Source: Deltaproteobacteria bacterium (GTDB lineage: Bacteria; Desulfobacterota; Desulfobulbia; Desulfobulbales; JAJRZW01). Taken from it: DNA of 64,000 nucleotides. The notes below the pieces were generated by a model that saw nothing but the letters and a program-made list of their open reading frames with translations, was not told the DNA's origin and did not search any database. Below are positions 1 through 64,000 of this stretch, in pieces (positions within the stretch are counted from its first letter, which is position 1; each line of letters starts with the position of its first letter). The stretch lies in the NCBI GenBank assembly GCA_024275015.1, contig JAJRZW010000016.1:70899-134898 (forward strand). Direction: 5' to 3'. The position numbers were made by a program, and so were the translations under genes.

Positions 1-2
1 TC

Positions 3-905
3 AGCGCAAACGTATATACTATAGCGTCCGCACAGCATGCCGACGATGACCAATACAAAACTATCATCGAAAATAGGCGAAAAAACTACGAGCTCACCCC
101 AGATGCGGCAGAAATGTACGGAGAACTGCTTGCAGATAAAACGAATAAAGATCCAGGTATATCGGTAAAGAAAATTCAAGCCAAGGGATCTTTATTATTG
201 AATAATATCACCGGTAATACTATGCACATGGTTACCGCGATAGGATACATATTCATTGGATTATTTTTACTTTCATCCATATTATCCTGCAACGATCCAT
301 CACATTCAGGAAAGGCAATAATTCCGTTATTTATTATTTTATATTTTGTGTCAGTATCAACATTCACCGATACAATTCAAAGATATATAGCCATTGTTTT
401 CCCATTATTAATTATGCAGATACCAATTGGATTCAGCCAAACAACACATGTCATCGCGAAATTACTTGTAACGAAAAGAACAACCCTTATCACGACTTTG
501 CTGTTCAGCCTCGGGATATTGTTTACACCTCATCTTTTTACTGAAGCCGTCATAATCCCTAAAGTACAAGAATCTCATGCACTGCTGCAAAAATGTAAGG
601 GAATAGTATCAGACAATGACCCGGTGTTTTGTTTTCATCCAGGCATTTCATATCAGACCGGAGGTGTTTTCAGAATCATGCCCCACGGCTCAATAAGGAA
701 TATCACCATTTACGCATCAAAAACCGGGGTTAAATGGCTTGCGTTCGCAGAGACAGCAGGCCAGAGAGACGAGTTGGAATATGCCCACTCCCGGTTAAAA
801 TATGAATACAAAGACCTTGACAATCTTTATCCTAATTTTTTTGACAAAAGCTGTAAAATTGATGACGTTCTATACTTATACAGATTCCGCAACTTGAAAA
901 ATTGA
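3..905 (+). CDS. C-terminal part of a multi-pass membrane protein (glycosyltransferase-39/hypothetical type), 5' truncated by the window edge
   Basis: Frame 3 is open from base 3 through the listed ORF (114..905); hydrophobic segments in the translation; sits upstream of glycan genes. Confidence 0.5.
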   Translation, partial: SANVYTIASAQHADDDQYKTIIENRRKNYELTPDAAEMYGELLADKTNKDPGISVKKIQAKGSLLLNNITGNTMHMVTAIGYIFIGLFLLSSILSCNDPSHSGKAIIPLFIILYFVSVSTFTDTIQRYIAIVFPLLIMQIPIGFSQTTHVIAKLLVTKRTTLITTLLFSLGILFTPHLFTEAVIIPKVQESHALLQKCKGIVSDNDPVFCFHPGISYQTGGVFRIMPHGSIRNITIYASKTGVKWLAFAETAGQRDELEYAHSRLKYEYKDLDNLYPNFFDKSCKIDDVLYLYRFRNLKN

Positions 906-957
906 CAGATGGGTATTTTTTAAAAAAAAATGAGGACTTTCGTCCGAGGCCAAGGAA

Positions 958-1016
958 TGAGCAAAATTAAAAAGCGCAGCGTATCGAAAATATGTGAGCA
1001 TTTTTCATTTTGCTCA
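958..1016. repeat. Family E repeat with 16-bp inverted ends
   Basis: TGAGCAAAATTAAAAA (958-973) vs TTTTTCATTTTGCTCA (1001-1016), 15/16 inverted match. Confidence 0.75.
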
Positions 1017-1070
1017 TAATTCCGGAATCGGGCGAAAAGATCATTTTCAACATATCTGGATAACGAACTA

Positions 1071-1952
1071 ATGTCAGAATTAACCGACAAGACTCAGCAA
1101 AAAACAGCTGTCAGCATAATTCTCCCCGCGTTTAATGAAGAGATAGTTATAGACAAGACAATCCGACTGCTGAAAGAAATATATCAGGATTACGAAATAC
1201 TGGTGATCGATGACGGATCCACCGACGACACCATGCGTAAGGCAATGGATGCCGGGGCCAATGTCTGGCCCCACCCCTATAATATGGGAAACGGCGCCGC
1301 GATAAAAACCGGGATAAGAAACGCCCGCGGCGAATGGATCATTATGATGGACGCCGACGGCCAGCATGATCCCGCCGATATTGCCAGACTTTTAGAATAC
1401 AAAGACAGATTCGACATGGTGGTAGGGGCCCGGAACATGGAAGGACAGGCATCACTGCACCGGGGGCTGGCCAACTGGGCCTATAATCGTCTCGCCTCCT
1501 TTGTTACCAAGTTCAGAGTCGAAGACCTTACCAGTGGCTTTCGCCTGATTAAAAAAGACACTGCGCAACAATTCATCTATCTCCTTCCCAACACCTTTTC
1601 ATACCCTACCACTTTAACCATGGCCTATCTCCGCTGCGGCCGTACGGTAAAATATGTGCCGATTAACGTGGCGAGACGTAAAGGTAAAAGCAAGATCAAA
1701 CTCCTGCGTGACGGCACCAGGTTCTTCCTGATAATAACCAAAATCGCCACCCTTTTCTCGCCGCTCAGAGTCTTCCTCCCGGTCAGCCTGCTTTTCTTCC
1801 TTCTCGGAAGCGGATACTACGCCTACACATTCATTACCGCGCACCGCTTTTCCAATATGAGCGCCCTGCTCCTGAGCTCCTCAGTCATCATCTTTATGAT
1901 GGGTCTGGTTTCCGAGCAGATCACCCAGGCCCGATATGACCGAACGCAATAG
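1071..1952 (+). CDS. Glycosyltransferase family 2 (DPM1/GtrB-like)
   Basis: VSIILPAFNEE...DDGSTDDT...MDADGQHDP motifs and C-terminal TM segments. Confidence 0.9.
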   Translation: MSELTDKTQQKTAVSIILPAFNEEIVIDKTIRLLKEIYQDYEILVIDDGSTDDTMRKAMDAGANVWPHPYNMGNGAAIKTGIRNARGEWIIMMDADGQHDPADIARLLEYKDRFDMVVGARNMEGQASLHRGLANWAYNRLASFVTKFRVEDLTSGFRLIKKDTAQQFIYLLPNTFSYPTTLTMAYLRCGRTVKYVPINVARRKGKSKIKLLRDGTRFFLIITKIATLFSPLRVFLPVSLLFFLLGSGYYAYTFITAHRFSNMSALLLSSSVIIFMMGLVSEQITQARYDRTQ

Positions 1953-1961
1953 GCCGACAGC

Positions 1962-3026
1962 GTGAAAATTCTGGTCGATATCGGCCACCCGGCCCATGTT
2001 CACTTCTTCTCACACCCCATTAAGATATGGCGTAAACAGGGGGTTGAGATAATAATCACCTCCCGGCGAAAAGAGATGGCCACCGACCTCCTTGACTCTC
2101 TCGGGGTTAATCACCAGGTGCTGTCCACCAGTAACAGCGGCAACGCGGCGGCAATGTTTCGTGAGCTCCTGCAGCGTGATCTGGCTCTGCTTAAGGTGGT
2201 ACGAAAGGAAAAACCGGACATCATGACCGGCATTGCCGGCGTTTTCATCTCTCATGTCGGTCTACTGACCCGGACGCCCTCAATAGTATTCTATGACACC
2301 GAAAACGCCACCCTGTCCAATGCAATAACCTACCCCTTTGCCTCAGTTGTTGCGGCACCGGAATGTTATCGGGGATGGCTGCCCAGACACAACATTCGTT
2401 ACCCTGGTTACCATGAACTGTCATATCTTCACCCCAACAGATTCACCCCGAACCGCGGCGTTGCCATCAAATGCGGGCTTGACCCCGAAAAACCGACGTT
2501 CCTTCTCCGCACCGTCTCATGGCAGGCGAATCACGACCTGAGCGAGACCGGCTGGAGTCTTGAACTCCTTGAAAAGCTGTCTGAATATTTAGGCGAACGC
2601 GGCAAAGTCATAATCTCCGCAGAGGGCAAATTGCCTTCCCAGCTTGAACCACAACGTTATGAAGGGACTTATGCCGATATTCATCATCTCATGGGTCACC
2701 TTGCCCTTTTCGTCGGGGAATCAGCGACAATGGCATCCGAATGTGCCGTCCTTGGAATCCCGGCCATCTACGCCGCCAACACCGGCAGGGGGTACACCGA
2801 CGAACAGGAGAAAAAATTCTCCCTGGTCAAAAACATCAGGCGTCTGGGCTGGGACACAGTAAAAGAAGGGATCGACACAATGCTTTCAGTACCGGATACC
2901 ACCAGAAAAAAAACGCGCCATGCCCTGCTGGAACAAAAGATTGACGTTGCCCCCTTTGTGGCTGAACTGGTCAGTAATTACCCAGCCTCGCTAACCAGAT
3001 TTCGTGAACTTTTCAAAGGCTCCTGA
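1962..3026 (+). CDS. DUF354 domain-containing protein
   Basis: MKILVDIGHPAHVHFF N-terminus typical of the DUF354 family; GTG start. Confidence 0.85.
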   Translation: MKILVDIGHPAHVHFFSHPIKIWRKQGVEIIITSRRKEMATDLLDSLGVNHQVLSTSNSGNAAAMFRELLQRDLALLKVVRKEKPDIMTGIAGVFISHVGLLTRTPSIVFYDTENATLSNAITYPFASVVAAPECYRGWLPRHNIRYPGYHELSYLHPNRFTPNRGVAIKCGLDPEKPTFLLRTVSWQANHDLSETGWSLELLEKLSEYLGERGKVIISAEGKLPSQLEPQRYEGTYADIHHLMGHLALFVGESATMASECAVLGIPAIYAANTGRGYTDEQEKKFSLVKNIRRLGWDTVKEGIDTMLSVPDTTRKKTRHALLEQKIDVAPFVAELVSNYPASLTRFRELFKGS

Positions 3027-3028
3027 TC

Positions 3029-4888
3029 GTGTGTGGAATTGCCGGAATATTTGGCCCCGGGGCTGAATCATCGAGGAAAGAACTCAAGCGCATGCTCACG
3101 GCTATCGCCCATCGTGGCCCGGACGACCACGGCATCCGCATATTTCCAGAAGCGGCAATAGGCCATGTACGACTATCGATAATTGACATTACCGGTGGAA
3201 CCCAACCCATGGCCCTTAATAACCGCTGGCATATAAGCTATAATGGCGAGGTCTACAATTTCCCGGAGTTGAAATTAAACGAAGAAAAAAACGGCACCAT
3301 ATTCCGGGGTAACTCTGACACGGAAGTGGTCCTGCATCTGCTGGCCAACCGCGGAATCAAAGGGCTTAAAAGACTGCGGGGCATGTTTGCCCTTGCCCTG
3401 TGGGACAACGAGAGACAGGAAGCGTTGCTTGCCCGGGACCGCATGGGCATAAAACCCCTTTACTATTGCAACTATAAAGGCAGACTTTATTTTGCCTCGG
3501 AAATAAAGGCGCTTCTCGCCGCTCTCCCTTACCGTCCGGAATTAGACAAAAACTCACTCCACCTTCTGCTGAACTTCAGATATATACCCGGCGAAAGCAC
3601 AATGTTCGCCGGAATTAAGCACCTCGCCCCCGGACATTGCCTGAAATGGACCGCCGACGGCATAAAAATCTTATCCTGGTCCCCGCAAAAGACCGTGACT
3701 GGGCCGAAAAGCCCGGAAGAACTTGCCCGGACCTTAAGACAAGCGGTCAAAAGACAGCTGGTTAGTGACGTCCCCCTGGGCGGTTACCTGTCCGCCGGTA
3801 TTGACTCCGCTACCATCCTTGCCCTTTCTGAAACTTCGTATCCAACCTTCACCATTAATACCGGAGATTCCCCTGCAGAGGCGGTAGGCGCGGCCCGCAC
3901 CGCCGCTATCTTCCACTCCCCCAACCTGCAACAAGACGTTAATCCCGAAATGAACGCCATACTTTACCGTCTTATCTGGCACCTGGAGGTACCAAAAGTC
4001 AACGGACTCCAGACAGCTCTGGTGGCAAGGTTAGCCAAAAGCAAGGTCAAGGTAGCACTTTCCGGACTTGGCGGTGACGAGATATTCCTCGGCTACAATA
4101 TCCACGCCTGGATGTCCAGGATCGATGGGCTGCCCCCCGGACTCTCGGCGGTCGCGAAATTCTTAGGCAAAAAGGCCACCGCTGTCTGTCCAGCGCCTCT
4201 TGTTAACGGCGAAGAGATACGCCGTTCTTTTTTCCTTGCGGCAAACCTTGGAAACTGGTCCCGGTGTTACGGTATCCTCCGTAACGTGTGGGACAGCACG
4301 GCAATAAGGAACGCTGTATATGGCCCGGAAATGCTTAAGGCCGAAACCGACAACGCCTTCCGGCTGCTCGAAGACATGTGGCCGCGGGATGAACCTGATC
4401 CGGTGATGGCAACGGCCAAATTCGAACTTAAACAAAAGATGGTCAACGATCTCCTCCTACAGGAAGACCGCTTAAGCATGGCCTTCGGCCTCGAATCGCG
4501 GATTCCCTTCCTTGACGAGGATCTGGTCAATTGCGCAATGGCCATGGGCCGGAACCGCCTGATGAGAAATGGAGAGAAAAAGGGTCTGCTGAAACACCTG
4601 GCCCATCAATGGCTGCCTGAAGAGATCATTAAACGCCCCAAGAGCGGCTTTCAGATCCCTATTCACAAATTCTATCCGGAAAAACTTTCAGGAATATGCA
4701 AAAAAATCCTTACCCGCAGGCGCTTACAGGAAGACGGCCTGTTTAACCCGGATTTTGTTGAAAAAATAATCAACGCCCGCCCCCATAAACTGCTCCGCTG
4801 GCATTATTTTCTCCTTTATCTTATCCTTGGCACCACTATCTGGATCGACATCTTCCAGAATGGTAAAAATATCGGGGATTGGGAGTAA
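3029..4888 (+). CDS. asnB: Asparagine synthase (glutamine-hydrolyzing)
   Basis: MCGIAGIFG N-terminal nucleophile Cys; HRGPDDHG; LGGYLSAGIDS PP-loop. Confidence 0.92.
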   Translation: MCGIAGIFGPGAESSRKELKRMLTAIAHRGPDDHGIRIFPEAAIGHVRLSIIDITGGTQPMALNNRWHISYNGEVYNFPELKLNEEKNGTIFRGNSDTEVVLHLLANRGIKGLKRLRGMFALALWDNERQEALLARDRMGIKPLYYCNYKGRLYFASEIKALLAALPYRPELDKNSLHLLLNFRYIPGESTMFAGIKHLAPGHCLKWTADGIKILSWSPQKTVTGPKSPEELARTLRQAVKRQLVSDVPLGGYLSAGIDSATILALSETSYPTFTINTGDSPAEAVGAARTAAIFHSPNLQQDVNPEMNAILYRLIWHLEVPKVNGLQTALVARLAKSKVKVALSGLGGDEIFLGYNIHAWMSRIDGLPPGLSAVAKFLGKKATAVCPAPLVNGEEIRRSFFLAANLGNWSRCYGILRNVWDSTAIRNAVYGPEMLKAETDNAFRLLEDMWPRDEPDPVMATAKFELKQKMVNDLLLQEDRLSMAFGLESRIPFLDEDLVNCAMAMGRNRLMRNGEKKGLLKHLAHQWLPEEIIKRPKSGFQIPIHKFYPEKLSGICKKILTRRRLQEDGLFNPDFVEKIINARPHKLLRWHYFLLYLILGTTIWIDIFQNGKNIGDWE

Positions 4889-6084
4889 TCGTGGCGCAAA
4901 TAAATCAGGTTCTGGATAAACTATATAGTTTCAGCAGTAAAAATGGCTTCAAAGGCTACAATAAACATGACGGCCTCAACAGCCCGATAATGAGAGCCCT
5001 GTGCGGATGGGGAAAGTGGCCCAGGATCTGTGCCATCCAGATGGTCATGCGGGCACCATTTAACCCGAGAAAATTCTTATTTATCCCCAGAACCTATAAC
5101 CCTAAGGGATTGGCCCTCTTTGCCCAGGGACTGATGCTCAGACATAGAAGCAACCCCGAAAGCAACTTTCTGGGCGAGGCCAAAAAAGTACTGGCTCTAC
5201 TTGGGGATATCAAATCCCCAAAAACCCGAAACGGCACCGCATGGGGATATCATTATCCCTGGCAGGATCTCGGTTTTTTCGCCCCGGCCAACACTCCTAA
5301 CGCGGTGGTGACCGCTTTTGTTTCCGAGGCCTTTCTCGATGCCTTTGAGCTGACCTCGGACAAAAAATATCTGGATCCCGTTGCCGGAGCCATAGACTTT
5401 TTCCTAAACGACCTATGCCCCCTTGTCGATACCGACAGACATCTATGCTTATCTTATATGCCAATGCCAATGAGAATGCGGGTGATGGATGTATCAATAC
5501 TGATCGCCGCAGTCCTGGCCCGCTATGGCCGGATGGCAAAAACCAACGAATTCGCCCGGACTGCCCGGAGGCTGGCCTCATATGTCATTGATCTTCAAAC
5601 CGAATACGGCGCCTGGTTTTACACCGACCCACCGGGCGACTCCCCAATCGGCCACGACAACTACCACACCGGCTTCATCCTGGACGCGCTATGGCGTTAC
5701 ATGACAGCGTGTGAAGATTGGAGCGGAAAAATTAAATATGAAACCGGGCTGAATTTTTATGCTGAAAAACTGTTCAACCATAACGGTTCTCCCCGATGGA
5801 TGAGCGACCGCGATTACCCCCACGATATCCACGGCGCGGCCCAGGGACTGCTTACCTTTTCCATGGCCCATAATCACGGATATGAAACCGCCGACCTCGC
5901 GACGCGTATATATGAATGGTCTGTTGACAGAATGTATGATAATCAGGGGCGTTTTTATTATCAGGAAAAAAATTTTTTCAGAAAAAAGTTCACCCTGCTT
6001 CGCTGGTGCAATGCCTGGATGTTTAAAGGCATTTCCGCGTTTGCCGCGATCAGAAAACACACTAATGAAGGGGTGATGAGATGA
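4879..6084 (+). CDS. Putative polysaccharide biosynthesis protein (six-hairpin-like helical fold suspected)
   Basis: Overlaps asnB end by 10 bp in the same operon; aromatic-rich helical sequence; family not identified with certainty. Confidence 0.5.
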   Translation: MGVIVAQINQVLDKLYSFSSKNGFKGYNKHDGLNSPIMRALCGWGKWPRICAIQMVMRAPFNPRKFLFIPRTYNPKGLALFAQGLMLRHRSNPESNFLGEAKKVLALLGDIKSPKTRNGTAWGYHYPWQDLGFFAPANTPNAVVTAFVSEAFLDAFELTSDKKYLDPVAGAIDFFLNDLCPLVDTDRHLCLSYMPMPMRMRVMDVSILIAAVLARYGRMAKTNEFARTARRLASYVIDLQTEYGAWFYTDPPGDSPIGHDNYHTGFILDALWRYMTACEDWSGKIKYETGLNFYAEKLFNHNGSPRWMSDRDYPHDIHGAAQGLLTFSMAHNHGYETADLATRIYEWSVDRMYDNQGRFYYQEKNFFRKKFTLLRWCNAWMFKGISAFAAIRKHTNEGVMR

Positions 6085-6899
6085 ACGGTTCAGAACTGGC
6101 ACACGACCCGGGACTCAGTCTCCTGGAAAGGCTGTATATCAAATTATTCGGGGTCCCCATAAACGGTCTGCGCATCAGAATCAGACGCATCATGCCCGAA
6201 TTAACCGGTGCCCCGAAAAAAATTCTCGATGCCGGCTGTGGCCGGGGAGTTTTCACATTCCTGCTGGCGCAAAAATTCCCCAATGCCACCATCATCGCGA
6301 TAGATACCGACAATGAACAGTTAGAAATAAACAGGACAATCGCTGCCAGAGCAAGGCTGGAAAACATCAGTTTTGAACGTCAGGACGTTGCCTCTCTATC
6401 CTTTCACAACGAATTCGACATGATTCTCTCGGTCGACAACATCGAACATATTGAAAACGACACCCTGGCACTGCAATGTCTTGCCGCGGCCTTAAAAAAA
6501 GGCGGGAAACTGGTTCTTCATGTCCCCGCCTACCAACGGCGCTGGTTCTTTTTTAAATTCAGAACCAATTTTGACGTCCCGGGCCATTTCCGTCCCGGCT
6601 ATAAACTTGACGATTTAAAACAAAAGGTAGCGCAAACGGGTTTAATTATAAAAAAATCCTGTTACACATATGGCATGCTGGAAAACTTAAGCAACAACAT
6701 CTCCTATCTTATAACCGGTGCCGAGGCCAAAAATAAAACAATATACGCGGTATTATTTCCCATACTTAACCTTATCGCCTGGATTGGCCAAAATAGTCAT
6801 CCTAAAGAAGGCGCCGGGGATCTAATAATAGCTAAAAAAGAACAAGATTATATACCAAGTAACAATCAAAACATTAATCACCCGTTGGAACTCTCATGA
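6081..6899 (+). CDS. Class I SAM-dependent methyltransferase
   Basis: ILDAGCGRGVFTFLLA motif I; overlapping start with upstream gene. Confidence 0.88.
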   Translation: MNGSELAHDPGLSLLERLYIKLFGVPINGLRIRIRRIMPELTGAPKKILDAGCGRGVFTFLLAQKFPNATIIAIDTDNEQLEINRTIAARARLENISFERQDVASLSFHNEFDMILSVDNIEHIENDTLALQCLAAALKKGGKLVLHVPAYQRRWFFFKFRTNFDVPGHFRPGYKLDDLKQKVAQTGLIIKKSCYTYGMLENLSNNISYLITGAEAKNKTIYAVLFPILNLIAWIGQNSHPKEGAGDLIIAKKEQDYIPSNNQNINHPLELS

Positions 6900-7642
6900 A
6901 AGACGACATAAGCGTAGTAAAGGAATTCTGGACAAACGATTTGAATGGGTTAAAATTTATACCAGCATTTCCGCAAAGTGCATCGGAATTCTGGCAGGCC
7001 TCAGAGATAAGGTACAAATATCATTATCACCTCCCACCTCTCTTTAACAGGGTGGCCCTGTCCTGTCCTGGAGCAAAACTGCTTGAGATAGGATGTGGCA
7101 TGGGGGATGATTCTGCCCAATGGGCAAAAAGAGGAATGCAGGTCACGGCCCTTGATCTTACCCAGCCGGCGATTGATTGTACCAGTTTACGGTTCGCAAA
7201 ATGCGGCCTTGAAGGTGAGTTCGTTCTCGGCAATGGCGAGGACCTTGATTTCGCCGACAACACCTTTGATGTTGTTTATTCATTCGGGGTATTGCACCAT
7301 AGCCCAGATACTGCCAAAGCCATTCAGGAGGCACATCGAGTCTTAAAACCTGACGGCCGGGCTATCATTATGCTGTATCACCGCAGATCATTGAACTTTC
7401 TTGTCCACAGGATTCTTGACTACCCGTTTGACGGCAGCAAGGGAGAGCCATGTCCTGTCGAACACGCCTACACAAAAAAACAAGTATTGGAAATGTTTAG
7501 AGGATACCGACAAAAATCCGTTCAGGTTGAATACCTTTTCGGTATAGGTTATGGATGGCTCAACACCTTGACACCGATTTGGCTAAACAGATTTCTCGGA
7601 AAACGCATCGGCTGGCATCTGATGATTGAAACAATCAAATAG
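6896..7642 (+). CDS. Class I SAM-dependent methyltransferase
   Basis: LLEIGCGMGDDSAQWA motif I; VVYSFGVLHHSPD. Confidence 0.9.
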   Translation: MKDDISVVKEFWTNDLNGLKFIPAFPQSASEFWQASEIRYKYHYHLPPLFNRVALSCPGAKLLEIGCGMGDDSAQWAKRGMQVTALDLTQPAIDCTSLRFAKCGLEGEFVLGNGEDLDFADNTFDVVYSFGVLHHSPDTAKAIQEAHRVLKPDGRAIIMLYHRRSLNFLVHRILDYPFDGSKGEPCPVEHAYTKKQVLEMFRGYRQKSVQVEYLFGIGYGWLNTLTPIWLNRFLGKRIGWHLMIETIK

Positions 7643-7687
7643 CGCAAAATCCTTCTGATAATAAAAAACGCCGATTATCAATTCAGA

Positions 7688-9181
7688 ATGCCCCTTAAAT
7701 CCATGACAAAAAACAAAATCGTTCTCGCCAGTCCAGCGCCACAGAAATTACAGTTTGGTCCAATTGCCCATTTACCACTGGCACTACTGTCCCTGGCCGC
7801 CTGGTTATCCGAGCATGGCGTTCCCGAAGATTACATCCGGATTGTTGACGGACAGATTTCCCCCCCAGCCAAAGATGATTTTGCCGACGCCACTATTGTC
7901 GGGATAACCGCAATGACTGGTTTCCAGATAAAGTATGGCCTTGAAATCGCCGCCCTTGCCAGATCGGCCAACCCGGAGGCCTTGATTGTCTGGGGGGGAG
8001 TGCACCCATCACTGCTGCCGGAACAGACCATAATGAATCCGCTGGTTGACATTGTCGTTATCGGCGAGGGGGAACATACATTTCTCGAGATAGTTGAAAA
8101 CTTCTCCAAAGGAAAAAGCCTGGAGGGAATACCCGGAACCTGTTACAAAAATCAGGCTGGTGAAATCATAATGGGCGGCAATCGCAGATTTCTCGACCTG
8201 AACGATTTGCCTCTACCTCTATATAATCTGGTTGATATCAATAAATACAAAGGTATCCGCCACCAATTTGATTATCAGTCATCCAGGGGGTGTCCTTTTC
8301 GTTGCGGATTCTGCTACAACACCGTCTTCTGTGGCAGCCGATACCGAAAAAAATCGGCTGAAAAGGTATTAACTGAACTGATATATCTTTATGACAATTA
8401 TGAAGTCGTCGATTTTGGCTTTGTTGATGACGAATTTTTCATCGAGAAAAAAAGGGTAGAGGCTATCATGGACGGCATTATTGAAAGCGGCAGGAAATTT
8501 AAAATCACCGCATCCTGTCGTCTCGACGTTGTCTGCGGATTCCCGGAACCACTGCTGAAAAAGATGAAAAAAGCCGGAGTATCACAAATTTTCTTCGGAG
8601 CCGAATCAGGCTCACCGGCAATGCTCAAGGCCATCCACAAAGACATCACCAAGACCCAGATAATCCAGGGGGCAAAAAAAGTCGCTGAAGCCGGGATAAG
8701 ACCTATGCTCAGCTTCATGAGCGGCTTCCCGGGGGAAACCATGGACGATCTAAGGATGACCCTGGACACCATTCGGGAACTATGGGATACCAACCCTCTG
8801 ATCACGGTCAATGGCATATTTCCATTTAACGCATATCCCGGAACCAAACTCTATCAGGAATCAATTTCTCTTGGCTTGAAGCCGCCATCTTCATTGAAAG
8901 AATGGAGCAATTGGTCCTTCCAATATGAACCGGACAACCCCTGGCTGAATAAAACCCAAAAAAGGTGGATGCAAATAGCCTTTTATATGGTTCGTTTCAA
9001 ATATTATATCGCCCGCTACGAAGACCGTTATAAAGATCATATAGGTCAGAAACTGCTAAAAACAGCAGCCTGGCCATTAATATACTCCCTGAACCTGCGA
9101 TTTAAAAAGAGATGGTTCAGGTTTGCCTTAGAGTGGCACATGTTCGCCTTTATAGCCAGAAAGACCTTCGGCTACCTCTAA
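7688..9181 (+). CDS. B12-binding domain radical SAM protein
   Basis: N-terminal cobalamin-binding-like region; SSRGCPFRCGFCYN CxxxCxxC motif. Confidence 0.9.
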   Translation: MPLKSMTKNKIVLASPAPQKLQFGPIAHLPLALLSLAAWLSEHGVPEDYIRIVDGQISPPAKDDFADATIVGITAMTGFQIKYGLEIAALARSANPEALIVWGGVHPSLLPEQTIMNPLVDIVVIGEGEHTFLEIVENFSKGKSLEGIPGTCYKNQAGEIIMGGNRRFLDLNDLPLPLYNLVDINKYKGIRHQFDYQSSRGCPFRCGFCYNTVFCGSRYRKKSAEKVLTELIYLYDNYEVVDFGFVDDEFFIEKKRVEAIMDGIIESGRKFKITASCRLDVVCGFPEPLLKKMKKAGVSQIFFGAESGSPAMLKAIHKDITKTQIIQGAKKVAEAGIRPMLSFMSGFPGETMDDLRMTLDTIRELWDTNPLITVNGIFPFNAYPGTKLYQESISLGLKPPSSLKEWSNWSFQYEPDNPWLNKTQKRWMQIAFYMVRFKYYIARYEDRYKDHIGQKLLKTAAWPLIYSLNLRFKKRWFRFALEWHMFAFIARKTFGYL

Positions 9182-9230
9182 TGACGGTTCTTGGCTTGAG
9201 ACAACCTCCCCCTCATCTAAACCAAACACC

Positions 9231-10172
9231 ATGAGCAATGAAACCCCACCCCAAAAGACAAGAAAACGGTGGGTAAAATACCTGCGTCTCTGCGTCGCGT
9301 CCTTACTGCTGATCTTTCTGCTGACCCCAATCGGCCTGAATGAATTACTTCTTGTCATAAGAAATATCCGGCTATTACCGTTCATGGGAATAATGGTATG
9401 CGTTTTCGCCCTGATAACAATAGGAGCTTTCAATATATGGCTCCTGTTAAACACCCTGACACCAGTAGCCTACAGAAACCTGTTAAAGGTTTATTTTTAC
9501 AGCTGGGCAATAAGCTTGATTACCCCTGGGCAGTCAGGAGATGCGACGATAATACTGCTGATGAAGGAACAAAAAATCCCTTTTTCCCTGACCGGGGCGG
9601 CATATTTTATCGACAAGACCATAACCCTCTTTATATTCACAATCATCAGTGTTTATGGTTGTTCTTATCTGCTCCCGGACTATAAAATAAATTACCTGCA
9701 CATTTTTCCGGTCATAGCTCTTGTTTCCCTTGTCTCTGCTGCTGTCTTATTTCTCTTGTTCACTAAATTAAAGATCATCGACAGACTGCATAAATTCATT
9801 GGGAATTTGCAGAGAAACATGGTCATCATTAAAAACAATTACCATATAGTCCTGGCAAATACCCTTATGACACTTATCAAATGGATTGTGGTCAGCTGGT
9901 CTTTTCGCCTGGCATTTCTCAGCTTTGGTGTAAACATTAAATGGCCGGACATCGGAGTTATACCTATAATGTCAACACTGATTGGCTATATACCAATATC
10001 AATCGCTGGGCTTGGAACCGTTGAACTAACTGCATCTTATTTATTCAAAATAAAAGGTATAGATACAAGTACAGTTATTGTCGCTTACATTTTATTACGG
10101 CTAATAAACTATTTTTGTGCGTTCGGCGTTGTGACCTTTATGGATCCATTCAAGAATAGATGTCATGAGTAA
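9231..10172 (+). CDS. Lysylphosphatidylglycerol synthase TM region / UPF0104 family flippase-like protein
   Basis: Multi-TM protein; [11 protein letters not shown] and [11 protein letters not shown] motifs. Confidence 0.82.
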
Positions 10173-10698
10173 ATCAAAAACACCTAACAAATTCTTCAAA
10201 AACCTTGGCGACTATACAGCCATACTTTTAATATCTTTCTTACCGCATTTATCTATCTTTAACAAAATAAAAGCGTCAGTCATGCGATCCCGTGGGGCAC
10301 TGATCGGCAAGCGAACCAAATTATTAAGTGGAATATGGATAGATGACTTCAGTTTTCTCGAAATTAATGATGATGTATCCATTGCCAAAGACGTAATATT
10401 GGTGGCAACAGGCGGTATAAAGATCGGTCACCGTAGCATGGTTGGATACGGGAGCAAAATACTATCCACTAATCATATAATTCCGCCTGGAAAAGAATCT
10501 CTTCGCTTTCCCGGTTTGGAGTATAAGAAAGTTACAATCGGAAACGATGTCTGGATAGGGGCCGGGGTCATTATTTTACCTGGTATTACCGTAGGGGACG
10601 GAGCAATTATTGGGGCTGGATCAGTAGTTACAAAATCGGTTAACCCGTACGCCATTGTAGCCGGCGTACCGGCAAAAACAATTAGAATGAGAAACTGA
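10165..10698 (+). CDS. Acyltransferase, left-handed beta-helix (hexapeptide) family
   Basis: Hexapeptide repeats; [31 protein letters not shown]. Confidence 0.9.
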
Positions 10699-10793
10699 CA
10701 GACCATTGAAAAAGCCGCCCATGTTTTTTTTCAACTCCGGCAAAATCAGCGGCGCGTCCATACGCCGCTTACAGTCCGTTGAAAAACGGACTG
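10699..10793 (-). repeat. Family A repeat, short form, starting directly after a stop codon
   Basis: CAGACCATTGAAAAAGCCGCCC...CAGTCCGTTGAAAAACGGACTG. Confidence 0.8.
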
Positions 10794-10818
10794 TAAAATG
10801 TACCCCCGGTCATAAAAT

Positions 10819-11967
10819 TCACACTGCGTTAATCAAGATACCTTCAATTACCCTGGCACAATAAGGCTCTTCGATACCCCATACTTTTGCCAGCCCGGCG
10901 GCGTTGGCGGCTATTTCGGGGATGGAGGATGCAGGTATGCCGACTTCTTTCAGTCTCACCGGAGCGCCGATCTTTTTGAGCCAGTCTTCAAGGGCGGTGA
11001 TGCCCTCTTCCGCGGTTCTGCGGCCGAAAATCTTGCGGGCGAAGCGTTCGTGCTGTTCCCGGTTCCGCGGGGCATGCCATTTCATCCAGGCGGGGATCAC
11101 CACTGCCAGGCCGGCTCCGTGAGGGATGTTATAGATGGCGCTCAAGGCATGTTCGATCATGTGGTTGGGAAATGCGTAAGGACCGACACCGGCAGGGGTC
11201 AGGCCATTCAGGGCCAGGGTGGCGGCCCACATGAAGGTCGCCCGGGCATCGTAGTCCTCCGGAGTTTCAAGTACGGTTTCAACGCTCTCCATTACCGTCA
11301 GAATAATCGACTCCACCAGACGGTCCTGGAGCCTTGTACCCGGCTCCTTGGTGAAATATGCCTCGATCACATGGGCAATGGCGTCAACCGCGCCGTATAC
11401 GCTGTGGTCCGGCGGCACGGTGAAGGTCAACTCGGGATTGAGAATCGACAGCCGCGGGTACAGGTGATCTGATGAAATACTGTACTTCTGCCTGGTATCA
11501 GTGTTGGTGATCACGGCGTTGCGGTTCATCTCGCTGCCGGTTGCAGCCAGGGTGAGGATGGTATAGACAGGCAAAGCCTTTTTGATTTCATCCCTGCCGA
11601 TAAAAAAATCCCAGACCTCACCGTCATGGAATATACCTGCGGCGATGGTCTTGGCCTCGTCGATCACCGAGCCGCCCCCCACCGCCAGCACCGCCTCGAC
11701 CTTATCCTTCCGGGCCCGGGCAATGCCGGTGACGACATGGGAAAGGACGGGGTTGGCGGCCACTCCGGAGTAATCGGTGAAATCGACCCCGCTTGCGACC
11801 AGGCTTGCCGTCACCCGATCGTAGAGACCGCTTCTTCCGACCGAACCCATGCCGGTGACCAGCAACACCCGGCCGATGCCGTCAGCGGCCAGCAGACGGC
11901 CGATCTCCTTTTCTCGTCCACGGCCGAAAACTATCCTGACCGGATTATGAAATTCAAAATCAAACAT
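10819..11967 (-). CDS. Iron-containing alcohol dehydrogenase
   Basis: MFDFEFHNPVRIVFGRGRE start; GGGSVIDEAK; HAiEAYFT/HGAGLAVVIP motifs; the listed ORF's longer N-terminus runs through a palindromic repeat and is unlikely. Confidence 0.9.
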   Translation of the reverse strand: MFDFEFHNPVRIVFGRGREKEIGRLLAADGIGRVLLVTGMGSVGRSGLYDRVTASLVASGVDFTDYSGVAANPVLSHVVTGIARARKDKVEAVLAVGGGSVIDEAKTIAAGIFHDGEVWDFFIGRDEIKKALPVYTILTLAATGSEMNRNAVITNTDTRQKYSISSDHLYPRLSILNPELTFTVPPDHSVYGAVDAIAHVIEAYFTKEPGTRLQDRLVESIILTVMESVETVLETPEDYDARATFMWAATLALNGLTPAGVGPYAFPNHMIEHALSAIYNIPHGAGLAVVIPAWMKWHAPRNREQHERFARKIFGRRTAEEGITALEDWLKKIGAPVRLKEVGIPASSIPEIAANAAGLAKVWGIEEPYCARVIEGILINAV

Positions 11968-12074
11968 TTCCGTCCCGCCCAGCCGTCCCGCTCCCGACCC
12001 GTCAAAAATTATTACAAACAAAAACCGTAACCACTCACAGGGTGGGCAACTTACCTGAATATCAAGAAAAAACT

Positions 12075-12185
12075 GTAAGTGGTTACAGGGTGTGCCTGAT
12101 GTGGACGAGCGGTAAGGCGCCATGTTACTGGTGCTACATAAGCCTTGCCGCTCGTACGCAGCAGGTGCGCCCTGTGACCGCTTAC
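12075..12185. repeat. Long nested inverted repeat (~111 bp hairpin)
   Basis: Outer arms GTAAGTGGTTACAGGGTGTGCCTG / CAGGTGCGCCCTGTGACCGCTTAC; inner arms GACGAGCGGTAAGGC / GCCTTGCCGCTCGTAC. Confidence 0.85.
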
Positions 12186-12302
12186 CAAAAACCGACATAA
12201 AAAACTTGTCATACGACCATATTAGCAGTTAGACTCCTAAATTCAATATTACTCCTGCGCTATTGCTATCATACGAAAAAGATAAAAACCATGATTTTCA
12301 TG

Positions 12303-12331
12303 TTGACAAGGTCTTCCTGAAAATTTAGATT
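12303..12331 (+). promoter_or_regulatory. Predicted sigma70 promoter: TTGACA (12303-12308), 17 bp spacer, TAGATT (12326-12331)
   Basis: Near-consensus -35/-10 with ideal spacing upstream of the 12514 gene. Confidence 0.6.
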
Positions 12332-12336
12332 AGACG

Positions 12337-12351
12337 TACCACGTTGTGGTA
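12337..12351. promoter_or_regulatory. Perfect palindrome TACCAC-GTT-GTGGTA at the predicted transcription start; candidate operator
   Basis: 6-3-6 perfect inverted repeat ~6 bp downstream of the -10 element. Confidence 0.5.
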
Positions 12352-12513
12352 GTCTCCGGAAACGGGGATGCCTCCGGTTTCTTGGTTGCAAGAATAAAAG
12401 AGGCAGGAAGAGAGGCTTGGGGAAATACAGATTGTATCAAAACAAAACTGTTTTCCCTGTTTCCCGCCCTGAAACGGCGGGAGAAAAATCCAAACTGAAG
12501 AAGGGGTAAAAGT

Positions 12514-13554
12514 ATGAAGAAAAAACTGCTTGCGGTAGGAGCCGCTCTGGCGCTTGGTATTGCCGGGGCAACAGGGGCCAGCGCCCTTGACCTGAAAGGT
12601 ATCGCCTATGTCCAGGGCCACGGTGGTCATATCGCCGTTATCGACCTGGCCACCGGCGCGGTTGGCCGTTTCTCGCACGGTAAACCCTCCGACGCGGTCA
12701 CCGTGTCAAAAGACGGCAACACCCTGTTCACCTTCTCCCTTGACGGCTATGCCAAACAAATCAATGTCAACACCGGCAAACAGACGGCCTGGACCCGTCT
12801 GGGCCAGAAACACTGCGGTTCAAACTACGCCCCTGACGGAACCATCTGGGTCTCCGACATGAAAGACGGCAAAATCTACGTGTACGACCCCAAAAAAAAC
12901 AAGCTGGTTGACAGCTTCCCGGTCGCCAAATCCATCTGCGGCATCAACTTCTCCAAGGACGGCAAGTACTGCTATGTCTCCGACATGCCCGGCGGATTCA
13001 TTTCCGTGGTCAACGTCAGGACCAAAAAAGTTGTGAGCAAGATCAACGGCGTTGGTAACTTCATTCACCGGGCCGCTATCACCCCGGACGGTAAATACCT
13101 GTGGCAGTCCGAGGGTAACGAGCTTGCCAACGGCAAACCGGTTGGTGTCGGATATACCTCCACCGGCGGCTCTCCCGGCGGCGTAAGCATCGTCGACGTC
13201 AAAACCGGCAAGGTCGTTGACTTCGTCCTCACCGGCGGCAACCCCCATGACGTTGACTTCACCCCGGATGGCAGATATGCCGTAGTTGCGGTTCGGCAGA
13301 TGCCCGAACGCACCGACTCCGCCCTGATGATCGTCAACACCAAGACCAAAAGGATCGTCAAGATGTACTCTGCCTGTAAATCCTGTCACGGGGTTCAGGA
13401 CGTTGAGATCGACGATGAAATTGACGGTGGTCGGCCCTTCCTCTGCGCCGTTCAGGTCGACTGGAATCGCACTTCAATGCCCAAGGGTGTCGAGCTTGAG
13501 ACCAAAGCCCAGTCCATCCCCACGGTCAGCCCGAAATGTGCTGACCTCAAGTAG
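12514..13554 (+). CDS. NirF/cytochrome-d1-domain-like secreted beta-propeller with one CXXCH motif
   Basis: Signal peptide; YVTN-type propeller repeats; GNELANGKPVGVGY block; C-terminal CKSCH. Confidence 0.82.
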   Translation: MKKKLLAVGAALALGIAGATGASALDLKGIAYVQGHGGHIAVIDLATGAVGRFSHGKPSDAVTVSKDGNTLFTFSLDGYAKQINVNTGKQTAWTRLGQKHCGSNYAPDGTIWVSDMKDGKIYVYDPKKNKLVDSFPVAKSICGINFSKDGKYCYVSDMPGGFISVVNVRTKKVVSKINGVGNFIHRAAITPDGKYLWQSEGNELANGKPVGVGYTSTGGSPGGVSIVDVKTGKVVDFVLTGGNPHDVDFTPDGRYAVVAVRQMPERTDSALMIVNTKTKRIVKMYSACKSCHGVQDVEIDDEIDGGRPFLCAVQVDWNRTSMPKGVELETKAQSIPTVSPKCADLK

Positions 13555-13584
13555 ACCGGCATAAAACCTAAGCATTATCCATCA

Positions 13585-13625
13585 CAGGGGAGAGGGCCAC
13601 CGTTGCCCTCTCCCCTGTTTTTTCG
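13585..13625 (+). terminator. Rho-independent terminator
   Basis: Perfect 13-bp stem CAGGGGAGAGGGC/GCCCTCTCCCCTG followed by a T-run. Confidence 0.92.
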
Positions 13626-13758
13626 TCTGCCCGCCGTCTGCCGCGACAATTTGCCGCATCATGCCGGAGTGAAAATTGCTGACAAGAACCACGACAATAT
13701 GTCACATTAAAAACAATCTATTCTCTGAAAGACCTTCTCTTTTAATCGAAAAAGCCAA

Positions 13759-14964
13759 ATGAAATTAAAAATCCTCTCCCTGGCCTATTCCAATATGCGG
13801 CGCAAACTATTTCGCAGTATCGCCATTGCCCTGGCGGTAATGGTGGTCGCCGCCACCCTGTTTTCCGTCACCACGATCATGGATTCGGTCGAACAGAGCC
13901 TCGAACGCGGGACATCCCGCCTCGGCGCCGACATCATGGTGGTACCGGCCAAGGCCGAAGAAACGGCCCGAACCGCACTTCTGGCCGGCAAGCCCTCAAC
14001 TTTTTACATGGACGCGAAAATCGTCGATCAGGTCAGAAAAATAAAGGGGGTTCGCTCCGTTGCGGCCCAGACCTTTTTAAAAACCTCGACATATTCCTGC
14101 TGCGACATCAGCAATATGCTTTTAATCGGCTTTGACCAGGCCAACGACTTCACCATCAAGCCCTGGCTCACCCAAACACTTGGACGACCGCTGAAAAACG
14201 ACGAAGTCATAATGGGGCGCAACATCACCGCCTATGCCACCGGCTTTCGCCTGAACTTCTTCAACACCCCCTTCACCGTTGCCGGGATGCTGGAAGAAAC
14301 CGGGATGGACTTCATCGACAACTCGATCTTCATCCCCTTCAGCGGTCTGGAAAGAATCCGGGCCAATACGGAAAAAGACGCGAAGACCAAGGGTGCCCTG
14401 CCCGCCGGCAAGGTCTCGACCATTCTGGTGCAGGTTGAGCCACAGTTTACCGCCGACCGGGTCGGCCTGTTCATTGAGGCCGATATCAACGGGGTAAAGG
14501 CCATTGTTACCGACAAAATCATCGCCTCGGTCCGCCGGCAGATGTTCATTCTCCTTCGGAGTGTTCTGTCGGTAAGCGTTATCCTCTGGATCATGGCCCT
14601 GATCCTCATCGGGGTGGTATTTTCAATGATCGTCAATGAACGCAAAAAGGAAATCGGCATCTTCCGGGCCATGGGGGCTAAAAAAAGTCACATATTCCAC
14701 CTGGTGATGGCTGAGGCAACCATCCTCTCTCTTGTCGGCGGCGTCGTCGGCATCGCCACCGGCAGCAGTATCCTCAACATCTTCCGCGACAGCATCAATG
14801 CCAGTCTCCACGTCCCCCACCTGTGGCCGAGCCCCGGCAGAATGCTGTTTCTCATCGCCTTCTGCCTCATCCTTGCGATTCTCACCGGGGTGATCGCCGC
14901 CCTTATCCCGGCAGTCAGGGCCTCACTTATTGAACCATATGAAGCCATCCGCGGCGGAGAATAA
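13759..14964 (+). CDS. ABC transporter permease, FtsX/MacB-like
   Basis: N-terminal TM plus periplasmic domain; FtsX C-terminal NERKKEIGIFRAMGAKKSHI; contains STYSCCDIS. Confidence 0.88.
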   Translation: MKLKILSLAYSNMRRKLFRSIAIALAVMVVAATLFSVTTIMDSVEQSLERGTSRLGADIMVVPAKAEETARTALLAGKPSTFYMDAKIVDQVRKIKGVRSVAAQTFLKTSTYSCCDISNMLLIGFDQANDFTIKPWLTQTLGRPLKNDEVIMGRNITAYATGFRLNFFNTPFTVAGMLEETGMDFIDNSIFIPFSGLERIRANTEKDAKTKGALPAGKVSTILVQVEPQFTADRVGLFIEADINGVKAIVTDKIIASVRRQMFILLRSVLSVSVILWIMALILIGVVFSMIVNERKKEIGIFRAMGAKKSHIFHLVMAEATILSLVGGVVGIATGSSILNIFRDSINASLHVPHLWPSPGRMLFLIAFCLILAILTGVIAALIPAVRASLIEPYEAIRGGE

Positions 14965-15177
14965 TTCCAGGAACAGCCCTGTTGCACGCATTAACATCCC
15001 GTTAAAAAACGGATTGTTATCGGCACCCGGCTTCCGGGCCAAACCCGGAACAACTTTGTAAGCTTTGCTAAATCAAGTCGTATATTCAACAAATTAAGGC
15101 AATCAGGAAAGTTGAACAAAAACTCACAAATATTACAGTCAAAAACGGGCTAACCTGTGGCACCTGGTGAACCATAG

Positions 15178-15270
15178 CAGGCCGTTGAAAAAGCCGTCCA
15201 TGGTTTTTCAATTCCGGCAAAATCGGCGGGGTGTCCATGCGCCGCGCACAGCCCGTTTTTCAACGAGCTG
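15178..15270 (-). repeat. Family A repeat, short form
   Basis: CAGGCCGTTGAAAAAGCCGTCCATGGTTTTTCAATTCCGGCAAAATCGGCGG...CAGCCCGTTTTTCAACGAGCTG. Confidence 0.82.
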
Positions 15271-15342
15271 GTAGATGGCCCTGTAAAAAGTACTTGACCA
15301 ATATCGTCAATGACTATGGTTAAAAGCAAAAGGAGCAACACC

Positions 15343-16029
15343 ATGATTGAGGTCGTTAATCTGGAAAAAGACTATCGCCTTGAAGGGGAAACCATCAAGG
15401 CGGTCGACAATATCAACTTCAAGGTAGATCAGGGGGAGTTCATGGCCATCCTCGGTCACTCGGGCAGCGGCAAGACCACCCTGCTTAACCTCCTTGGCGG
15501 TCTCACCCGCCCCACCCACGGAACGGTAAAGATAGAAGGCCAGGACATCTGGGATCTTTCCGATAACCAGTTATCAGAGATGCGTAATGAAAAGATGAAC
15601 TTCATCTTTCAGTTCGCGAGCCTGATCCCGACCCTGAACGTCATCGACAATATCCTTCTCCCCACCGCTTTTGGCAAAAAAAGAGAACGAAAACATTACG
15701 ACCACGCCATGGAACTTCTGGGCATAGTCGGCCTCACGGAAAAAGGCCAGGCATACCCGGCTCAGCTCTCCGGCGGCCAGCAGCGGCGGGTGGCCATCGC
15801 CCGCGCCTTTATCAACGCCCCCAAAATAATATTGGCCGACGAGCCCACCGGCGATCTTGACGAAAAGACCGAGCAGGAGATGGTCAACCTCTTCCGGAAA
15901 ATGAACCAGGAAGAGAATACCACCTTTATCATTGTCACCCACAGTTCAAGCCTCGCGGCCCAGACCGATCGACAGATGCGGATGACCAGCGGCAGGCTTG
16001 AAGCAGAGCCCAACGGCTGCCCCCAATGA
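15343..16029 (+). CDS. ABC transporter ATP-binding protein (LolD/MacB-type)
   Basis: GHSGSGKTTLLN Walker A; LSGGQQRRVAIARA signature; ILADEPTGDLD; start at MIEVVN with SD AAGGAG. Confidence 0.93.
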   Translation: MIEVVNLEKDYRLEGETIKAVDNINFKVDQGEFMAILGHSGSGKTTLLNLLGGLTRPTHGTVKIEGQDIWDLSDNQLSEMRNEKMNFIFQFASLIPTLNVIDNILLPTAFGKKRERKHYDHAMELLGIVGLTEKGQAYPAQLSGGQQRRVAIARAFINAPKIILADEPTGDLDEKTEQEMVNLFRKMNQEENTTFIIVTHSSSLAAQTDRQMRMTSGRLEAEPNGCPQ

Positions 16030-17720
16030 CCGCGATTGTTTTTTTCATCACCGGCATTCTCTTTTTCATGGTGCCGCATTTCCTTCTCCCCATGGATCTC
16101 CTCTCCGGAGGACGGGGGGCATGGCTGTTAAGTGACTGCTCATTCCAGTTTCATCCGGAGACTGTAAGCGGTATCATCCTCATTCTGGCCGCGATTTTGA
16201 GAATGAAGGGGAAAAATGGATCCGTGGCGGCGTTGCTCGCCGCCGCCATTGCTCTAACCCAGGCCGCGATCATGCGGCCGTTGAGTTTTTATCTCCACAG
16301 CGAAGAAAACCTGGTCATCCTCGGCCAGACCTACTCCATGCGCGGCCACAGTCATATCCGCGAGACCCTGGTTTTTCTTGGCATGATCATCGTGGTAACC
16401 GTAATTGTCGATATATTGCTACGCCGGCGGACACGATGGACAATCAGTCTCTTTAACCTCTCGCTCAGCAATATCATGCGAAAACTGTTTCGCTCAACCG
16501 CCCTTGTCCTCGCCCTGAGCGTGGTCATCGGCGCCTTTTTTGCCGATGTTCTCCTGACCGACAGTATTAGCAACACCCTTGAGCTTGGCGCCGGCCGCCT
16601 CGGCGCCGATCTGGTGGTGGTCCCGAAAACCGCGGAAAAAGAGGCCCGCGAGGTCCTGATCAACGGCACCCCGCACATATTCAATCTTGACCGCGGGATC
16701 CTTGAAACTCTTAAAAAATGGCCGGAAATCGAAAAAATATCACCGCAACTATTCTTCCGCCCCTTCTCATACCTGGTATGCTGCACCACCGAGCAGGTTC
16801 TGGTGGTAGGATATGACCCGAAAACCGATTTCACCATCGCCCCCTGGGTCAATTATTTCCTCCATAAACGCCAGAAAAACAACGAAATCGTGGTCGGGGC
16901 CAGGGTAAAATTTTACCCTGGACAGCAAATATCTCTCTTCGGCAACCGCCTCGCGGTGGTCGCCTCTCTTGATCCCGCCGGCATTGGTTATTTTGATCGC
17001 AGCGCCTTTATCCCCATGACAGGGGCACAGGAACTGATAGAGTCCCTGAAGGATACGGAAAAAGAAGGCCGGTTGCATAAAAGAAAAAACATGAACGATC
17101 TCTCTCTGACCCATCTCTTTGATTCCCCGACTGTCCAGAAAAAACAGCTGGCCGAGGTTAATCCCCATGGAATTTCAGTGCTCATGGTAAAATGTCGTGA
17201 CGGTGTCGCGGTGAAGAAAATCGCGGCCCGAATCGAAAAGGAACTGCCCTCCACCGCGGTGGTCAACGTTCGGGCCGCGACCATCTCGGTGAAACGACAG
17301 TTGACATCCATGCTCGACGCATTTTTCCTGCCGATCATCATCCTCATGGGCATGGGCACGGTTATCCTTGCGGTGGTCTTTTCCATGAGCGCCAACGAAA
17401 GAAAACGCGAGGTCGGTCTCCTGCGGGCCATGGGGGCAAAGGAAAGAGATATATTCACCCTCTTCCTCCGCGAGGCGATAATGATCTCCATCCTTGGCGG
17501 GACATTCGGGGTATTGGGAGGAGGGTCTATTATCATCCTGTTTAAAAACAGACTCATGGCCACCCTGAACCTGCTATACATCTGGCCCCAAGCCGCAACA
17601 GTGGCCGAGGTGATCATCATTACCCTGGCCGCGAGTGTATTAATCGGTATAATTGCCGGTCTTTTTCCGGCGATCAGGGCCGCCCGTCAGGAACCATATG
17701 AATCCTTCCGCGCCAATTAA
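16026..17720 (+). CDS. ABC transporter permease, FtsX/MacB-like, with N-terminal hydrophobic extension
   Basis: ~130-aa hydrophobic N-terminal domain then FtsX permease; NERKREVGLLRAMGAKERDI; contains FSYLVCCTTEQ. Confidence 0.88.
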   Translation: MTAIVFFITGILFFMVPHFLLPMDLLSGGRGAWLLSDCSFQFHPETVSGIILILAAILRMKGKNGSVAALLAAAIALTQAAIMRPLSFYLHSEENLVILGQTYSMRGHSHIRETLVFLGMIIVVTVIVDILLRRRTRWTISLFNLSLSNIMRKLFRSTALVLALSVVIGAFFADVLLTDSISNTLELGAGRLGADLVVVPKTAEKEAREVLINGTPHIFNLDRGILETLKKWPEIEKISPQLFFRPFSYLVCCTTEQVLVVGYDPKTDFTIAPWVNYFLHKRQKNNEIVVGARVKFYPGQQISLFGNRLAVVASLDPAGIGYFDRSAFIPMTGAQELIESLKDTEKEGRLHKRKNMNDLSLTHLFDSPTVQKKQLAEVNPHGISVLMVKCRDGVAVKKIAARIEKELPSTAVVNVRAATISVKRQLTSMLDAFFLPIIILMGMGTVILAVVFSMSANERKREVGLLRAMGAKERDIFTLFLREAIMISILGGTFGVLGGGSIIILFKNRLMATLNLLYIWPQAATVAEVIIITLAASVLIGIIAGLFPAIRAARQEPYESFRAN

Positions 17721-17762
17721 TTATATGACGGAGTTACGAGACCATCTATATAAGGAGAAAAA

Positions 17763-18731
17763 ATGCGCTACCCCGCCGTTATACTGACCATAACCCTTCT
17801 TCTCCTCAGCGCCTGCAGTCAGGAGGATGAAGCCTCGTACACCCCGCCAAGGTATACCGCCACAGTATACGCCCTAGCCGCATCCGACCACATAGCCGTC
17901 CTTCACCTTAAAGACAATAAACTCGAACAAATCAAACTGGATCGGGAGGGGGCGGATCTCGCCACCGTTGACGGTCGGCTATTTATCCTCTCCACCGACG
18001 GAGCCGTCGCCGAGATAAGGAACCTGATCGTTGGTAAATGGACCCGGGTCAGCGATCACGGCGTTTCCCTGGCGATGAAAGACAAAAACACCCTTCTGGT
18101 TCTCGGCCGGACAGAGATATGCCTGTATAAACCCGGCAGCGGAGTAAAACAGCGGGTAGCCCTGAAAAAAAGGGCAAGCGCGATCAGCTTTGACCGGCAA
18201 AAGAACCTGATCTGGGCCATCGACCGCAAAGGCAGCCGGGCATTCAGCCTCAACGGTGATAGTTTCAAGCTGGTTAAAAAGATTGACGGCATCGGCAATT
18301 CCCCCCACCACGCCCTGTCCTTTCCGGGTACCAACGAGATCTGGGTCGCCGAGGGTAACGAGTTTATGAACGGCAAACCATACGGGGTCGGCTATGCCGG
18401 AAACGGAGTGGCGGCAAGCGGAGGGATCAACGTGGTTGACACCATAAACGGCCGCCAGACCGATTTCATCATCGTCGGCGGCAATGTTGTGGATCTCACT
18501 CTCTCGGCGGACAAGAAAAAAATATATGTCGCCACCAGCCAGTACCCCGAATATCTCGATGCGACCATGACGGTTGTTGACCCTGAACAACGGCGGGGAA
18601 AGGCCGAGTTCCGCCTCTGCCTCTACTGCCATGAAGAGCACAACGTCGAGCCCAAGGATGGCAGGGCCATAGTCCGAGCCATGGCGGTTGTCGAGCCTTT
18701 GGTGAAGCCCGTCTCCGGGAAGAAACCATGA
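17763..18731 (+). CDS. NirF/cytochrome-d1-like lipoprotein beta-propeller with one CXXCH motif
   Basis: Lipobox LLLLSAC; shares GNxHHAL...EGNEFMNGKPYGVGY with the 12514 product; CLYCH. Confidence 0.78.
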   Translation: MRYPAVILTITLLLLSACSQEDEASYTPPRYTATVYALAASDHIAVLHLKDNKLEQIKLDREGADLATVDGRLFILSTDGAVAEIRNLIVGKWTRVSDHGVSLAMKDKNTLLVLGRTEICLYKPGSGVKQRVALKKRASAISFDRQKNLIWAIDRKGSRAFSLNGDSFKLVKKIDGIGNSPHHALSFPGTNEIWVAEGNEFMNGKPYGVGYAGNGVAASGGINVVDTINGRQTDFIIVGGNVVDLTLSADKKKIYVATSQYPEYLDATMTVVDPEQRRGKAEFRLCLYCHEEHNVEPKDGRAIVRAMAVVEPLVKPVSGKKP

Positions 18732-19255
18732 AAGTCGGCGCCGTCATCATTCTTGTCGCCATCGTTGTCGCCTTTGCCTCACCGCAACAGGCAACAGCGG
18801 TAATTCCACCATGGGAGATCGAAGGGCTCAAGAACAAACCGGCCCCGGAATTTTCGGCCAAAGACGTCGCAGGCAACAATCATATTCTGAAAGAATACCG
18901 CGGCAGGGTGGTGCTTATAAACTTCTGGGCCACCTGGTGTTCCCCCTGTCGCCGTGAAATGCCTTCCCTGATAAAACTTTACCATAAATACAATAACCAG
19001 GGGCTTGTCCTGCTCGCGGTGAGCGTCGATGAACAGCGGCGGGCGGTAGAAAACTTCACCCGCAAGCTACCCCTGCCCTTTCCGGTGATTTCCGACCCGG
19101 AGGAAAAGATATCATCCCACTACAAGGTCTTTGCCTACCCGACCTCATTCCTCATCGACAGGAACGGCATAATCAGGAAAATAATCACCGGTGAACGCGA
19201 CTGGCTGGCTCCGGAGTTCACCGCCAGGCTTGAAAAAATGATGGGAGTGGACTGA
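18728..19255 (+). CDS. TlpA/ResA-like thioredoxin-family protein
   Basis: Signal peptide; NFWATWCSPCRREMPSL active site. Confidence 0.93.
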   Translation: MKVGAVIILVAIVVAFASPQQATAVIPPWEIEGLKNKPAPEFSAKDVAGNNHILKEYRGRVVLINFWATWCSPCRREMPSLIKLYHKYNNQGLVLLAVSVDEQRRAVENFTRKLPLPFPVISDPEEKISSHYKVFAYPTSFLIDRNGIIRKIITGERDWLAPEFTARLEKMMGVD

Positions 19256-19256
19256 T

Positions 19257-19338
19257 GATGAACTCGTAACAACTCCCCGCCCGGCGGCCCGGAAATCGCC
19301 GTTTTCAGCCGGAGCGGGGAGTTATTACGAATCCATAA
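19257..19338. repeat. Family B palindromic repeat (short copy)
   Basis: GATGAACTCGTAACAACTCCCCGC ... GCGGGGAGTTATTACGAATCCAT inverted arms. Confidence 0.7.
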
Positions 19339-19367
19339 TTACTTTTTACAGGACCATAAGGAAGCCC

Positions 19368-19913
19368 ATGAAGAAAAAAAACCTGCTCATAATTATCATC
19401 GCCCTGGCGATCGTCGTTGCCGTCAGCGGACGATGGGAAACTGTCGGCAATAGTGAAATCGCGGCCCGAACCTCCATCTTCGGCCCGATATCGACCTATG
19501 GCCCCGGCGATAAGGTTTTTGTCCTCCCCGGGGTCTATAAACTACTCCGATTCAAGGCCGAGGCGGTGAATATTGATCTCAGCGGTGACGCAGCCATAAT
19601 GATTGGCACCGGAGCTACCAGGAAGACAGTGGAATGCCAGATTGCCTACACCCTCAGCGACCCGGCGGCACTGATAAAAAAATTCGGCATCACCCCGCCG
19701 GGGGGAGAAATCAAGACGGAGATAAAAAAAATCATCAGCAGCGAACTTTACGCCGCAGCAAAGACCGACAAGGATTTCATGGGCACCATACCATCCAGGG
19801 TCCTTCTGACCGCCAGACTGCTGGATACCCTGAGCCAAAGACTTAATCCGGTGGGGATAAAACCACAAAGCCTCAACCTGCGCCTGCGGAAAGACGCAAA
19901 AAAGCCGGCCTGA
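19368..19913 (+). CDS. Small SPFH/Band-7-like membrane-anchored protein
   Basis: N-terminal TM anchor; prohibitin-like VFVLPGVYK...DIxxK region; assignment by eye. Confidence 0.6.
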   Translation: MKKKNLLIIIIALAIVVAVSGRWETVGNSEIAARTSIFGPISTYGPGDKVFVLPGVYKLLRFKAEAVNIDLSGDAAIMIGTGATRKTVECQIAYTLSDPAALIKKFGITPPGGEIKTEIKKIISSELYAAAKTDKDFMGTIPSRVLLTARLLDTLSQRLNPVGIKPQSLNLRLRKDAKKPA

Positions 19914-19931
19914 GGCAACCGGCCGGCTTTT
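19901..19931 (+). terminator. Hairpin terminator overlapping the stop codon
   Basis: AAGCCGGCC tgaggcaacc GGCCGGCTT then TTT. Confidence 0.5.
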
Positions 19932-19942
19932 GAAACAAACAA

Positions 19943-20044
19943 GGCCGTTGGCCTCGCAATAGCGGGCCAACGGCAATTGCGTCTATAACTTGTTGAAATT
20001 ACATGAATCCTGTTCCGTTTACGATACTTGTTACGACTTCATCA
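19943..20044. repeat. Family B-related repeat (variant core)
   Basis: GTTGGCCTCGCAATAGCGGGCCAAC ... ACTTGTTACGACTTCATCA; near-copy at 22224-22327. Confidence 0.7.
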
Positions 20045-20058
20045 AGTTTGCGGCAAGC

Positions 20059-20445
20059 TTACCAGCTTTTGCTAAGCTTCGCCTTGACCGTGGGAGCGGT
20101 AGCACCGGACGGAGTCTCTGCGGTTGAAACCCAGATGGAATAACTGCCGGTAATGCTGTTAAGGCTCGATCCCGAAATCGTCCACCCCTCCGGCAACTCT
20201 TCCATGGCCGCCACCAGAGTGTTGGCGTCACTTATGGCGGTGGTTTTACTCGGGCTGAAAAGCCTTGAAGCAAAATTAACCGCAGCGGCGGCAGAGGCGC
20301 CGCCGTAAACTCCATCAGCCGCCGCCCTGGCCGCCTCGGTACGCAGGTCCTGATATTTCGGTACCGCAACCGCGGCCAGAAGCCCGAGGATAACAATTAC
20401 CATCACCAGTTCAATCAAGGTAAAACCACGATTATTCCTCAACAT
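20059..20445 (-). CDS. Type IV major pilin-like protein
   Basis: GFTLIELVMVIVILGLLAAVAVPKYQDL prepilin signal. Confidence 0.93.
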   Translation of the reverse strand: MLRNNRGFTLIELVMVIVILGLLAAVAVPKYQDLRTEAARAAADGVYGGASAAAAVNFASRLFSPSKTTAISDANTLVAAMEELPEGWTISGSSLNSITGSYSIWVSTAETPSGATAPTVKAKLSKSW

Positions 20446-20645
20446 GAATACCGCCTCCCTCTTTAGGGCACCTTTTAGACGTACCTTTTCATCCGACAAC
20501 TGCGTCAACACCGAAACAGCTCACATAATCTATGAAAATGATATGCTTTCATATTTCGGAGCCCCTTTGTTCCCGGACAAAAAATAAAAAAGGTATCCGT
20601 TAGTAAGATTTAACAACAGCCGTCCTTTCTACCTTATTATTTACC

Positions 20646-20860
20646 TGGATCCGTGACGGCTTAGTGGCAACCGAGTATGTATTCATCTGAATTCATGCGT
20701 TTTTTGCCGGATTTTCACTCCGGCGGGAATTTCACCCCGCCGCCCTTCGGGCGTCCGGGAACGACTCATCCGCGGTGTCGGCAACCCGTTGATATACCGA
20801 AGTATAATCAACGTGCTTGCCTCCTTGCGCCTGCGCCGTTCCCGAACGTCACGGATCCAA
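20646..20860. repeat. MITE-like element with 13-bp perfect terminal inverted repeats (family D)
   Basis: TGGATCCGTGACG at 20646-20658 and exact reverse complement CGTCACGGATCCA at 20848-20860. Confidence 0.7.
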
Positions 20861-21010
20861 GTATTTAATAATATCACATGGTTCATTGATAAAAGCAAAA
20901 AAAACCGCCTTATTGCTTTTTCCCGACGACCAAACTATCCTATTCGCCCATCAAACACATTCCATATTGCGCCTGTTCCAGCCATAAATCATCGTCTTGA
21001 GGAAAAAGAG

Positions 21011-21901
21011 ATGGACCTGCATCACCTGAGAATATTCACCACTGTTTACGGTTGCGGCAGCTTTACCGGCGCGTCAAAAAAATTAGCCATCAGCCAGCCG
21101 ACCATAAGCGAACACATAAAGAACCTTGAGACAGAACTGTGTCTCACCCTCTTTGACCGGCTGGGTCGTTCGATAAAACCCACGGACGCGGCCCGAAGCC
21201 TTTTCCCCAGAGCCTTGAAAATAATTGACGACCTCGATTCCCTGAAAAATGATCTACAGCAGCAGGGCGACCCACTGGCCGGAGAACTGACCATTGGCGC
21301 CAGCACCATTCCCGGGGAATATATTCTCCCGGGGATAGCGGCAAAATTTAAAAGAAAAAACGAACTGGTAAGATTCAACGTCGAAGTCCACGATTCCGCT
21401 GATATCTGCCGGATGGTCGCCGGACACGAAGTGATTATCGGCATCGTCGGCGCCAGGAGTCAGGACAAACACCTGAACTTCAGGGCGGTATTCAACGACG
21501 AGCTTCTGCTTGTGGCCCCGGCAACAACAGGGTATCCCGACCAAATCACTATTGCAGACTTACGCGATCTGCCATTCATCTGTCGCGAGGAGGGATCAGG
21601 GACCCAAAAAAGCGTTGCCAGGATATTGGCAGCCCATGGGGTCGAGGTGGAAAGACTGACAAAAACGGCTACCCTGGGTTCAAGCACCGCGGCCAAGGAG
21701 GCGGTAAAAGCCGGGCTCGGGGTGGCGATAATATCCTCCCTCGCCATCAGGGACGAGCTTGACTCCCGACGGATGAAAAAAATCACGGTCAAAGGCCTTG
21801 AGATGAAAAGACGATTCTTCCTGGTTACCCACCGCAAACGCACTCTCCCCCACCTCTATCAGGCCTTCATCACCTCCATTAAACACGACCTGAAACCGTG
21901 A
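21011..21901 (+). CDS. LysR-family transcriptional regulator (resembles the selenium-metabolism-associated subgroup)
   Basis: MDLHHLRIFTTVYGCGSFTGASKKLAISQPTISEHI HTH; true start is downstream of the listed ORF start. Confidence 0.88.
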   Translation: MDLHHLRIFTTVYGCGSFTGASKKLAISQPTISEHIKNLETELCLTLFDRLGRSIKPTDAARSLFPRALKIIDDLDSLKNDLQQQGDPLAGELTIGASTIPGEYILPGIAAKFKRKNELVRFNVEVHDSADICRMVAGHEVIIGIVGARSQDKHLNFRAVFNDELLLVAPATTGYPDQITIADLRDLPFICREEGSGTQKSVARILAAHGVEVERLTKTATLGSSTAAKEAVKAGLGVAIISSLAIRDELDSRRMKKITVKGLEMKRRFFLVTHRKRTLPHLYQAFITSIKHDLKP

Positions 21902-21908
21902 GGGGCAG

Positions 21909-22057
21909 CAGTCCGTTGAAAAACGGACTGTACGCGGCTGATGTCCGCGCCGCCGATTTTGCCGGGTTGAAAACCCCGGTGAAATCGAGAGGTTGGCCGG
22001 AACTTGTTTTGGCCAACCGGGAGTTTAAAAAGCCAGGACGGCTTTTTCAACAGTCTG
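21909..22057 (+). repeat. Family A repeat, full length
   Basis: CAGTCCGTTGAAAAACGGACTG ... GGCTTTTTCAACAGTCTG. Confidence 0.9.
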
Positions 22058-22223
22058 ATAAAGGTATAAATCAAACAACCGCGTTTAATCTCAGCCACAG
22101 CCGTCACTGATTCAAACCTTGTTCCAGGGTATCAGGCTATCCAGACCCGCTGCCGTCTTTTCCGGATCAAAAACGAAAACTCGATTTAATTGGAAATTAT
22201 TTTTTTATGCTTATATATAAATA

Positions 22224-22327
22224 TTGTTGGCCTCGCAATAAATTGCGGGCCAACGGCAATTGCGCTTATAGCTTATTGAAATTACGTGGACCCGCTTCCG
22301 TTTGAGATATTTGTTACGAGTCCATCA
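22224..22327. repeat. Family B-related repeat (variant core)
   Basis: Near-copy of 19943-20044. Confidence 0.7.
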
Positions 22328-22335
22328 TCAATATT

Positions 22336-22454
22336 GATGGTCTCGTAATTCCCCGCGGAGGCGTCTTCGGCGATTTTCGGGAAAAGCGCCGAAGACGGGA
22401 TGGGTTACCAGTCCGTTGAAAAACGGACTGGTAAATGATGAATCCGTAACAAGT
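22336..22454. repeat. Family B fragment with a solo family A hairpin (22409-22430)
   Basis: GATGGTCTCGTAATTCCCCGCGGAGGCGTCTTCGGCGATTTTC ... GACGGGATGGGTTACCAGTCCGTTGAAAAACGGACTGGTAA. Confidence 0.65.
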
Positions 22455-22496
22455 TCGATATACAAGGAGTAGCACATTTATGAAGAGGAGAACAAG

Positions 22497-22652
22497 ATGA
22501 ATGGCAACATAATCGTGGCCCTTATCGTAGTATTCGCTGCCCTTTTCACTATCAGGGGAATCATGAAGTGTGTCAGTGGAGAAAGCGACTGCTGCGGATG
22601 CCCTGACAACAAAAAATGCAAAAATGAAAAAAATCCCTGTGGGCCTGTATGA
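22497..22652 (+). CDS. Small Cys-rich single-TM protein, resembles FeoB-associated Cys-rich membrane proteins
   Basis: MNGNIIVALIVVFAALFTIRGIMKCVSGESDCCGCPDNKKCKNEKNPCGPV*; not in the supplied ORF list because it is 51 aa. Confidence 0.6.
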   Translation: MNGNIIVALIVVFAALFTIRGIMKCVSGESDCCGCPDNKKCKNEKNPCGPV

Positions 22653-22670
22653 CCCGGGATTACCGCATAA

Positions 22671-22817
22671 AGGCCGTTGAAAAAACAGACTTGTGCGGCG
22701 CATGTACGCGTCGATGATTTCACCGGATTGAAAAACCCGGTGAAATCGAGAGGCTGGCCGAAACTTTCTTGGCCAACCAGAGTTGAAAAAGCCATGAACG
22801 GCTTTTTCAACCGTCTG
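22671..22817 (+). repeat. Family A repeat, full length
   Basis: GGCCGTTGAAAAA...TTTCACCGGATTGAAAAACCCGGTGAAA...GGCTTTTTCAACCGTCTG. Confidence 0.85.
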
Positions 22818-23050
22818 TTTGACTGCCCCGCCCCGCCTGCTATATAATTTCCCGTACGGATTTAAACAATATTGTCATTAAAATCTATCCTGGGAAACTC
22901 AGAATTTTCGTTCCAGAACAAGAAACGCCAAACTCAAAAAGCGCATTACCCCACAGCGGGATGAGCATTTTTATTTTGGGGTTGACATCGTAATGAAGCA
23001 AAAAAACATTTTATCAAAACAGCCTTAAATCTCATCAGGAAGGATCTACC

Positions 23051-23239
23051 ATGGAAGGTGGTTTCAAGGAAGGTTGGTACTCTCATCAAAGCATGGGATT
23101 GATCAAGGTATTCCAGAACCGGAACGATGCCTGGGTATATCAGTGCTACACCACTAACGGCACCAAAGCCCTGTCCCGGGAACGCCCAATGGACAGCTGG
23201 ATCTGGGCTCTGAGCCAAGAGGCCCCGGAACAACACTAA
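23051..23239 (+). CDS. Small hypothetical protein (62 aa)
   Basis: Strong SD AGGAAGGA upstream; TTGACA-like element upstream; no overlapping gene. Confidence 0.5.
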   Translation: MEGGFKEGWYSHQSMGLIKVFQNRNDAWVYQCYTTNGTKALSRERPMDSWIWALSQEAPEQH

Positions 23240-23257
23240 CCCCTCCTGACCTCGATT

Positions 23258-24469
23258 TCACCCGGGATTAAACGCCGCCAACGCCTTCTTCAGCCGGACC
23301 ATCCCCTGCTGCAGAACATCCATTGAAGTGGCAAAGGAGAAGCGAACGTGAGCGTCGGAGCCGAACGCGGCCCCGGGGACAGTGGCCAGCAGGGCCTCGT
23401 CAAGCAGGTATTCACTCATGGCCACCGATCCGTCAATGCGTCGCTCCCCGGCCTTGCGGCCATAATAAGCACTGAAATTGGGGAACACATAAAAGGCGCC
23501 GATGGGCTCAACACAAGTAACTCCGTCCATGGCGGCAAATTCCCCCAACAGATAGTCAAGTCGTTCACGAAAGGCAACGGTCATCATTGCCGCGAAATCA
23601 TGACCGCCGGCAACCGCGGCCAGGGCAGCCTTCTGGGCCACCGATGAAGGGTTGGAGGTAGACTGGCTCTGAATCTTGTTCATCGCCGCGATGATATGGG
23701 CCGGTCCCAGGGCATAGCCAATGCGCCAGCCGGTCATGGCGTAAGATTTCGACACCCCGTTTAAAATCATAACCTGATCGGTAAGTCCTGGATCAGCATC
23801 GAGAATATGGGACGGCATCCCGTCAGCATAATAAATAGTGTCGTAGATATCATCGCTTATCACTACCCAGTTATTCTCCCGGGCCATGGCGGCAATGGCG
23901 CCCAGAGAGTCAAGGGAAAGCACCGAGCCGGTGGGATTGGAGGGGCTGTTAATGATAATTCCCCGGGTCCGGTCAGTGACGTATTGCTTTAATATCTCCG
24001 GATCAAGGTCAAAATTCTTATCTTCCGACAGGGGAACGATAACCGGCCTGGCCCCGGCAAGCATGATAATCGCCGGATATGACACCCAGTAGGGAGCAAG
24101 AACAAGAACCTCGTCGCCGGGACCGAACAGGGCCTGGGCCATATTATAAAGCCCGTGTTTACCGCCGCAGGATACCTGAACCTGGTCCGGGGTGTAATTC
24201 CAGCCATGTTCGGCGGCATAATTCTTAACAATCTCTTCACGCAGCTCGACAATCCCCGGAACCGGAGTATAACGGGTGAAACCGTCGTCAATGGCCCTTT
24301 TCCCGGCAGCGCAGACCCATTCCGGAGTACCGAAATCAGGCTCACCCACGCTGAAATTAAGGACATCCGCCCCCTTGGCCCGCAGGGCCTTGGCCTTGGC
24401 ATTAACCGCCAGGGTCGGGGAGGGTTCTATCTGTGAAAGCCGCTCTGCAAGATTGATCTTTTCGTTCAT
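23258..24469 (-). CDS. Pyridoxal phosphate-dependent aminotransferase (aspartate aminotransferase-like, class I/II)
   Basis: NSPSNPTGSV; SKSYAMTGWRIGYA PLP-lysine motif. Confidence 0.93.
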   Translation of the reverse strand: MNEKINLAERLSQIEPSPTLAVNAKAKALRAKGADVLNFSVGEPDFGTPEWVCAAGKRAIDDGFTRYTPVPGIVELREEIVKNYAAEHGWNYTPDQVQVSCGGKHGLYNMAQALFGPGDEVLVLAPYWVSYPAIIMLAGARPVIVPLSEDKNFDLDPEILKQYVTDRTRGIIINSPSNPTGSVLSLDSLGAIAAMARENNWVVISDDIYDTIYYADGMPSHILDADPGLTDQVMILNGVSKSYAMTGWRIGYALGPAHIIAAMNKIQSQSTSNPSSVAQKAALAAVAGGHDFAAMMTVAFRERLDYLLGEFAAMDGVTCVEPIGAFYVFPNFSAYYGRKAGERRIDGSVAMSEYLLDEALLATVPGAAFGSDAHVRFSFATSMDVLQQGMVRLKKALAAFNPG

Positions 24470-24502
24470 TACACACTTGCTCCTGTCAGGATATAAAAAC
24501 TG

Positions 24503-24838
24503 ATGCTCTCATAACAAATCGCCATGAAGGCGTCTTCGGCAACTTTCGGAAAAGCACCTAAGACGGGATGCGTTAACAGTCCGTTAAAAAACGGACTGTT
24601 AACGGTGCATGGACGCGCCGCCGATTTTATTGGGTTTGAAAAAAACAATAAAATCGAGAGATTGGCCAGAACTTGTTTTAGCCAACCGGGGGTTGAAAAA
24701 AAGCAGGACGGCTTTTTCAACAGCCTGTTAAGAAATCCCGCATGTTTCAGGGCATAATCCAAGTTCGGGATTTCAGCAGCCCGGCGCCCGGAAATCGCCG
24801 TTTTCTCCCCGGAGCTGGAACTTGTTACGACGCCATCA
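24503..24838. repeat. Family B repeat containing a nested full-length family A repeat
   Basis: TGATGCTCTCATAACAA...GACGGGATGCG | TTAACAG...CTGTTAA | GAAATCCCGCATG...GGAACTTGTTACGACGCCATCA. Confidence 0.8.
24573..24731 (+). repeat. Family A repeat, full length, TTAACAG...CTGTTAA ends
   Basis: Ends and internal hairpins match the other copies. Confidence 0.88.
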
Positions 24839-25597
24839 AAACTTATAAAAAACCTTTTCCAGAAAAAGCCCCCGGGCCGGAGCGGTAGGACCGGCCGCAG
24901 CCCGATCTTTCGCGGCCATTACCGCGGCGAATTCCTCCGCGCTCATTCGGCCCCGGCCTGCCTCAATCAGGGTTCCGACGATATTTCGCACCATATGGCG
25001 AAGAAAACCGTCACCAGACACCCTGATTATAACGCCATCATCACCGGAAGGCGCAAGCCCGGCGGTAAAAATAGTCCTCACCGCACCCCGGCCTTCCGCC
25101 CGGGGATCACGGGAACCGCTGGCCTCAAAACTGCTGAAATCGTGGCGACCCACCAGCCGCGCCATACAAGTCTGCATCGCCTCAATATCCGGTTTTACCG
25201 ACATTTGCCAGCAGTAGAGGCGCTCGGTCGGCAAAGCCGGAAAGGCAAAACTCAAACGATAAGCATAGACCTTGCCAACCGCGCTCTTGCGCGGATGAAA
25301 ATCCGCCCCGGCATCGATCGCCCTGATCACCACAATATCATCCGGGAGGATACTGTTAAGCCCCCGGAGAATACCATCCGCCGGGATATTGCCTTCGGTA
25401 AAGAAAGCGGCGGTCATCGCCAGAGCGTGGACCCCTGCGTCGGTTCGTCCCGCCCCGTGAACCGAAGAATTCTCTCCGGTCAGACGGATAACCGCGGCCT
25501 CAAGCTCGCCCTGGATCGTCCGCTGTTCCTTCTGTCTCTGCCAACCGCAATAAGCGGTACCGTCAAATGCGACCTCAAGGGCGATATTGCGTTTCAT
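24836..25597 (-). CDS. truA: tRNA pseudouridine(38-40) synthase TruA
   Basis: AFDGTAYCGWQRQ; GAGRTDAGVHA. Confidence 0.95.
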   Translation of the reverse strand: MKRNIALEVAFDGTAYCGWQRQKEQRTIQGELEAAVIRLTGENSSVHGAGRTDAGVHALAMTAAFFTEGNIPADGILRGLNSILPDDIVVIRAIDAGADFHPRKSAVGKVYAYRLSFAFPALPTERLYCWQMSVKPDIEAMQTCMARLVGRHDFSSFEASGSRDPRAEGRGAVRTIFTAGLAPSGDDGVIIRVSGDGFLRHMVRNIVGTLIEAGRGRMSAEEFAAVMAAKDRAAAGPTAPARGLFLEKVFYKF

Positions 25598-25618
25598 ATC
25601 CTCACAGACGGTAAGACT

Positions 25619-26656
25619 TCAAGGAAACAAAGGCCGGGTAAGAAGACCGGTATCCTCGCCAAAGCCGGCCATCAGGTTCATATTCTGCACCGCCTGACCG
25701 GCAGCGCCCTTTACCAGATTATCGATGGCGGCAACCACGATAATCCGCCCGGTACGCGGATCGACCCGGAATCCGATGTCACAGAAATTACTGCCCCGGA
25801 CGTACTGGGTTGCCGGCAACGCATCTCCCCCGCAAAGGCGGACAAAGGCCTCATTCCCATAGCGTTCCCCATAGATGGCGGCGATCTCCACCGTTGAGCA
25901 GCCGCGAACGAGGGAGGCGTAAACAGTACTCAGGATTCCCCGCGACATGGGGACCAGATGGGGGGTGAAATTGATGATCATCTCCACCCCGGCCACCAGA
26001 GACAATTCCTGCTCGATCTCGGGAGTATGGCGGTGATCCCCAACCTTATAGGCCCGAAATCCATCCGTAACCTCACAGAACTGGGTGGCACTTCCGGCGC
26101 CGCGGCCGGCGCCGGAAGTGCCGGATTTAGAGTCGGCAATCACCGTCGCCGGATCAATCACCCCGGCGGCAAGCAGCGGCGCCATGGCAAGGATGATACT
26201 GGTTGGATAACAACCGGGGTTGGCAACCAGACGGGCGGAGATAATCCTGTCCCGGTGCAGCTCCGGCAAGCCGTAAACCGCCTCGGCCAAAAGTTCCGGA
26301 GCCGTGTGGGGGACATACCATTGTTCATAAATCGCACGAGAATGAATCCTGAAATCAGCGCTCAGGTCCACCACCCGGCAACCGTTGGCAAGCAGTTCCG
26401 GAATCACCGCCATCGCCGTTGCATGGGGAACGGCGGTAAAGACGAAGTCAGCCCCGGCAGCAATCCCGACCGGATCGACATCTTCAAAAACCAGCGAGAC
26501 CAGGTCCGTAAGATGCGGAAACAGATCTGCCACCGGCCGGCCCTTACGAGCCCGTGAGGTCATGGTCACCAGATTCACTTCCGGATGCAGGCTCAATATC
26601 CGCGCAAGCTCAGCGCCGGCATACCCAGAGCCCCCGACTATCGCGACATTTATCAT
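25619..26656 (-). CDS. argC: N-acetyl-gamma-glutamyl-phosphate reductase
   Basis: VAIVGGSGYAGAEL; ANPGCYPTS; HLVPMSRGIL. Confidence 0.95.
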   Translation of the reverse strand: MINVAIVGGSGYAGAELARILSLHPEVNLVTMTSRARKGRPVADLFPHLTDLVSLVFEDVDPVGIAAGADFVFTAVPHATAMAVIPELLANGCRVVDLSADFRIHSRAIYEQWYVPHTAPELLAEAVYGLPELHRDRIISARLVANPGCYPTSIILAMAPLLAAGVIDPATVIADSKSGTSGAGRGAGSATQFCEVTDGFRAYKVGDHRHTPEIEQELSLVAGVEMIINFTPHLVPMSRGILSTVYASLVRGCSTVEIAAIYGERYGNEAFVRLCGGDALPATQYVRGSNFCDIGFRVDPRTGRIIVVAAIDNLVKGAAGQAVQNMNLMAGFGEDTGLLTRPLFP

Positions 26657-26724
26657 TTTTCTCAAACCTCTATGACGGCGGCGTCCCCGAACTCCTTAAC
26701 AGAGTGCGATTTTTTTTGCATCAG

Positions 26725-26746
26725 CAGTCCGTTTTTCAACGGACTG
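26725..26746. repeat. Family A solo hairpin
   Basis: CAGTCCGTTTTTCAACGGACTG. Confidence 0.75.
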
Positions 26747-26760
26747 CCAAGGCCGTGCCA

Positions 26761-26797
26761 TAAAAAAATCGGGAAGACAGAAACCTGTCTTCCCGAT
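26761..26797 (-). terminator. Rho-independent terminator of rplM-rpsI
   Basis: Perfect 13-bp stem ATCGGGAAGACAG/CTGTCTTCCCGAT with a T-run on the minus strand. Confidence 0.92.
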
Positions 26798-26901
26798 CAA
26801 TAAATTCAGCCACAGGATCACCGGGGGGCAAAGTAAAAAAACCAAAAACACCGACGCCGCCTCGTATGGAGACATCTCCTCGACCCTGAGAAAAATAAAG
26901 A

Positions 26902-27300
26902 TTAACGTTTGGAGAACTGAAAACGGGCGCGGGCCCCCTTCTGACCGTACTTTTTCCGTTCCTTGGCCCGGGGATCACGGGTCAGCAATCCCGCTTTCTT
27001 CAGGCTCAAACGAAACTCAGGGTCAACCCCCAAAAGAGCCTTGGAAATACCGTGGCGCAGGGCCTCGGCCTGGGCTGATTTTCCCCCGCCCTTGACGGTG
27101 GCGAGGACGTCGTATTTACCAACGGTCTCGGTAATCGTCATCGGACGCTCGACCTTCTGACGATAATCATCGCCACCGCCGAAATAATCCTCAACGGAAA
27201 AAGTCCGGTTGACTTTGATGTCACCCTTCCCCGGGGTCAGCCATACCCTGGCAACCGCGGTTTTTCTCTTGCCGGTGGCGTAAAATCTTTCCACAGCCAT
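26902..27300 (-). CDS. rpsI: 30S ribosomal protein S9
   Basis: [16 protein letters not shown]-terminal [17 protein letters not shown]. Confidence 0.97.
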
Positions 27301-27333
27301 GTTCCTGAACTCCTGCTTCTGTTTAGCGGTTAA

Positions 27334-27762
27334 TTAAAGATCGAGAGCTTCCGGCTGCTGGGCTTCGTGGGGATGCTCACTGCCGGCATATACCTTGAGT
27401 TTCCTGAGTTGGGCCCGGCCGAGGGTGTTCTTGGGGAGCATGCCCCGCACCGCCTTACGCAGAATTTCTTCGGGTTTCCTCTCCAGCATCTCCTTAGCGG
27501 TCATCTGCTTGAGCCCGCCCATATAACCGGAATGATGATAGTAAATCTTGTCGTCCCATTTCTTGCCGGTCAGTTTGACCTGATCGGCATTTACCACCAC
27601 CACGAAATCACCGGTATCCATAAAGGTGGAATAATTGGGTTTATGTTTCCCCCGAAGACGCAAGGCGACCTCAGTGGCGATACGCCCGAGTATTTTGTCA
27701 GAGGCGTCAACCACATACCATTTTCGCTCAATCTCCTTTACCGGAGTAAGATACGTTTTCAT
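27334..27762 (-). CDS. rplM: 50S ribosomal protein L13
   Basis: [29 protein letters not shown]; listed ORF start is too long. Confidence 0.97.
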
Positions 27763-27855
27763 TGCCTTGATCCTGAAATTGCAATTATCGCCCCACAACC
27801 GGAGCGGAAAAACAAAAAAAGGCACGAAACAAGTCGAACCTTTTCGATAATTTTC

Positions 27856-27930
<75 letters not shown>

Positions 27931-27999
27931 ACAAGCACTTCAAAAAAACGAGAGTCATTTATACACCATCGCCTCACCATGTCAACAGAAAAAGCGAAC

Positions 28000-28039
28000 T
28001 TAACAGAGTGTTGAAAAAGCCGCCCTGGCTTTTTCAACC
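28000..28039 (-). repeat. Family A terminal fragment
   Basis: TTAACAGAGTGTTGAAAAAGCCGCCCTGGCTTTTTCAACC. Confidence 0.7.
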
Positions 28040-28170
28040 ACCGCACATGATAAACACATAAAGCAGGTTGCCTATCTCCCCCTGATCCTGTTATAGAAAA
28101 TTAGATTACTAAAATATCCTTATAATAAACAGGAGCGCCACGGATGAAAAGCCAGAGCCGGTATGGCTAA

Positions 28171-28743
28171 ATAAACCGCAGTACCAGGGAAACCGAAATC
28201 AGCCTTGCCGTAAACCTTGACGGCAATGGTGAAAACGCCATCGACACCGGGGTTCCCTTCCTCGACCACATGCTGACCCTGTTCGCGGTCCACGGCTTCT
28301 TTAACCTCAAGATCAAGGCCCGGGGCGACACCGAGGTAGACGACCATCATACGGTTGAGGACATTGGTATCTGTCTGGGCCAGGCGGTAAAAAAGGCCCT
28401 GGGTGATTACCGGGGGATCAGCCGCTACGGTTTCTGCTCCCTGCCCATGGACGAAAGCCTGGTCCGCTCAAGCCTCGATCTTTCCGGCCGCCCGTATCTG
28501 AACTTTGCCGTCCACCTCCCCGACGCCAAGGTCGGCACCTTTGACACCTCGCTGGGACAGGAATTCCTCCGCGCCTTCTCGCTGCATGCCGGAATGACCC
28601 TGCACGTGGAGATGGTCTGCGGCGAAAACTCCCACCACATTCTGGAGGCGGTGTTCAAGTCATTGGGACGGGCCCTGGACCAGGCGGTCACCGTGGATCC
28701 CAAAGTCAAGGGGGTGCCGTCATCCAAGGGAACAATTGTATAG
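28171..28743 (+). CDS. hisB: Imidazoleglycerol-phosphate dehydratase; 5' end anomalous (in-frame TAA at 28168-28170, no ATG/GTG/TTG before residue ~34)
   Basis: NRSTRETEISLAVNLDG...DTGVPFLDHMLTLFAVHG; EDHHTVEDIGICLGQ; HHILEAVFKSLGRAL. Confidence 0.88.
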   Translation: MNRSTRETEISLAVNLDGNGENAIDTGVPFLDHMLTLFAVHGFFNLKIKARGDTEVDDHHTVEDIGICLGQAVKKALGDYRGISRYGFCSLPMDESLVRSSLDLSGRPYLNFAVHLPDAKVGTFDTSLGQEFLRAFSLHAGMTLHVEMVCGENSHHILEAVFKSLGRALDQAVTVDPKVKGVPSSKGTIV

Positions 28744-28848
28744 CCGTGGCCCTTGCAAAACCGACTTTTCGACCCATGGCGACGTCAGGATCGAAGCAAG
28801 AAAAAACGATAGACTCCAGCCATGAACCATATAAGCCCATAACCTCCG

Positions 28849-29583
28849 TTGGACATCAAAAAATCAATCAACCGTAAAATCGGCCGGGCCATGGCCGATT
28901 ATTCGATGCTCGACAACGGCGACCGGGTTCTGGTGGCGGTAAGCGGCGGGGTTGACTCCCTGTTTACCGCCTGTCTGCTCAAATTCTGGCGGGCCAGGAC
29001 CCCGATCGATTATCAATTAATCAACGTCCATATCGACCTCGGCTATAAAGAGGGAGCAAACGCGGCGGTAAACCGGGAATGCTCCCGGCTCGGACTTGAA
29101 CTCAGGGTGGAGAAAAGCCAGTACGGCCCCGAAGCCCTCACGGCCGAGGGAGGGAAAAACATCTGCTTTCACTGCGCCCGCAAGCGGAGGAACCGCCTCT
29201 TCTCCATTGCCGGCGATCTCGGCTGCAATAAAATTGCCTTCGGCCACCATAAAGACGACCTGATCGAGACCTTTTTCCTGAATCTCCTTTACAGCGGTAA
29301 CCTCAGCACCATGGTTCCGAACCAGGCCCTGTTCTCCGGTAGCCTGCACCTGATCCGCCCCCTGGCCTATCTCGACAAAGCTGAAATCATCAACAGCGCG
29401 GCGGCAAACGACATCCGCCCGGTGAAAGACCCCTGTCCCCACGGCGACGACTCGCGACGGACCGCGACCCGGAAAATCTTAAAAGATCTCGACCTGAGCG
29501 TACCCGGCTGCCGGGCCAGCATCTTCGCCGCCCTTGCCAATCCCAGACAGGGCTATCTCCTGAGGCCGGGAACAAAACCATGA
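28849..29583 (+). CDS. TtcA-family tRNA 2-thiocytidine synthetase-like PP-loop ATPase
   Basis: VAVSGGVDSL PP-loop; CFHCARKRR; HHKDDLIETFFLNLLY; TTG start. Confidence 0.82.
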   Translation: MDIKKSINRKIGRAMADYSMLDNGDRVLVAVSGGVDSLFTACLLKFWRARTPIDYQLINVHIDLGYKEGANAAVNRECSRLGLELRVEKSQYGPEALTAEGGKNICFHCARKRRNRLFSIAGDLGCNKIAFGHHKDDLIETFFLNLLYSGNLSTMVPNQALFSGSLHLIRPLAYLDKAEIINSAAANDIRPVKDPCPHGDDSRRTATRKILKDLDLSVPGCRASIFAALANPRQGYLLRPGTKP

Positions 29584-29687
29584 TGCCCGCCCGGCCCGAA
29601 TGTCTCCCGTGTTTTTTAAACCAGGCCCTGATCCGCGGCGCGGACATCAGCCGCCGACCGACATACGAAATAAATCCGCCGGAACAA

Positions 29688-30659
29688 TCAGCCCAGCAGC
29701 CGGGCCATGTCCTTGGCAAAATAGGTGAGAATAATGTCAGCGCCGGCACGGCGGATGGAAAGCAGGGTCTCGGCCATCACCCGGTCACCGTCGATCCAGC
29801 CGCGCTCAGCCGCGGCCTTGACCATCGCGTACTCACCACTAACGTGGTAGGCGGCGACGGGAAGATCAAACTCGTCCCGAAGCCGGCTGATGATATCAAG
29901 ATAGGCCACCGCCGGCTTGACCATGAGGATATCGGCGCCCTCCTCCACGTCGAGGGTGGCCTCGCGCATGGCCTCGCGGCTATTGGCCGGGTCCATCTGG
30001 TAACCACGGCGGTCACCCTCCTGGGGGGCGCACTCGGCCGCGTCGCGGAAGGGACCATAAAAGGCGGAGGCGTACTTAACCGCGTATGACATTATCGGAA
30101 TATCAGTGAAATTATTCTCATCAAGGGCAGCGCGAATCTCGCCAACCCGACCGTCCATCATGTCACTTGGCGCGACCATATCGGCCCCGGCCTTCGCGTG
30201 GGACAGGGCGGTCTCGGCCAAAACCTCGAGGGTGGAATCATTATCGACCATACCATCGAGAATGATTCCGCAATGACCGTGGTCGGTGTACTCGCACAGG
30301 CAGACGTCGGTTGAGACCATCATCTCCGGGACCCTGTTCTTGATCTCCTTTATCGCCCGCTGAATAATCCCGTTTTTTGCGTGGGCCCCGGAACCCATGG
30401 GGTCCTTTTTCTCCGGCAGCCCGAAAAGGATCACATGGTTCACCCCGAGGCCAAGACAGTCCTTTACTTCGGCACCCAACTGGTCAACCGACATCCGGAA
30501 TACCCCGGGCATGGAAGGCACCTCCTCGCGCACACCCTTGCCGGGCATGACAAAGAGGGGATAAATAAGGTTGGCGGCGGAGATGGAGGTCTCACGGATC
30601 AGGGACCGCATGGCCTCGTTTCGCCGCAGACGGCGGGGACGATAATCGGGAAATAACAT
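29688..30659 (-). CDS. hemB: Porphobilinogen synthase (delta-aminolevulinic acid dehydratase)
   Basis: [32 protein letters not shown]; active-site Lys regions. Confidence 0.96.
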
Positions 30660-30827
30660 TTTACGCTCCTGTTCCAGGGTTCACGGTTCAACTATTGTAA
30701 AGGAATAGCGGCTGTGGATTTAAGGTTCGGAGGGCAGCGGGTCAACGCTACAAAATAAACCGGCGCGGGCCGCAGGAAACCGTAGGCCCGCCCCATGCAA
30801 TTACCTCCTTTTGCACCTCTGCCTTTT

Positions 30828-32627
30828 TTACTTTCGCCTTCCCGGCGCGTCCGGAATCGCGCTGTGACTAAAACTCTTCCGCACCAGATCATTAATGAAA
30901 GCGGCAGGGTCTTCCACCGCCCGATGATCAAGAACAAGGCGATGCATCTGTTTCTTGCGGGTCAGAAGACTTATTCCATGGCCCATGTCAGCGGCCATGG
31001 AATAGCATATTTCAACGGCACGGTCATTCCTGAACCCGGCCTTGACCATAATCGCGTCAATGGCCGCGTCGCTGAGTTCGACCTTGATATCATCAGGGAA
31101 AGACACAGACACGCACTCTTTGACCTCTTTTACCAGAGCGACGATCTTATCACAAACATAACGGGGGTCGTAATTTTTTTCCTGGCATCGACGGGCCACC
31201 AGCCGCAGTCTCTCCCTGCCGGCAGCGATACCCAAACCGGCAAAATAATCGCCAAAACGACTGGAGATAAATTCAAACAGGCTCTCAATCTCAATCCCGG
31301 CCAGTTCCCAATAGCGCTCCGCCTGGGCCGCGGCAAAATCGGGGTCGGTAAAGAAACGCTCCAGCACCTTTGCCGGGGCGCGAACCAGATCTTCAGAAAC
31401 GACAAGGGCGGTAAAACCAGAGGAGGGTAGCCGGCGTTCAAAGGGGAGAAGAATACGTTCGAGGATACTCACCAGCCCTCTGGCCCCGGTGCGTTCTTCC
31501 CTGGCCACGGCCGCGATCCGGATCAGGGCCTCATCTTCAAAGGCAATCCTGATGCCGTAAGCGAGAAAATCCTGTTTCTTCGCCACCACCACCGCACTGG
31601 TAGGACTGCGGAGGATCTGATACAGATCATCCGCGCCAAGATCATCAAGAACCGCCACCACCGGCAGCCGGCCGACAAACTCGGTTTCAAAACCAAATTC
31701 TATCAGATCCTCAGCCCTGACTCCGGCGAGGACGCCGCTGTCGGGACGACGGGGCCGGACCGGACTCTCAAAGCCCATGGCCGAAGGATTGACCCGACGG
31801 GAAATAATTTCCTCAAGACCACTGAAGGCACCGCTGACGATAAAGAGGATATTACGGGTATTCACCGTCTGGCGTTTGCGCTTGCCGTGGGTACGATAAT
31901 ATTCCATCGCCTCAAGCTGGGAAATGGGATCATGAGGGACCTTGAGGTCGACATCGGTCTCCTCCATGGGCTTCAACAGGGCCCGCTGTACCCCGGCGCG
32001 GCTGACATCATGGCCACGAAGGTCATTGCCGGCGGCAATCTTGTCAATCTCGTCGACATAAACGATACCGTACGAGGCAAGATCGAGATCACCGTCAGCT
32101 TCCCGGGCGAGATCTCGGATCAGATCCTCGACATCACCGCCGACATAACCGGTCTCGCTGAACTTGGTCGCGTCGCCCTTGACAAAGGGAACCCCGATCC
32201 GGGCGGCAATCAACTTGACCAGATAGGTCTTGCCAACCCCGGTGGGACCGATGAGAAGGACATTGCTCTTTATCTGACCCGGCCCCCGGGGTTCCTCTTC
32301 CTCCTCCCGGGCCTGGCGAACGCGGTTGAAATGGGTGCAGATCTTGGTCGCCAGCACCTCTTTCGCGTGGGCCTGGCCGACCACGTATTCGTCAAGATAG
32401 GCGATCAACTCATCAGGGCGGAGACGGAAATCAATTTTCCTCTTCTCCTCTGCCCCTTCCACCCGGTCATCGTCGTCAGTGACGGCGGGCCGGGCCTCGG
32501 GAAAGACTCCGGCCGAAATAATCTTGACCTGACCGCCGTATTTATCGCTCAGGTATTTACTGATCTCCTTTTCCAGCTCTTTCTGGTCCGGGACGGTGGT
32601 ATTATCGTCACTCATCTGATACTCCAT
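30828..32627 (-). CDS. ClpX-like AAA ATPase lacking the N-terminal zinc finger, with a long C-terminal extension
   Basis: LDEYVVGQAHAKEVLA; GPTGVGKT; VYVDEIDKIA; no CxxC zinc-binding domain. Confidence 0.85.
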   Translation of the reverse strand: MEYQMSDDNTTVPDQKELEKEISKYLSDKYGGQVKIISAGVFPEARPAVTDDDDRVEGAEEKRKIDFRLRPDELIAYLDEYVVGQAHAKEVLATKICTHFNRVRQAREEEEEPRGPGQIKSNVLLIGPTGVGKTYLVKLIAARIGVPFVKGDATKFSETGYVGGDVEDLIRDLAREADGDLDLASYGIVYVDEIDKIAAGNDLRGHDVSRAGVQRALLKPMEETDVDLKVPHDPISQLEAMEYYRTHGKRKRQTVNTRNILFIVSGAFSGLEEIISRRVNPSAMGFESPVRPRRPDSGVLAGVRAEDLIEFGFETEFVGRLPVVAVLDDLGADDLYQILRSPTSAVVVAKKQDFLAYGIRIAFEDEALIRIAAVAREERTGARGLVSILERILLPFERRLPSSGFTALVVSEDLVRAPAKVLERFFTDPDFAAAQAERYWELAGIEIESLFEFISSRFGDYFAGLGIAAGRERLRLVARRCQEKNYDPRYVCDKIVALVKEVKECVSVSFPDDIKVELSDAAIDAIMVKAGFRNDRAVEICYSMAADMGHGISLLTRKKQMHRLVLDHRAVEDPAAFINDLVRKSFSHSAIPDAPGRRK

Positions 32628-32732
32628 GTTGCTTTCACACCTCTTTTTTCTGAATCCGTGACGGCTTCGCGCCGCCTTTTTTACTTCTGCGCCTGATTCA
32701 GCGCCGCCCTGCGGCGGCATCCGGTAACAAAT

Positions 32733-34121
32733 TCAGGTTTTGTTTACCGACGGGGCCGGGACCATATCAAAACCTTTTAATTTACGGTGGAGATGACTAC
32801 GCTCGACCCCGATCTCCTCGGCGGTCTTGGAAACATTGCCGTCATTGGCCGCAAGCCGGACGCGGAGGTACTCGCGCTCAAATTCCCGGCGCGCGTCCTT
32901 GAAATCCATGATTCCCATGGCCGGAATCGGCGGCATATCCCCCCCGACGTTGTTCATTACCGGCCGCAGAAGCATGGACACCGTGGCCCGGTCAATCGTA
33001 TCATCCCGGGTCATGATCACCGCCCGCTCAACAAAATTCTTCAATTCCCGGACATTCCCGGGCCAGGAATGCTGCATCATCAATTCAAGGGCGGCATCCT
33101 CAAAACAACGGTCGCCGAATCCCTTGCGACCGAGATGAACAAGGAAGGCGTCAACCAACTGCGGCAGATCAACCAGCCGCTGCCGCAGGGGCGGAACCTC
33201 AATCGGGACCACGTTCAAACGGTAAAAAAGATCGGCGCGGAAATTACCCTTCTCGATCTCCTCCTCCAGATTCTTATTGGTCGCCGCCAGAACCCGGACG
33301 TCGACGCTGATGGTCCGGCTGCCGCCGACCCGTTCAAAATTCTGTTCCTGGAGAATCCGGAGGATCTTGGCCTGGGTCTTGAGGCTCATATCGCCGATCT
33401 CATCCAGGAACAACATCCCGCCGTTGGCAAGATCAAATTTCCCCCGTTTCCTGGCCGCGGCCCCGGTAAAGGCACCCTTTTCATGGCCGAACAACTCGCT
33501 TTCGATCAGCTCCTCGGGTATAGCGGCGCAATTCACCTCGATCATCGGTTTTTCGGCGCAGACTGAGATACGATGGATGGACTGGGCCACCACCTCCTTT
33601 CCGGTCCCGTGTTCACCACGAATCAGCACCCAGGCCTGGGTCGGGGCTACCATCTCGATCTGTTTCTTCAACTCCCTGATCACCGGCGCGTCGCCCACCA
33701 GCTCCGGTTTTTTCTTTTCCTTGGTCCGAAGGATGACATTTTCCTCCTCAAGACGGGACAGGCGCAAACCATTGTTGACCGCGACCACGATCTTGTCATA
33801 GGACGGAGGCTTTTCGATAAAATCATAGGCCCCCATCCGGGTGGCCTTGACCGCGGTCTCAATGTTACCGTGGCCGGAAACCATAATCACCGGCAGGCGG
33901 GGATAATCGGCCCGAATCCGTTCAAGGGCGGCCATGCCGTCCATCCCCGGCATCCAGATATCAAGGAGGACCAGATCAATCTCCTCCTGTTCCAGCACCG
34001 CCAGCCCGGCCTCGGCCCCGTCAGCGCACACCGGGGCAAAGCCCTCGTCCGACAGGATCCCGGCCAGGGCCTCGCGGATACTCATCTCGTCGTCAATCAC
34101 CAGAATACGTTTCGCCATCAT
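32733..34121 (-). CDS. Sigma-54-dependent response regulator (NtrX-like)
   Basis: Receiver DIWMPGMDG; GEHGTGKEVVA; GAFTGA; C-terminal Fis-type HTH. Confidence 0.92.
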   Translation of the reverse strand: MMAKRILVIDDEMSIREALAGILSDEGFAPVCADGAEAGLAVLEQEEIDLVLLDIWMPGMDGMAALERIRADYPRLPVIMVSGHGNIETAVKATRMGAYDFIEKPPSYDKIVVAVNNGLRLSRLEEENVILRTKEKKKPELVGDAPVIRELKKQIEMVAPTQAWVLIRGEHGTGKEVVAQSIHRISVCAEKPMIEVNCAAIPEELIESELFGHEKGAFTGAAARKRGKFDLANGGMLFLDEIGDMSLKTQAKILRILQEQNFERVGGSRTISVDVRVLAATNKNLEEEIEKGNFRADLFYRLNVVPIEVPPLRQRLVDLPQLVDAFLVHLGRKGFGDRCFEDAALELMMQHSWPGNVRELKNFVERAVIMTRDDTIDRATVSMLLRPVMNNVGGDMPPIPAMGIMDFKDARREFEREYLRVRLAANDGNVSKTAEEIGVERSHLHRKLKGFDMVPAPSVNKT

Positions 34122-36332
34122 TTACCCCTGTCGCATATCCACCGGCAACTCAATAATAAACAGTGCCCCCTCGGGATGATTGTCTTTCACCCGGATAGTG
34201 CCGTCATGATCATTAATGATTGTACTGGCAATAGCAAGCCCCAGACCCGATCCCCCCTTTTTGGTGGAAAAATATGGTTCAAAGAGACGGGCCTTGTCCT
34301 CATCGCTGATCCCCGGGCCGTTGTCAGCGACCTCAATAACCATTGAGCCACTGTCAAGATGAACCGCAACCCCGATCTCGCCGGCGCCGACCACGGCCAC
34401 CGCGTTGTCGAGAAGGTTTATCAGTACCCGTCGCATCTGGGTAAAATCAAATGAGAATTGCGGCAGATCACGATCAAGGTCCAGACTGAAGCTGATCTCC
34501 TTATGGGCCTCACGGTAAAGTACCATGACCTCCCGCGCCAGGTCGGCAAAATCATTGTTCTCCTTGTTAATCCCGGGCATCCTGGCAAAAGTGGAGAATT
34601 CGGCCACCAGCCGTTTGAGTTCCTCGACCTGATTGATAATGGTCATGGTGCAGGAGTCAAAAACCTCGCCCTCGCCGGCGAGACGGTCGAGATAACGCTT
34701 GCGCAGCCGCTGGGCTGAAAGCTGTACCGGAGTCAAGGGGTTCTTTACCTCATGGGCGATCCGCCGCGCCACCTCACGCCAGGCCGCCATCCGCTGCATC
34801 TTCTCGATCTCGGTAAGGTTGTCAAACACCAGTACCACCCCAAGTTCGGCCCCGGACTTGTCCTTCAACCGGGTAAAAGTGACCCGGAGATAAAACGAAT
34901 CATTACGCAGGCTCAGGCGTATTGAACGCTGGATCGAGTCCAGTCCGGAGCGGGATAGTTCGGTGAAAAAGCCGTCCATTATCTCACGATGCTCCGGCTC
35001 CAGGACCTCGCGATAATCCTTGCCCACGATCATCTCGCTCCTGATTTTAAGCAGGGTCTCGGCAAAGGAATTGATGGTGGTTATCCGTCCGTCCGGATCC
35101 ATGGATATCACCCCGGCGGCAATATTCTGCAATATGGTCTCCATGTACTGCCGCCGTTCCTCAAGCTGCTGCTTGCTGGTCAGGAGATCACGGGTCATCC
35201 GGTTAAAGGAATCGACCAGGGTTCCCATTTCATCGCCGCTGTCACGGCTCAAGACAAAATCAAGATCCCCCCCGGCCACCCGCTGGGTCGCCCGCGCCAG
35301 TTTGGAAATCGGACCGGTAAGACCGCGGGCGACATAAAAGCCGAACCATACCGCGGCAAAGACGATAAGCAGGGTAATAATCAGGAGCATGACCAGAAGG
35401 CTGGTCTTGATCGGGTTCTTGAGCAGCATCAATTGCCGGTAACCCTCAAGGCCGCCGGAGATAACCTCCATGCTTGCCAGCTGCTTTTTCGGGATCAGAA
35501 ACGAGGTAACCAGAACCCGGTTCGCGCCCGCGCCCGGGGTATCGGGCTTAAGCGCCACTGCGCCACGGACAAGCTCACCAGCGGCAACCGACTGAATGGT
35601 CACCAGGTCACGTTCCCCGTCCAAGGCCTTACGGAATATGTCCGGCGGCAGGGATGGAATCTCCTTGATTTTCATCCCGCCGGTAAAAACCCGCGCCAGC
35701 GGTGTCCTCTGGTCGGAATAGAGTTCAAGTCCGGCAAGGCCGTGACTCCTGGCGATATCGTTTAAAAAAACATCAAGGTTATTGGCAATCAGATCCTGAT
35801 ACATCGACGATGCCAGACGGTCGGCGGTTGCTTCCCCCTGGGTTCGGACCTGATTCCGGGCCCGGTCGTATACCGTGCGTGCCATATCAAGTGATTCCTG
35901 CAGGGACTGCTCGACCTTACTGTTGAACCAGTAATCCATACTGGTGGAAACAAATTGCAGGGAGATAAAAAACAGCAACACTGTGGGGATAAGCGAAAGC
36001 GAGATAAAGGAAAGCACCAGTTTGGTCTTGAGTCTGGTCCCGAGGATGCGGCGTTTACGTTCAAAGACCAGCTGCACCAGGTTACGCAGGACCAGAAAAA
36101 CCATCAACAGAAGAAGAAGGACGTTCAGGTTGATGAGGACAAAAACGAGAACGTTACCACTGACCGGAAACGGTATCGCTCCTAATTGAAAGACCTTGGT
36201 CTCAGCAAAGGTAAGGAGGTGAATGAGAAGGAAACAGAAAAAAATGATCCACCAGATCCGCCGCCGCTTACGCCGATCGTGCTGAATGAAAAATTTCTGG
36301 GTCATTTCAGGATCAATAACGGAATTTGACAT
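34122..36332 (-). CDS. Membrane sensor histidine kinase (NtrY-like; HAMP-PAS-HisKA-HATPase)
   Basis: N-terminal TMs; RIAHEVKNPLTPVQLSAQRL; DNGPGISDEDKARLFEPYFSTKKGGSGLGLA. Confidence 0.93.
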   Translation of the reverse strand: MSNSVIDPEMTQKFFIQHDRRKRRRIWWIIFFCFLLIHLLTFAETKVFQLGAIPFPVSGNVLVFVLINLNVLLLLLMVFLVLRNLVQLVFERKRRILGTRLKTKLVLSFISLSLIPTVLLFFISLQFVSTSMDYWFNSKVEQSLQESLDMARTVYDRARNQVRTQGEATADRLASSMYQDLIANNLDVFLNDIARSHGLAGLELYSDQRTPLARVFTGGMKIKEIPSLPPDIFRKALDGERDLVTIQSVAAGELVRGAVALKPDTPGAGANRVLVTSFLIPKKQLASMEVISGGLEGYRQLMLLKNPIKTSLLVMLLIITLLIVFAAVWFGFYVARGLTGPISKLARATQRVAGGDLDFVLSRDSGDEMGTLVDSFNRMTRDLLTSKQQLEERRQYMETILQNIAAGVISMDPDGRITTINSFAETLLKIRSEMIVGKDYREVLEPEHREIMDGFFTELSRSGLDSIQRSIRLSLRNDSFYLRVTFTRLKDKSGAELGVVLVFDNLTEIEKMQRMAAWREVARRIAHEVKNPLTPVQLSAQRLRKRYLDRLAGEGEVFDSCTMTIINQVEELKRLVAEFSTFARMPGINKENNDFADLAREVMVLYREAHKEISFSLDLDRDLPQFSFDFTQMRRVLINLLDNAVAVVGAGEIGVAVHLDSGSMVIEVADNGPGISDEDKARLFEPYFSTKKGGSGLGLAIASTIINDHDGTIRVKDNHPEGALFIIELPVDMRQG

Positions 36333-36918
36333 GACCCCAGTCCGTTTTAAGATCCCATACTCCCCAGAAGGGAATAAGGTAGTGAAAATAGAGGGGCAGA
36401 GTCGCCCGCTCCAACCTGGCCTTAACCCAGACCGCGTAAGTCTCGCCGCGTTTAAGCCCGGAAAGGCCCAGCACCTTTACCCCGTCAATACCGACCATTA
36501 CCTCCCGGGCCCGGGCAAAGGTCTTTACCACCACCGTCCGCCCCCCCTCCTCGCCGAGGGTAACCCGGTATTCATCCTTGAGATTGTCATAGGTCAGTTG
36601 ATGGTCAAAAGAGATATTTATCAGTTCCCGGTCCGGCCAGTCACGCACCTCACGCAGCAATTTGACCTCAAAGGTAAAAGACGCGGGAATGCCGTTCTTT
36701 ATCGCCTTCTCCATCTCAGGGGAAATAGCGTTTTCCACCCGACCGTAGAGGATCAGGTTCGTACTGGAATTGGCGGCGACCAGATCAACCAGGCTCGGTT
36801 TCACCTTTACCGCTCCGGCAACGCCGACGGAAATAAAAAAAACCAGCAGGGATACGGCCAGTAAAAACGGCAGTGAAAATCCGTCTCCCTTCCTGCCTGT
36901 ACTCTGTCGCATGTTCAT
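36313..36918 (-). CDS. DUF4390 domain-containing protein
   Basis: Single exported domain directly upstream of the NtrY-like kinase; assignment by pattern. Confidence 0.7.
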   Translation of the reverse strand: MNMRQSTGRKGDGFSLPFLLAVSLLVFFISVGVAGAVKVKPSLVDLVAANSSTNLILYGRVENAISPEMEKAIKNGIPASFTFEVKLLREVRDWPDRELINISFDHQLTYDNLKDEYRVTLGEEGGRTVVVKTFARAREVMVGIDGVKVLGLSGLKRGETYAVWVKARLERATLPLYFHYLIPFWGVWDLKTDWGHVKFRY

Positions 36919-38546
36919 CATCCAGAAATTGAAATCCCGCCTGTTATTCCGGCAACGAGGGGCGAAAAGGTCCGGGAATCCCGGGCGCATACCGGAATCG
37001 CGTCAAGATCCCGAACCATTACAGCCTTATCTTTTTCCGCGATCAGGTCAATCTTATTCAATACCCGCAACAGCGGAATCCGGTCGAGATCCAGGTCGCG
37101 GAGAATATTCTCCACCGCCCTGACCTGTTCGACCATCGCCGGATTTGAGCCGTCGATGATATGAACCAGAAGATCGGAATCGCCCAACTCCTCAAGGGTG
37201 GCCTTGAAGGCCTGTACCAGGTCCCCGGGCAGACGACTGATAAAACCGACGGTATCGCTGATGACCACTTCGATATCCCGGGGGAAACGCAGACGGCGGG
37301 TGGTGGGATCAAGGGTGGCAAATAATTTGTCCTCGGCCGTGACCGTGCTGCCGGTGAGGGTATTGAGCAGGGTCGACTTACCGGCGTTGGTGTAACCAAC
37401 CAGCGAGATGACCGGAAGATTGTTCTGCCGTCGCCGTCCGCGACGCTGATAACGTTGCCGCGACACCTTCGAAAGCCTCTCGGAAAGCATGGCCAGGCGG
37501 CCCTTGATCCGACGGCGGTCGATCTCGAGTTTTGTTTCCCCCGGCCCACGGGCACCGATACCGCCGGTGAGCCGCGACAGGGCGTCATCCCGGCTTGAAA
37601 GCCGCGGCATGAGATATTTCAGCTGCGCCATTTCCACCTGCAATTTCCCTTCCCGGCTCATGGCCCGGGCGGCGAAGATATCAAGGATAAGCTGAGTCCG
37701 ATCTATGACCCGCATATCGGTATGGTCGGTGATCGAGCGCACCTGGGAGGGATTTAATTCCTGATCAAAGATCAGAAGATTGGCGTCATGCTGCAGAGCG
37801 ATGAGCATGATCTCGCCGAGTTTGCCCCGGCCCATGATCAGACGAGGGTTGACCCGCCGACGACGCTGGAACAGCCGGTCAACCACCTCGACCCCGGCGC
37901 TGCGGGCAAGCTCGCCCAATTCCACCAGAGATCTCTCAGCCTGGCCACGACTTTCAGTGCCGACCCTGAGAAGAATGGCGCGGTCACCGGTCCGCGCCTC
38001 ATGCCCGGCCCCGCCCCGGCGGGCAAACTCCTGTTCAAGGGCGGCGGTATTCAAGAGAAAGTCAGGTTCAAGACCGGCCGGATGCAACGGCGGCAGAACA
38101 GCCCAGGGATCCGTGCCAACAGCGGCGGGAAGGATATGGGCCCGGTGGATGAGAACCGGGTAACCACCGGAATCAACGGTGATCGCGGCCATGAGGTCAA
38201 GCCGGAGACAGGCGAGGTCCATGAGGTCATCCCGGCTCAGCGGTTCCGCCGCCAGATGGGTATGGACACAACGCAAACCCTTGAGACGGGCCCCGGCGGC
38301 CCGTACCTGCGGCAGGGCTGGAATCATTATGCCGTGCCGGTCACCGACCACCACCATCGCCACCCGACCGGCACGATCAATAAGCAGACCGACCTGACGC
38401 CCGATTTCCCTGGAAACGACGCCAAGTTCCCGGGCCGATTCCGCGGTGATGACATATTCGGGCGCGACCTTTTTGGTCCCCAGACGCTCAAGACGTTTGA
38501 GCTGGGCCGTTTTCAACCCGGCGATATTCCCCCGCGGCCGGGCCAT
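36918..38546 (-). CDS. hflX: GTPase HflX
   Basis: GPGETKLEIDRRRI; SLVGYTNAGKSTLLN; DTVGFISRLP. Confidence 0.95.
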   Translation of the reverse strand: MARPRGNIAGLKTAQLKRLERLGTKKVAPEYVITAESARELGVVSREIGRQVGLLIDRAGRVAMVVVGDRHGIMIPALPQVRAAGARLKGLRCVHTHLAAEPLSRDDLMDLACLRLDLMAAITVDSGGYPVLIHRAHILPAAVGTDPWAVLPPLHPAGLEPDFLLNTAALEQEFARRGGAGHEARTGDRAILLRVGTESRGQAERSLVELGELARSAGVEVVDRLFQRRRRVNPRLIMGRGKLGEIMLIALQHDANLLIFDQELNPSQVRSITDHTDMRVIDRTQLILDIFAARAMSREGKLQVEMAQLKYLMPRLSSRDDALSRLTGGIGARGPGETKLEIDRRRIKGRLAMLSERLSKVSRQRYQRRGRRRQNNLPVISLVGYTNAGKSTLLNTLTGSTVTAEDKLFATLDPTTRRLRFPRDIEVVISDTVGFISRLPGDLVQAFKATLEELGDSDLLVHIIDGSNPAMVEQVRAVENILRDLDLDRIPLLRVLNKIDLIAEKDKAVMVRDLDAIPVCARDSRTFSPLVAGITGGISISG

Positions 38547-38562
38547 TATCCATCCCCGCCGA

Positions 38563-40479
38563 TCACGATCCCCCGCCCCGGAGAACCCGCTTGTCCCCCA
38601 CCCGCAGGGTAATCTTTTCCCGATCGAAATACTCCAGCAGGGGGATGGAAAATTTACGCGACAGCCCGGTCAGGCCCTTGAACCCCTGGGCATCAATATC
38701 ACCGTGTTTATTGATATGAGCGACAAGATCCTCCCTGAGAGAGGCGATGGCCGCGGCACTGAAATACAGGTCAACACTAACTTTTACCAGGACCCGGTCA
38801 TCAATCAGGATCCCGACAAGACCCATGATCTCATCACGACCGGCGTCGATCCGGGCGACGACCTCGTTGATGGTGGGGACCTTTAGTCCGGCCTCGCCGT
38901 AGGCGGCGATAATCTCGTCCCTGATCGCGGTATCATCACGGTTAAGGGCGACCTTGAACCGCGGCAGCCGCACCAGGGCCCCGTCGCTTACGATCTTCCC
39001 GCCCTTCTCAAGTTCATTGCAGAGACGGTTGAAAAGCCGCTGTTCTCCCTCTCCCAAGAGGCGGGAGCGCAATTCCTCCCTGCCGGCCCCCTGTTTTACC
39101 GGATTTTTCGCGTGAAAATCGGCTATCAAATCCAGGAGCCGGACCTGGAGATCTTCATAGACCTCAACCGCGATCATCCTCCGGCTATCTGGTTCAACCA
39201 CGATGATCTTACGGGCCGCGACCGCCGGGTCAATGAGTTTTTCAAGCCGGCGGCCAAAGACGGCGCAGCGGACCTCAAGCTCATGAAAACCAACCCCCCG
39301 GCGGCCGCTTTCGCGCAGATGCTGGATGGCGAACTCAAGCCGGTTCTCGCTGCGATAGACCGCAAAGGTCCCCTGGTTTATCTCTTTATATCGCCGCCTC
39401 TTCGGCGGCAGACTGTTCAGGACCACCCCGCCGCCGATGGTGGTAACCGGCGAATAACGGCGGATGACGAAGTGGTCGCCGGGCCAGACCGCGGCCCGGG
39501 TCTCAAGGTTAAGCTGAACATCGGCCGTGTCCCCGGGGAAGAGCTCGTCCCGGTCAAGGAGAATGACCCGGGCCATGATCTCGGCGGTACCCAGGTGAAG
39601 ACGGACCCGGGTCCGATTCTTGATTGGCTTGGTATTAGCGGAAAGATAATTCATTTCCACGTCGAGAAGCCAGGATGGCAGAAGACAGCCGGCCGTGGCC
39701 AGTACCTCTCCACGGTGAATTTCCTCCTTGTCCATCCCCTGAATATTTATGGCGGTCCGATGACCGGCCTCAGCCGCCTCAACGCTGCGGGAATGAAATT
39801 GAATCCCGCGGATACGGCCTTTTTTTCCCTCGGGATAGATGACGATCTCATCGGTGACCGCGATCCGCCCGGAAATGGCAGTGCCGGTAACCACCGCCCC
39901 GAACCCCTTGATACTGAAAATCCGGTCCACCGGAAGACGGAAGGGACCGGTGGCGGCGAAAAAATCGCTGTCAGCCACCAACCGGTCGATGGCGGCGACC
40001 ACCTGGTCGCGGCCGGAGTTATCAACCGCGGAAAACTCCACCATTGGCGCGGATTCTAAAAAAGTGTCGCGGAAAAAATCGCCGATATCCTCACGGACCA
40101 TTTCCAGCCATTCCGGCTCGACGAGATCGGTCTTGGTGAGGACAACAAGCCCCTTTCTGATCCCGAGCAGACGACAGATCTCAAAGTGTTCCCGGGTCTG
40201 GGGCATTACCCCCTCGTCGGCGGCAATGACAAAAGCGACCAGATCCACCCCGGCGGCTCCGGCCACCATATTGCGGACAAAACGCTCGTGTCCCGGGACA
40301 TCGACAATGCCGAGACGGTGGCCGCAGGGGAGGTCAAGATGGGCGAAACCGAGCTCAATCGTGATTCCCCTGGCCTTTTCCTCCTTCAGACGATCGGTGT
40401 CGACTCCGGTCAGGGCCCGGACCAGTGAGGTCTTACCGTGATCCACGTGGCCGGCGGTGCCTAATACCAGTTCACGCAT
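38563..40479 (-). CDS. selB: Selenocysteine-specific translation elongation factor
   Basis: [36 protein letters not shown]-terminal winged-helix region. Confidence 0.95.
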
Positions 40480-40482
40480 GGG

Positions 40483-41124
40483 TCAGAATAACCCGCCGGT
40501 AATAAAGGGGTTTTCCCGTTTCTCAGCCCCGATGGTCGAGGAAAGGCCGCCATAGCCATGGCCGGGCCAGACCCGGGTATCATCAGGCAGAGTCATAAGC
40601 CTACTGGTGATCGCCTCCTGCATCTGCCGGGCGTCGCCGCCGGGAAAATCGGTGCGCCCGACCCCGCCGACAAAGAGGGTATCGCCACTGAAAAGGTCGG
40701 GCCTACGATAAAGACAGATCCCGCCGGGGGTATGGCCCGGGGTGTGAATAACCTCAAACTCAAGGCCGCCGAGTCTCAGCACCTCGCCTTCGGCGACCAG
40801 GATATCGGCGGGCGGCGAGGATTCAAGACCCAGCATGGAGAAATAACTGCCCACTTCAGGGCGATCAAAAAAGGCGGCGTCATCCCTGTGAAGAACAATG
40901 GCGGCACCGGTAGCATCCTTAAGCCGACGATTACCACAGACATGATCCGGATGACCGTGAGTGTTGACGATATACTTGAGCTTTACCCCTTTATCGGCAA
41001 TAAGAGTGAGGATTCGCGCCTCGTCGCCGCCGGGGTCGATCACCATGGCCTCCCTGCTATCTTCATCGGCAACGAGATAGCAGCAGACGGACATCTGACC
41101 GACGGTCAACTGTTCAAGAATCAT
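40483..41124 (-). CDS. MBL-fold metallo-hydrolase (glyoxalase II-like)
   Basis: NTHGHPDHVCGN; HTPGHTPGGICLY; WPGHGYGG. Confidence 0.92.
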   Translation of the reverse strand: MILEQLTVGQMSVCCYLVADEDSREAMVIDPGGDEARILTLIADKGVKLKYIVNTHGHPDHVCGNRRLKDATGAAIVLHRDDAAFFDRPEVGSYFSMLGLESSPPADILVAEGEVLRLGGLEFEVIHTPGHTPGGICLYRRPDLFSGDTLFVGGVGRTDFPGGDARQMQEAITSRLMTLPDDTRVWPGHGYGGLSSTIGAEKRENPFITGGLF

Positions 41125-41135
41125 AAAATCCTCCG

Positions 41136-42101
41136 TCAGGACGATGACGGACAAGAGCCGCCGGAGCATGAAGCGCTGCTGGCGCAGGCGGAGCAGGCCT
41201 CCTCGCCCATGGGCGGAGACGCCGGGGCCGAGGCCGCCTGCTTTTCAACATTATCAACCACGGCGGCAAAGGCGGCGACCGCGGGACTGTCGCCTCCCGC
41301 GGCAAGGTAGGGAGCGCCGTCATCACCGCCGGAGACCACCATGGGGTCAACCGGAATCGCGCCGAGAAACGCCACGGCGAAATCAGCCGCCATTCTCTCG
41401 CCGCCGCCGCTCTTGAACAGGTCAACCGTTTCGTGGCAATGGGGGCAGACAAAACCGCTCATATTCTCAAATACCCCGAGAACCTGAAGATTGACATGCT
41501 TGCAGAAGTTAAGCGATTTGCGGACATCGGCAAGCGATATTTCCTGGGGAGTGGTGACCACCAGGGCCATGGCGTCCTTGATGGTCGAGGCCACGGTCAT
41601 CGGCTCATCGCCGGTGCCGGGGGGAGAATCGATGATCAGGTAATCAAGATCACCCCAGTTAATGTCGGCGATAAACTGCCGGATGGCCTGATTCTTCATG
41701 GGCCCCCGCCAGATCACGGTATCGTCACGGTTTTCCATCATATACTCAAGGGATATGACCTTGAGATTATCATTATAACGCATGGGCGGCACCAGGCCGT
41801 CCTCCTTTTCCGTTACCTCGGAAATACACTGGGTCAGCCCCAGCATCCGGCTGATATCAGGGCCGTGAAGGTCAACATCCATGAGTCCGACCCGGTAACC
41901 GCGGTTGGCCAGGGAAAGGGCCAGGTTGGTGGACACGGTACTCTTGCCGACTCCGCCCTTGCCGCTCATAACCAGGATCTTGTGACGAATCCGGCCAAGG
42001 GATGATTCTATCGCCAGATCCTGACGGGCAATAACAGCGTCGGCGCCGCCGCAGGCCGAAGCCTTGCCGTCGCCGCAGGAACTGCTTGAACACTTGCTCA
42101 T
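41136..42101 (-). CDS. Mrp/NBP35-family ATP-binding protein
   Basis: MSGKGGVGKSTVSTNLALSLA; DYLIIDSPPGTGDEP. Confidence 0.94.
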   Translation of the reverse strand: MSKCSSSSCGDGKASACGGADAVIARQDLAIESSLGRIRHKILVMSGKGGVGKSTVSTNLALSLANRGYRVGLMDVDLHGPDISRMLGLTQCISEVTEKEDGLVPPMRYNDNLKVISLEYMMENRDDTVIWRGPMKNQAIRQFIADINWGDLDYLIIDSPPGTGDEPMTVASTIKDAMALVVTTPQEISLADVRKSLNFCKHVNLQVLGVFENMSGFVCPHCHETVDLFKSGGGERMAADFAVAFLGAIPVDPMVVSGGDDGAPYLAAGGDSPAVAAFAAVVDNVEKQAASAPASPPMGEEACSACASSASCSGGSCPSSS

Positions 42102-42124
42102 TTCTTTTCTACCTCCAAAAATTT

Positions 42125-42163
42125 TCTGCGCTTTTTAATTTTGCTCATTCCTTGGCCTCGGAC
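42125..42163 (-). repeat. Family E partial copy
   Basis: Reverse complement matches 941-980 (GTCCGAGGCCAAGGAATGAGCAAAATTAAAAAGCGCAG). Confidence 0.75.
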
Positions 42164-42189
42164 AAAAATCATCATCTTTCAAGACACCC

Positions 42190-42289
42190 TTAACAGACTG
42201 TTGAAAAAGCCGTCCTGGCTTTTTCAACCCGGCAAAATCGGCGGCGCGGCCATGCACCGCGACCAGCCCATTTTTCACCGAGCTGTTAA
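42190..42289 (-). repeat. Family A repeat, short form
   Basis: TTAACAGACTGTTGAAAAAGCCGTCCTGGCTTTTTCAACC...GAGCTGTTAA. Confidence 0.88.
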
Positions 42290-42406
42290 CTATAAAATCA
42301 TTTTCATTGCTGACGGTATTAAAAATAATCCTGAATCCGTGAGGATCCGGAAACAAACCTGATACCGAGACGGCTATAACCTTCGCAGATTACCCAGGTA
42401 CCAGAT

Positions 42407-43591
42407 TCATGTGTTAATACATACCTGATTACGACCCCGTTTTTTAGCCCGGTAGAGAGCCTGGTCCGCCTTTTTCATCGCTGCGGCCGTAGTTTCACCG
42501 CCAACAGCCCCGGCAAGACCGATGCTTATCGTCAGCCCGACCTGGCGGCCACCGCCACGCCGCGCCCACCAGCCGCCGCCGTTTTTTCTTATCCCCCGGA
42601 CAGTAAAGCCCTCATCTTCCACCCGCTGCCGCAAACGCTCAAGCCGGGGTTCAACCCGGTCGTATCTCCTCCCGGGAAAGACAATGGCAAACTCCTCGCC
42701 ACCGTAACGGAAGGGACGACCGCCACCGCCGACGGCGGCGATCAGGGACGCGACCTTGGCCAGGACCTGGTCGCCGACGTCATGACCAAAACGATCATTG
42801 AACTTTTTGAAGAAATCAATGTCAACCATGGCCACCGCATAAGGCGGCCGCAGACGGCGAAGAAAATCATCCATGGCCCGCCGGGCCGCAAGGCCGGTGA
42901 GACGGTCACGAAAGGCAAGGTCATAGGCGGCCTCAAGACAGACGGTAAACAAAAGCAACGGCCCCATTAAGTAAAGGACATACTCCGGCATCACAAGCAC
43001 TTTTTCATCCACCAGGGCCAGGATCATCGCCGCCATAATCCAGAACAACCCGGCGCTCTCGACATCGTCACGCCGAAACGCACGCCACAGGAGGAACAGG
43101 GCCGCGAGCGCCATAGCCCCGACCGCTATCGTATCCGCGGAAAAATCCGTTGTTGCCAAACCCCGCCTTACCGCGACCACGATCCCGGCATCACCTGTAA
43201 CCAGAAAGGCACACAGGGGGAACTGGGCGAACATGAGCCCGAGACGCACAACGGTATCAATGGCCATGGTTTTTCGCGCCGGCATCAACGAAAAAATCAG
43301 CAGATCAATGCCGATAACAAGAAACATCCCGGAAAACTGCACCGATCCGGGATGCAGAGCAACCCAGGACAAGGCCATCAACAACAGTATTTCAGCGTAA
43401 AAGAGACGCACCAGCCCAAAACGCAGGGAAAGAATAACAACAAGGAAGGCAAGCAGCAACGGGGCAACAAGACGGATAACCGGCAGCCAGTAAATGGATA
43501 CCGGGAGAGAAAAAAACCACAGGAGGAGGAACAAGGTTATCCCCCCGGGGCCGAACAGCCCCGCCAACCTCCTTAACGTTACGGCGAACAT
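42407..43591 (-). CDS. Membrane GGDEF diguanylate cyclase
   Basis: N-terminal TMs; DIDFFKKFNDRFGHDVGDQVL; RYGGEEFAIVFPG (GGEEF). Confidence 0.93.
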   Translation of the reverse strand: MFAVTLRRLAGLFGPGGITLFLLLWFFSLPVSIYWLPVIRLVAPLLLAFLVVILSLRFGLVRLFYAEILLLMALSWVALHPGSVQFSGMFLVIGIDLLIFSLMPARKTMAIDTVVRLGLMFAQFPLCAFLVTGDAGIVVAVRRGLATTDFSADTIAVGAMALAALFLLWRAFRRDDVESAGLFWIMAAMILALVDEKVLVMPEYVLYLMGPLLLFTVCLEAAYDLAFRDRLTGLAARRAMDDFLRRLRPPYAVAMVDIDFFKKFNDRFGHDVGDQVLAKVASLIAAVGGGGRPFRYGGEEFAIVFPGRRYDRVEPRLERLRQRVEDEGFTVRGIRKNGGGWWARRGGGRQVGLTISIGLAGAVGGETTAAAMKKADQALYRAKKRGRNQVCINT

Positions 43592-43600
43592 GAGGTGTCC

Positions 43601-46534
43601 CTAACGGTCAACCCCGCTCAGAAAATCACGGGCGTAGGGATCGCCCTTCCGGGCGGCCTGAATGTAATAATTCCTGGCCCGGCCGGGGTTTGCGCTTCCC
43701 CCAAGGCCGACTTCTTCAAAATAACCGAGGAAAAAAAGGGCGTGGGCGCTGCCTTGTTTCGCCGCCTGGCCAAGCCAGCGACGCGCGGAATTCCGGTTCA
43801 TGGCAATTCCCCTGCCGGTTACATAGGCGACCCCGAGCCTTAAAGCACTGTTATTATCGCCGGCGGCCGCGGCCCTGGTGTACCATGTCACTGCCGTAGC
43901 CGGATCTTTCCTGACCCCGAGGCCCTCTTCACTGGCAAGGCCAAGGTAATACTGGGCCGCGACATGCCCCTTGGCCGCCGCTTTTTCATAAAGCGCCAGG
44001 GCCTTTTTATTTGAGGCCGCGACCCCGTTGCCGGTAGCATAGGCCCGGGCCAGGCGATACTGGGCCTCAACCTCACCCTGGGCCGCTGCCAGCCTGAACC
44101 ACTTGACCGCCTCGGCATGATTCTCCTTGACGTTGCGACCAAGATCATACATCAGCCCCAGACGATACTGGGCGCCCGGATGGCCCTTGCTTGCCGCCTG
44201 ATGAAACCATTTCATCGCCCGGGCCGCGCTTTTGGGAACGCCCCGGCCCTCATAAAAGGCCTCGCCGAGAGAATAGGCGGCAACAACCACGCCCTTGGCA
44301 AATGCCTTGTTAAACAAGGCCACCGCGGCGGCCGGGGCCTTCGCCACCCCGTTTCCATCCATGAGCATCAGGGCGTATTTATACTGGGCCATGGCACTGC
44401 CGCCATCAGCGGCCCGCTTGAACCATTTGGCGGCCCGGCGGGGTTTTTTGGGCAGACCGTTGCCGGTAAGATACATATTGGCGACATTATACTGCGCCTT
44501 TACGTTGCCCCGCTGGGCCGCGTTCAGAAACCATCCGGCCGCCTTTCTCCGATTTACGCCCACCCCCCGGCCCTCGCTGTAGATAACCGCGAGTTCATAC
44601 ATAACCTGGGAGACCCCTCTGACCCCGGCGGCCTCAAGCCATTTAACCGCGGTGGCCATATTCTTTTTCACCCCAATCCCGTCGCGATAGCTTATCCCGA
44701 GACGATACATGGCCATGGGATGCCCCTGGGCGGCGGCGCGGCCATACCATTCCGCCGCGTCAACCGGCGACGCCTTCACCCCCATGCCCTTCTCATATCC
44801 CTCGGCAAGGCGATACTGTGATTCCGGATCTCCCTGTTCCGCCGCCTTACGATACCAGCGCATGGCGTCATGCATACTCTTTCTTATGCCTTTCCCCTGG
44901 GAGTAAAGGCGGGCAAGTTGGAACTGGGCCCCGACCTTACCCTGAGCCGCCGCCTTTTTCAGCCACCTCACCGCCCGGGTAAAGTTCTTTTCCACCCCCT
45001 TGCCGCCTTTCAGGTAAAGGATGGCAAGACTGTACTGGGCCTTGAGGTTTCCCTCCTCGGCGGCCTTCTTTGCCCAGCGCAGGGAATCGGCGTCAAGTTC
45101 CCCCTGGCTTGCGGCGACGAATTTTTTCTCAAGCTTCGCCTTGGCCCGGGCATAGCCCTGGGCCGCGGCCTTGCCCCACCACTCGGCGGCGGCGGCGTCA
45201 TCCTGTTTTACCCCGTCGCCAAAGGCATAACTGAGGCCCAGGAGATACTGGGCCTCAGGGTCCCCTTTCCTGGCCGCGGTCGTAAACCACTTTATCGCCT
45301 GTTTACTGTCTTTCCCGACTCCGCGACCTTCGCTGTACATACTCCCGAGACGGACCATGGCCCCGATATTACCTCCCGCGGCCGCCAGGGTGTACAGGCG
45401 TATGGCCTCGGAAGGATTTTCCTTAACCCGGTCATTGCCGTTCTCAAGCCTCGCCGCCATGGCGGCAAGATACTCCGGCCCCGCCACCGCCGGGGTCTGC
45501 CAGACGGTTAGGGAGCCGTCCATGCCACCGGCGGCAATCATCTTGTTATCAGGGCTCAGGGCAATCCGATTCAACTCGACCTTGGGAAGGTCATGGTAAT
45601 CAATAAGCTTGAAGGTATCGGCCCGCCATAACAGGGCGACTCCCTTCTGACCGGCAACGGCAACATACTTTCCGTCGGCGCTGTAGGCCATATCCATGAC
45701 ATCACCCCACCACCATTTCCGCGAGGACATCTCCTGTTTACCGCTGGCGGCGTCCCACAGGATCAAACTGCCGTCACGACCACCGGAAAGAATTTTTTTG
45801 CCGTCCGGGGACCAGGCCACCGCGTTAACCCAATCGGAATGTCCCTTAAGGGAGAGTTCCGCCTTTTCCCGGTCAAGATCAAACACCTGAGCCAGGTTAC
45901 TCCAGCTCTCTCCGGCAACGACCCTGTCCCCATCAGGAGAAAAGGCCAGGTCAAGAATATCGTTCTTCCTGACATCAACCTCTGCGATCTGCCGACCGCC
46001 GCGGACACGCCAGAGACGGACGCTATCATCTTCACTGCCGGAAACTATAGTCTTACCGTCAGGGGAAAAGGCCAGGGCCGTAATCCGGCGTTTATGGCCG
46101 CGCATGGTCTCTTCGACCTTGCCCTTGTCGACGTTCCACAGGTCAATAACAAATTCCCGTCCCCTGGCGCGGACGCCACAGGCGAGAAAGCCCCCCCGCG
46201 ATGACCAGGCAAGGGAATTAACGCTTTCATATTCTCCAAGGCTCTTGACCTTGGCGCCGTCGCTACTCTTCCAGATATTAATATGACCGTCTTCACCGGC
46301 GGTGGCGATAAGTGATGAATCAGGAGAAAAGACGAGCCCGACCACCACCCCTTTCTGCGCCCCGATCCGGAACAGGCGGGAAACATCCGTGGAATCAGCG
46401 GCTGCCGCCGGAATGCTGAAAGTAAAGAAAAAAACCGTAGCCACCAGGGCCATAGTTACCGCAGGATACGCTCGGAATACCGAAAAAAAACGCCGCATTC
46501 GCATCTTTGCATTTCTCCCGATTTCATTTATCAT
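43601..46534 (-). CDS. WD40-repeat / Sel1-repeat fusion protein
   Basis: N-terminal WD40 repeats (SPDGKTIVSGSEDDSVRLWRV) then ~16 Sel1 repeats (AVKWFRLAAAQGEVEAQYRLARAYATGNGV). Confidence 0.93.
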   Translation of the reverse strand: MINEIGRNAKMRMRRFFSVFRAYPAVTMALVATVFFFTFSIPAAAADSTDVSRLFRIGAQKGVVVGLVFSPDSSLIATAGEDGHINIWKSSDGAKVKSLGEYESVNSLAWSSRGGFLACGVRARGREFVIDLWNVDKGKVEETMRGHKRRITALAFSPDGKTIVSGSEDDSVRLWRVRGGRQIAEVDVRKNDILDLAFSPDGDRVVAGESWSNLAQVFDLDREKAELSLKGHSDWVNAVAWSPDGKKILSGGRDGSLILWDAASGKQEMSSRKWWWGDVMDMAYSADGKYVAVAGQKGVALLWRADTFKLIDYHDLPKVELNRIALSPDNKMIAAGGMDGSLTVWQTPAVAGPEYLAAMAARLENGNDRVKENPSEAIRLYTLAAAGGNIGAMVRLGSMYSEGRGVGKDSKQAIKWFTTAARKGDPEAQYLLGLSYAFGDGVKQDDAAAAEWWGKAAAQGYARAKAKLEKKFVAASQGELDADSLRWAKKAAEEGNLKAQYSLAILYLKGGKGVEKNFTRAVRWLKKAAAQGKVGAQFQLARLYSQGKGIRKSMHDAMRWYRKAAEQGDPESQYRLAEGYEKGMGVKASPVDAAEWYGRAAAQGHPMAMYRLGISYRDGIGVKKNMATAVKWLEAAGVRGVSQVMYELAVIYSEGRGVGVNRRKAAGWFLNAAQRGNVKAQYNVANMYLTGNGLPKKPRRAAKWFKRAADGGSAMAQYKYALMLMDGNGVAKAPAAAVALFNKAFAKGVVVAAYSLGEAFYEGRGVPKSAARAMKWFHQAASKGHPGAQYRLGLMYDLGRNVKENHAEAVKWFRLAAAQGEVEAQYRLARAYATGNGVAASNKKALALYEKAAAKGHVAAQYYLGLASEEGLGVRKDPATAVTWYTRAAAAGDNNSALRLGVAYVTGRGIAMNRNSARRWLGQAAKQGSAHALFFLGYFEEVGLGGSANPGRARNYYIQAARKGDPYARDFLSGVDR

Positions 46535-46537
46535 AAA

Positions 46538-46630
46538 CTGTAAAAAAAACCATCCTGGCTTTTAAAACTGCCGCATGGATAAAACAAGTCTCATCCATGC
46601 GCCGCGACCAGTCCGTTTTTCAACGGACTG
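46538..46630 (-). repeat. Family A repeat, deletion derivative retaining hairpin 3
   Basis: GGATAAAACAAGTCTCATCC joined to GCGCCGCGACCAGTCCGTTTTTCAACGGACTG. Confidence 0.7.
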
Positions 46631-46849
46631 GTAGACTTTCCGACAGATTCAACCAACCCGTAACCCTACAACCACAATTACCGTTTATTACGAAATAAAT
46701 AAATACTTTATAAAACAAAATCAATCATATACAAAATCAACCGTAATAACAATCCCGGCACTCGACCATGATCCATGGTCAAGTAAAACGACCTTGCCTG
46801 GTGATACAAGGGGTTCGCTCACAGATATACAATTATCTGAACCCCTTAG

Positions 46850-46998
46850 CAGCCCGTTGAAAAACGGGCTGGTAGCGGCTGATGTCCGCGCCGCCGATTT
46901 CACCGGTTTGAAAAAACCGGTGAAATCGAGAGGTTGGATGAAACTTGTTTTATCCAACCGGCGGTTGTAAAAGGCAGGACGGCTTTTTCAACACTCTG
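46850..46998 (+). repeat. Family A repeat, full length
   Basis: CAGCCCGTTGAAAAACGGGCTG...TTTCACCGGTTTGAAAAAACCGGTGAAA...GGTTGGATGAAACTTGTTTTATCCAACC...TTTTTCAACACTCTG. Confidence 0.92.
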
Positions 46999-47199
46999 TT
47001 AGAGGTTTTTATCTCATTCGCCATTCATGCGGTGGATTTTAGTTGGCAGAGCGCATGACAAATCCCCTCTGTCCACTTTTAAATCACCAGGTTTCCTGCT
47101 ATAAAGGATATCGTACCGTTAACAACGGTAATCGGTAGACGCATACCGCCCTGTCGGAATGCGTTCCGTACCGCGGGCGCACAAAAAACAAGGAGGAAA

Positions 47200-48129
47200 A
47201 TGATGAGAAGGAACCTTATTATTCTAATGACCATGGCAATCTGCGCGGCCTTTTTCATGCCGACGCCGGCAAACGCCGCCAAAAAAAGGCTGCGATACTC
47301 GATAACCGTAAGCAAATTTGAAAATCGCTCAAACTGGCACGGCCAGTGGGACCTGGGCGATGCCTGGGGCGCGGTCCTGACCGACAGCCTGCAGCAGACC
47401 GGCAAATTCATCGTTCTCGGGGAAAGCGATATGCGCAATGCGGCGATGAAAGAGCAGGATTTCGCCATGAGCGGCCGCGCCGCCGGGGGGGGGAGAAAAG
47501 TCGCCACCGGACAGATGACCCCGGGACAGCTCCTGGTAAAGGGCGAAATCGTCCACTTTTCCCAGGCCACCTCGGGCGGTGGCGGCGGATTGAGCTTCAA
47601 AGGGTTCCGCCTTGGCGCCAAGGGCAGCACCGCCGAGATAGACGTGGTCATGTATATCATCGACTCCACCACCGGCCAGGTGGTCGCGTCCAAACGGATC
47701 AGCGGCAAGATCAAAAAACGGGGCCTCTCGCTTGGCTACAGCCATAACGGCTTTGGCGGCGATATCGGCGGGTTCAAAAAGACCAGCGCCGGAAAGGCGA
47801 TGGAAAAGGCGGTGGACAAGGGGGTAAAATTTCTGGTAGCCAAACTCGAAGAAATCCCCTGGACCGGTTCGGTTATCCTCAGCAAGGGGAGCAAGGTCTA
47901 TATCAACCGGGGCGAACGCGAAGGCGTGAGCGTCGGCGACAAATTCGAGGTCGGGGAGTCCACGGTCCTGCGTGATCCCGATACCGGCGAAGTTCTGGAT
48001 GAGAGCATTGAGAAAATGGGGGTGGTCGAGGTTGTCAAGGCCAAGAAAAAACTCTCAATATGCAAGGTGGTTTCCGGCGGCGGCATCACCAAGGGAATGA
48101 CGGTAAAACCGGTGGGGGGAAACAGTTGA
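47200..48129 (+). CDS. CsgG/HfaB-family protein
   Basis: Signal peptide; ITVSKFENRSNW...GDAWGAVLTDSLQQTGKFIVLGESD pattern. Confidence 0.82.
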   Translation: MMRRNLIILMTMAICAAFFMPTPANAAKKRLRYSITVSKFENRSNWHGQWDLGDAWGAVLTDSLQQTGKFIVLGESDMRNAAMKEQDFAMSGRAAGGGRKVATGQMTPGQLLVKGEIVHFSQATSGGGGGLSFKGFRLGAKGSTAEIDVVMYIIDSTTGQVVASKRISGKIKKRGLSLGYSHNGFGGDIGGFKKTSAGKAMEKAVDKGVKFLVAKLEEIPWTGSVILSKGSKVYINRGEREGVSVGDKFEVGESTVLRDPDTGEVLDESIEKMGVVEVVKAKKKLSICKVVSGGGITKGMTVKPVGGNS

Positions 48130-49268
48130 AACCATGGGAGAAAATCGCGGGACTGACCGCATTGATACTGTGCCTCACCGCTTTTGTCGCCCTCCTTTCT
48201 CCACCGCCGGTCACGGCGGCGGAGAGCAAGGAGATAATCGCCACCGGCATGGGCAGCGGCAACAAGGCCAGGGCCCGGGACGAAGCGATCAACGACGCTC
48301 TCAGACAGGCGGTGAAACAGGGGGTCGGCACCTATATCACCAGCACCACCACGGTGGCGCAGATGATGCTGGTGGAAGACCGGATCTATTCCGAAAGCCG
48401 CGGCTTTGTCGAAAATTATAAGATATTAAGTGAAGGAGAGAAGGACGACGCCTACGCGGTCAAGATAAAGGCCACGGTCAGCATAGGCAAACTCAAGAAC
48501 GAGCTTGCGGCCATTGGCATAATCCTCAAAAAGAAACAGAACCCCCGGGTCATGGTGGTGGTCAGAAGTCATGAGGACAAGGGCAATTTCTTCGGTATTG
48601 AACAGGAAGGTAACCACAGTGCCGAAAACCTGCTCGAATCAATGCTGATGGCCAAGGGTTTCCGCCTGGTCGACGCCGGCCAGACCGGCCGCAAGCACAG
48701 ACTCGCGACCATCCTCATAGGCAGCGATCCGGGACTGGCGGCAAAAATGGCCAAGGATTTCGGGGCCGAGATATTGATCGATGTCGAGGTCAAGCGCCAA
48801 TTTACCGGCAACCGTGATATCCTCGGCCGCTCCATGCCCTTTTTCACCAACGACATCCGGATCAAGGCCATTGAAACCGATTCCGCCCGGATTCTTTACT
48901 CCGGGTTCAAAAACAGCCCGCCATCCGGGGCGAACGCCATCGACCGGATCGAAAGCAACACCAGAAAACTGGGACGGGAGATGATGGACGCGGTCCTGAA
49001 CCAGTGGAAAAAAGATGTCTATCAGGCCGCGACCTTTCAGATTGAGGTCAAGAACGCCGGATTCACCCAGCTCAACAAACTGCTGGAGGCGATCAAAGAC
49101 ATCCGGGGCATGGGTCCGGTACAGACCCGGAGCTTTGCCGCCAGGCACGCCGACCTTGAGGTCAGCTTTCAGGGCAACGTCAACGAACTTGCCACCCGCC
49201 TGAGCGCCATAAAAGAAATAGAAATCACCGGACTTACCGGCTCAACGGTGACGGTCAAGATGAAATAA
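48126..49268 (+). CDS. FlgT_N/LPP20-like exported protein
   Basis: IIATGMGSGNKARARDEAINDALRQAVKQGVGTYI; TTG start overlapping the upstream stop. Confidence 0.72.
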   Translation: MKPWEKIAGLTALILCLTAFVALLSPPPVTAAESKEIIATGMGSGNKARARDEAINDALRQAVKQGVGTYITSTTTVAQMMLVEDRIYSESRGFVENYKILSEGEKDDAYAVKIKATVSIGKLKNELAAIGIILKKKQNPRVMVVVRSHEDKGNFFGIEQEGNHSAENLLESMLMAKGFRLVDAGQTGRKHRLATILIGSDPGLAAKMAKDFGAEILIDVEVKRQFTGNRDILGRSMPFFTNDIRIKAIETDSARILYSGFKNSPPSGANAIDRIESNTRKLGREMMDAVLNQWKKDVYQAATFQIEVKNAGFTQLNKLLEAIKDIRGMGPVQTRSFAARHADLEVSFQGNVNELATRLSAIKEIEITGLTGSTVTVKMK

Positions 49269-49410
49269 ACGTAAGCGCCCCATGAACACCACCCTGCACG
49301 CGCTTTAACCATCAGTGGTTAAAGCGCGCACATGGCGGCGTCCCTGAGACACTTAACAGAGTGCGATTATTTTTGCATTTAGGTGTGGTTACCGGCAAAC
49401 ACAGAACAGA

Positions 49411-49455
49411 AAAAAAAGGCGCGGGCAACTCCTCCGCGTCCTTTTTTTATTTTTT
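49411..49455. terminator. Possible bidirectional terminator between convergent genes
   Basis: A-run, GGCGCGG...CCGCGTCC stem, T-run. Confidence 0.45.
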
Positions 49456-49654
49456 CCCTCAATCCGTGAGCGTTCGAGAACAGGACCGGATGCAAATAGG
49501 CATAGAACGAGTTGCGACGGCCTGTTATCGGACGCCCCGGGATGATGCCGGATGAATTCTGCCGCCCAAACGCCAACACGGCCAAAGATACCCTGGTTCA
49601 GCCAGAGGAGCCATCAAGAAGCTCAAAACCACCACGGACCCGGAACACCCCGCC

Positions 49655-50230
49655 TCAGCCTTGGGCTCGGCGGATGATCTCGTCGACAATGATCCGGGTA
49701 CAGTCAGGGAATCTGGCCCGCACCACCGCCTCAACCACGGTGGATGAACCATTGGCGGTATTGACGATCTCGAGACGATAACCGACCCGTTGCAGGAGCC
49801 CCCGGGTGGGAGCGACAAAGGTGGAACGCTCGGTGATCTCGCCAAAAAGAATAAAATCAGGCACGGCATTGAGCCCCAGCTTATCTTTAAGCGCCGCCCC
49901 CCGCAGGGAACGCAGGGAATTTTTCACCTCCTCCGCATCCTGATTCCTGTCACCGACATACAACTCCGGCTCCCAAAAACCGTTACGCTTGAAGTCCCGA
50001 TAAAAGAAGACGGCGTCATCGCCCCGGGCGATATAGTAGGCCCCCTCCCCGGTGGCAAATGGTCCTACCACCATAAGTTTTTTCCCTCTTTCAAGGGATG
50101 AAAGCGACCCGGAGACCACCTGAAAATTCTTGATCCCGTCGCCGAGACGGGTCATCTGGCCGATTATAGGGCCGCAGGAAACCATGACCAGAAGCAAGGG
50201 GACGAGAAAAAGAAGATGTATTTTTTTCAT
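49655..50230 (-). CDS. Hypothetical lipoprotein
   Basis: MKKIHLLFLVPLLLVMVSC lipobox. Confidence 0.7.
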   Translation of the reverse strand: MKKIHLLFLVPLLLVMVSCGPIIGQMTRLGDGIKNFQVVSGSLSSLERGKKLMVVGPFATGEGAYYIARGDDAVFFYRDFKRNGFWEPELYVGDRNQDAEEVKNSLRSLRGAALKDKLGLNAVPDFILFGEITERSTFVAPTRGLLQRVGYRLEIVNTANGSSTVVEAVVRARFPDCTRIIVDEIIRRAQG

Positions 50231-50281
50231 CTTTATGAAACCTCCATGAAAACAAATAATTTTTAGTCGTAACGGCTATTC

Positions 50282-50497
50282 TCAACGGCCAAGCTCAAGA
50301 CGATGACATTTCAGGCAGTTACCCCGGTCAGGCCTGTGAGGCATATCGTCACGATGACAATCGAGACAATCGGCAATGGTTTTGGCATTACGATGCTCGT
50401 CGGTAGCGCGCCGATGGGGTGCGGTCATGGGTCGCCGCACGGCACAACCGGCCGCTAAGACCAAGGCAAAAAACAATAAGAACAAAATTCTTTTCAT
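50282..50497 (-). CDS. Very small lipoprotein with two CXXCH motifs (putative diheme c-type cytochrome)
   Basis: MKRILFLLFFALVLAAGC...CLDCH...CLKCH. Confidence 0.75.
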   Translation of the reverse strand: MKRILFLLFFALVLAAGCAVRRPMTAPHRRATDEHRNAKTIADCLDCHRDDMPHRPDRGNCLKCHRLELGR

Positions 50498-50651
50498 CCA
50501 TTTCACCTCATAGCTCATTTGACTATTCATGCATGCCCGATTCCATCCAAACAGATAACAATTCCTAAATGCTGAGATTAAACCCGGAGCAGTGAATAGT
50601 CAAGCAGCATGGGGATCCTGAGACCCTTGTATACTGTGACGTTATTCTGAC

Positions 50652-50705
50652 TCCGTGAGCGTTCGGAAACGGGCCGTATGCGATAAGGCACGCAACCGTC
50701 ACGGA
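50652..50705. repeat. Family D short element
   Basis: TCCGTGAGCGTT ... AACCGTCACGGA. Confidence 0.5.
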
Positions 50706-50744
50706 ATGATAGCACGGACCGGGGGGATTGAGCGCTATCAATGA

Positions 50745-51023
50745 TCAGGGGTTTTCCTTGAAGGGCAAACTCGGTAGAGCGCCAAGACGTTTCACAAAGC
50801 GTTGATGGTCATAGCCACCTTCCCGACCGATGGCCTGAAAAAACTCCACCCCGACCACGTAACCGATAAGACGCAGGGCCTCATCCCGTGGAAGCCCCCG
50901 GGCGAGGAGACGATCAAGGGTTTTCCTGGTCTCCGGCGGATCAAGACCTTCCACCTGGGCCAGAACCACCTGCTCTATCGCCCGCCGCATCCGGGCCAGT
51001 TGCTTCTCCGCCATCTCCACCAT
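50745..51023 (-). CDS. Hypothetical protein
   Basis: 92-aa ORF, codon usage and position plausible, no family recognised. Confidence 0.5.
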   Translation of the reverse strand: MVEMAEKQLARMRRAIEQVVLAQVEGLDPPETRKTLDRLLARGLPRDEALRLIGYVVGVEFFQAIGREGGYDHQRFVKRLGALPSLPFKENP

Positions 51024-51129
51024 CGGTTTCCCCCTGGTTTTTTGAAAAAGCTCAAGTTGTTTTTATAAATTCGTTCAGGTATCATCATCCTTGAAACATA
51101 ACCGGGAACGTAAGCATCCGAATAGAAGA

Positions 51130-51220
51130 TGATTCTTGCCCAAAACCAAGGACTGCGCAAAATGAAAAAACGCGGCATATCGAGAGTATGTGAGCATTTT
51201 TCATCTTGCTCACAACGCCG
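51130..51220. repeat. Family E repeat
   Basis: GCGCAAAATGAAAAAACGCGGCATATCGAGAGTATGTGAGCATTTTTCATCTTGCTCA, similar to 941-1016. Confidence 0.75.
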
Positions 51221-51288
51221 GACATTGGCCGTTCCCGCCACGACGCCATAATAATTACAATAAAAAAAACTTCAACCGGAGGAAGACG

Positions 51289-51705
51289 ATGAACAGAAAG
51301 ATAACCACCCTGCTTTTGGCACTGATTACCGCCACCGCCCTTGTCTGGCCCGGCGCGGCCATGGCCGGGGACGATGACGCCGCCTCGATGACCATTGCCA
51401 GGTTCCAGACCTGCCAGGACGTCATGGATCACGAACCCCTCGGGGTTTCCGAGGTCTTCCCGGCCGACAGCGACCGGGTATTCGCATTTCTGGAGGCCCG
51501 CGACATATCCGCCGATGTCACTGTCAGCTTCGTCTGGATCTATCAGGGAGAAGAGCTTGCCAGGGTACCCCTGAACCTGCGGCAGGGATCAAGGTGGCGG
51601 ACCTATTCAAGCAAGAAAATCGTCGGCCGCGCCGGTAATTGGCGGGTGGAACTACGGGACAACGGTGACAACGTCCTTACCGGCGTCGACTTTGTTGTTG
51701 AATAA
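51289..51705 (+). CDS. DUF2914 domain-containing exported protein
   Basis: Signal peptide; VSFVWIYQGEELARVPLNLRQGSRWRTYSSKKI...GNWRVELRD. Confidence 0.82.
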   Translation: MNRKITTLLLALITATALVWPGAAMAGDDDAASMTIARFQTCQDVMDHEPLGVSEVFPADSDRVFAFLEARDISADVTVSFVWIYQGEELARVPLNLRQGSRWRTYSSKKIVGRAGNWRVELRDNGDNVLTGVDFVVE

Positions 51706-51730
51706 ACCCTGCCCCCCCGGAAGCGGATCC

Positions 51731-51792
51731 CCGGTAAACAAAACTGCCGGAAGGTGACACGAAAATCACTTCCCGGCCATTTTGTTTACCGG
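51731..51792. terminator. Bidirectional hairpin spanning the 3' end of a convergent gene pair
   Basis: CCGGTAAACAAAA...TTTTGTTTACCGG with inner GCCGG/CCGGC and GTGA/TCAC pairing. Confidence 0.7.
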
Positions 51793-53658
51793 TTCCAACG
51801 CCGCCGCGACCGCATCACCCAGGTCATGGATGGCAAGGGGCTTCATCAGCAACTTCCTGATCCCGGCCTTGGCCACTATCTCATCGGTCAGGACCTCGCT
51901 GAAGCCGGTACAGATAAGCGCCGGCATCTCCGGCCTGATTTCCAGGATCCTGCGGCAGAGCTCAAGCCCGGTCATATTGGGCATGGTCTGGTCGGTCAAC
52001 AGCAGGTCAAAATCCGCCGACCGGGAACGAAAAAGCTCCAGGGCCTCGACACTGCTGGTTCTCACAGTGACCTCATAGCCAAGATAGTCGAGCATCCGTT
52101 TCCCCATCTGCGCCAGGCTGTCCTCATCATCAACCAGCAGGACGCGGCCACCCCCCCGGGCCGGCATGGTCGCCACCTTTTCCACCGCTTCCGCCTCACC
52201 CGGCTGATCGATCCGGGGGAAATACACCTTTACCGTGGTCCCGGCCCCGGGGGCCGACTCCACCACCACCCCGCCGCCATAGGTGTTGATTATCCCATGG
52301 ACCACCGACAACCCCATGCCGGTGCCTTCGCCCTTGCTCTTGGTGGTATAAAAGGGTTCAAAGGCACGCTCAAGGACATACTCATCCATGCCGATACCGT
52401 TATCGGCCACCGTTAATACCAGATAACGGCCGATCGCAATGGTATCAATAATACCAACCAGTGGTTCCTCAATAGTCTCGGCACTGACGGCAACAATCAG
52501 CCGGGGATCACGATGATCACGCATGGCGTGATAGGCATTGGTACACAGGTTCATCAACACCTGGTGAATCTGGGTGGGATCGGCCATGATCCGGCCGTTT
52601 TCACAACTTATATCCTGGGTGATCGTTATGGTCGACGGCAGGGTGGCGCGCAACAGCTTGAGGGTCTCCTTAATCACCGGCACCAAAATCAGGGGCTTTC
52701 TCACCGACTCCCCCTGACGACTGAAAGAGAGGATCTGGGCGACCAGATCCTTGGCCCGGAGACCGGCGGTACGAATCTCCTCAAGATTCTCCCGCATGGG
52801 ACCGTCCCCGACCTCAAGCATGGCGAGATCGGCATAGCCGAGGATGGCCCCGAGGATATTATTAAAATCATGGGCGATTCCACCGGCCAGGGTGCCGATG
52901 GCCTCCATCTTCTGGGCCTGGCGCAGCTGTGATTCAAGGCTCTTCTGGGCGGTGATGTCACGGGCGACATGAATGATCCCGGCAAACTCGCCGGAACCCT
53001 TGAAAATCGGAAAAGAAGAAACCAAGTAACGCCGGCGGAGATTGGCGTGTTCGATCTCACCAAAATGAGGGGCGTGGGTGCGGATAGTCTTGATCTCCGG
53101 ACACATGGGACAGGGGGTGTCAAGACCGCGGAAGATCTCAAAACAATGGCGGCCAACGATATCTTCATGGCTCAGGCCCAGCTGCTCGCAGGCGGCACGG
53201 TTACAACGCAGGATCCGCATGTCCTCATCCTGGATGGTAATGATATCGCTGATGGCGTTAAAGGTCATCTCCCACTGGTTCTCACCGTCAACATCAACCG
53301 CGTTAACCAGACCGAGATCAACCCCGACCCCGAGGACGCCGTTAAGACTTCCGTGCGCATCGGCCAGTGGCAGGTGTTGCCACAGTATCCGTCCCCGCCC
53401 CCCGCTTTCGGTCACCAACGGCCGACGAACAAGCCCGGCGGCCGATTCCGGCCAGGGGCCACCGTCAACGATCCTCCATTCCGGACGCCCGCGCCAGTCG
53501 GGATCCGCCTGCAACTCCGTGACCGTAACAGAAAAAAAATCAGCAAAGAGATCATTGGCGCCAAGAAAACAATCATCGGAATCAACGACATAAAGGTAAG
53601 AACTGGAGCCGATGAAGGCGCTCAGGTAGCCGGTGATGTCAGAAAAAACGGTATGCAT
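51766..53658 (-). CDS. PAS hybrid histidine kinase with C-terminal receiver
   Basis: [55 protein letters not shown]; start codon uncertain. Confidence 0.9.
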
Positions 53659-53800
53659 AGCAGGATGACGTATTCTATTAAAGATAATAAGATCCAGAGT
53701 AACCCCAGCCCCCCCCGGTGCCGGACTCATCATTAAAAAAAACATGGCCGCAGGTCAAAAAATAAAGATGTTCCCGGTATCGCAATAGATTCCGGTCTAC

Positions 53801-53882
53801 CTCTCGATTTCACTGGGTTTTTCAATCCGGTGAAATCGGCGGCGCGTCCGTGCGCGCGACCAGCCCGTTTTTCAACGGGCTG
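53801..53882 (-). repeat. Family A repeat, truncated
   Basis: CTCGATTTCACTGGGTTTTTCAATCCGGTGAAATCGGCGG...CAGCCCGTTTTTCAACGGGCTG. Confidence 0.8.
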
Positions 53883-53900
53883 CTACGCCCCTTGTGGGGG

Positions 53901-55103
53901 CTAAAAGATAACGGCATCCTGTTTCTGCTCCGACGCAAACGGGGCGACCTGGAAGCTGAAGGTGGTTCCCTCCTCGGAGGTAGAGACAAACGAAACCTTA
54001 CCGCCAAGGAACTCCTCGCCGAAAAGCTTCATTGAATAGGTACCGACCCCGCGACCGGCGCCGCCCTTGGTGGAAAAATGACGCTGAAAAATCCGCAGCT
54101 TCACATCAGGCGCAATCGCCCCCCGATTCCAGACCTTGAAGACCAGAGCGTCATCACCCCCGGTAACCGACAGGACAACGGCGTCTCCGTCGGCTGAGGC
54201 CTCAAAGGCGTTTACCAGCATATTACAGATAACCCGGGTCAGGAGAGAGACATCAGTGGTAAACACCGTGTCATTGTCCTTGCCCCGGGTCTCAAGTTCC
54301 TTACCCCGGGCCGCAGGGTGGCCAAGGATACCCTGTTCAAGCTCAACCAGAAACGCACCGGCCCTGACCTTATGCCAATCACACTGATAGCTGCTCCAAC
54401 CATCACGCACCAATCGCCGCTGAACGTTTATCTCGTTTACCAGCCTATCCATTGAACGCTGGGCCATGTCAAGAATATGGGTATCACCATTATCCTGGGA
54501 CAGGGCCAGTAGTTCAATGGCACCGTGAAGAGACATAATCGTATTGTTGATGTCATGAAAGAAAGAACGCTCCAGGGCCGCCATCCGTTCAGTTCCGGTA
54601 ATATCCTGCATGAAGATCAGGATAAAACGCCTGGAGTTGACGTCGATCGGGGTGGTTCTGACCCAAAAGCACAGCTCTTCGCTGATGCCGTCACGGCACA
54701 CAACCAGGGAGCATTTACGGCTGGCTGGAACATTCTCCGAAAGGCTTGCGACAATGGCAATGGCGGCACCGCAGGTAGAGCAATAACGACTGGTGCCGCA
54801 TCCCCCGGGTTCTTCGTGGGAGTGGACGCAATGCAGAGCCTCACCCGGACGCAGACCCAACACCTCGTCGGCCTCCTCCACTCCGAGATCATTCAACAGG
54901 TTATGATTAACCGCCACTATCTGCCGGTGGGAATCAACAACCATAATCAGAGCGCCGCTTAATCGCAGAATACCTTCCACCGCCGGATCGTGACTGATAA
55001 TCTCGACCTCCTGGCCTAACTGCTCCGAGTCAACCCGCTCGGCCGGGGCAAAATAGGTTTTCAACGCCTCCCTCCGAATAAAGACCAAGCAACAACAGAC
55101 CAA
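53901..55103 (-). CDS. Histidine kinase with Cys-rich PAS-like sensor domain
   Basis: LHCVHSHEEPGGCGTSRYCSTCGAA; HDINNTIMSLHGAIELL; HATPase; start codon uncertain. Confidence 0.82.
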   Translation of the reverse strand: MVCCCLVFIRREALKTYFAPAERVDSEQLGQEVEIISHDPAVEGILRLSGALIMVVDSHRQIVAVNHNLLNDLGVEEADEVLGLRPGEALHCVHSHEEPGGCGTSRYCSTCGAAIAIVASLSENVPASRKCSLVVCRDGISEELCFWVRTTPIDVNSRRFILIFMQDITGTERMAALERSFFHDINNTIMSLHGAIELLALSQDNGDTHILDMAQRSMDRLVNEINVQRRLVRDGWSSYQCDWHKVRAGAFLVELEQGILGHPAARGKELETRGKDNDTVFTTDVSLLTRVICNMLVNAFEASADGDAVVLSVTGGDDALVFKVWNRGAIAPDVKLRIFQRHFSTKGGAGRGVGTYSMKLFGEEFLGGKVSFVSTSEEGTTFSFQVAPFASEQKQDAVIF

Positions 55104-55395
55104 TTACCGCCCTCCCCCGACAACGGCAGATGGTAAACAGCAGTAATTCCAAACCCCGGCGGCAGCCGGATAAAAGCCGGAGCAAAAAATCATAATCATA
55201 AAGTTTACCGTAATCCCTATTTATATATTTTAAGGATAACGCCAAGGGGAGACACAGGGAAAGAAAAAACAGATCTGTTTCCGGGCATGACCTTCTTTTA
55301 TCCCCAAAGGAGCGACAAACGGTCAGAGCCACCCCGTCGCTCAACCGTAAATTCCAAAACAATGGAGATCGAACTTTTCACGACGCCATCACCTG

Positions 55396-55457
55396 CTGGC
55401 CTCGCAATAAATTACGTGAACCCGCTTCCATTCAAGACAGTTGTTACGACTTCATCA
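55396..55457. repeat. Family B-related fragment, directly abutting a family A copy
   Basis: GGCCTCGCAATAAATTACGTGAACCCGCTTCC...GTTGTTACGACTTCATCA. Confidence 0.65.
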
Positions 55458-55462
55458 CTTAT

Positions 55463-55609
55463 CAGCCCGTTAAAAAACGGACTGGTCGCGGCTGATGTCC
55501 GCGCCGCCGATTTTGCCGGGTTGAAAAAACCGGTGAAATCGAGAGTTGGACGAAACTTGTTTTATCCAACCGGCGGTTGAAAAGCCAGGACGGCTTTTTC
55601 AACACACTG
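55463..55609 (+). repeat. Family A repeat, full length
   Basis: CAGCCCGTTAAAAAACGGACTG...GGTTGAAAAGCCAGGACGGCTTTTTCAACACACTG. Confidence 0.9.
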
Positions 55610-55719
55610 TTATACATGATACAGATTTAGCCAAACGAAGATTCAATATATTGCAGAATATTTCAGACGGGAGAAAAGGAGTAGAGATACGGGCAGGGCG
55701 TGGTTGATCTTTAAAACGT

Positions 55720-55900
55720 GATGGCCTCGCAACAAGTCCCCGCGGAGGCGTCTTCGGCGATTTCCGGAAAAAACGCCGGACGACGGGGTGGTCAGGAAAT
55801 CCCGCATGCTTGAAGGCATAGCCCGAGTTCGGGATTCCGGCAGCCCGGCACCCGGAAATCGCCGCTGTCTCCCCGGAGCGGGACTTGTTGCGACTTCATC
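55720..55900. repeat. Family B repeat, uninterrupted copy
   Basis: GATGGCCTCGCAACAAGTCCCCGC ... GCGGGACTTGTTGCGACTTCATC (~21/23 inverted match). Confidence 0.85.
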
Positions 55901-55917
55901 GAAAATAAATAAAGAAA

Positions 55918-55992
55918 TGGTGACCCCTACGGGACTCGAACCCGTGTTACCGGCGTGAGAGGCCGACGTCCTAACCACTAGACGAAGGGGCC
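55918..55992 (-). tRNA. tRNA-Glu (CTC), CCA encoded
   Basis: Minus strand GGCCCCTTCGTCTAG...CGGCCTCTCACGCCG...GGTTCGAGTCCCGTAGGGGTCACCA. Confidence 0.95.
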
Positions 55993-56070
55993 ATTGATTT
56001 ACTCTTCAATTTTGTCAAGGTGGATTTAATAAATTATCTCCCCGTCTTTGTCAAATGTTTTCGGATTTCC

Positions 56071-56637
56071 TCACCTGAGACATTCACGGCCAAAGGCACG
56101 GGCTTTTTCAAGCTCGCCGGCCGCTTCCGCCATTTCTCCACGGCGGTCGATGCCCCGGACCAGGAGTTCACCGCCATAGCTTAACCCCATGGCATCAAAG
56201 GCGTATTTCATCGTGAGGACCGCGCCCTCGAACACCCGCCTTCCCCGGGTGGCAGCGACCGAGACCAGATATCCCCTGCGTTCCCGATTATGCCAGACGG
56301 CACCTTTCGCCTCCGGCAACCGCTGACGGTTCCACAGGGCCTGGGTGCGATCTATAAAGAGCTTACCCTTGGCGGTGATATTGTAAAAGTAGATGGGCGA
56401 GGCGAAAATAACCCGGTCGGCGGCAAGAATCATGTCGTATAGCGGTTCCATGTCATCATCAAAAACACAAATCCCATCCTTTTCGCAGCCGCCGCAATTG
56501 ATACAGGGACCAATATTCAGGGCAGTAAGGTTGACGAGATCAATATCCCCCCCGGCCAGGCCGGAAAGAACGGCATTCAGCAGGACCTCGCTGTTACCTC
56601 CTGGCCGCGGACTTGCCTGCAGGGCAAGAACCTTCAT
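56071..56637 (-). CDS. Flavodoxin-fold NAD(P)H-dependent oxidoreductase / iron-sulfur flavoprotein-like
   Basis: LALQASPRPGGNSEVLL; CINCGGCEKDGICVFDDDM. Confidence 0.9.
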   Translation of the reverse strand: MKVLALQASPRPGGNSEVLLNAVLSGLAGGDIDLVNLTALNIGPCINCGGCEKDGICVFDDDMEPLYDMILAADRVIFASPIYFYNITAKGKLFIDRTQALWNRQRLPEAKGAVWHNRERRGYLVSVAATRGRRVFEGAVLTMKYAFDAMGLSYGGELLVRGIDRRGEMAEAAGELEKARAFGRECLR

Positions 56638-56674
56638 CTTCTATCTCCTTCATAACGATAAATACCGAAGTCTC

Positions 56675-58243
56675 TCAGCCGCGATTGTAAAATTCAACCA
56701 TTTCCCGGATCCATCCGGATAATTCAGGGGTGAGATTACCTTCGGCAAGACGCCAGCACCAATTGCCGTTTGCGGTGCCGGGGACGTTCATCCGACAGTC
56801 GGCACCGTATCCCAGAAAATCCTGCATCGGAACCATGGCCAGGGCCGCAACCGAAGCCATGGCCAGACGAACCATATCTTCATGTACCCTTGCCGCGTCA
56901 CTATGACAATAACGACGCAACCGCGTCCGGCTTTCCTCACCGCAACGACCACTCATGAACCAGCCGAGGGTAGTGTCATTATCGTGGGTACCGGTATAGA
57001 CAACGCAATTTGTGTCAGGATAATTATGAGGAAGATAGGCGTTGGCACTGCCGGAGTCAAAGGCAAACTGCAGGACCTTCATCCCCGGCAGCCCGAGATC
57101 GTCCAGCAACTCATGGACATCGGCGCCGATCATCCCCAGGTCCTCGGCGATCAAGGCCAGCGGCCCCAGTCGTTCCGCCATTGCCGTAAAAAAAGCCCTA
57201 CCCGGCCCCGGAACCCACTCTCCCGCAATCGCGGAATCGGCCCCGGCCGGGATCTGCCAGCAGGAGGCAAAAGCGCGAAAATGATCAATCCGGCAGAAAT
57301 CCACCATCCTGAACATTGCCGCAAAACGCCTCTCCCACCAATCGAGAAGGCCTGGGTTAAGACTGTTGCCGTCAAACCAACGGTACAGGGGGTTACCCCA
57401 CAACTGTCCGGTATCACTGAAATAATCTGGAGGAACCCCGGCGACCACCGTCGGAGCACCGCCAGCATCGAGACGGAAGCATTCCTGGTTGGCCCAGACA
57501 TCGGCGCTGTCAAGAGCGACATAGATCGGCATATCACCGACCATAGCAACCCCCTTTGCCGCGGCATGACGGCGAAGAACCCGCCATTGCCGGAAAAAAA
57601 CAAACTGACAGAAGGCATGAAAACCAACCTCGGACGCAAGTTCATCCCCGGCAGCAACCAGGGATTCCCTCCTCCTATCGACAAGATCACCCGCCCACTT
57701 AAACCACGGCCGCCCCTTGAATTTTTCTTTCAAGGCAATAAAGAGGCAATAATCATCAAGCCATCCCGCCTCACGGTCACGAAAAGCATCAAACGCCGGG
57801 TCCCCGCCCCGATCGACAAAGGCGGCATAGGCCCGGCGCAGAACGGTATCGTTCCATGCAACAAGCGGTTTGTAATCGACAAGGTAAGGAGAGAACTCCG
57901 GCGCCGCGGCAATAACCCCGGGGGGGAGAAGACCATCGGTGACAAGGCCTTCGGGATCAATAAACAGAGGATTGGCGGCCATGGCCGAGGATGACATATA
58001 GGGAGAAAAACCGTGGCACCCGGCCACCGGCGAAAGGGGGAGAAACTGCCATACCCCGAGGGACGACTCGGCTAAAAAATCAACGAATCGGGCCGCCGCG
58101 GCCCCGAGGCGGCCAATACCAAAGCCGGACGGCAGGGAAGAAATATGGAGAAGGACCCCGGCCCTGCGAAACCCCGGCAGAAAAACCGAATTACCCCCAG
58201 ACCCCGCTTTTACTGCTGAAACGATATTTTTTTTGATTTTTAT
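56675..58243 (-). CDS. malQ: 4-alpha-glucanotransferase; N-terminus extends beyond the listed ORF, no ATG/GTG/TTG start found upstream of 58027
   Basis: RRAGVLLHISSLPSGFGIGRLGAAAARFVDFLAESSLGVWQFLPLSP upstream in frame; GTHDNDTTLGWF; first in-frame stop TGA at the far end; candidate AUA at 58241-58243. Confidence 0.85.
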   Translation of the reverse strand: MKIKKNIVSAVKAGSGGNSVFLPGFRRAGVLLHISSLPSGFGIGRLGAAAARFVDFLAESSLGVWQFLPLSPVAGCHGFSPYMSSSAMAANPLFIDPEGLVTDGLLPPGVIAAAPEFSPYLVDYKPLVAWNDTVLRRAYAAFVDRGGDPAFDAFRDREAGWLDDYCLFIALKEKFKGRPWFKWAGDLVDRRRESLVAAGDELASEVGFHAFCQFVFFRQWRVLRRHAAAKGVAMVGDMPIYVALDSADVWANQECFRLDAGGAPTVVAGVPPDYFSDTGQLWGNPLYRWFDGNSLNPGLLDWWERRFAAMFRMVDFCRIDHFRAFASCWQIPAGADSAIAGEWVPGPGRAFFTAMAERLGPLALIAEDLGMIGADVHELLDDLGLPGMKVLQFAFDSGSANAYLPHNYPDTNCVVYTGTHDNDTTLGWFMSGRCGEESRTRLRRYCHSDAARVHEDMVRLAMASVAALAMVPMQDFLGYGADCRMNVPGTANGNWCWRLAEGNLTPELSGWIREMVEFYNRG

Positions 58244-58313
58244 TTTTTTACCCTCTCAGCTGACCAAGAAATCATGATAAAATATTCCTTAAAAAGACCG
58301 GTGGTTCAATAAA

Positions 58314-58602
58314 GATGAAGTCGTAACAAGTCCCAGATCCGGGGAGAAAACGACGATTTCCGGACACCGGGGGGGGCGAACTGCTGAAATCCCGAACTCG
58401 GGCCATGCCCTCAAACATGCGGGATTTCTTAACAGACTGCTGAAAAAGCCGTCCCGGCTTTTTCAACCCAATAAAATCGGCGATGCGTCCATGCACCACG
58501 ACCAGTCCGTTTTTCAACGGACTGGGAACCCATCCCGCCGCCAGGCGTTTTTTTCGAAAATCGCCGAAGACGCCTCTGCGGGTAATTGTTACGGGACCAT
58601 CA
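58314..58602. repeat. Family B repeat containing a nested short-form family A repeat
   Basis: GATGAAGTCGTAACAAGTCCC...GGGATTTC | TTAACAG...GGACTGG | ...GGCGATTTTCGAAAAAAACGCC... (minus) ...TTGTTACGGGACCATCA. Confidence 0.8.
58439..58524 (-). repeat. Family A repeat, short form
   Basis: TTAACAGACTGCTGAAAAAGCCGTCCCGGCTTTTTCAACCCAATAAAATCGGCG...CAGTCCGTTTTTCAACGGACTG. Confidence 0.88.
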
Positions 58603-58820
58603 ATAAAGACCAACAGACCTGGATACAAACCGTAAAGTGCCTGCGCCGGCGCATACGCCCTTTATTCTATCACACCAACCGCCAGGGAACAGCAACAGAA
58701 GCCATGCAATCCTTGACCTGTTTTTTCATCTTGCCTTGCATTGCTTTTAATGGTATCATTCTATGATTTGCTTTTATCCTCACTCTGTTTCTTTCACATC
58801 TTTAAAGGAGTTGGAATATC

Positions 58821-60116
58821 GTGTCCGTTGAAACGATAAAAGAAAAGCTGCTTGAGCAGGCCAAAAACAATGGCGGTGTCACTCTTGCCACCCTCAATGA
58901 CCTAATCCCTGATGACAAAAATCCTGATTTCATCGACGATATATTTGAATTCCTCAACCGTAACAACATAGAAGTCGTCAACAACAAAAATAAAAAAAAG
59001 GCGACCGACAAGAAAGACGAAGACGACTCTTTCACCGCGCTGACCATGCGCAAGGACGATACCCCGGATATCGAGGAAACCACCACCACCTATCTCCGCG
59101 AAATGGGGCAGTTCGAACTTCTGACCCCGGCAGAGGAAGAAAAATACTCCAAGGCGATCCGCCAGGGATTCAATGCCATCATTTCCGGAATCAGACTTGA
59201 GACCTCCGGGGTCAGTGAATTGGTCGAGATGCGGGAACGCCTTGACCTCTGGGAAAGAAGGGACCCCACCCTCAAACCGAAAAAACAGCACCTGAATTAC
59301 ATGACCCGGGTGATCGAAATAAGTTTTCAACACCACCCCGACCTTGACAATATCCGCGAATTACGCTTCAAGGTCAAAATGTACACCCGGGCCATCGAGA
59401 CCGCCAAAGACGCGATGATAAAGGCCAACCTGCGATTGGTGGTCAGTATAGCCAAACGCTACATGCATCAGGGCCTGACCCTTGCCGACCTGATTCAGGA
59501 AGGCAACCTCGGCCTGATGCGGGCGGTGTTCCGCTTCGACTATACCAAAGGCAATAAATTCTCCACCTACGCCAGCTGGTGGATCCGCCAGGCGATCACC
59601 CGGGCCATACTCGACAAAACCCGGACCATCAGACTTCCGGTACACTTCCTTGAGCTTCGGAGCCAGTTCTTCAAGGCCTTTTACTCTCTGCTGAAGGAAC
59701 TGGGCCGTGAGCCGACCCCGGTTGAGATCTCCGAGCAGACCGGTCTGTCCATGGACAAGATCCTGGCGATCCTTGAGGCATCAAGGGAACCGATCTCCCT
59801 TGAAACCCCGGTGGGCGACGACGAGAGCACCCTGGGTGATTTTCTTGAAAACCAGGAGGCGATCTCCCCTTACGAGGCGGTTAAAAATCAGGAACTGGCC
59901 GACCGGGTAACCGGCATCCTCGCCACCCTGAGCCCGAGGGAAGAAAAAATAATCCGTCTGCGCTTCGGCATCGGAGAAAACGCCGAGTACACCCTGGAAG
60001 AAATCGGTCGTCGTTTCAACGTCTCCCGTGAACGTATCCGCCAGATTGAAAAAAAGGCCCTGAACCGTTTACGCCATTCCAGCCGCCGGGAAAAACTCAA
60101 GCATTTCCTTGACTGA
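58821..60116 (+). CDS. rpoD: Primary-type sigma-70 factor (RpoD family)
   Basis: Region 1.1-like N-terminus; DLIQEGNLGLMRAVFRFDYTKGNKFSTYASWWIRQAITRAI; RERIRQIEKKALNRLRH; GTG start. Confidence 0.88.
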   Translation: MSVETIKEKLLEQAKNNGGVTLATLNDLIPDDKNPDFIDDIFEFLNRNNIEVVNNKNKKKATDKKDEDDSFTALTMRKDDTPDIEETTTTYLREMGQFELLTPAEEEKYSKAIRQGFNAIISGIRLETSGVSELVEMRERLDLWERRDPTLKPKKQHLNYMTRVIEISFQHHPDLDNIRELRFKVKMYTRAIETAKDAMIKANLRLVVSIAKRYMHQGLTLADLIQEGNLGLMRAVFRFDYTKGNKFSTYASWWIRQAITRAILDKTRTIRLPVHFLELRSQFFKAFYSLLKELGREPTPVEISEQTGLSMDKILAILEASREPISLETPVGDDESTLGDFLENQEAISPYEAVKNQELADRVTGILATLSPREEKIIRLRFGIGENAEYTLEEIGRRFNVSRERIRQIEKKALNRLRHSSRREKLKHFLD

Positions 60117-62541
60117 AAACCCCGTCAGCCCCAGCCGATTCCTCTTATTACAACTGCCTATCGCGGCCGGGGCCGGGGCCTTTTTTACCATCCGTTTCGG
60201 CCTCAATATCCCCCTGTGGTTATTGCCTGCCGTTTTCCTCCCGGCAGCGATCCTCGGCCTGTTTGAGCGCAGCCGGTCTCTGGCCCTGCTCCTTGTCCCC
60301 CTTTGTTCTTTCATCACCGCGGCCCAGCGGGCAACCCATCTGTCGCCCCCATCCGACTCCACCAACATCGCCAATCGGATAAAAATCACAACCGAGGCCG
60401 GGATAACCGGCATCGTGCGGGAAATGGTCGTCCACGACCGCGAAAGGGCGGTGGTGGTTATCGACTGCGAGAGGATTATCCTCAAAAAAGGCCGCGACGA
60501 GGCCTGCCGGGGGCGACTCCGACTGACCCTCTGGGGAAAAATATCCGAGGACATAACCCCCGGCGACCGAATCATGGCCCGGGCGAGACTGCGACCGGCA
60601 GACACCATCATGACCCCGGGGGTGGTGGATTTCCGGACCCGCCTTGCCGCCCGGGGAATCTGGACCACCGGCACTGTCCGCAAAGGCCTGCTGATCAAAC
60701 TATCCGATCCCGGCCATAGCCGCTCCCCGGTCATCATGATCACCCGCGCCCGACAGAAACTTGCCGCAACGATAAACGCCGCCGTCTCCGACCAGACCAC
60801 AGCGGCCATATACCGGGCCCTGCTAATCGGCGACAACAGCGGCATAAGCCCGAAGACAAGAAAAACATTCACCCATACCGGCACCATCCATCTCCTGGCC
60901 ATATCCGGAATGCATATCGGCATCATCTTCCTCGGCCTGACCCTGTTATTACGGGGTCTCATGCTTTCCCGCCCGGTCATGCTTCTACGCTTTGACTCCT
61001 GGAAGATCGCGGCCCTTGGCGCCATGCCGATCGTCTTTATCTATGCCCTCCTTGCCGGACTCAAGCCCCCGGTCTTCCGGGCCGCGATAATGATTGCCGT
61101 CCTTATATACGCCCTGAGTTCCGACCGACGCCACCATATTCTCGCCGCCATTGGTCTGGCGGCGACCGTTATTATTCTCACCTTCCCGGCCAGTATCATG
61201 TCGGCATCGTTCCAATTGTCGTTCGCGGCGGTCACCGCGATCATCATCAGCTGGCAACGACTATCGCCATGGCTTGAACGGCTTGCACCCGTAAACCGCG
61301 TGAGCCGATTCATCATCAGCGCCGCCCTGGCCGGAATCGCGGCCCAGGCCGGGACCCTGCCCTTCTCCCTCTACCACTTCAACATGATTTCCCCTCTGGG
61401 GGTACCGGTAACCATTGCCCTTATTCCGCTCCTGTGCTTATGGGCTCTGCCCCTGGGGCTTACAGCCCTCGCCCTTGGCCCCATTCTCCCGACCACGGCC
61501 GCGACTATTTTGAAAACCGGATCCCTGGGGATCAAAATCGCGACCACAATCACCACCGCTCTGGCCGCCAATCCCAACGCCGTCCTCTTTGCCCCGACCC
61601 CGCCACTGTTTCTGATCGCCGCCTATATCGCCGCCTTTATCCTCATATTTGCCTACCTGAAGAAACCGGCGCCGTTCCTGATCGCCATGATTCTGCTGCC
61701 GTTTATCTTTATCGCGGTCAACAGCCTGACCCCGGTACTGACAAGAGATATAAACCCTGACCCCAGGACCGTCTTCCTTGATATCGGTCCCGGCAGTGCC
61801 ACAATTATCTTTACCCCGGGAGGCAAAACCTGGATTGTGGACGGAGGCGGAATGAAATCAAAAAAATTTGATCCCGGGGCCATGATCATCGCCCCATTTC
61901 TCTTCCGCCAGGGGATCAGCCGCCTTGACGGGGTGGTGATCACTCACCCCCATGCCGATCACTATAACGGCCTGGGCACGGTCATGGCCATCTTCAAACC
62001 GCAGAGCCTGTGGATAAACGGCCGCCGGGGAGATCAGAACTACCGGAGACTGATCGCCCGGGCTGAAAAAAACGGGGTCAGGATAAAGAAAGCCCATGCC
62101 GGGGAAATAATATTCCGGGAAAAAGATGCCCGACTTGAATGCCTCAAGGATGGTGACAGCGGCAGGGACACCAACAGCGCGAGCCTGGTATTACTCTACC
62201 GCAGGGACGGCAGAAACATGCTGCTGCCGGGAGATATCCCCCCGCCGATACAGGCGCGGCTGGCGAACAATAATATCCTGCCTCGATGCGACATAATCCT
62301 TGCACCCCACCACGGCAGTCCGGCCTATTTTAACGCCGCATTTTTCACCGCCACGGCAGCAAAAACAGTAGTGATATCAAAGGGATCAAACAATACAATT
62401 GCCCCCGGCTGGTATACCGGGGGATGGAAAAAAGGGGGGAACCTCTGGATAACCTCCGACCATGGTACCGTTGAGACGAGGATGTCCGCGGCCGGAATCA
62501 GGGTCAGGCTGCCGTATGGAAACAGGTTCAGACCTCGGTGA
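60109..62541 (+). CDS. comEC: DNA internalization-related competence protein ComEC/Rec2
   Basis: Competence-domain TMs; HLLAISGMHIG; C-terminal MBL domain VVITHPHADHYNGLG. Confidence 0.94.
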   Translation: MTENPVSPSRFLLLQLPIAAGAGAFFTIRFGLNIPLWLLPAVFLPAAILGLFERSRSLALLLVPLCSFITAAQRATHLSPPSDSTNIANRIKITTEAGITGIVREMVVHDRERAVVVIDCERIILKKGRDEACRGRLRLTLWGKISEDITPGDRIMARARLRPADTIMTPGVVDFRTRLAARGIWTTGTVRKGLLIKLSDPGHSRSPVIMITRARQKLAATINAAVSDQTTAAIYRALLIGDNSGISPKTRKTFTHTGTIHLLAISGMHIGIIFLGLTLLLRGLMLSRPVMLLRFDSWKIAALGAMPIVFIYALLAGLKPPVFRAAIMIAVLIYALSSDRRHHILAAIGLAATVIILTFPASIMSASFQLSFAAVTAIIISWQRLSPWLERLAPVNRVSRFIISAALAGIAAQAGTLPFSLYHFNMISPLGVPVTIALIPLLCLWALPLGLTALALGPILPTTAATILKTGSLGIKIATTITTALAANPNAVLFAPTPPLFLIAAYIAAFILIFAYLKKPAPFLIAMILLPFIFIAVNSLTPVLTRDINPDPRTVFLDIGPGSATIIFTPGGKTWIVDGGGMKSKKFDPGAMIIAPFLFRQGISRLDGVVITHPHADHYNGLGTVMAIFKPQSLWINGRRGDQNYRRLIARAEKNGVRIKKAHAGEIIFREKDARLECLKDGDSGRDTNSASLVLLYRRDGRNMLLPGDIPPPIQARLANNNILPRCDIILAPHHGSPAYFNAAFFTATAAKTVVISKGSNNTIAPGWYTGGWKKGGNLWITSDHGTVETRMSAAGIRVRLPYGNRFRPR

Positions 62542-63610
62542 AATCGGCCGGGGGCCTACGCAGGAAAGAGACGAATTTACTCTTGTCAATGGCGTTGGTA
62601 TAGGCGTCCTCAGGGGTAATCCAGCGTTTATGCAACATCTCCATGATCGCGTCGTCCATGGTCTGCATCCCGTACTTCTTACCGGTCTGCATAACCGAAG
62701 AGAGCTGGTAACTCTTGCCTTCACGGACAAGATTCCGTACCGCCGGAGTACAGATAAGGATCTCAAGAGCCGGGGCCCGCCCCTTGATATCAACCCTTTT
62801 CATCAGAGTCTGGGAAATCACCGCCCGCAGTGAATCAGCCAGGGTCGAACGGACCTGAGACTGCTGATTGGCGGGGAATATCTCAATGATCCGGTCCACG
62901 GTTTTGGAGGCATTGAGAGTATGCAGGGTGGCAAAAACCAGATGGCCGGTCATCGCCGCCTCCATGGCCAGGGACACGGTTTCGAGATCACGCATCTCGC
63001 CGACGAGGATAATATCCGGATCCTCACGAAGGGCGCCACGAAGAGCGGCTGAAAAACTCTTGGTATGGGTGCCGACCTCACGGTGATTGATAACGCAATT
63101 CTTGCTCTGATGCACGAACTCGATGGGATCTTCAATGGTAATGATATGATCCTTGCGAATCTTATTGGCCTCGTCAATAATCGCCGCCAGGGTAGTCGAC
63201 TTACCGCTGCCGGTGGGGCCGGTGACCAGCACCAGTCCCTTGGGGAGGCTCGCGAGTTTGGAAATAACCTTGGGCAGGCCGAGATCGTGACAACTCATGA
63301 TCACGCTGGGAATCTCGCGGAAGACTGAGCCGACCCCGTATTTCTGCTGAAAAAGATTGCCGCGGTAACGGGCCAGGCCCGGGATCTCATAACCGAAATC
63401 AACATCGCCGGTCTCTTCAAAACTCTTGATCTTGTCCTCGGAAATGATCTCATAGAGCATTTTTTTGAGATCACTGTTTTCCATGACATTAAACTTGACC
63501 CGTTCCATATCACCATGGATACGGAGCAGGGGCTGCTGGCCGGCGACCATATGGAGGTCGCTCGCCCCCTGTTCATTCATTAGTTTAAAGAAGGCGTCTA
63601 TCTGGGCCAT
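62528..63610 (-). CDS. pilT: Type IV pilus twitching motility ATPase
   Basis: LVTGPTGSGKSTTLAAIIDE; ALREDPDIILVGEMRDLET. Confidence 0.95.
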   Translation of the reverse strand: MAQIDAFFKLMNEQGASDLHMVAGQQPLLRIHGDMERVKFNVMENSDLKKMLYEIISEDKIKSFEETGDVDFGYEIPGLARYRGNLFQQKYGVGSVFREIPSVIMSCHDLGLPKVISKLASLPKGLVLVTGPTGSGKSTTLAAIIDEANKIRKDHIITIEDPIEFVHQSKNCVINHREVGTHTKSFSAALRGALREDPDIILVGEMRDLETVSLAMEAAMTGHLVFATLHTLNASKTVDRIIEIFPANQQSQVRSTLADSLRAVISQTLMKRVDIKGRAPALEILICTPAVRNLVREGKSYQLSSVMQTGKKYGMQTMDDAIMEMLHKRWITPEDAYTNAIDKSKFVSFLRRPPADFTEV

Positions 63611-63657
63611 TATTCCCCTCCCAAGGAATTTTTATTCAAAGCGCAAACACCCCATAA

Positions 63658-63807
63658 CAGTCCGTCGAAAAACAGACTGGTCGCGGTGCATGGACGCACC
63701 GCCGATTTTATTGGGTTTTAAAAATCCAATAAAATCGAGAAGTTGGCCGGAACTTGTTTTGGCCAACCGGGTGTTGAAAAAGCCAGGACGGCTTTTTCAA
63801 CACTCTG
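63658..63807 (+). repeat. Family A repeat, full length
   Basis: CAGTCCGTCGAAAAACAGACTG...TTTTATTGGGTTTTAAAAATCCAATAAAA...TTTTTCAACACTCTG. Confidence 0.9.
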
Positions 63808-64000
63808 ATGAGTGTATATCAAACTTGTTGGCCTCGCAATAAATCAAAACCTGCGGTTAGATCCGCTTCCCTGACTCGAACGGGAGCGAAATCTCTGGCC
63901 CCTGTGATGATTCTTAGCGGGATATTCAAATTCATGTCAAAGAAAAACATCAATAATTTACCTCAGGATTGTGGTATGGTATGCCATGGCTCGGATTTCC

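Follow-up and report, generated by a model that had tools for sequence, protein, structure and literature searches.

A conserved envelope gene set of CxxCH propellers and FtsX/MacB-type permeases that probably handles metal outside the cytoplasm

NosL is a very-high-affinity Cu(I) binder needed for the CuZ centre in a seven-bladed propeller, and NosDFY has been proposed as the supplier of sulfide for that centre (PMC6530538). In PedA1A2BC, a YVTN propeller is paired with an ABC transporter that cells require to grow when lanthanide is scarce (PMC6839425), and the AztD propeller is reported to pass zinc to an ABC system (PMC6689063). The P19/FTR1 (FetMP-FetABCDEF) iron systems combine two homologous FtsX permeases with an ATPase and a thioredoxin (PMC10783030). 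More generally, FtsX-type ABC machines are reported to pass force to periplasmic partners (PMC11491553).

Here we describe a locus that shares parts with each of these systems. It lies in a stretch of 64,000 nucleotides (the window), part of a 2.45 Mb genome in 76 contigs (G000) whose sequence places it among Desulfobulbales kin. The gene set is conserved and apparently undescribed: literature searches for the combination, with most subscription papers outside their reach, returned no description, and none of the curated protein families searched covers the propeller family. The set probably loads or handles metal outside the cytoplasm, most likely copper.

The gene set and its conservation

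The six genes listed in an earlier note on this DNA were all recovered as open reading frames in the order and on the strand proposed, together with the CKSCH and CLYCH motifs of the two propellers (Table 1). The assignments of the FtsX permeases, the ATPase and the thioredoxin held as well, the FtsX, MacB_PCD, ABC_tran and AhpC-TSA models exceeding their Pfam cut-offs. The cluster has a seventh gene, absent from that note, which adjoins the thioredoxin gene in relatives too; its product has no Pfam match of its own, and its Band_7/SPFH label comes from a Nitrospirota homologue (L118:1225-1761) that matches PF01145 at 2.9e-12. Four-base overlaps join the ATPase to perm2 and propeller B to TlpA. 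Homologues and an AGGAG site indicate that the ATPase probably starts at the second of the two positions given in Table 1, and a repeat search of the gap between perm1 and the ATPase found no repeats. The most promoter-like site of the region lies ahead of propeller A, and the strongest terminator-like site follows A directly, so that A can be expressed separately and may exceed the rest.

Table 1. Features of the locus, in window coordinates
Feature	Position	Strand	Basis and remarks
Promoter-like site TTGACA-17-TAGATT	12303..12331	+	10/12 consensus matches only; upstream of propeller A
Propeller A, secreted beta-propeller	12514..13554	+	ORF, motif, relatives, model; one CxxCH at 13375-13389
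Intrinsic terminator	13584..13618	+	14-pair stem and T run
perm1, FtsX/MacB-type permease	13759..14964	+	PF02687 65.8 bits, PF12704 46.6 bits; vicinal Cys pair 14098-14103
LolD-like ABC ATPase	15343..16029	+	PF00005 127 bits; ORF opens at 15310, probable start 15343
perm2, second FtsX permease	16026..17720	+	PF02687 64.8 bits; CC pair 16779-16784; N-terminal DUF4418-like domain
Propeller B, lipoprotein (LSAC)	17763..18731	+	paralogue of A; CxxCH 18618-18632
TlpA/ResA-like periplasmic thioredoxin	18728..19255	+	PF00578 116 bits; active site CSPC 18938-18949
Small membrane-anchored Band_7/SPFH-like protein	19368..19913	+	homologues L017:16456-16998, L021, L028, L118

The neighbourhoods of related propellers were surveyed in Desulfobulbales and Nitrospirota, and the module emerged as a conserved unit with the same order in relatives. 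An FtsX permease lies within 6 kb of a CxxCH propeller in 58 of the 65 loci inspected, and a permease together with an ATPase in 50; several of the loci with no permease or ATPase near the propeller are contig ends. Linkage as recurrent as this excludes chance adjacency. The nearest relatives of propeller A, all from Desulfobulbales, are 88, 79, 76, 74 and 73% identical to it. One of these loci (L017) carries the entire order A-perm1-ATPase-perm2-B-TlpA-SPFH. Another (L028) follows the window through B and places the SPFH gene just after it, and the order is kept in part at L021/L020, with A-perm1-ATPase and, further on, TlpA-SPFH in L021. Nitrospirota orthologues of A are 64-67% identical and are arranged as A-perm1-ATPase. 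A simple ORF script predicted the genes in the relatives' loci and may have miscalled some of the small ones.

Two phyla were sampled in depth, with 296 Nitrospirota and 258 Desulfobulbales genomes. The propeller family occurs in 69 of the former, about a quarter, and in 16 of the latter when searched order-wide with a looser cut-off; a profile search across Desulfobacterota at a strict cut-off matched the window's genome alone. A tree of 67 propellers resolves several clades, each fully supported; the A group is the exception in that the B clade lies inside it. The nesting of A proteins from Desulfobulbales within those of Nitrospirota suggests that the propeller may have moved between the two phyla by transfer.

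Propellers, permeases and their copper chaperone neighbours

Propellers A and B are paralogues with about 28% identity. A carries a signal peptide for Sec-dependent secretion and a single CxxCH near its C-terminus; this motif and H39 are invariant in all 67 aligned propellers. Other positions are less uniform, with Cys at position 101 in 64 of the 67, at 142 in 49 and at 311 in 61, and His at position 185 in 52 and at 245 in 61. The proteins from which H245 and C311 are both absent are exactly the six propeller-B-like ones, which form a single clade with 100/100 support; the three from Desulfobulbales have lost C101 and C142 too, while CxxCH and H39 are kept in all six. Two features therefore seem separable at the level of the alignment: every propeller keeps the candidate haem-c site, whereas the lipoprotein paralogue has lost the Cys/His site. 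In a more distant clade (prop75) the Cys/His set is shifted, blade 2 having a His at the corresponding position and H185 being replaced by Phe.

A CxxCH motif may bind metals in place of haem, which weighs against a haem reading. Here the motif sits in exported proteins, and the genome holds cytochrome c assembly genes (PF01578 matches), the combination expected of a c-type cytochrome. The motif would accordingly denote a c-type haem, predicted to be covalently attached.

A structural model of A (mean pLDDT 85.4, pTM 0.83) has, when its strands are counted, six A-B-C-D blades, and the first of these is completed by the last inner strand (310-316). In this model C101, C142, H185, H245, C311 and position 60 occupy residue 2 or 3 of the innermost strand in six successive blades, so the candidate Cys/His site would ring one end of the central channel, as judged from strand register. 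The best sequence matches of the propellers are of the YVTN type. A Foldseek search with the model likewise put the YVTN protein 1l0q first, with best TM-scores of about 0.5-0.57 (query-normalised) and mostly seven-bladed proteins among the best matches. No Pfam propeller family matched B. The top NCBIfam match of A was L-NosZ, at 60 bits against a cut-off of 700 and over repeat stretches only; with NosZ absent from close genomes as well, we rejected that identity.

Both permeases score above the PF02687 and PF12704 cut-offs, and the permease fold comes closest to those of MacB, LolCDE and HrtBA, YbbAP ranking lower in the fold search. An FtsX C-terminal domain, a MacB-like periplasmic domain and a separate ATPase place the module among type VII (FtsX-like) ABC systems in the broad sense. 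The periplasmic domain of both carries a vicinal Cys pair that is invariant in two permease alignments (A3, A5) and occurs in 64 of the 67 permeases lying near propellers. Perm2 forms its own clade (100/100). A membrane domain fused to its N-terminus (about 16044-16415) weakly resembles DUF4418, at 20.1 bits (E 8e-4), under the cut-off of 27. In Fusobacterium and Treponema, DUF4418 is a separate gene just 5' of CC permeases, and a look-alike protein is found likewise in L200.

The neighbours of the module in relatives point to copper as its metal. Within Nitrospirota propeller genomes, PCuAC lies no more than 3 kb from a propeller in 19 of 31 cases (0.1 expected) and NosL no more than 5 kb in 17 of 122 (0.63 expected), the expectations assuming uniform placement in a 2.9 Mb genome. 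The propeller is also present in 29 of the 34 Nitrospirota genomes with PCuAC and in 54 of the 71 with NosL (odds ratios of 32 and 44 for co-occurrence by genome). These relatives share common descent and are not independent, which inflates any significance; the counts themselves are the evidence. NosL or PCuAC lies within 10 kb of fewer than half of the Nitrospirota propellers (37 of 92), which leaves room for a different metal or for supply by other routes.

Several Nitrospirota loci (L018/L072, L118, L119 and L121) read A-(small)-perm1-ATPase-PCuAC-(small)-NosL. L118, L119 and L121 also carry perm2 and a B-like propeller, and in L118, where TlpA and the SPFH gene are present too, the complete gene set of the window locus is joined by copper chaperones. 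In L157, PCuAC, SCO1 and the propeller stand in a row. Most of the NosL-bearing Desulfobulbales genomes inspected have an operon TlpA-NosL-(about 100 aa)-FtsX-ATPase-membrane protein with a CPFC motif, which adjoins a divergent ATPase/propeller/CC-permease set at L075, L171, L172, L173, L174 and L178. In the window's genome the NosL operon lies on another contig (C64, L166) with no propeller there. At the window locus, as in its closest relatives from Desulfobulbales, the module is accompanied by TlpA but by no NosL, PCuAC or SCO.

NosZ did not rise above a trace match in any of 13 Desulfobulbales genomes tested, and TIGR04246 (NosZ) found nothing in G000 and five close relatives; NosL in the genomes tested must thus serve something else. 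Some Nitrospirota do have genes of the NosZ family, on separate contigs and close to other NosL genes, so not all Nitrospirota NosL belongs to propellers. The earlier note had proposed a tetrapyrrole- or metal-handling envelope system. The neighbours in relatives support its metal half, and the metal they favour most is copper, not iron; the tetrapyrrole half is not supported.

Proposed mechanism and alternative readings

We propose, with a probability of roughly 0.4, that the module is an envelope metalloprotein system in which a type VII ABC machine loads a haem-c propeller with metal or services it, in the way that NosDFYL acts on NosZ. Propeller A would carry one c-type haem at its CxxCH, to which H39 may contribute the second axial ligand; its other metal site, rich in Cys and His, would lie where the central channel opens. 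The FtsX pair and the ATPase would form a mechanotransmitting machine that imports no solute and lets cytoplasmic ATP drive periplasmic work, loading, reloading or stripping the metal of A. Lipoprotein B, its metal site lost and its haem motif kept, may be a membrane-anchored partner for electron transfer or docking. TlpA would keep the thiols for metal binding and haem attachment reduced. The metal would most likely be copper, perhaps with sulfide, which NosL or PCuAC would hand over in the many relatives that have them. The genes with their order, conservation and motifs, the joint loss of the Cys/His residues in B and the copper chaperones near relatives are observations, from which haem attachment, the identity and direction of the metal, the work of the ABC machine and the part played by B are inferred.

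A bolder form of this proposal, which we regard as unlikely, is that the module represents a new class of periplasmic haem-c/copper propeller enzyme in Desulfobulbales and Nitrospirota, assembled by a dedicated FtsX-type machine that runs on ATP: a second and independent solution, besides NosZ/NosDFYL, to building a copper (or copper-sulfide) centre within a propeller.

Among the competing explanations, we rank a metal transporter that uses the propeller as its receptor first, trafficking of sulfur next, then an iron system of the P19 kind and, below these, the handling of haem d1. The first, a doubtful but serious contender, makes the propeller the periplasmic receptor of an ABC transporter that carries copper, or some other metal, through the inner membrane in either direction, with TlpA as reductant. 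PedA1A2BC and AztD are precedents, and the association with copper chaperones suits it. Against this, FtsX/MacB-type permeases act on periplasmic partners and, to our knowledge, none is an importer; moreover, the locus has no substrate-binding protein, and a receptor needs no covalent haem.

Trafficking of copper with sulfur or thiols, which we consider rather improbable, would have the CC permeases move sulfur species for the propeller's cofactor or for detoxification of sulfide-bound metal. Four Nitrospirota loci (L118, L120, L121 and L147) have a TsuA/YeeE-like sulfur transporter ahead of the propeller, and the vicinal Cys pairs, TlpA and the sulfide role proposed for NosDFY would fit. The window locus has no sulfur transporter, however, and the CC pairs could equally hold metal.

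The likeness to the P19 and Fet iron systems drawn in the earlier note holds for the parts list of two FtsX permeases, ATPase and thioredoxin but not for the kinship of the permeases. In a tree that included real P19-operon permeases (L196, L199) and a Fet-type pair (L085), these formed a separate clade (100/100) and had no CC pair, and a P19-type identity was rejected. P19 (PF10634) was not found in G000, nor FTR1 in the window's gene cluster, and the relatives' neighbours are copper chaperones. That the module is a branch of these systems in which propellers replace P19 and FTR1 is therefore improbable. A functional tie of CC permeases to P19-type systems, though of a different family, is nevertheless possible in some bacteria, since in L200 a CC-type permease and a DUF4418-like protein directly adjoin a P19/FTR1-type operon; at L085 a CC-type permease with DUF4418 adjoins the Fet-type pair, and in the Nitrospirota locus L019 an FtrD-like gene follows the module.

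Synthesis or transport of haem d1 or another tetrapyrrole by NirF-like propellers is very improbable. The earlier description of both propellers as d1-like survives as a weak match of A to Cytochrom_D1 (PF02239, 29.2 bits against a cut-off of 25.5, best stretch 84 residues), which stands behind several other propeller models; B has none. The family profile does find the NirF structure 6tv2 (138 residues, 5.8e-10), yet NirF ranks seventeenth and partial in that search, with sixteen other propellers fitting better. The haem exporter HrtBA is among the fold neighbours of perm1. The propellers are nevertheless nearest to generic YVTN proteins, with six blades by count against eight in NirF and NirS, and their invariant CxxCH points to c-type haem. 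A PF02239 search of the whole of G000 gave no match at E<=0.001, which excludes a gene of NirS/NirF strength and not every trace, this quick search having also overlooked the weak match of A. With family and profile searches both favouring generic propellers, we rejected haem d1 synthesis.

Least credible is ordinary LolCDE lipoprotein sorting or MacAB macrolide/peptide efflux with propellers merely adjacent: the ATPase is LolD-like (246 bits, under the 308 cut-off) and the permease fold MacB/LolC-like, but the permeases score only 28 and 53 bits with the LolCE models (cut-off 362) and 33 to 37 with the MacB NCBIfam model (cut-off 966), no MacA or TolC lies alongside, and the propeller linkage is kept in two phyla, so this identity was rejected.

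Were servicing of a haem-c propeller by a type VII machine correct, largely anaerobic bacteria would own a dedicated, ATP-driven assembly system for a periplasmic copper/haem protein, and the module would give insight into how bacteria of sulfidic habitats use or tame copper. It would also provide a lead to the function of DUF4418 and of the NosL-TlpA-FtsX operon in bacteria without NosZ.

Comparison with known systems

NirF and NirS resemble the module's propellers in being periplasmic propellers with weak similarity at the level of the repeats. They differ in blade number, the module's being six by count, and in the invariant CxxCH inside the module's propellers, and no d1 genes were found in the window's genome at the search strength given above. 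The type VII transporters MacB, LolCDE and HrtBA share the permease fold and a LolD-like ATPase, whereas the module falls far under the family cut-offs and has the vicinal Cys pair and a fixed propeller partner.

With P19/FTR1 or FetMP-FetABCDEF the module has in common two FtsX permeases, an ATPase and a thioredoxin, and CC permeases or DUF4418 occur near P19-type operons in some genomes; P19 permeases belong to a separate clade without the CC pair, and the module has propellers in a genome with no P19. The lanthanide uptake system PedA1A2BC likewise encodes a periplasmic YVTN-type propeller with an ABC transporter and has a metal phenotype, but it includes a substrate-binding protein.

In NosDFY-NosL, an ABC machine and the Cu(I) chaperone NosL serve a periplasmic beta-propeller metalloenzyme, NosZ, and NosL and PCuAC recur beside the module's relatives. 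The module differs in having FtsX/MacB-type permeases in place of NosY and no NosD, and its propeller, a protein other than NosZ, has a CxxCH and lies in a genome without NosZ. If our proposal is correct, the idea behind NosDFY, that an ABC machine builds an extracytoplasmic metal centre, would extend to the FtsX/MacB superfamily.

Spacer and downstream genes of the module

The spacer between the first FtsX permease gene and the ATPase gene is unusually long: it measures about 380 bases, where the related locus L017 has about 80. It contains palindromic stretches around GTTGAAAAA/TTTTTCAAC and resembles a dispersed intergenic repeat, but a single pattern search of the window turned up no convincing second copy. 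Downstream, a lone pilin-like gene lies between the module and a LysR regulator gene; further on, a putative SelB-like gene was recognised by its start sequence.

Location of the features discussed
Feature	Location	Strand	Remark
Permease-ATPase spacer	window 14965-15342		
Type IV pilin-like or GspG-like gene	window 20059-20511	-	GFTLIELVMVIVILGLLAAVAVPKY
LysR regulator gene	window 20789-21901	+	'selenium metabolism-associated' NCBIfam model, above cut-off (274 vs 250 bits)
SelB-like elongation factor gene (putative)	window 38563-40479	-	
NosL operon, window's own genome	G000:C64 (L166:4365-9213)		
NosL operon, relative	L173:5547-9848		
Methylocella tundrae plasmid set	L083:4049-7890		
DUF4418-like sets	L200:2115-4436; L085:5536-7862		

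A NosL operon in Desulfobulbales

The operon order TlpA-NosL-(about 100 aa)-FtsX-ATPase-membrane protein is conserved in Desulfobulbales, in genomes lacking NosZ, and its role is probably copper-related. The final membrane protein (about 340 aa) carries CPFC and SCC motifs and had no match in Pfam or NCBIfam.

Propeller neighbourhoods and related permease sets

Propellers of the prop81 clade (L079-L082, L025) often adjoin a periplasmic binding protein of the PstS type, which in L081 scores 107 bits with TIGR02136, together with a histidine kinase and a regulator of the NtrC type; this neighbourhood is possibly concerned with substrate sensing. On the Methylocella tundrae plasmid, a protein of 614 residues, part of which looks like a propeller, precedes an FtsX permease and an ATPase; this set, without the vicinal cysteine pair and CxxCH, may be a distant cousin of the module in an aerobic methanotroph. 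Finally, a DUF4418-like gene, an FtsX permease of the cysteine-pair type and an ATPase directly adjoin P19/Fet-type operons at two loci, a placement that suggests that DUF4418 and this permease make up a metal-linked module of their own.

Follow-up and report, generated by a model that had tools for sequence, protein, structure and literature searches.

A probable MITE family with a five-hairpin fold conserved through compensatory changes in at least five families of its phylum

Introduction

Non-autonomous DNA transposons of the MITE type are usually viewed as short-lived, lineage-limited leftovers of insertion sequences (ISs). REP sequences and REPINs are tied to Y1 (RAYT) transposases, and Y1 transposition (IS200/IS605-like) leaves no target duplications. 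The bacterial MITEs described so far include Correia elements, Nezha, Chunjie of Geobacter uraniireducens, and QMITE2 of Coxiella (PMC10969869).

Here we analyzed a repeat found in a 64,000-nucleotide stretch (hereafter the window; C69:70899-134898) of a 2.45-Mb genome assembled into 76 contigs. The repeat has the hallmarks of a MITE, being under ~500 bp and without coding capacity, and having terminal inverted repeats (TIRs), target duplications, and empty sites. A MITE as such is nothing unusual here; what stands out is how long its fold has lasted.

Results

Copies in the window

A sequence-only reading had listed copies of the repeat in the window, and every one of them was present at, or a few bases from, its coordinate. 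The covariance model recovered all six copies claimed as full length (21909, 22671, 24577, 46850, 55463, and 63658; 115-159 bits) and all six claimed as short or deleted (10699, 15178, 42190, 46538, 53801, and 58439; 53-82 bits). Among the supposed solo hairpins, those at 22409 and 26725 were the first hairpin of the element (H1) and that at 14992 was a degenerate H1, while the end fragment placed at 28000 was the end of the fifth hairpin (H5), starting at 28004. The nhmmer E-values of window copies reached 1e-50, and the TAR+TIR pattern TARCAGNCYGTTGAAAAA had 195 exact matches in the genome, compared with 0 for the reversed control. The copies are as follows.

21909-22057, + strand: reference full-length element; 158.8 bits; flanks are GCAG/ATAA, with a duplication that either never arose or has since disappeared
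22670-22817, + strand: full-length copy with degenerate left end; 114.8 bits
24577-24727, + strand: full-length copy inside another dispersed repeat; duplication TTAA/TTAA; related empty sites (L096, L106, L094) with a single TTAA
46850-46998, + strand: full-length copy; duplication TTAG/TTAG; a related empty site (L099:2234-2326) matches more loosely
55463-55609, + strand: full-length copy; duplication TTAT/TTAT
63658-63807, + strand: full-length copy; flanks ATAA/ATGA, 3/4 match
42194-42285, - strand: 92-bp deletion form (GTTGAAAA of the H3 loop x H5); TTAA/TTAA duplication intact
58433-58524, - strand: 92-bp deletion form (covariance model)
15178-15270, - strand: 93-bp deletion form; flanks CTAC/CTAT
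10699-10793, - strand: ~95-bp deletion form (covariance model)
46534-46630, - strand: ~97-bp copy with an internal deletion of a different kind (covariance model)
53751-53882, - strand: copy with H1-H3 kept and right end eroded (HMM and covariance model)
28004-28044, - strand: H5 end fragment (HMM and covariance model)
22409-22430, + strand: solo H1 hairpin (covariance model)
26725-26746, - strand: solo H1 hairpin
14992-15013, + strand: degenerate H1 hairpin; 12.6 bits for 14995-15037
55746-55855, + strand: member of the repeat family that hosts copy 24577, with no element in it; a related empty site (joined-flank comparison)

Ends, target duplications, and empty sites

Full copies were 147-152 bp long and contained no convincing ORF, in agreement with the sequence-only reading. 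CAGNCYGTTGAAAAA forms the terminal inverted repeat at both ends, and the aligned ends read CAG...CTG. The boundary proposed earlier, TTAACAG...CTGTTA(A), was correct for the CAG and CTG ends, but the outer TTAA...TTAA lies outside the element and is the commonest 4-bp target duplication; TTAG, TTAT, ATAG, ATAA, and ACAA also occur. In the window's own genome, 18 of 38 copies had exact 4-bp target duplications (permutation mean 4.3, maximum 12 in 20000).

Empty sites were sought by joining the flanks of single copies. Other dispersed repeats in this genome contained related empty sites with a single copy of the target. The clearest case in the window was copy 24577-24727, where members of the host repeat that lack the element read GGTTAA or GATTAA joined directly to GAAATCCC. 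The matching 4-bp target duplications and the precise related empty sites show that the copies moved.

Three dispersed repeats were noted at the landing sites. The intergenic repeat GGAGGCGTCTTCGGCGATTTTC... (window 24470-24576 and 24732-24830, 55746-55855, and ~22300-22400; L096, L106, and L094) hosts copy 24577 and adjoins copies 22409 and 58433. Another repeat of ~120 bp with many copies (window 20740-20856; L097, L096, L110, L104, and L025) took up the element in one copy at a TTAG target. The third, CCTGAAACCCTTACAG...TTAATTGATCGCTTG (window 49270-49347; L110, L099, L100, L107, and L113), also served as a landing site.

The element had been described as MITE/REP-type. A REP or REPIN mobilized by a RAYT, which is a Y1 tyrosine transposase, would likewise be palindromic, intergenic, and high-copy, with a hairpin at each end. 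We rejected this reading as highly improbable, since the element has target duplications and DDE-type ends and PF01797 had 0 matches in the window's genome, which is 93% complete. The MITE half of the description held, on the strength of the TIRs, 4-bp duplications, empty sites, and ISs with the same ends, whereas the REP half did not.

Abundance and genomic placement

Abundance was determined in 464 kb of DNA, comprising the window plus twenty 20-kb stretches from elsewhere in the genome. The 91 elements in this sample, of which 55 were full length, made up 2.2% of its sequence; extrapolation from the sample gives an estimate of ~480 copies and fragments in the whole genome. The high density noted in the window is thus real but not specific to it (13 HMM-detected elements in 64 kb versus 78 in 400 kb elsewhere), and it has a precedent in the 711 ERIC copies of Photorhabdus luminescens (PMC10969869). 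Copies were found on many contigs and in many genomes. Several contigs of the assembly terminate within an element, as expected because repeats break assemblies. In these genomes, the covariance model annotates a large and so far unannotated share of the intergenic DNA and of MAG contig breaks.

Almost all copies were intergenic, although the earlier claim that all are did not hold strictly: 6 of the 91 sampled elements lay inside ORFs of a crude gene finder, several of which were weak calls. Both orientations occurred, with sense and antisense placements about equally frequent. The gene context (40 co-directional, 22 divergent, and 18 convergent) tracked intergenic length (chi-square p=0.73), and no gene-context or orientation bias was found among the sampled copies.

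A five-hairpin fold

An alignment of 56 sequences from six genomes revealed five consecutive hairpins. The folding z-score was -6.9. The terminal inverted arms and several internal hairpins seen in the sequence-only reading were confirmed; what it had missed was the conservation of the five-hairpin fold and how widely the fold occurs in the phylum. In the reference element, the hairpins are as follows.

21909-21930, + strand: H1, hairpin at the left end (CAGTCCGTTGAAAAACGGACTG), whose 5' part forms the left TIR
21934-21953, + strand: H2 hairpin (covariation)
21954-21987, + strand: H3 hairpin, TTGAAAA in the loop (fold and covariation)
21991-22018, + strand: H4 hairpin, GGTTGGCC...GGCCAACC (fold and covariation)
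22023-22051, + strand: H5 hairpin, GTTTAAAAAGCC...GGCTTTTTCAAC; forms the right TIR with 22052-22057

The transposase-type ends sit within H1 and H5. Across families, the loop motif CCAYGGAYGG was common to H2 and H5 (e.g., L031, L084, and L088-type phylum members), and TTGAAAA was common to H1 and the H3 loop. These conserved loop motifs are possible sites of protein or loop-loop contact. The stems were mostly Watson-Crick, with only ~3% G-U cells. On the H1-to-H5 strand, G-U pairs outnumbered A-C pairs by 36 to 8 in a prediction that allowed G-U on that strand; for this reason, and because most pairs are Watson-Crick, RNA and single-stranded DNA are indistinguishable here.

Spread across the phylum

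A covariance-model scan of relatives, as suggested by the sequence-only reading, detected the element in 21 of 396 genomes of the phylum (E at most 0.001). Weak matches (E=1e-4 to 1e-3; e.g., L271-L275) were excluded as members, being coding-like and without the five hairpins. The strong carriers were ~14 genomes, each with E below 1e-11, belonging to f1, f4, f29, f35, f72, and f100 and spanning at least five families; f1 and f4 are families of the window's order. Each strong carrier had several copies; as only seven candidates were scored per genome, the counts for genomes other than the window's are minimum values. Same-order relatives include Desulfurivibrio sp. AMeS2, recorded as an isolate; a relative of the same genus is labelled a Desulfobacterales MAG.

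Distant members had the same layout, starting with CAG and ending with CTG, and exact 4-bp duplications were present in 6 of 18 copies from distant families (permutation expectation 1.8, p=0.004). Letter identity between most pairs of distant families was only ~53-72%. In the phylum alignment, 34 of 47 pairs had compensatory (both-side) changes and 96.8% of cells paired, and the covariation score was 0.579, compared with 0.190 +/- 0.010 for shuffled and at most 0.141 for slid controls; the alignment was fitted to the model, so these counts lean towards structure, but the slid controls and a separate MAFFT alignment agreed. These results show that compensatory changes have preserved the five-hairpin layout in no fewer than five of the phylum's families. 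Loops and linkers were also conserved across families.

Copies were more alike within a genome, and similarity dropped from genus to order to phylum, which suggests that each lineage amplified its own version and that inheritance was mostly vertical. In some families the ends changed in step on both sides (GTTGAAAAA to GCTGAAAAA). No DNA similar to the element was found in plasmids, where the H5 hairpin gave chance-level matches only. No Rfam family scored above its gathering score, so the repeat did not match this catalogue, and no description of it was found in the open literature, most subscription journals being outside that coverage.

Deletion forms and the level of selection

Each element carries three GTTGAAAA repeats, in H1, the H3 loop, and H5. 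Three deletion forms are predicted from them: ~92 bp for H3 x H5, 98 bp for H1 x H3, and ~41 bp for H1 x H5. Each was observed, and several copies retained intact target duplications, indicating that an element can survive without its full set of hairpins. The short copies fit recombination between these internal repeats. By eye, the 92-bp copies differed in their H1 and H2 variants, which suggests that they arose by repeated independent deletion.

Single-copy mutations were then compared between stems and loops; in these tests the copies are related by descent and not independent, so the p-values are optimistic, and many private changes are possibly alignment noise. The values were 0.0105 for stems and 0.0076 for loops in the window's own genome (p=0.22), and 0.0089 and 0.0117, respectively, in G010 (p=0.32). 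In G027, whose eight copies were the smallest carrier set, loops had more private changes than stems (12/400 versus 8/800, p=0.015), a hint that stems are under some constraint. Pair states were examined in H1-H4, H5 being left out because its alignment register was unreliable. Private states broke rather than kept pairs by 80 to 35, whereas states shared by at least three copies kept rather than broke them by 21 to 9 (Fisher p=1e-4). Double changes were rare among private states (8/115). Since private mutations hit stems like loops and mostly break pairs, the fold seems to be maintained in spreading lineages and not at each insertion site.

Two other explanations of the conserved fold bear on these data. 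The compensatory arms could be the product of templated quasi-palindrome correction, a mutational process, instead of selection on the fold, and the near-perfect Watson-Crick stems suit DNA palindromes equally well as RNA. Such correction should act on individual copies, however, where double changes were rare, and it does not explain the conserved loops and linkers; we consider it unlikely. Less probable still, the fold could be that of a structured RNA or a transcription terminator that serves the host, and is selected for doing so, wherever a copy has inserted. The strong folding and conserved loops, the excess of G-U over A-C, and the calling of H5 or H2 as terminator-like in two copies would be expected of such an RNA, but orientation and gene context were unbiased, stems were not spared by private mutations in either large sample, copies were often deleted, no Rfam family matched, and the G-U excess is partly built in by structure prediction.

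Candidate mobilizing transposase

A transposase with matching ends, which the sequence-only reading had proposed to look for, was found in ISs of same-order genomes but not in the window's genome. DUF772 was searched in 147 same-order genomes, followed by screening of the ends and a check on further copies. The ISs obtained (1.33-1.5 kb; L204-L208, L211, L212, L065, L066, and L090) had the ends CAGCCCGTTGAAAAA or CAGGCTGTTGAAAAA, duplications including ATAG/ATAG, ATAA/ATAA, CTAT/CTAT, CTAG/CTAG, and CTAA/CTAA, and transposases with DUF772 and DDE_Tnp_1. The nearest NCBIfam model was IS1182 (201.5 bits, below the cut-off of 270) and, for the other IS group, IS5_4 (273.8 bits, above the cut-off of 140). 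In G025, an IS-type end was located beside other MITE families with the same ends. We infer a partnership between the element and the DUF772 ISs because their ends and duplications agree.

A DUF772 transposase was detected neither in the window's genome nor in the majority of tested carriers, the single-contig genome G338 among them; in these carriers, the mobilizer would not be resident or would be another protein. A search for DDE_Tnp_1_6 (IS1182-type) and DDE_Tnp_1 in the four first carriers yielded no element with these ends. The sole DDE_Tnp_1 match in the window's genome, L049 (G000:C73:32949-34701), was a truncated, decayed IS4-like fragment at a contig end, and its transposase was interrupted by a 42-bp solo H5 palindrome. 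Contigs of G044 (L053-L056) broke off in CAGGCTGTTGAAAAACTC flanked by CTAG or TTAG, a pattern resembling the loss, during assembly, of a multi-copy IS that has these ends.

The element could instead be mobilized by a dedicated single-copy DDE transposase, host-encoded or domesticated, in a partnership resembling that of REPINs and RAYTs but with duplicating chemistry. The persistence of the fold throughout the phylum while most carriers have no DUF772 match speaks for this possibility, as do the ends that shift together, which is expected if they track a transposase. However, no such enzyme was detected with four transposase model families (PF01609, PF13751, and PF05598 in several carriers; PF01797 in the window's genome only), and the only TIR-bounded genes in 1.66 Mb screened were the known DUF772 ISs. 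We therefore regard a dedicated transposase as possible but doubtful.

Discussion

The element is probably a family of non-autonomous DNA transposons (MITEs) with five hairpins, mobilized in trans by a DUF772-type transposase, whose fold is kept among the copies that spread. Given the ends and duplications shared with same-order ISs, it would be, or would have been, moved by a DDE transposase of the IS1182/IS5 group carrying DUF772. After insertion, a copy would drift and be shortened by recombination among its three internal repeats. The fold may be needed or favored for transposition or toleration, and not for a host job at each site. A more far-reaching view, which we put forward tentatively and consider rather doubtful, is that the element has persisted through much of the phylum with the fold itself selected for propagation and with a putative dedicated trans-acting transposase. 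One elaborate fold kept across families of the phylum despite changed letters makes the needs of non-autonomous spread directly testable.

Like REPINs, the element is intergenic, hairpin-forming, miniature, and amplified within its genome (PMC3116915). REPINs rest on Y1 transposases, whereas the element has target duplications and its genome no PF01797 match. ISs of the IS1182/IS5 group (DUF772 and DDE_Tnp_1) have NTAN-type 4-bp duplications and ends like those of the element; they are 1.3-1.5 kb long with a reading frame of 365-482 aa, compared with ~150 bp for the element, and the five hairpins were not seen in them on visual inspection. Model R1 had no match in four of these ISs (L204, L206, L211, and L065), giving no sign that the interior derives from them.

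A second MITE family in G001 and G025 (CAGCCCGTTGAAAAACGTAGCGAGCGCAG..., interior GTTGAAAAACGTAGCGAGCGCAG...) has the same TIR and NTAN duplications, but its interior is unrelated to that of the element. It measures 47-245 bp (L063, L031:1349-1488, and L220-L249). Model R1 was specific, as this family, other same-end MITEs, and IS ends scored at most 12.6 bits.

Correia elements, Nezha, Chunjie, and QMITE2 resemble the element in being short and intergenic, without an ORF, and with TIRs and direct repeats, and in having many deleted copies and stable predicted folds (PMC10969869). In contrast to the element, none of the four is described there as keeping a single multi-hairpin layout through compensatory change in different families of a phylum, Chunjie being compared by its description.
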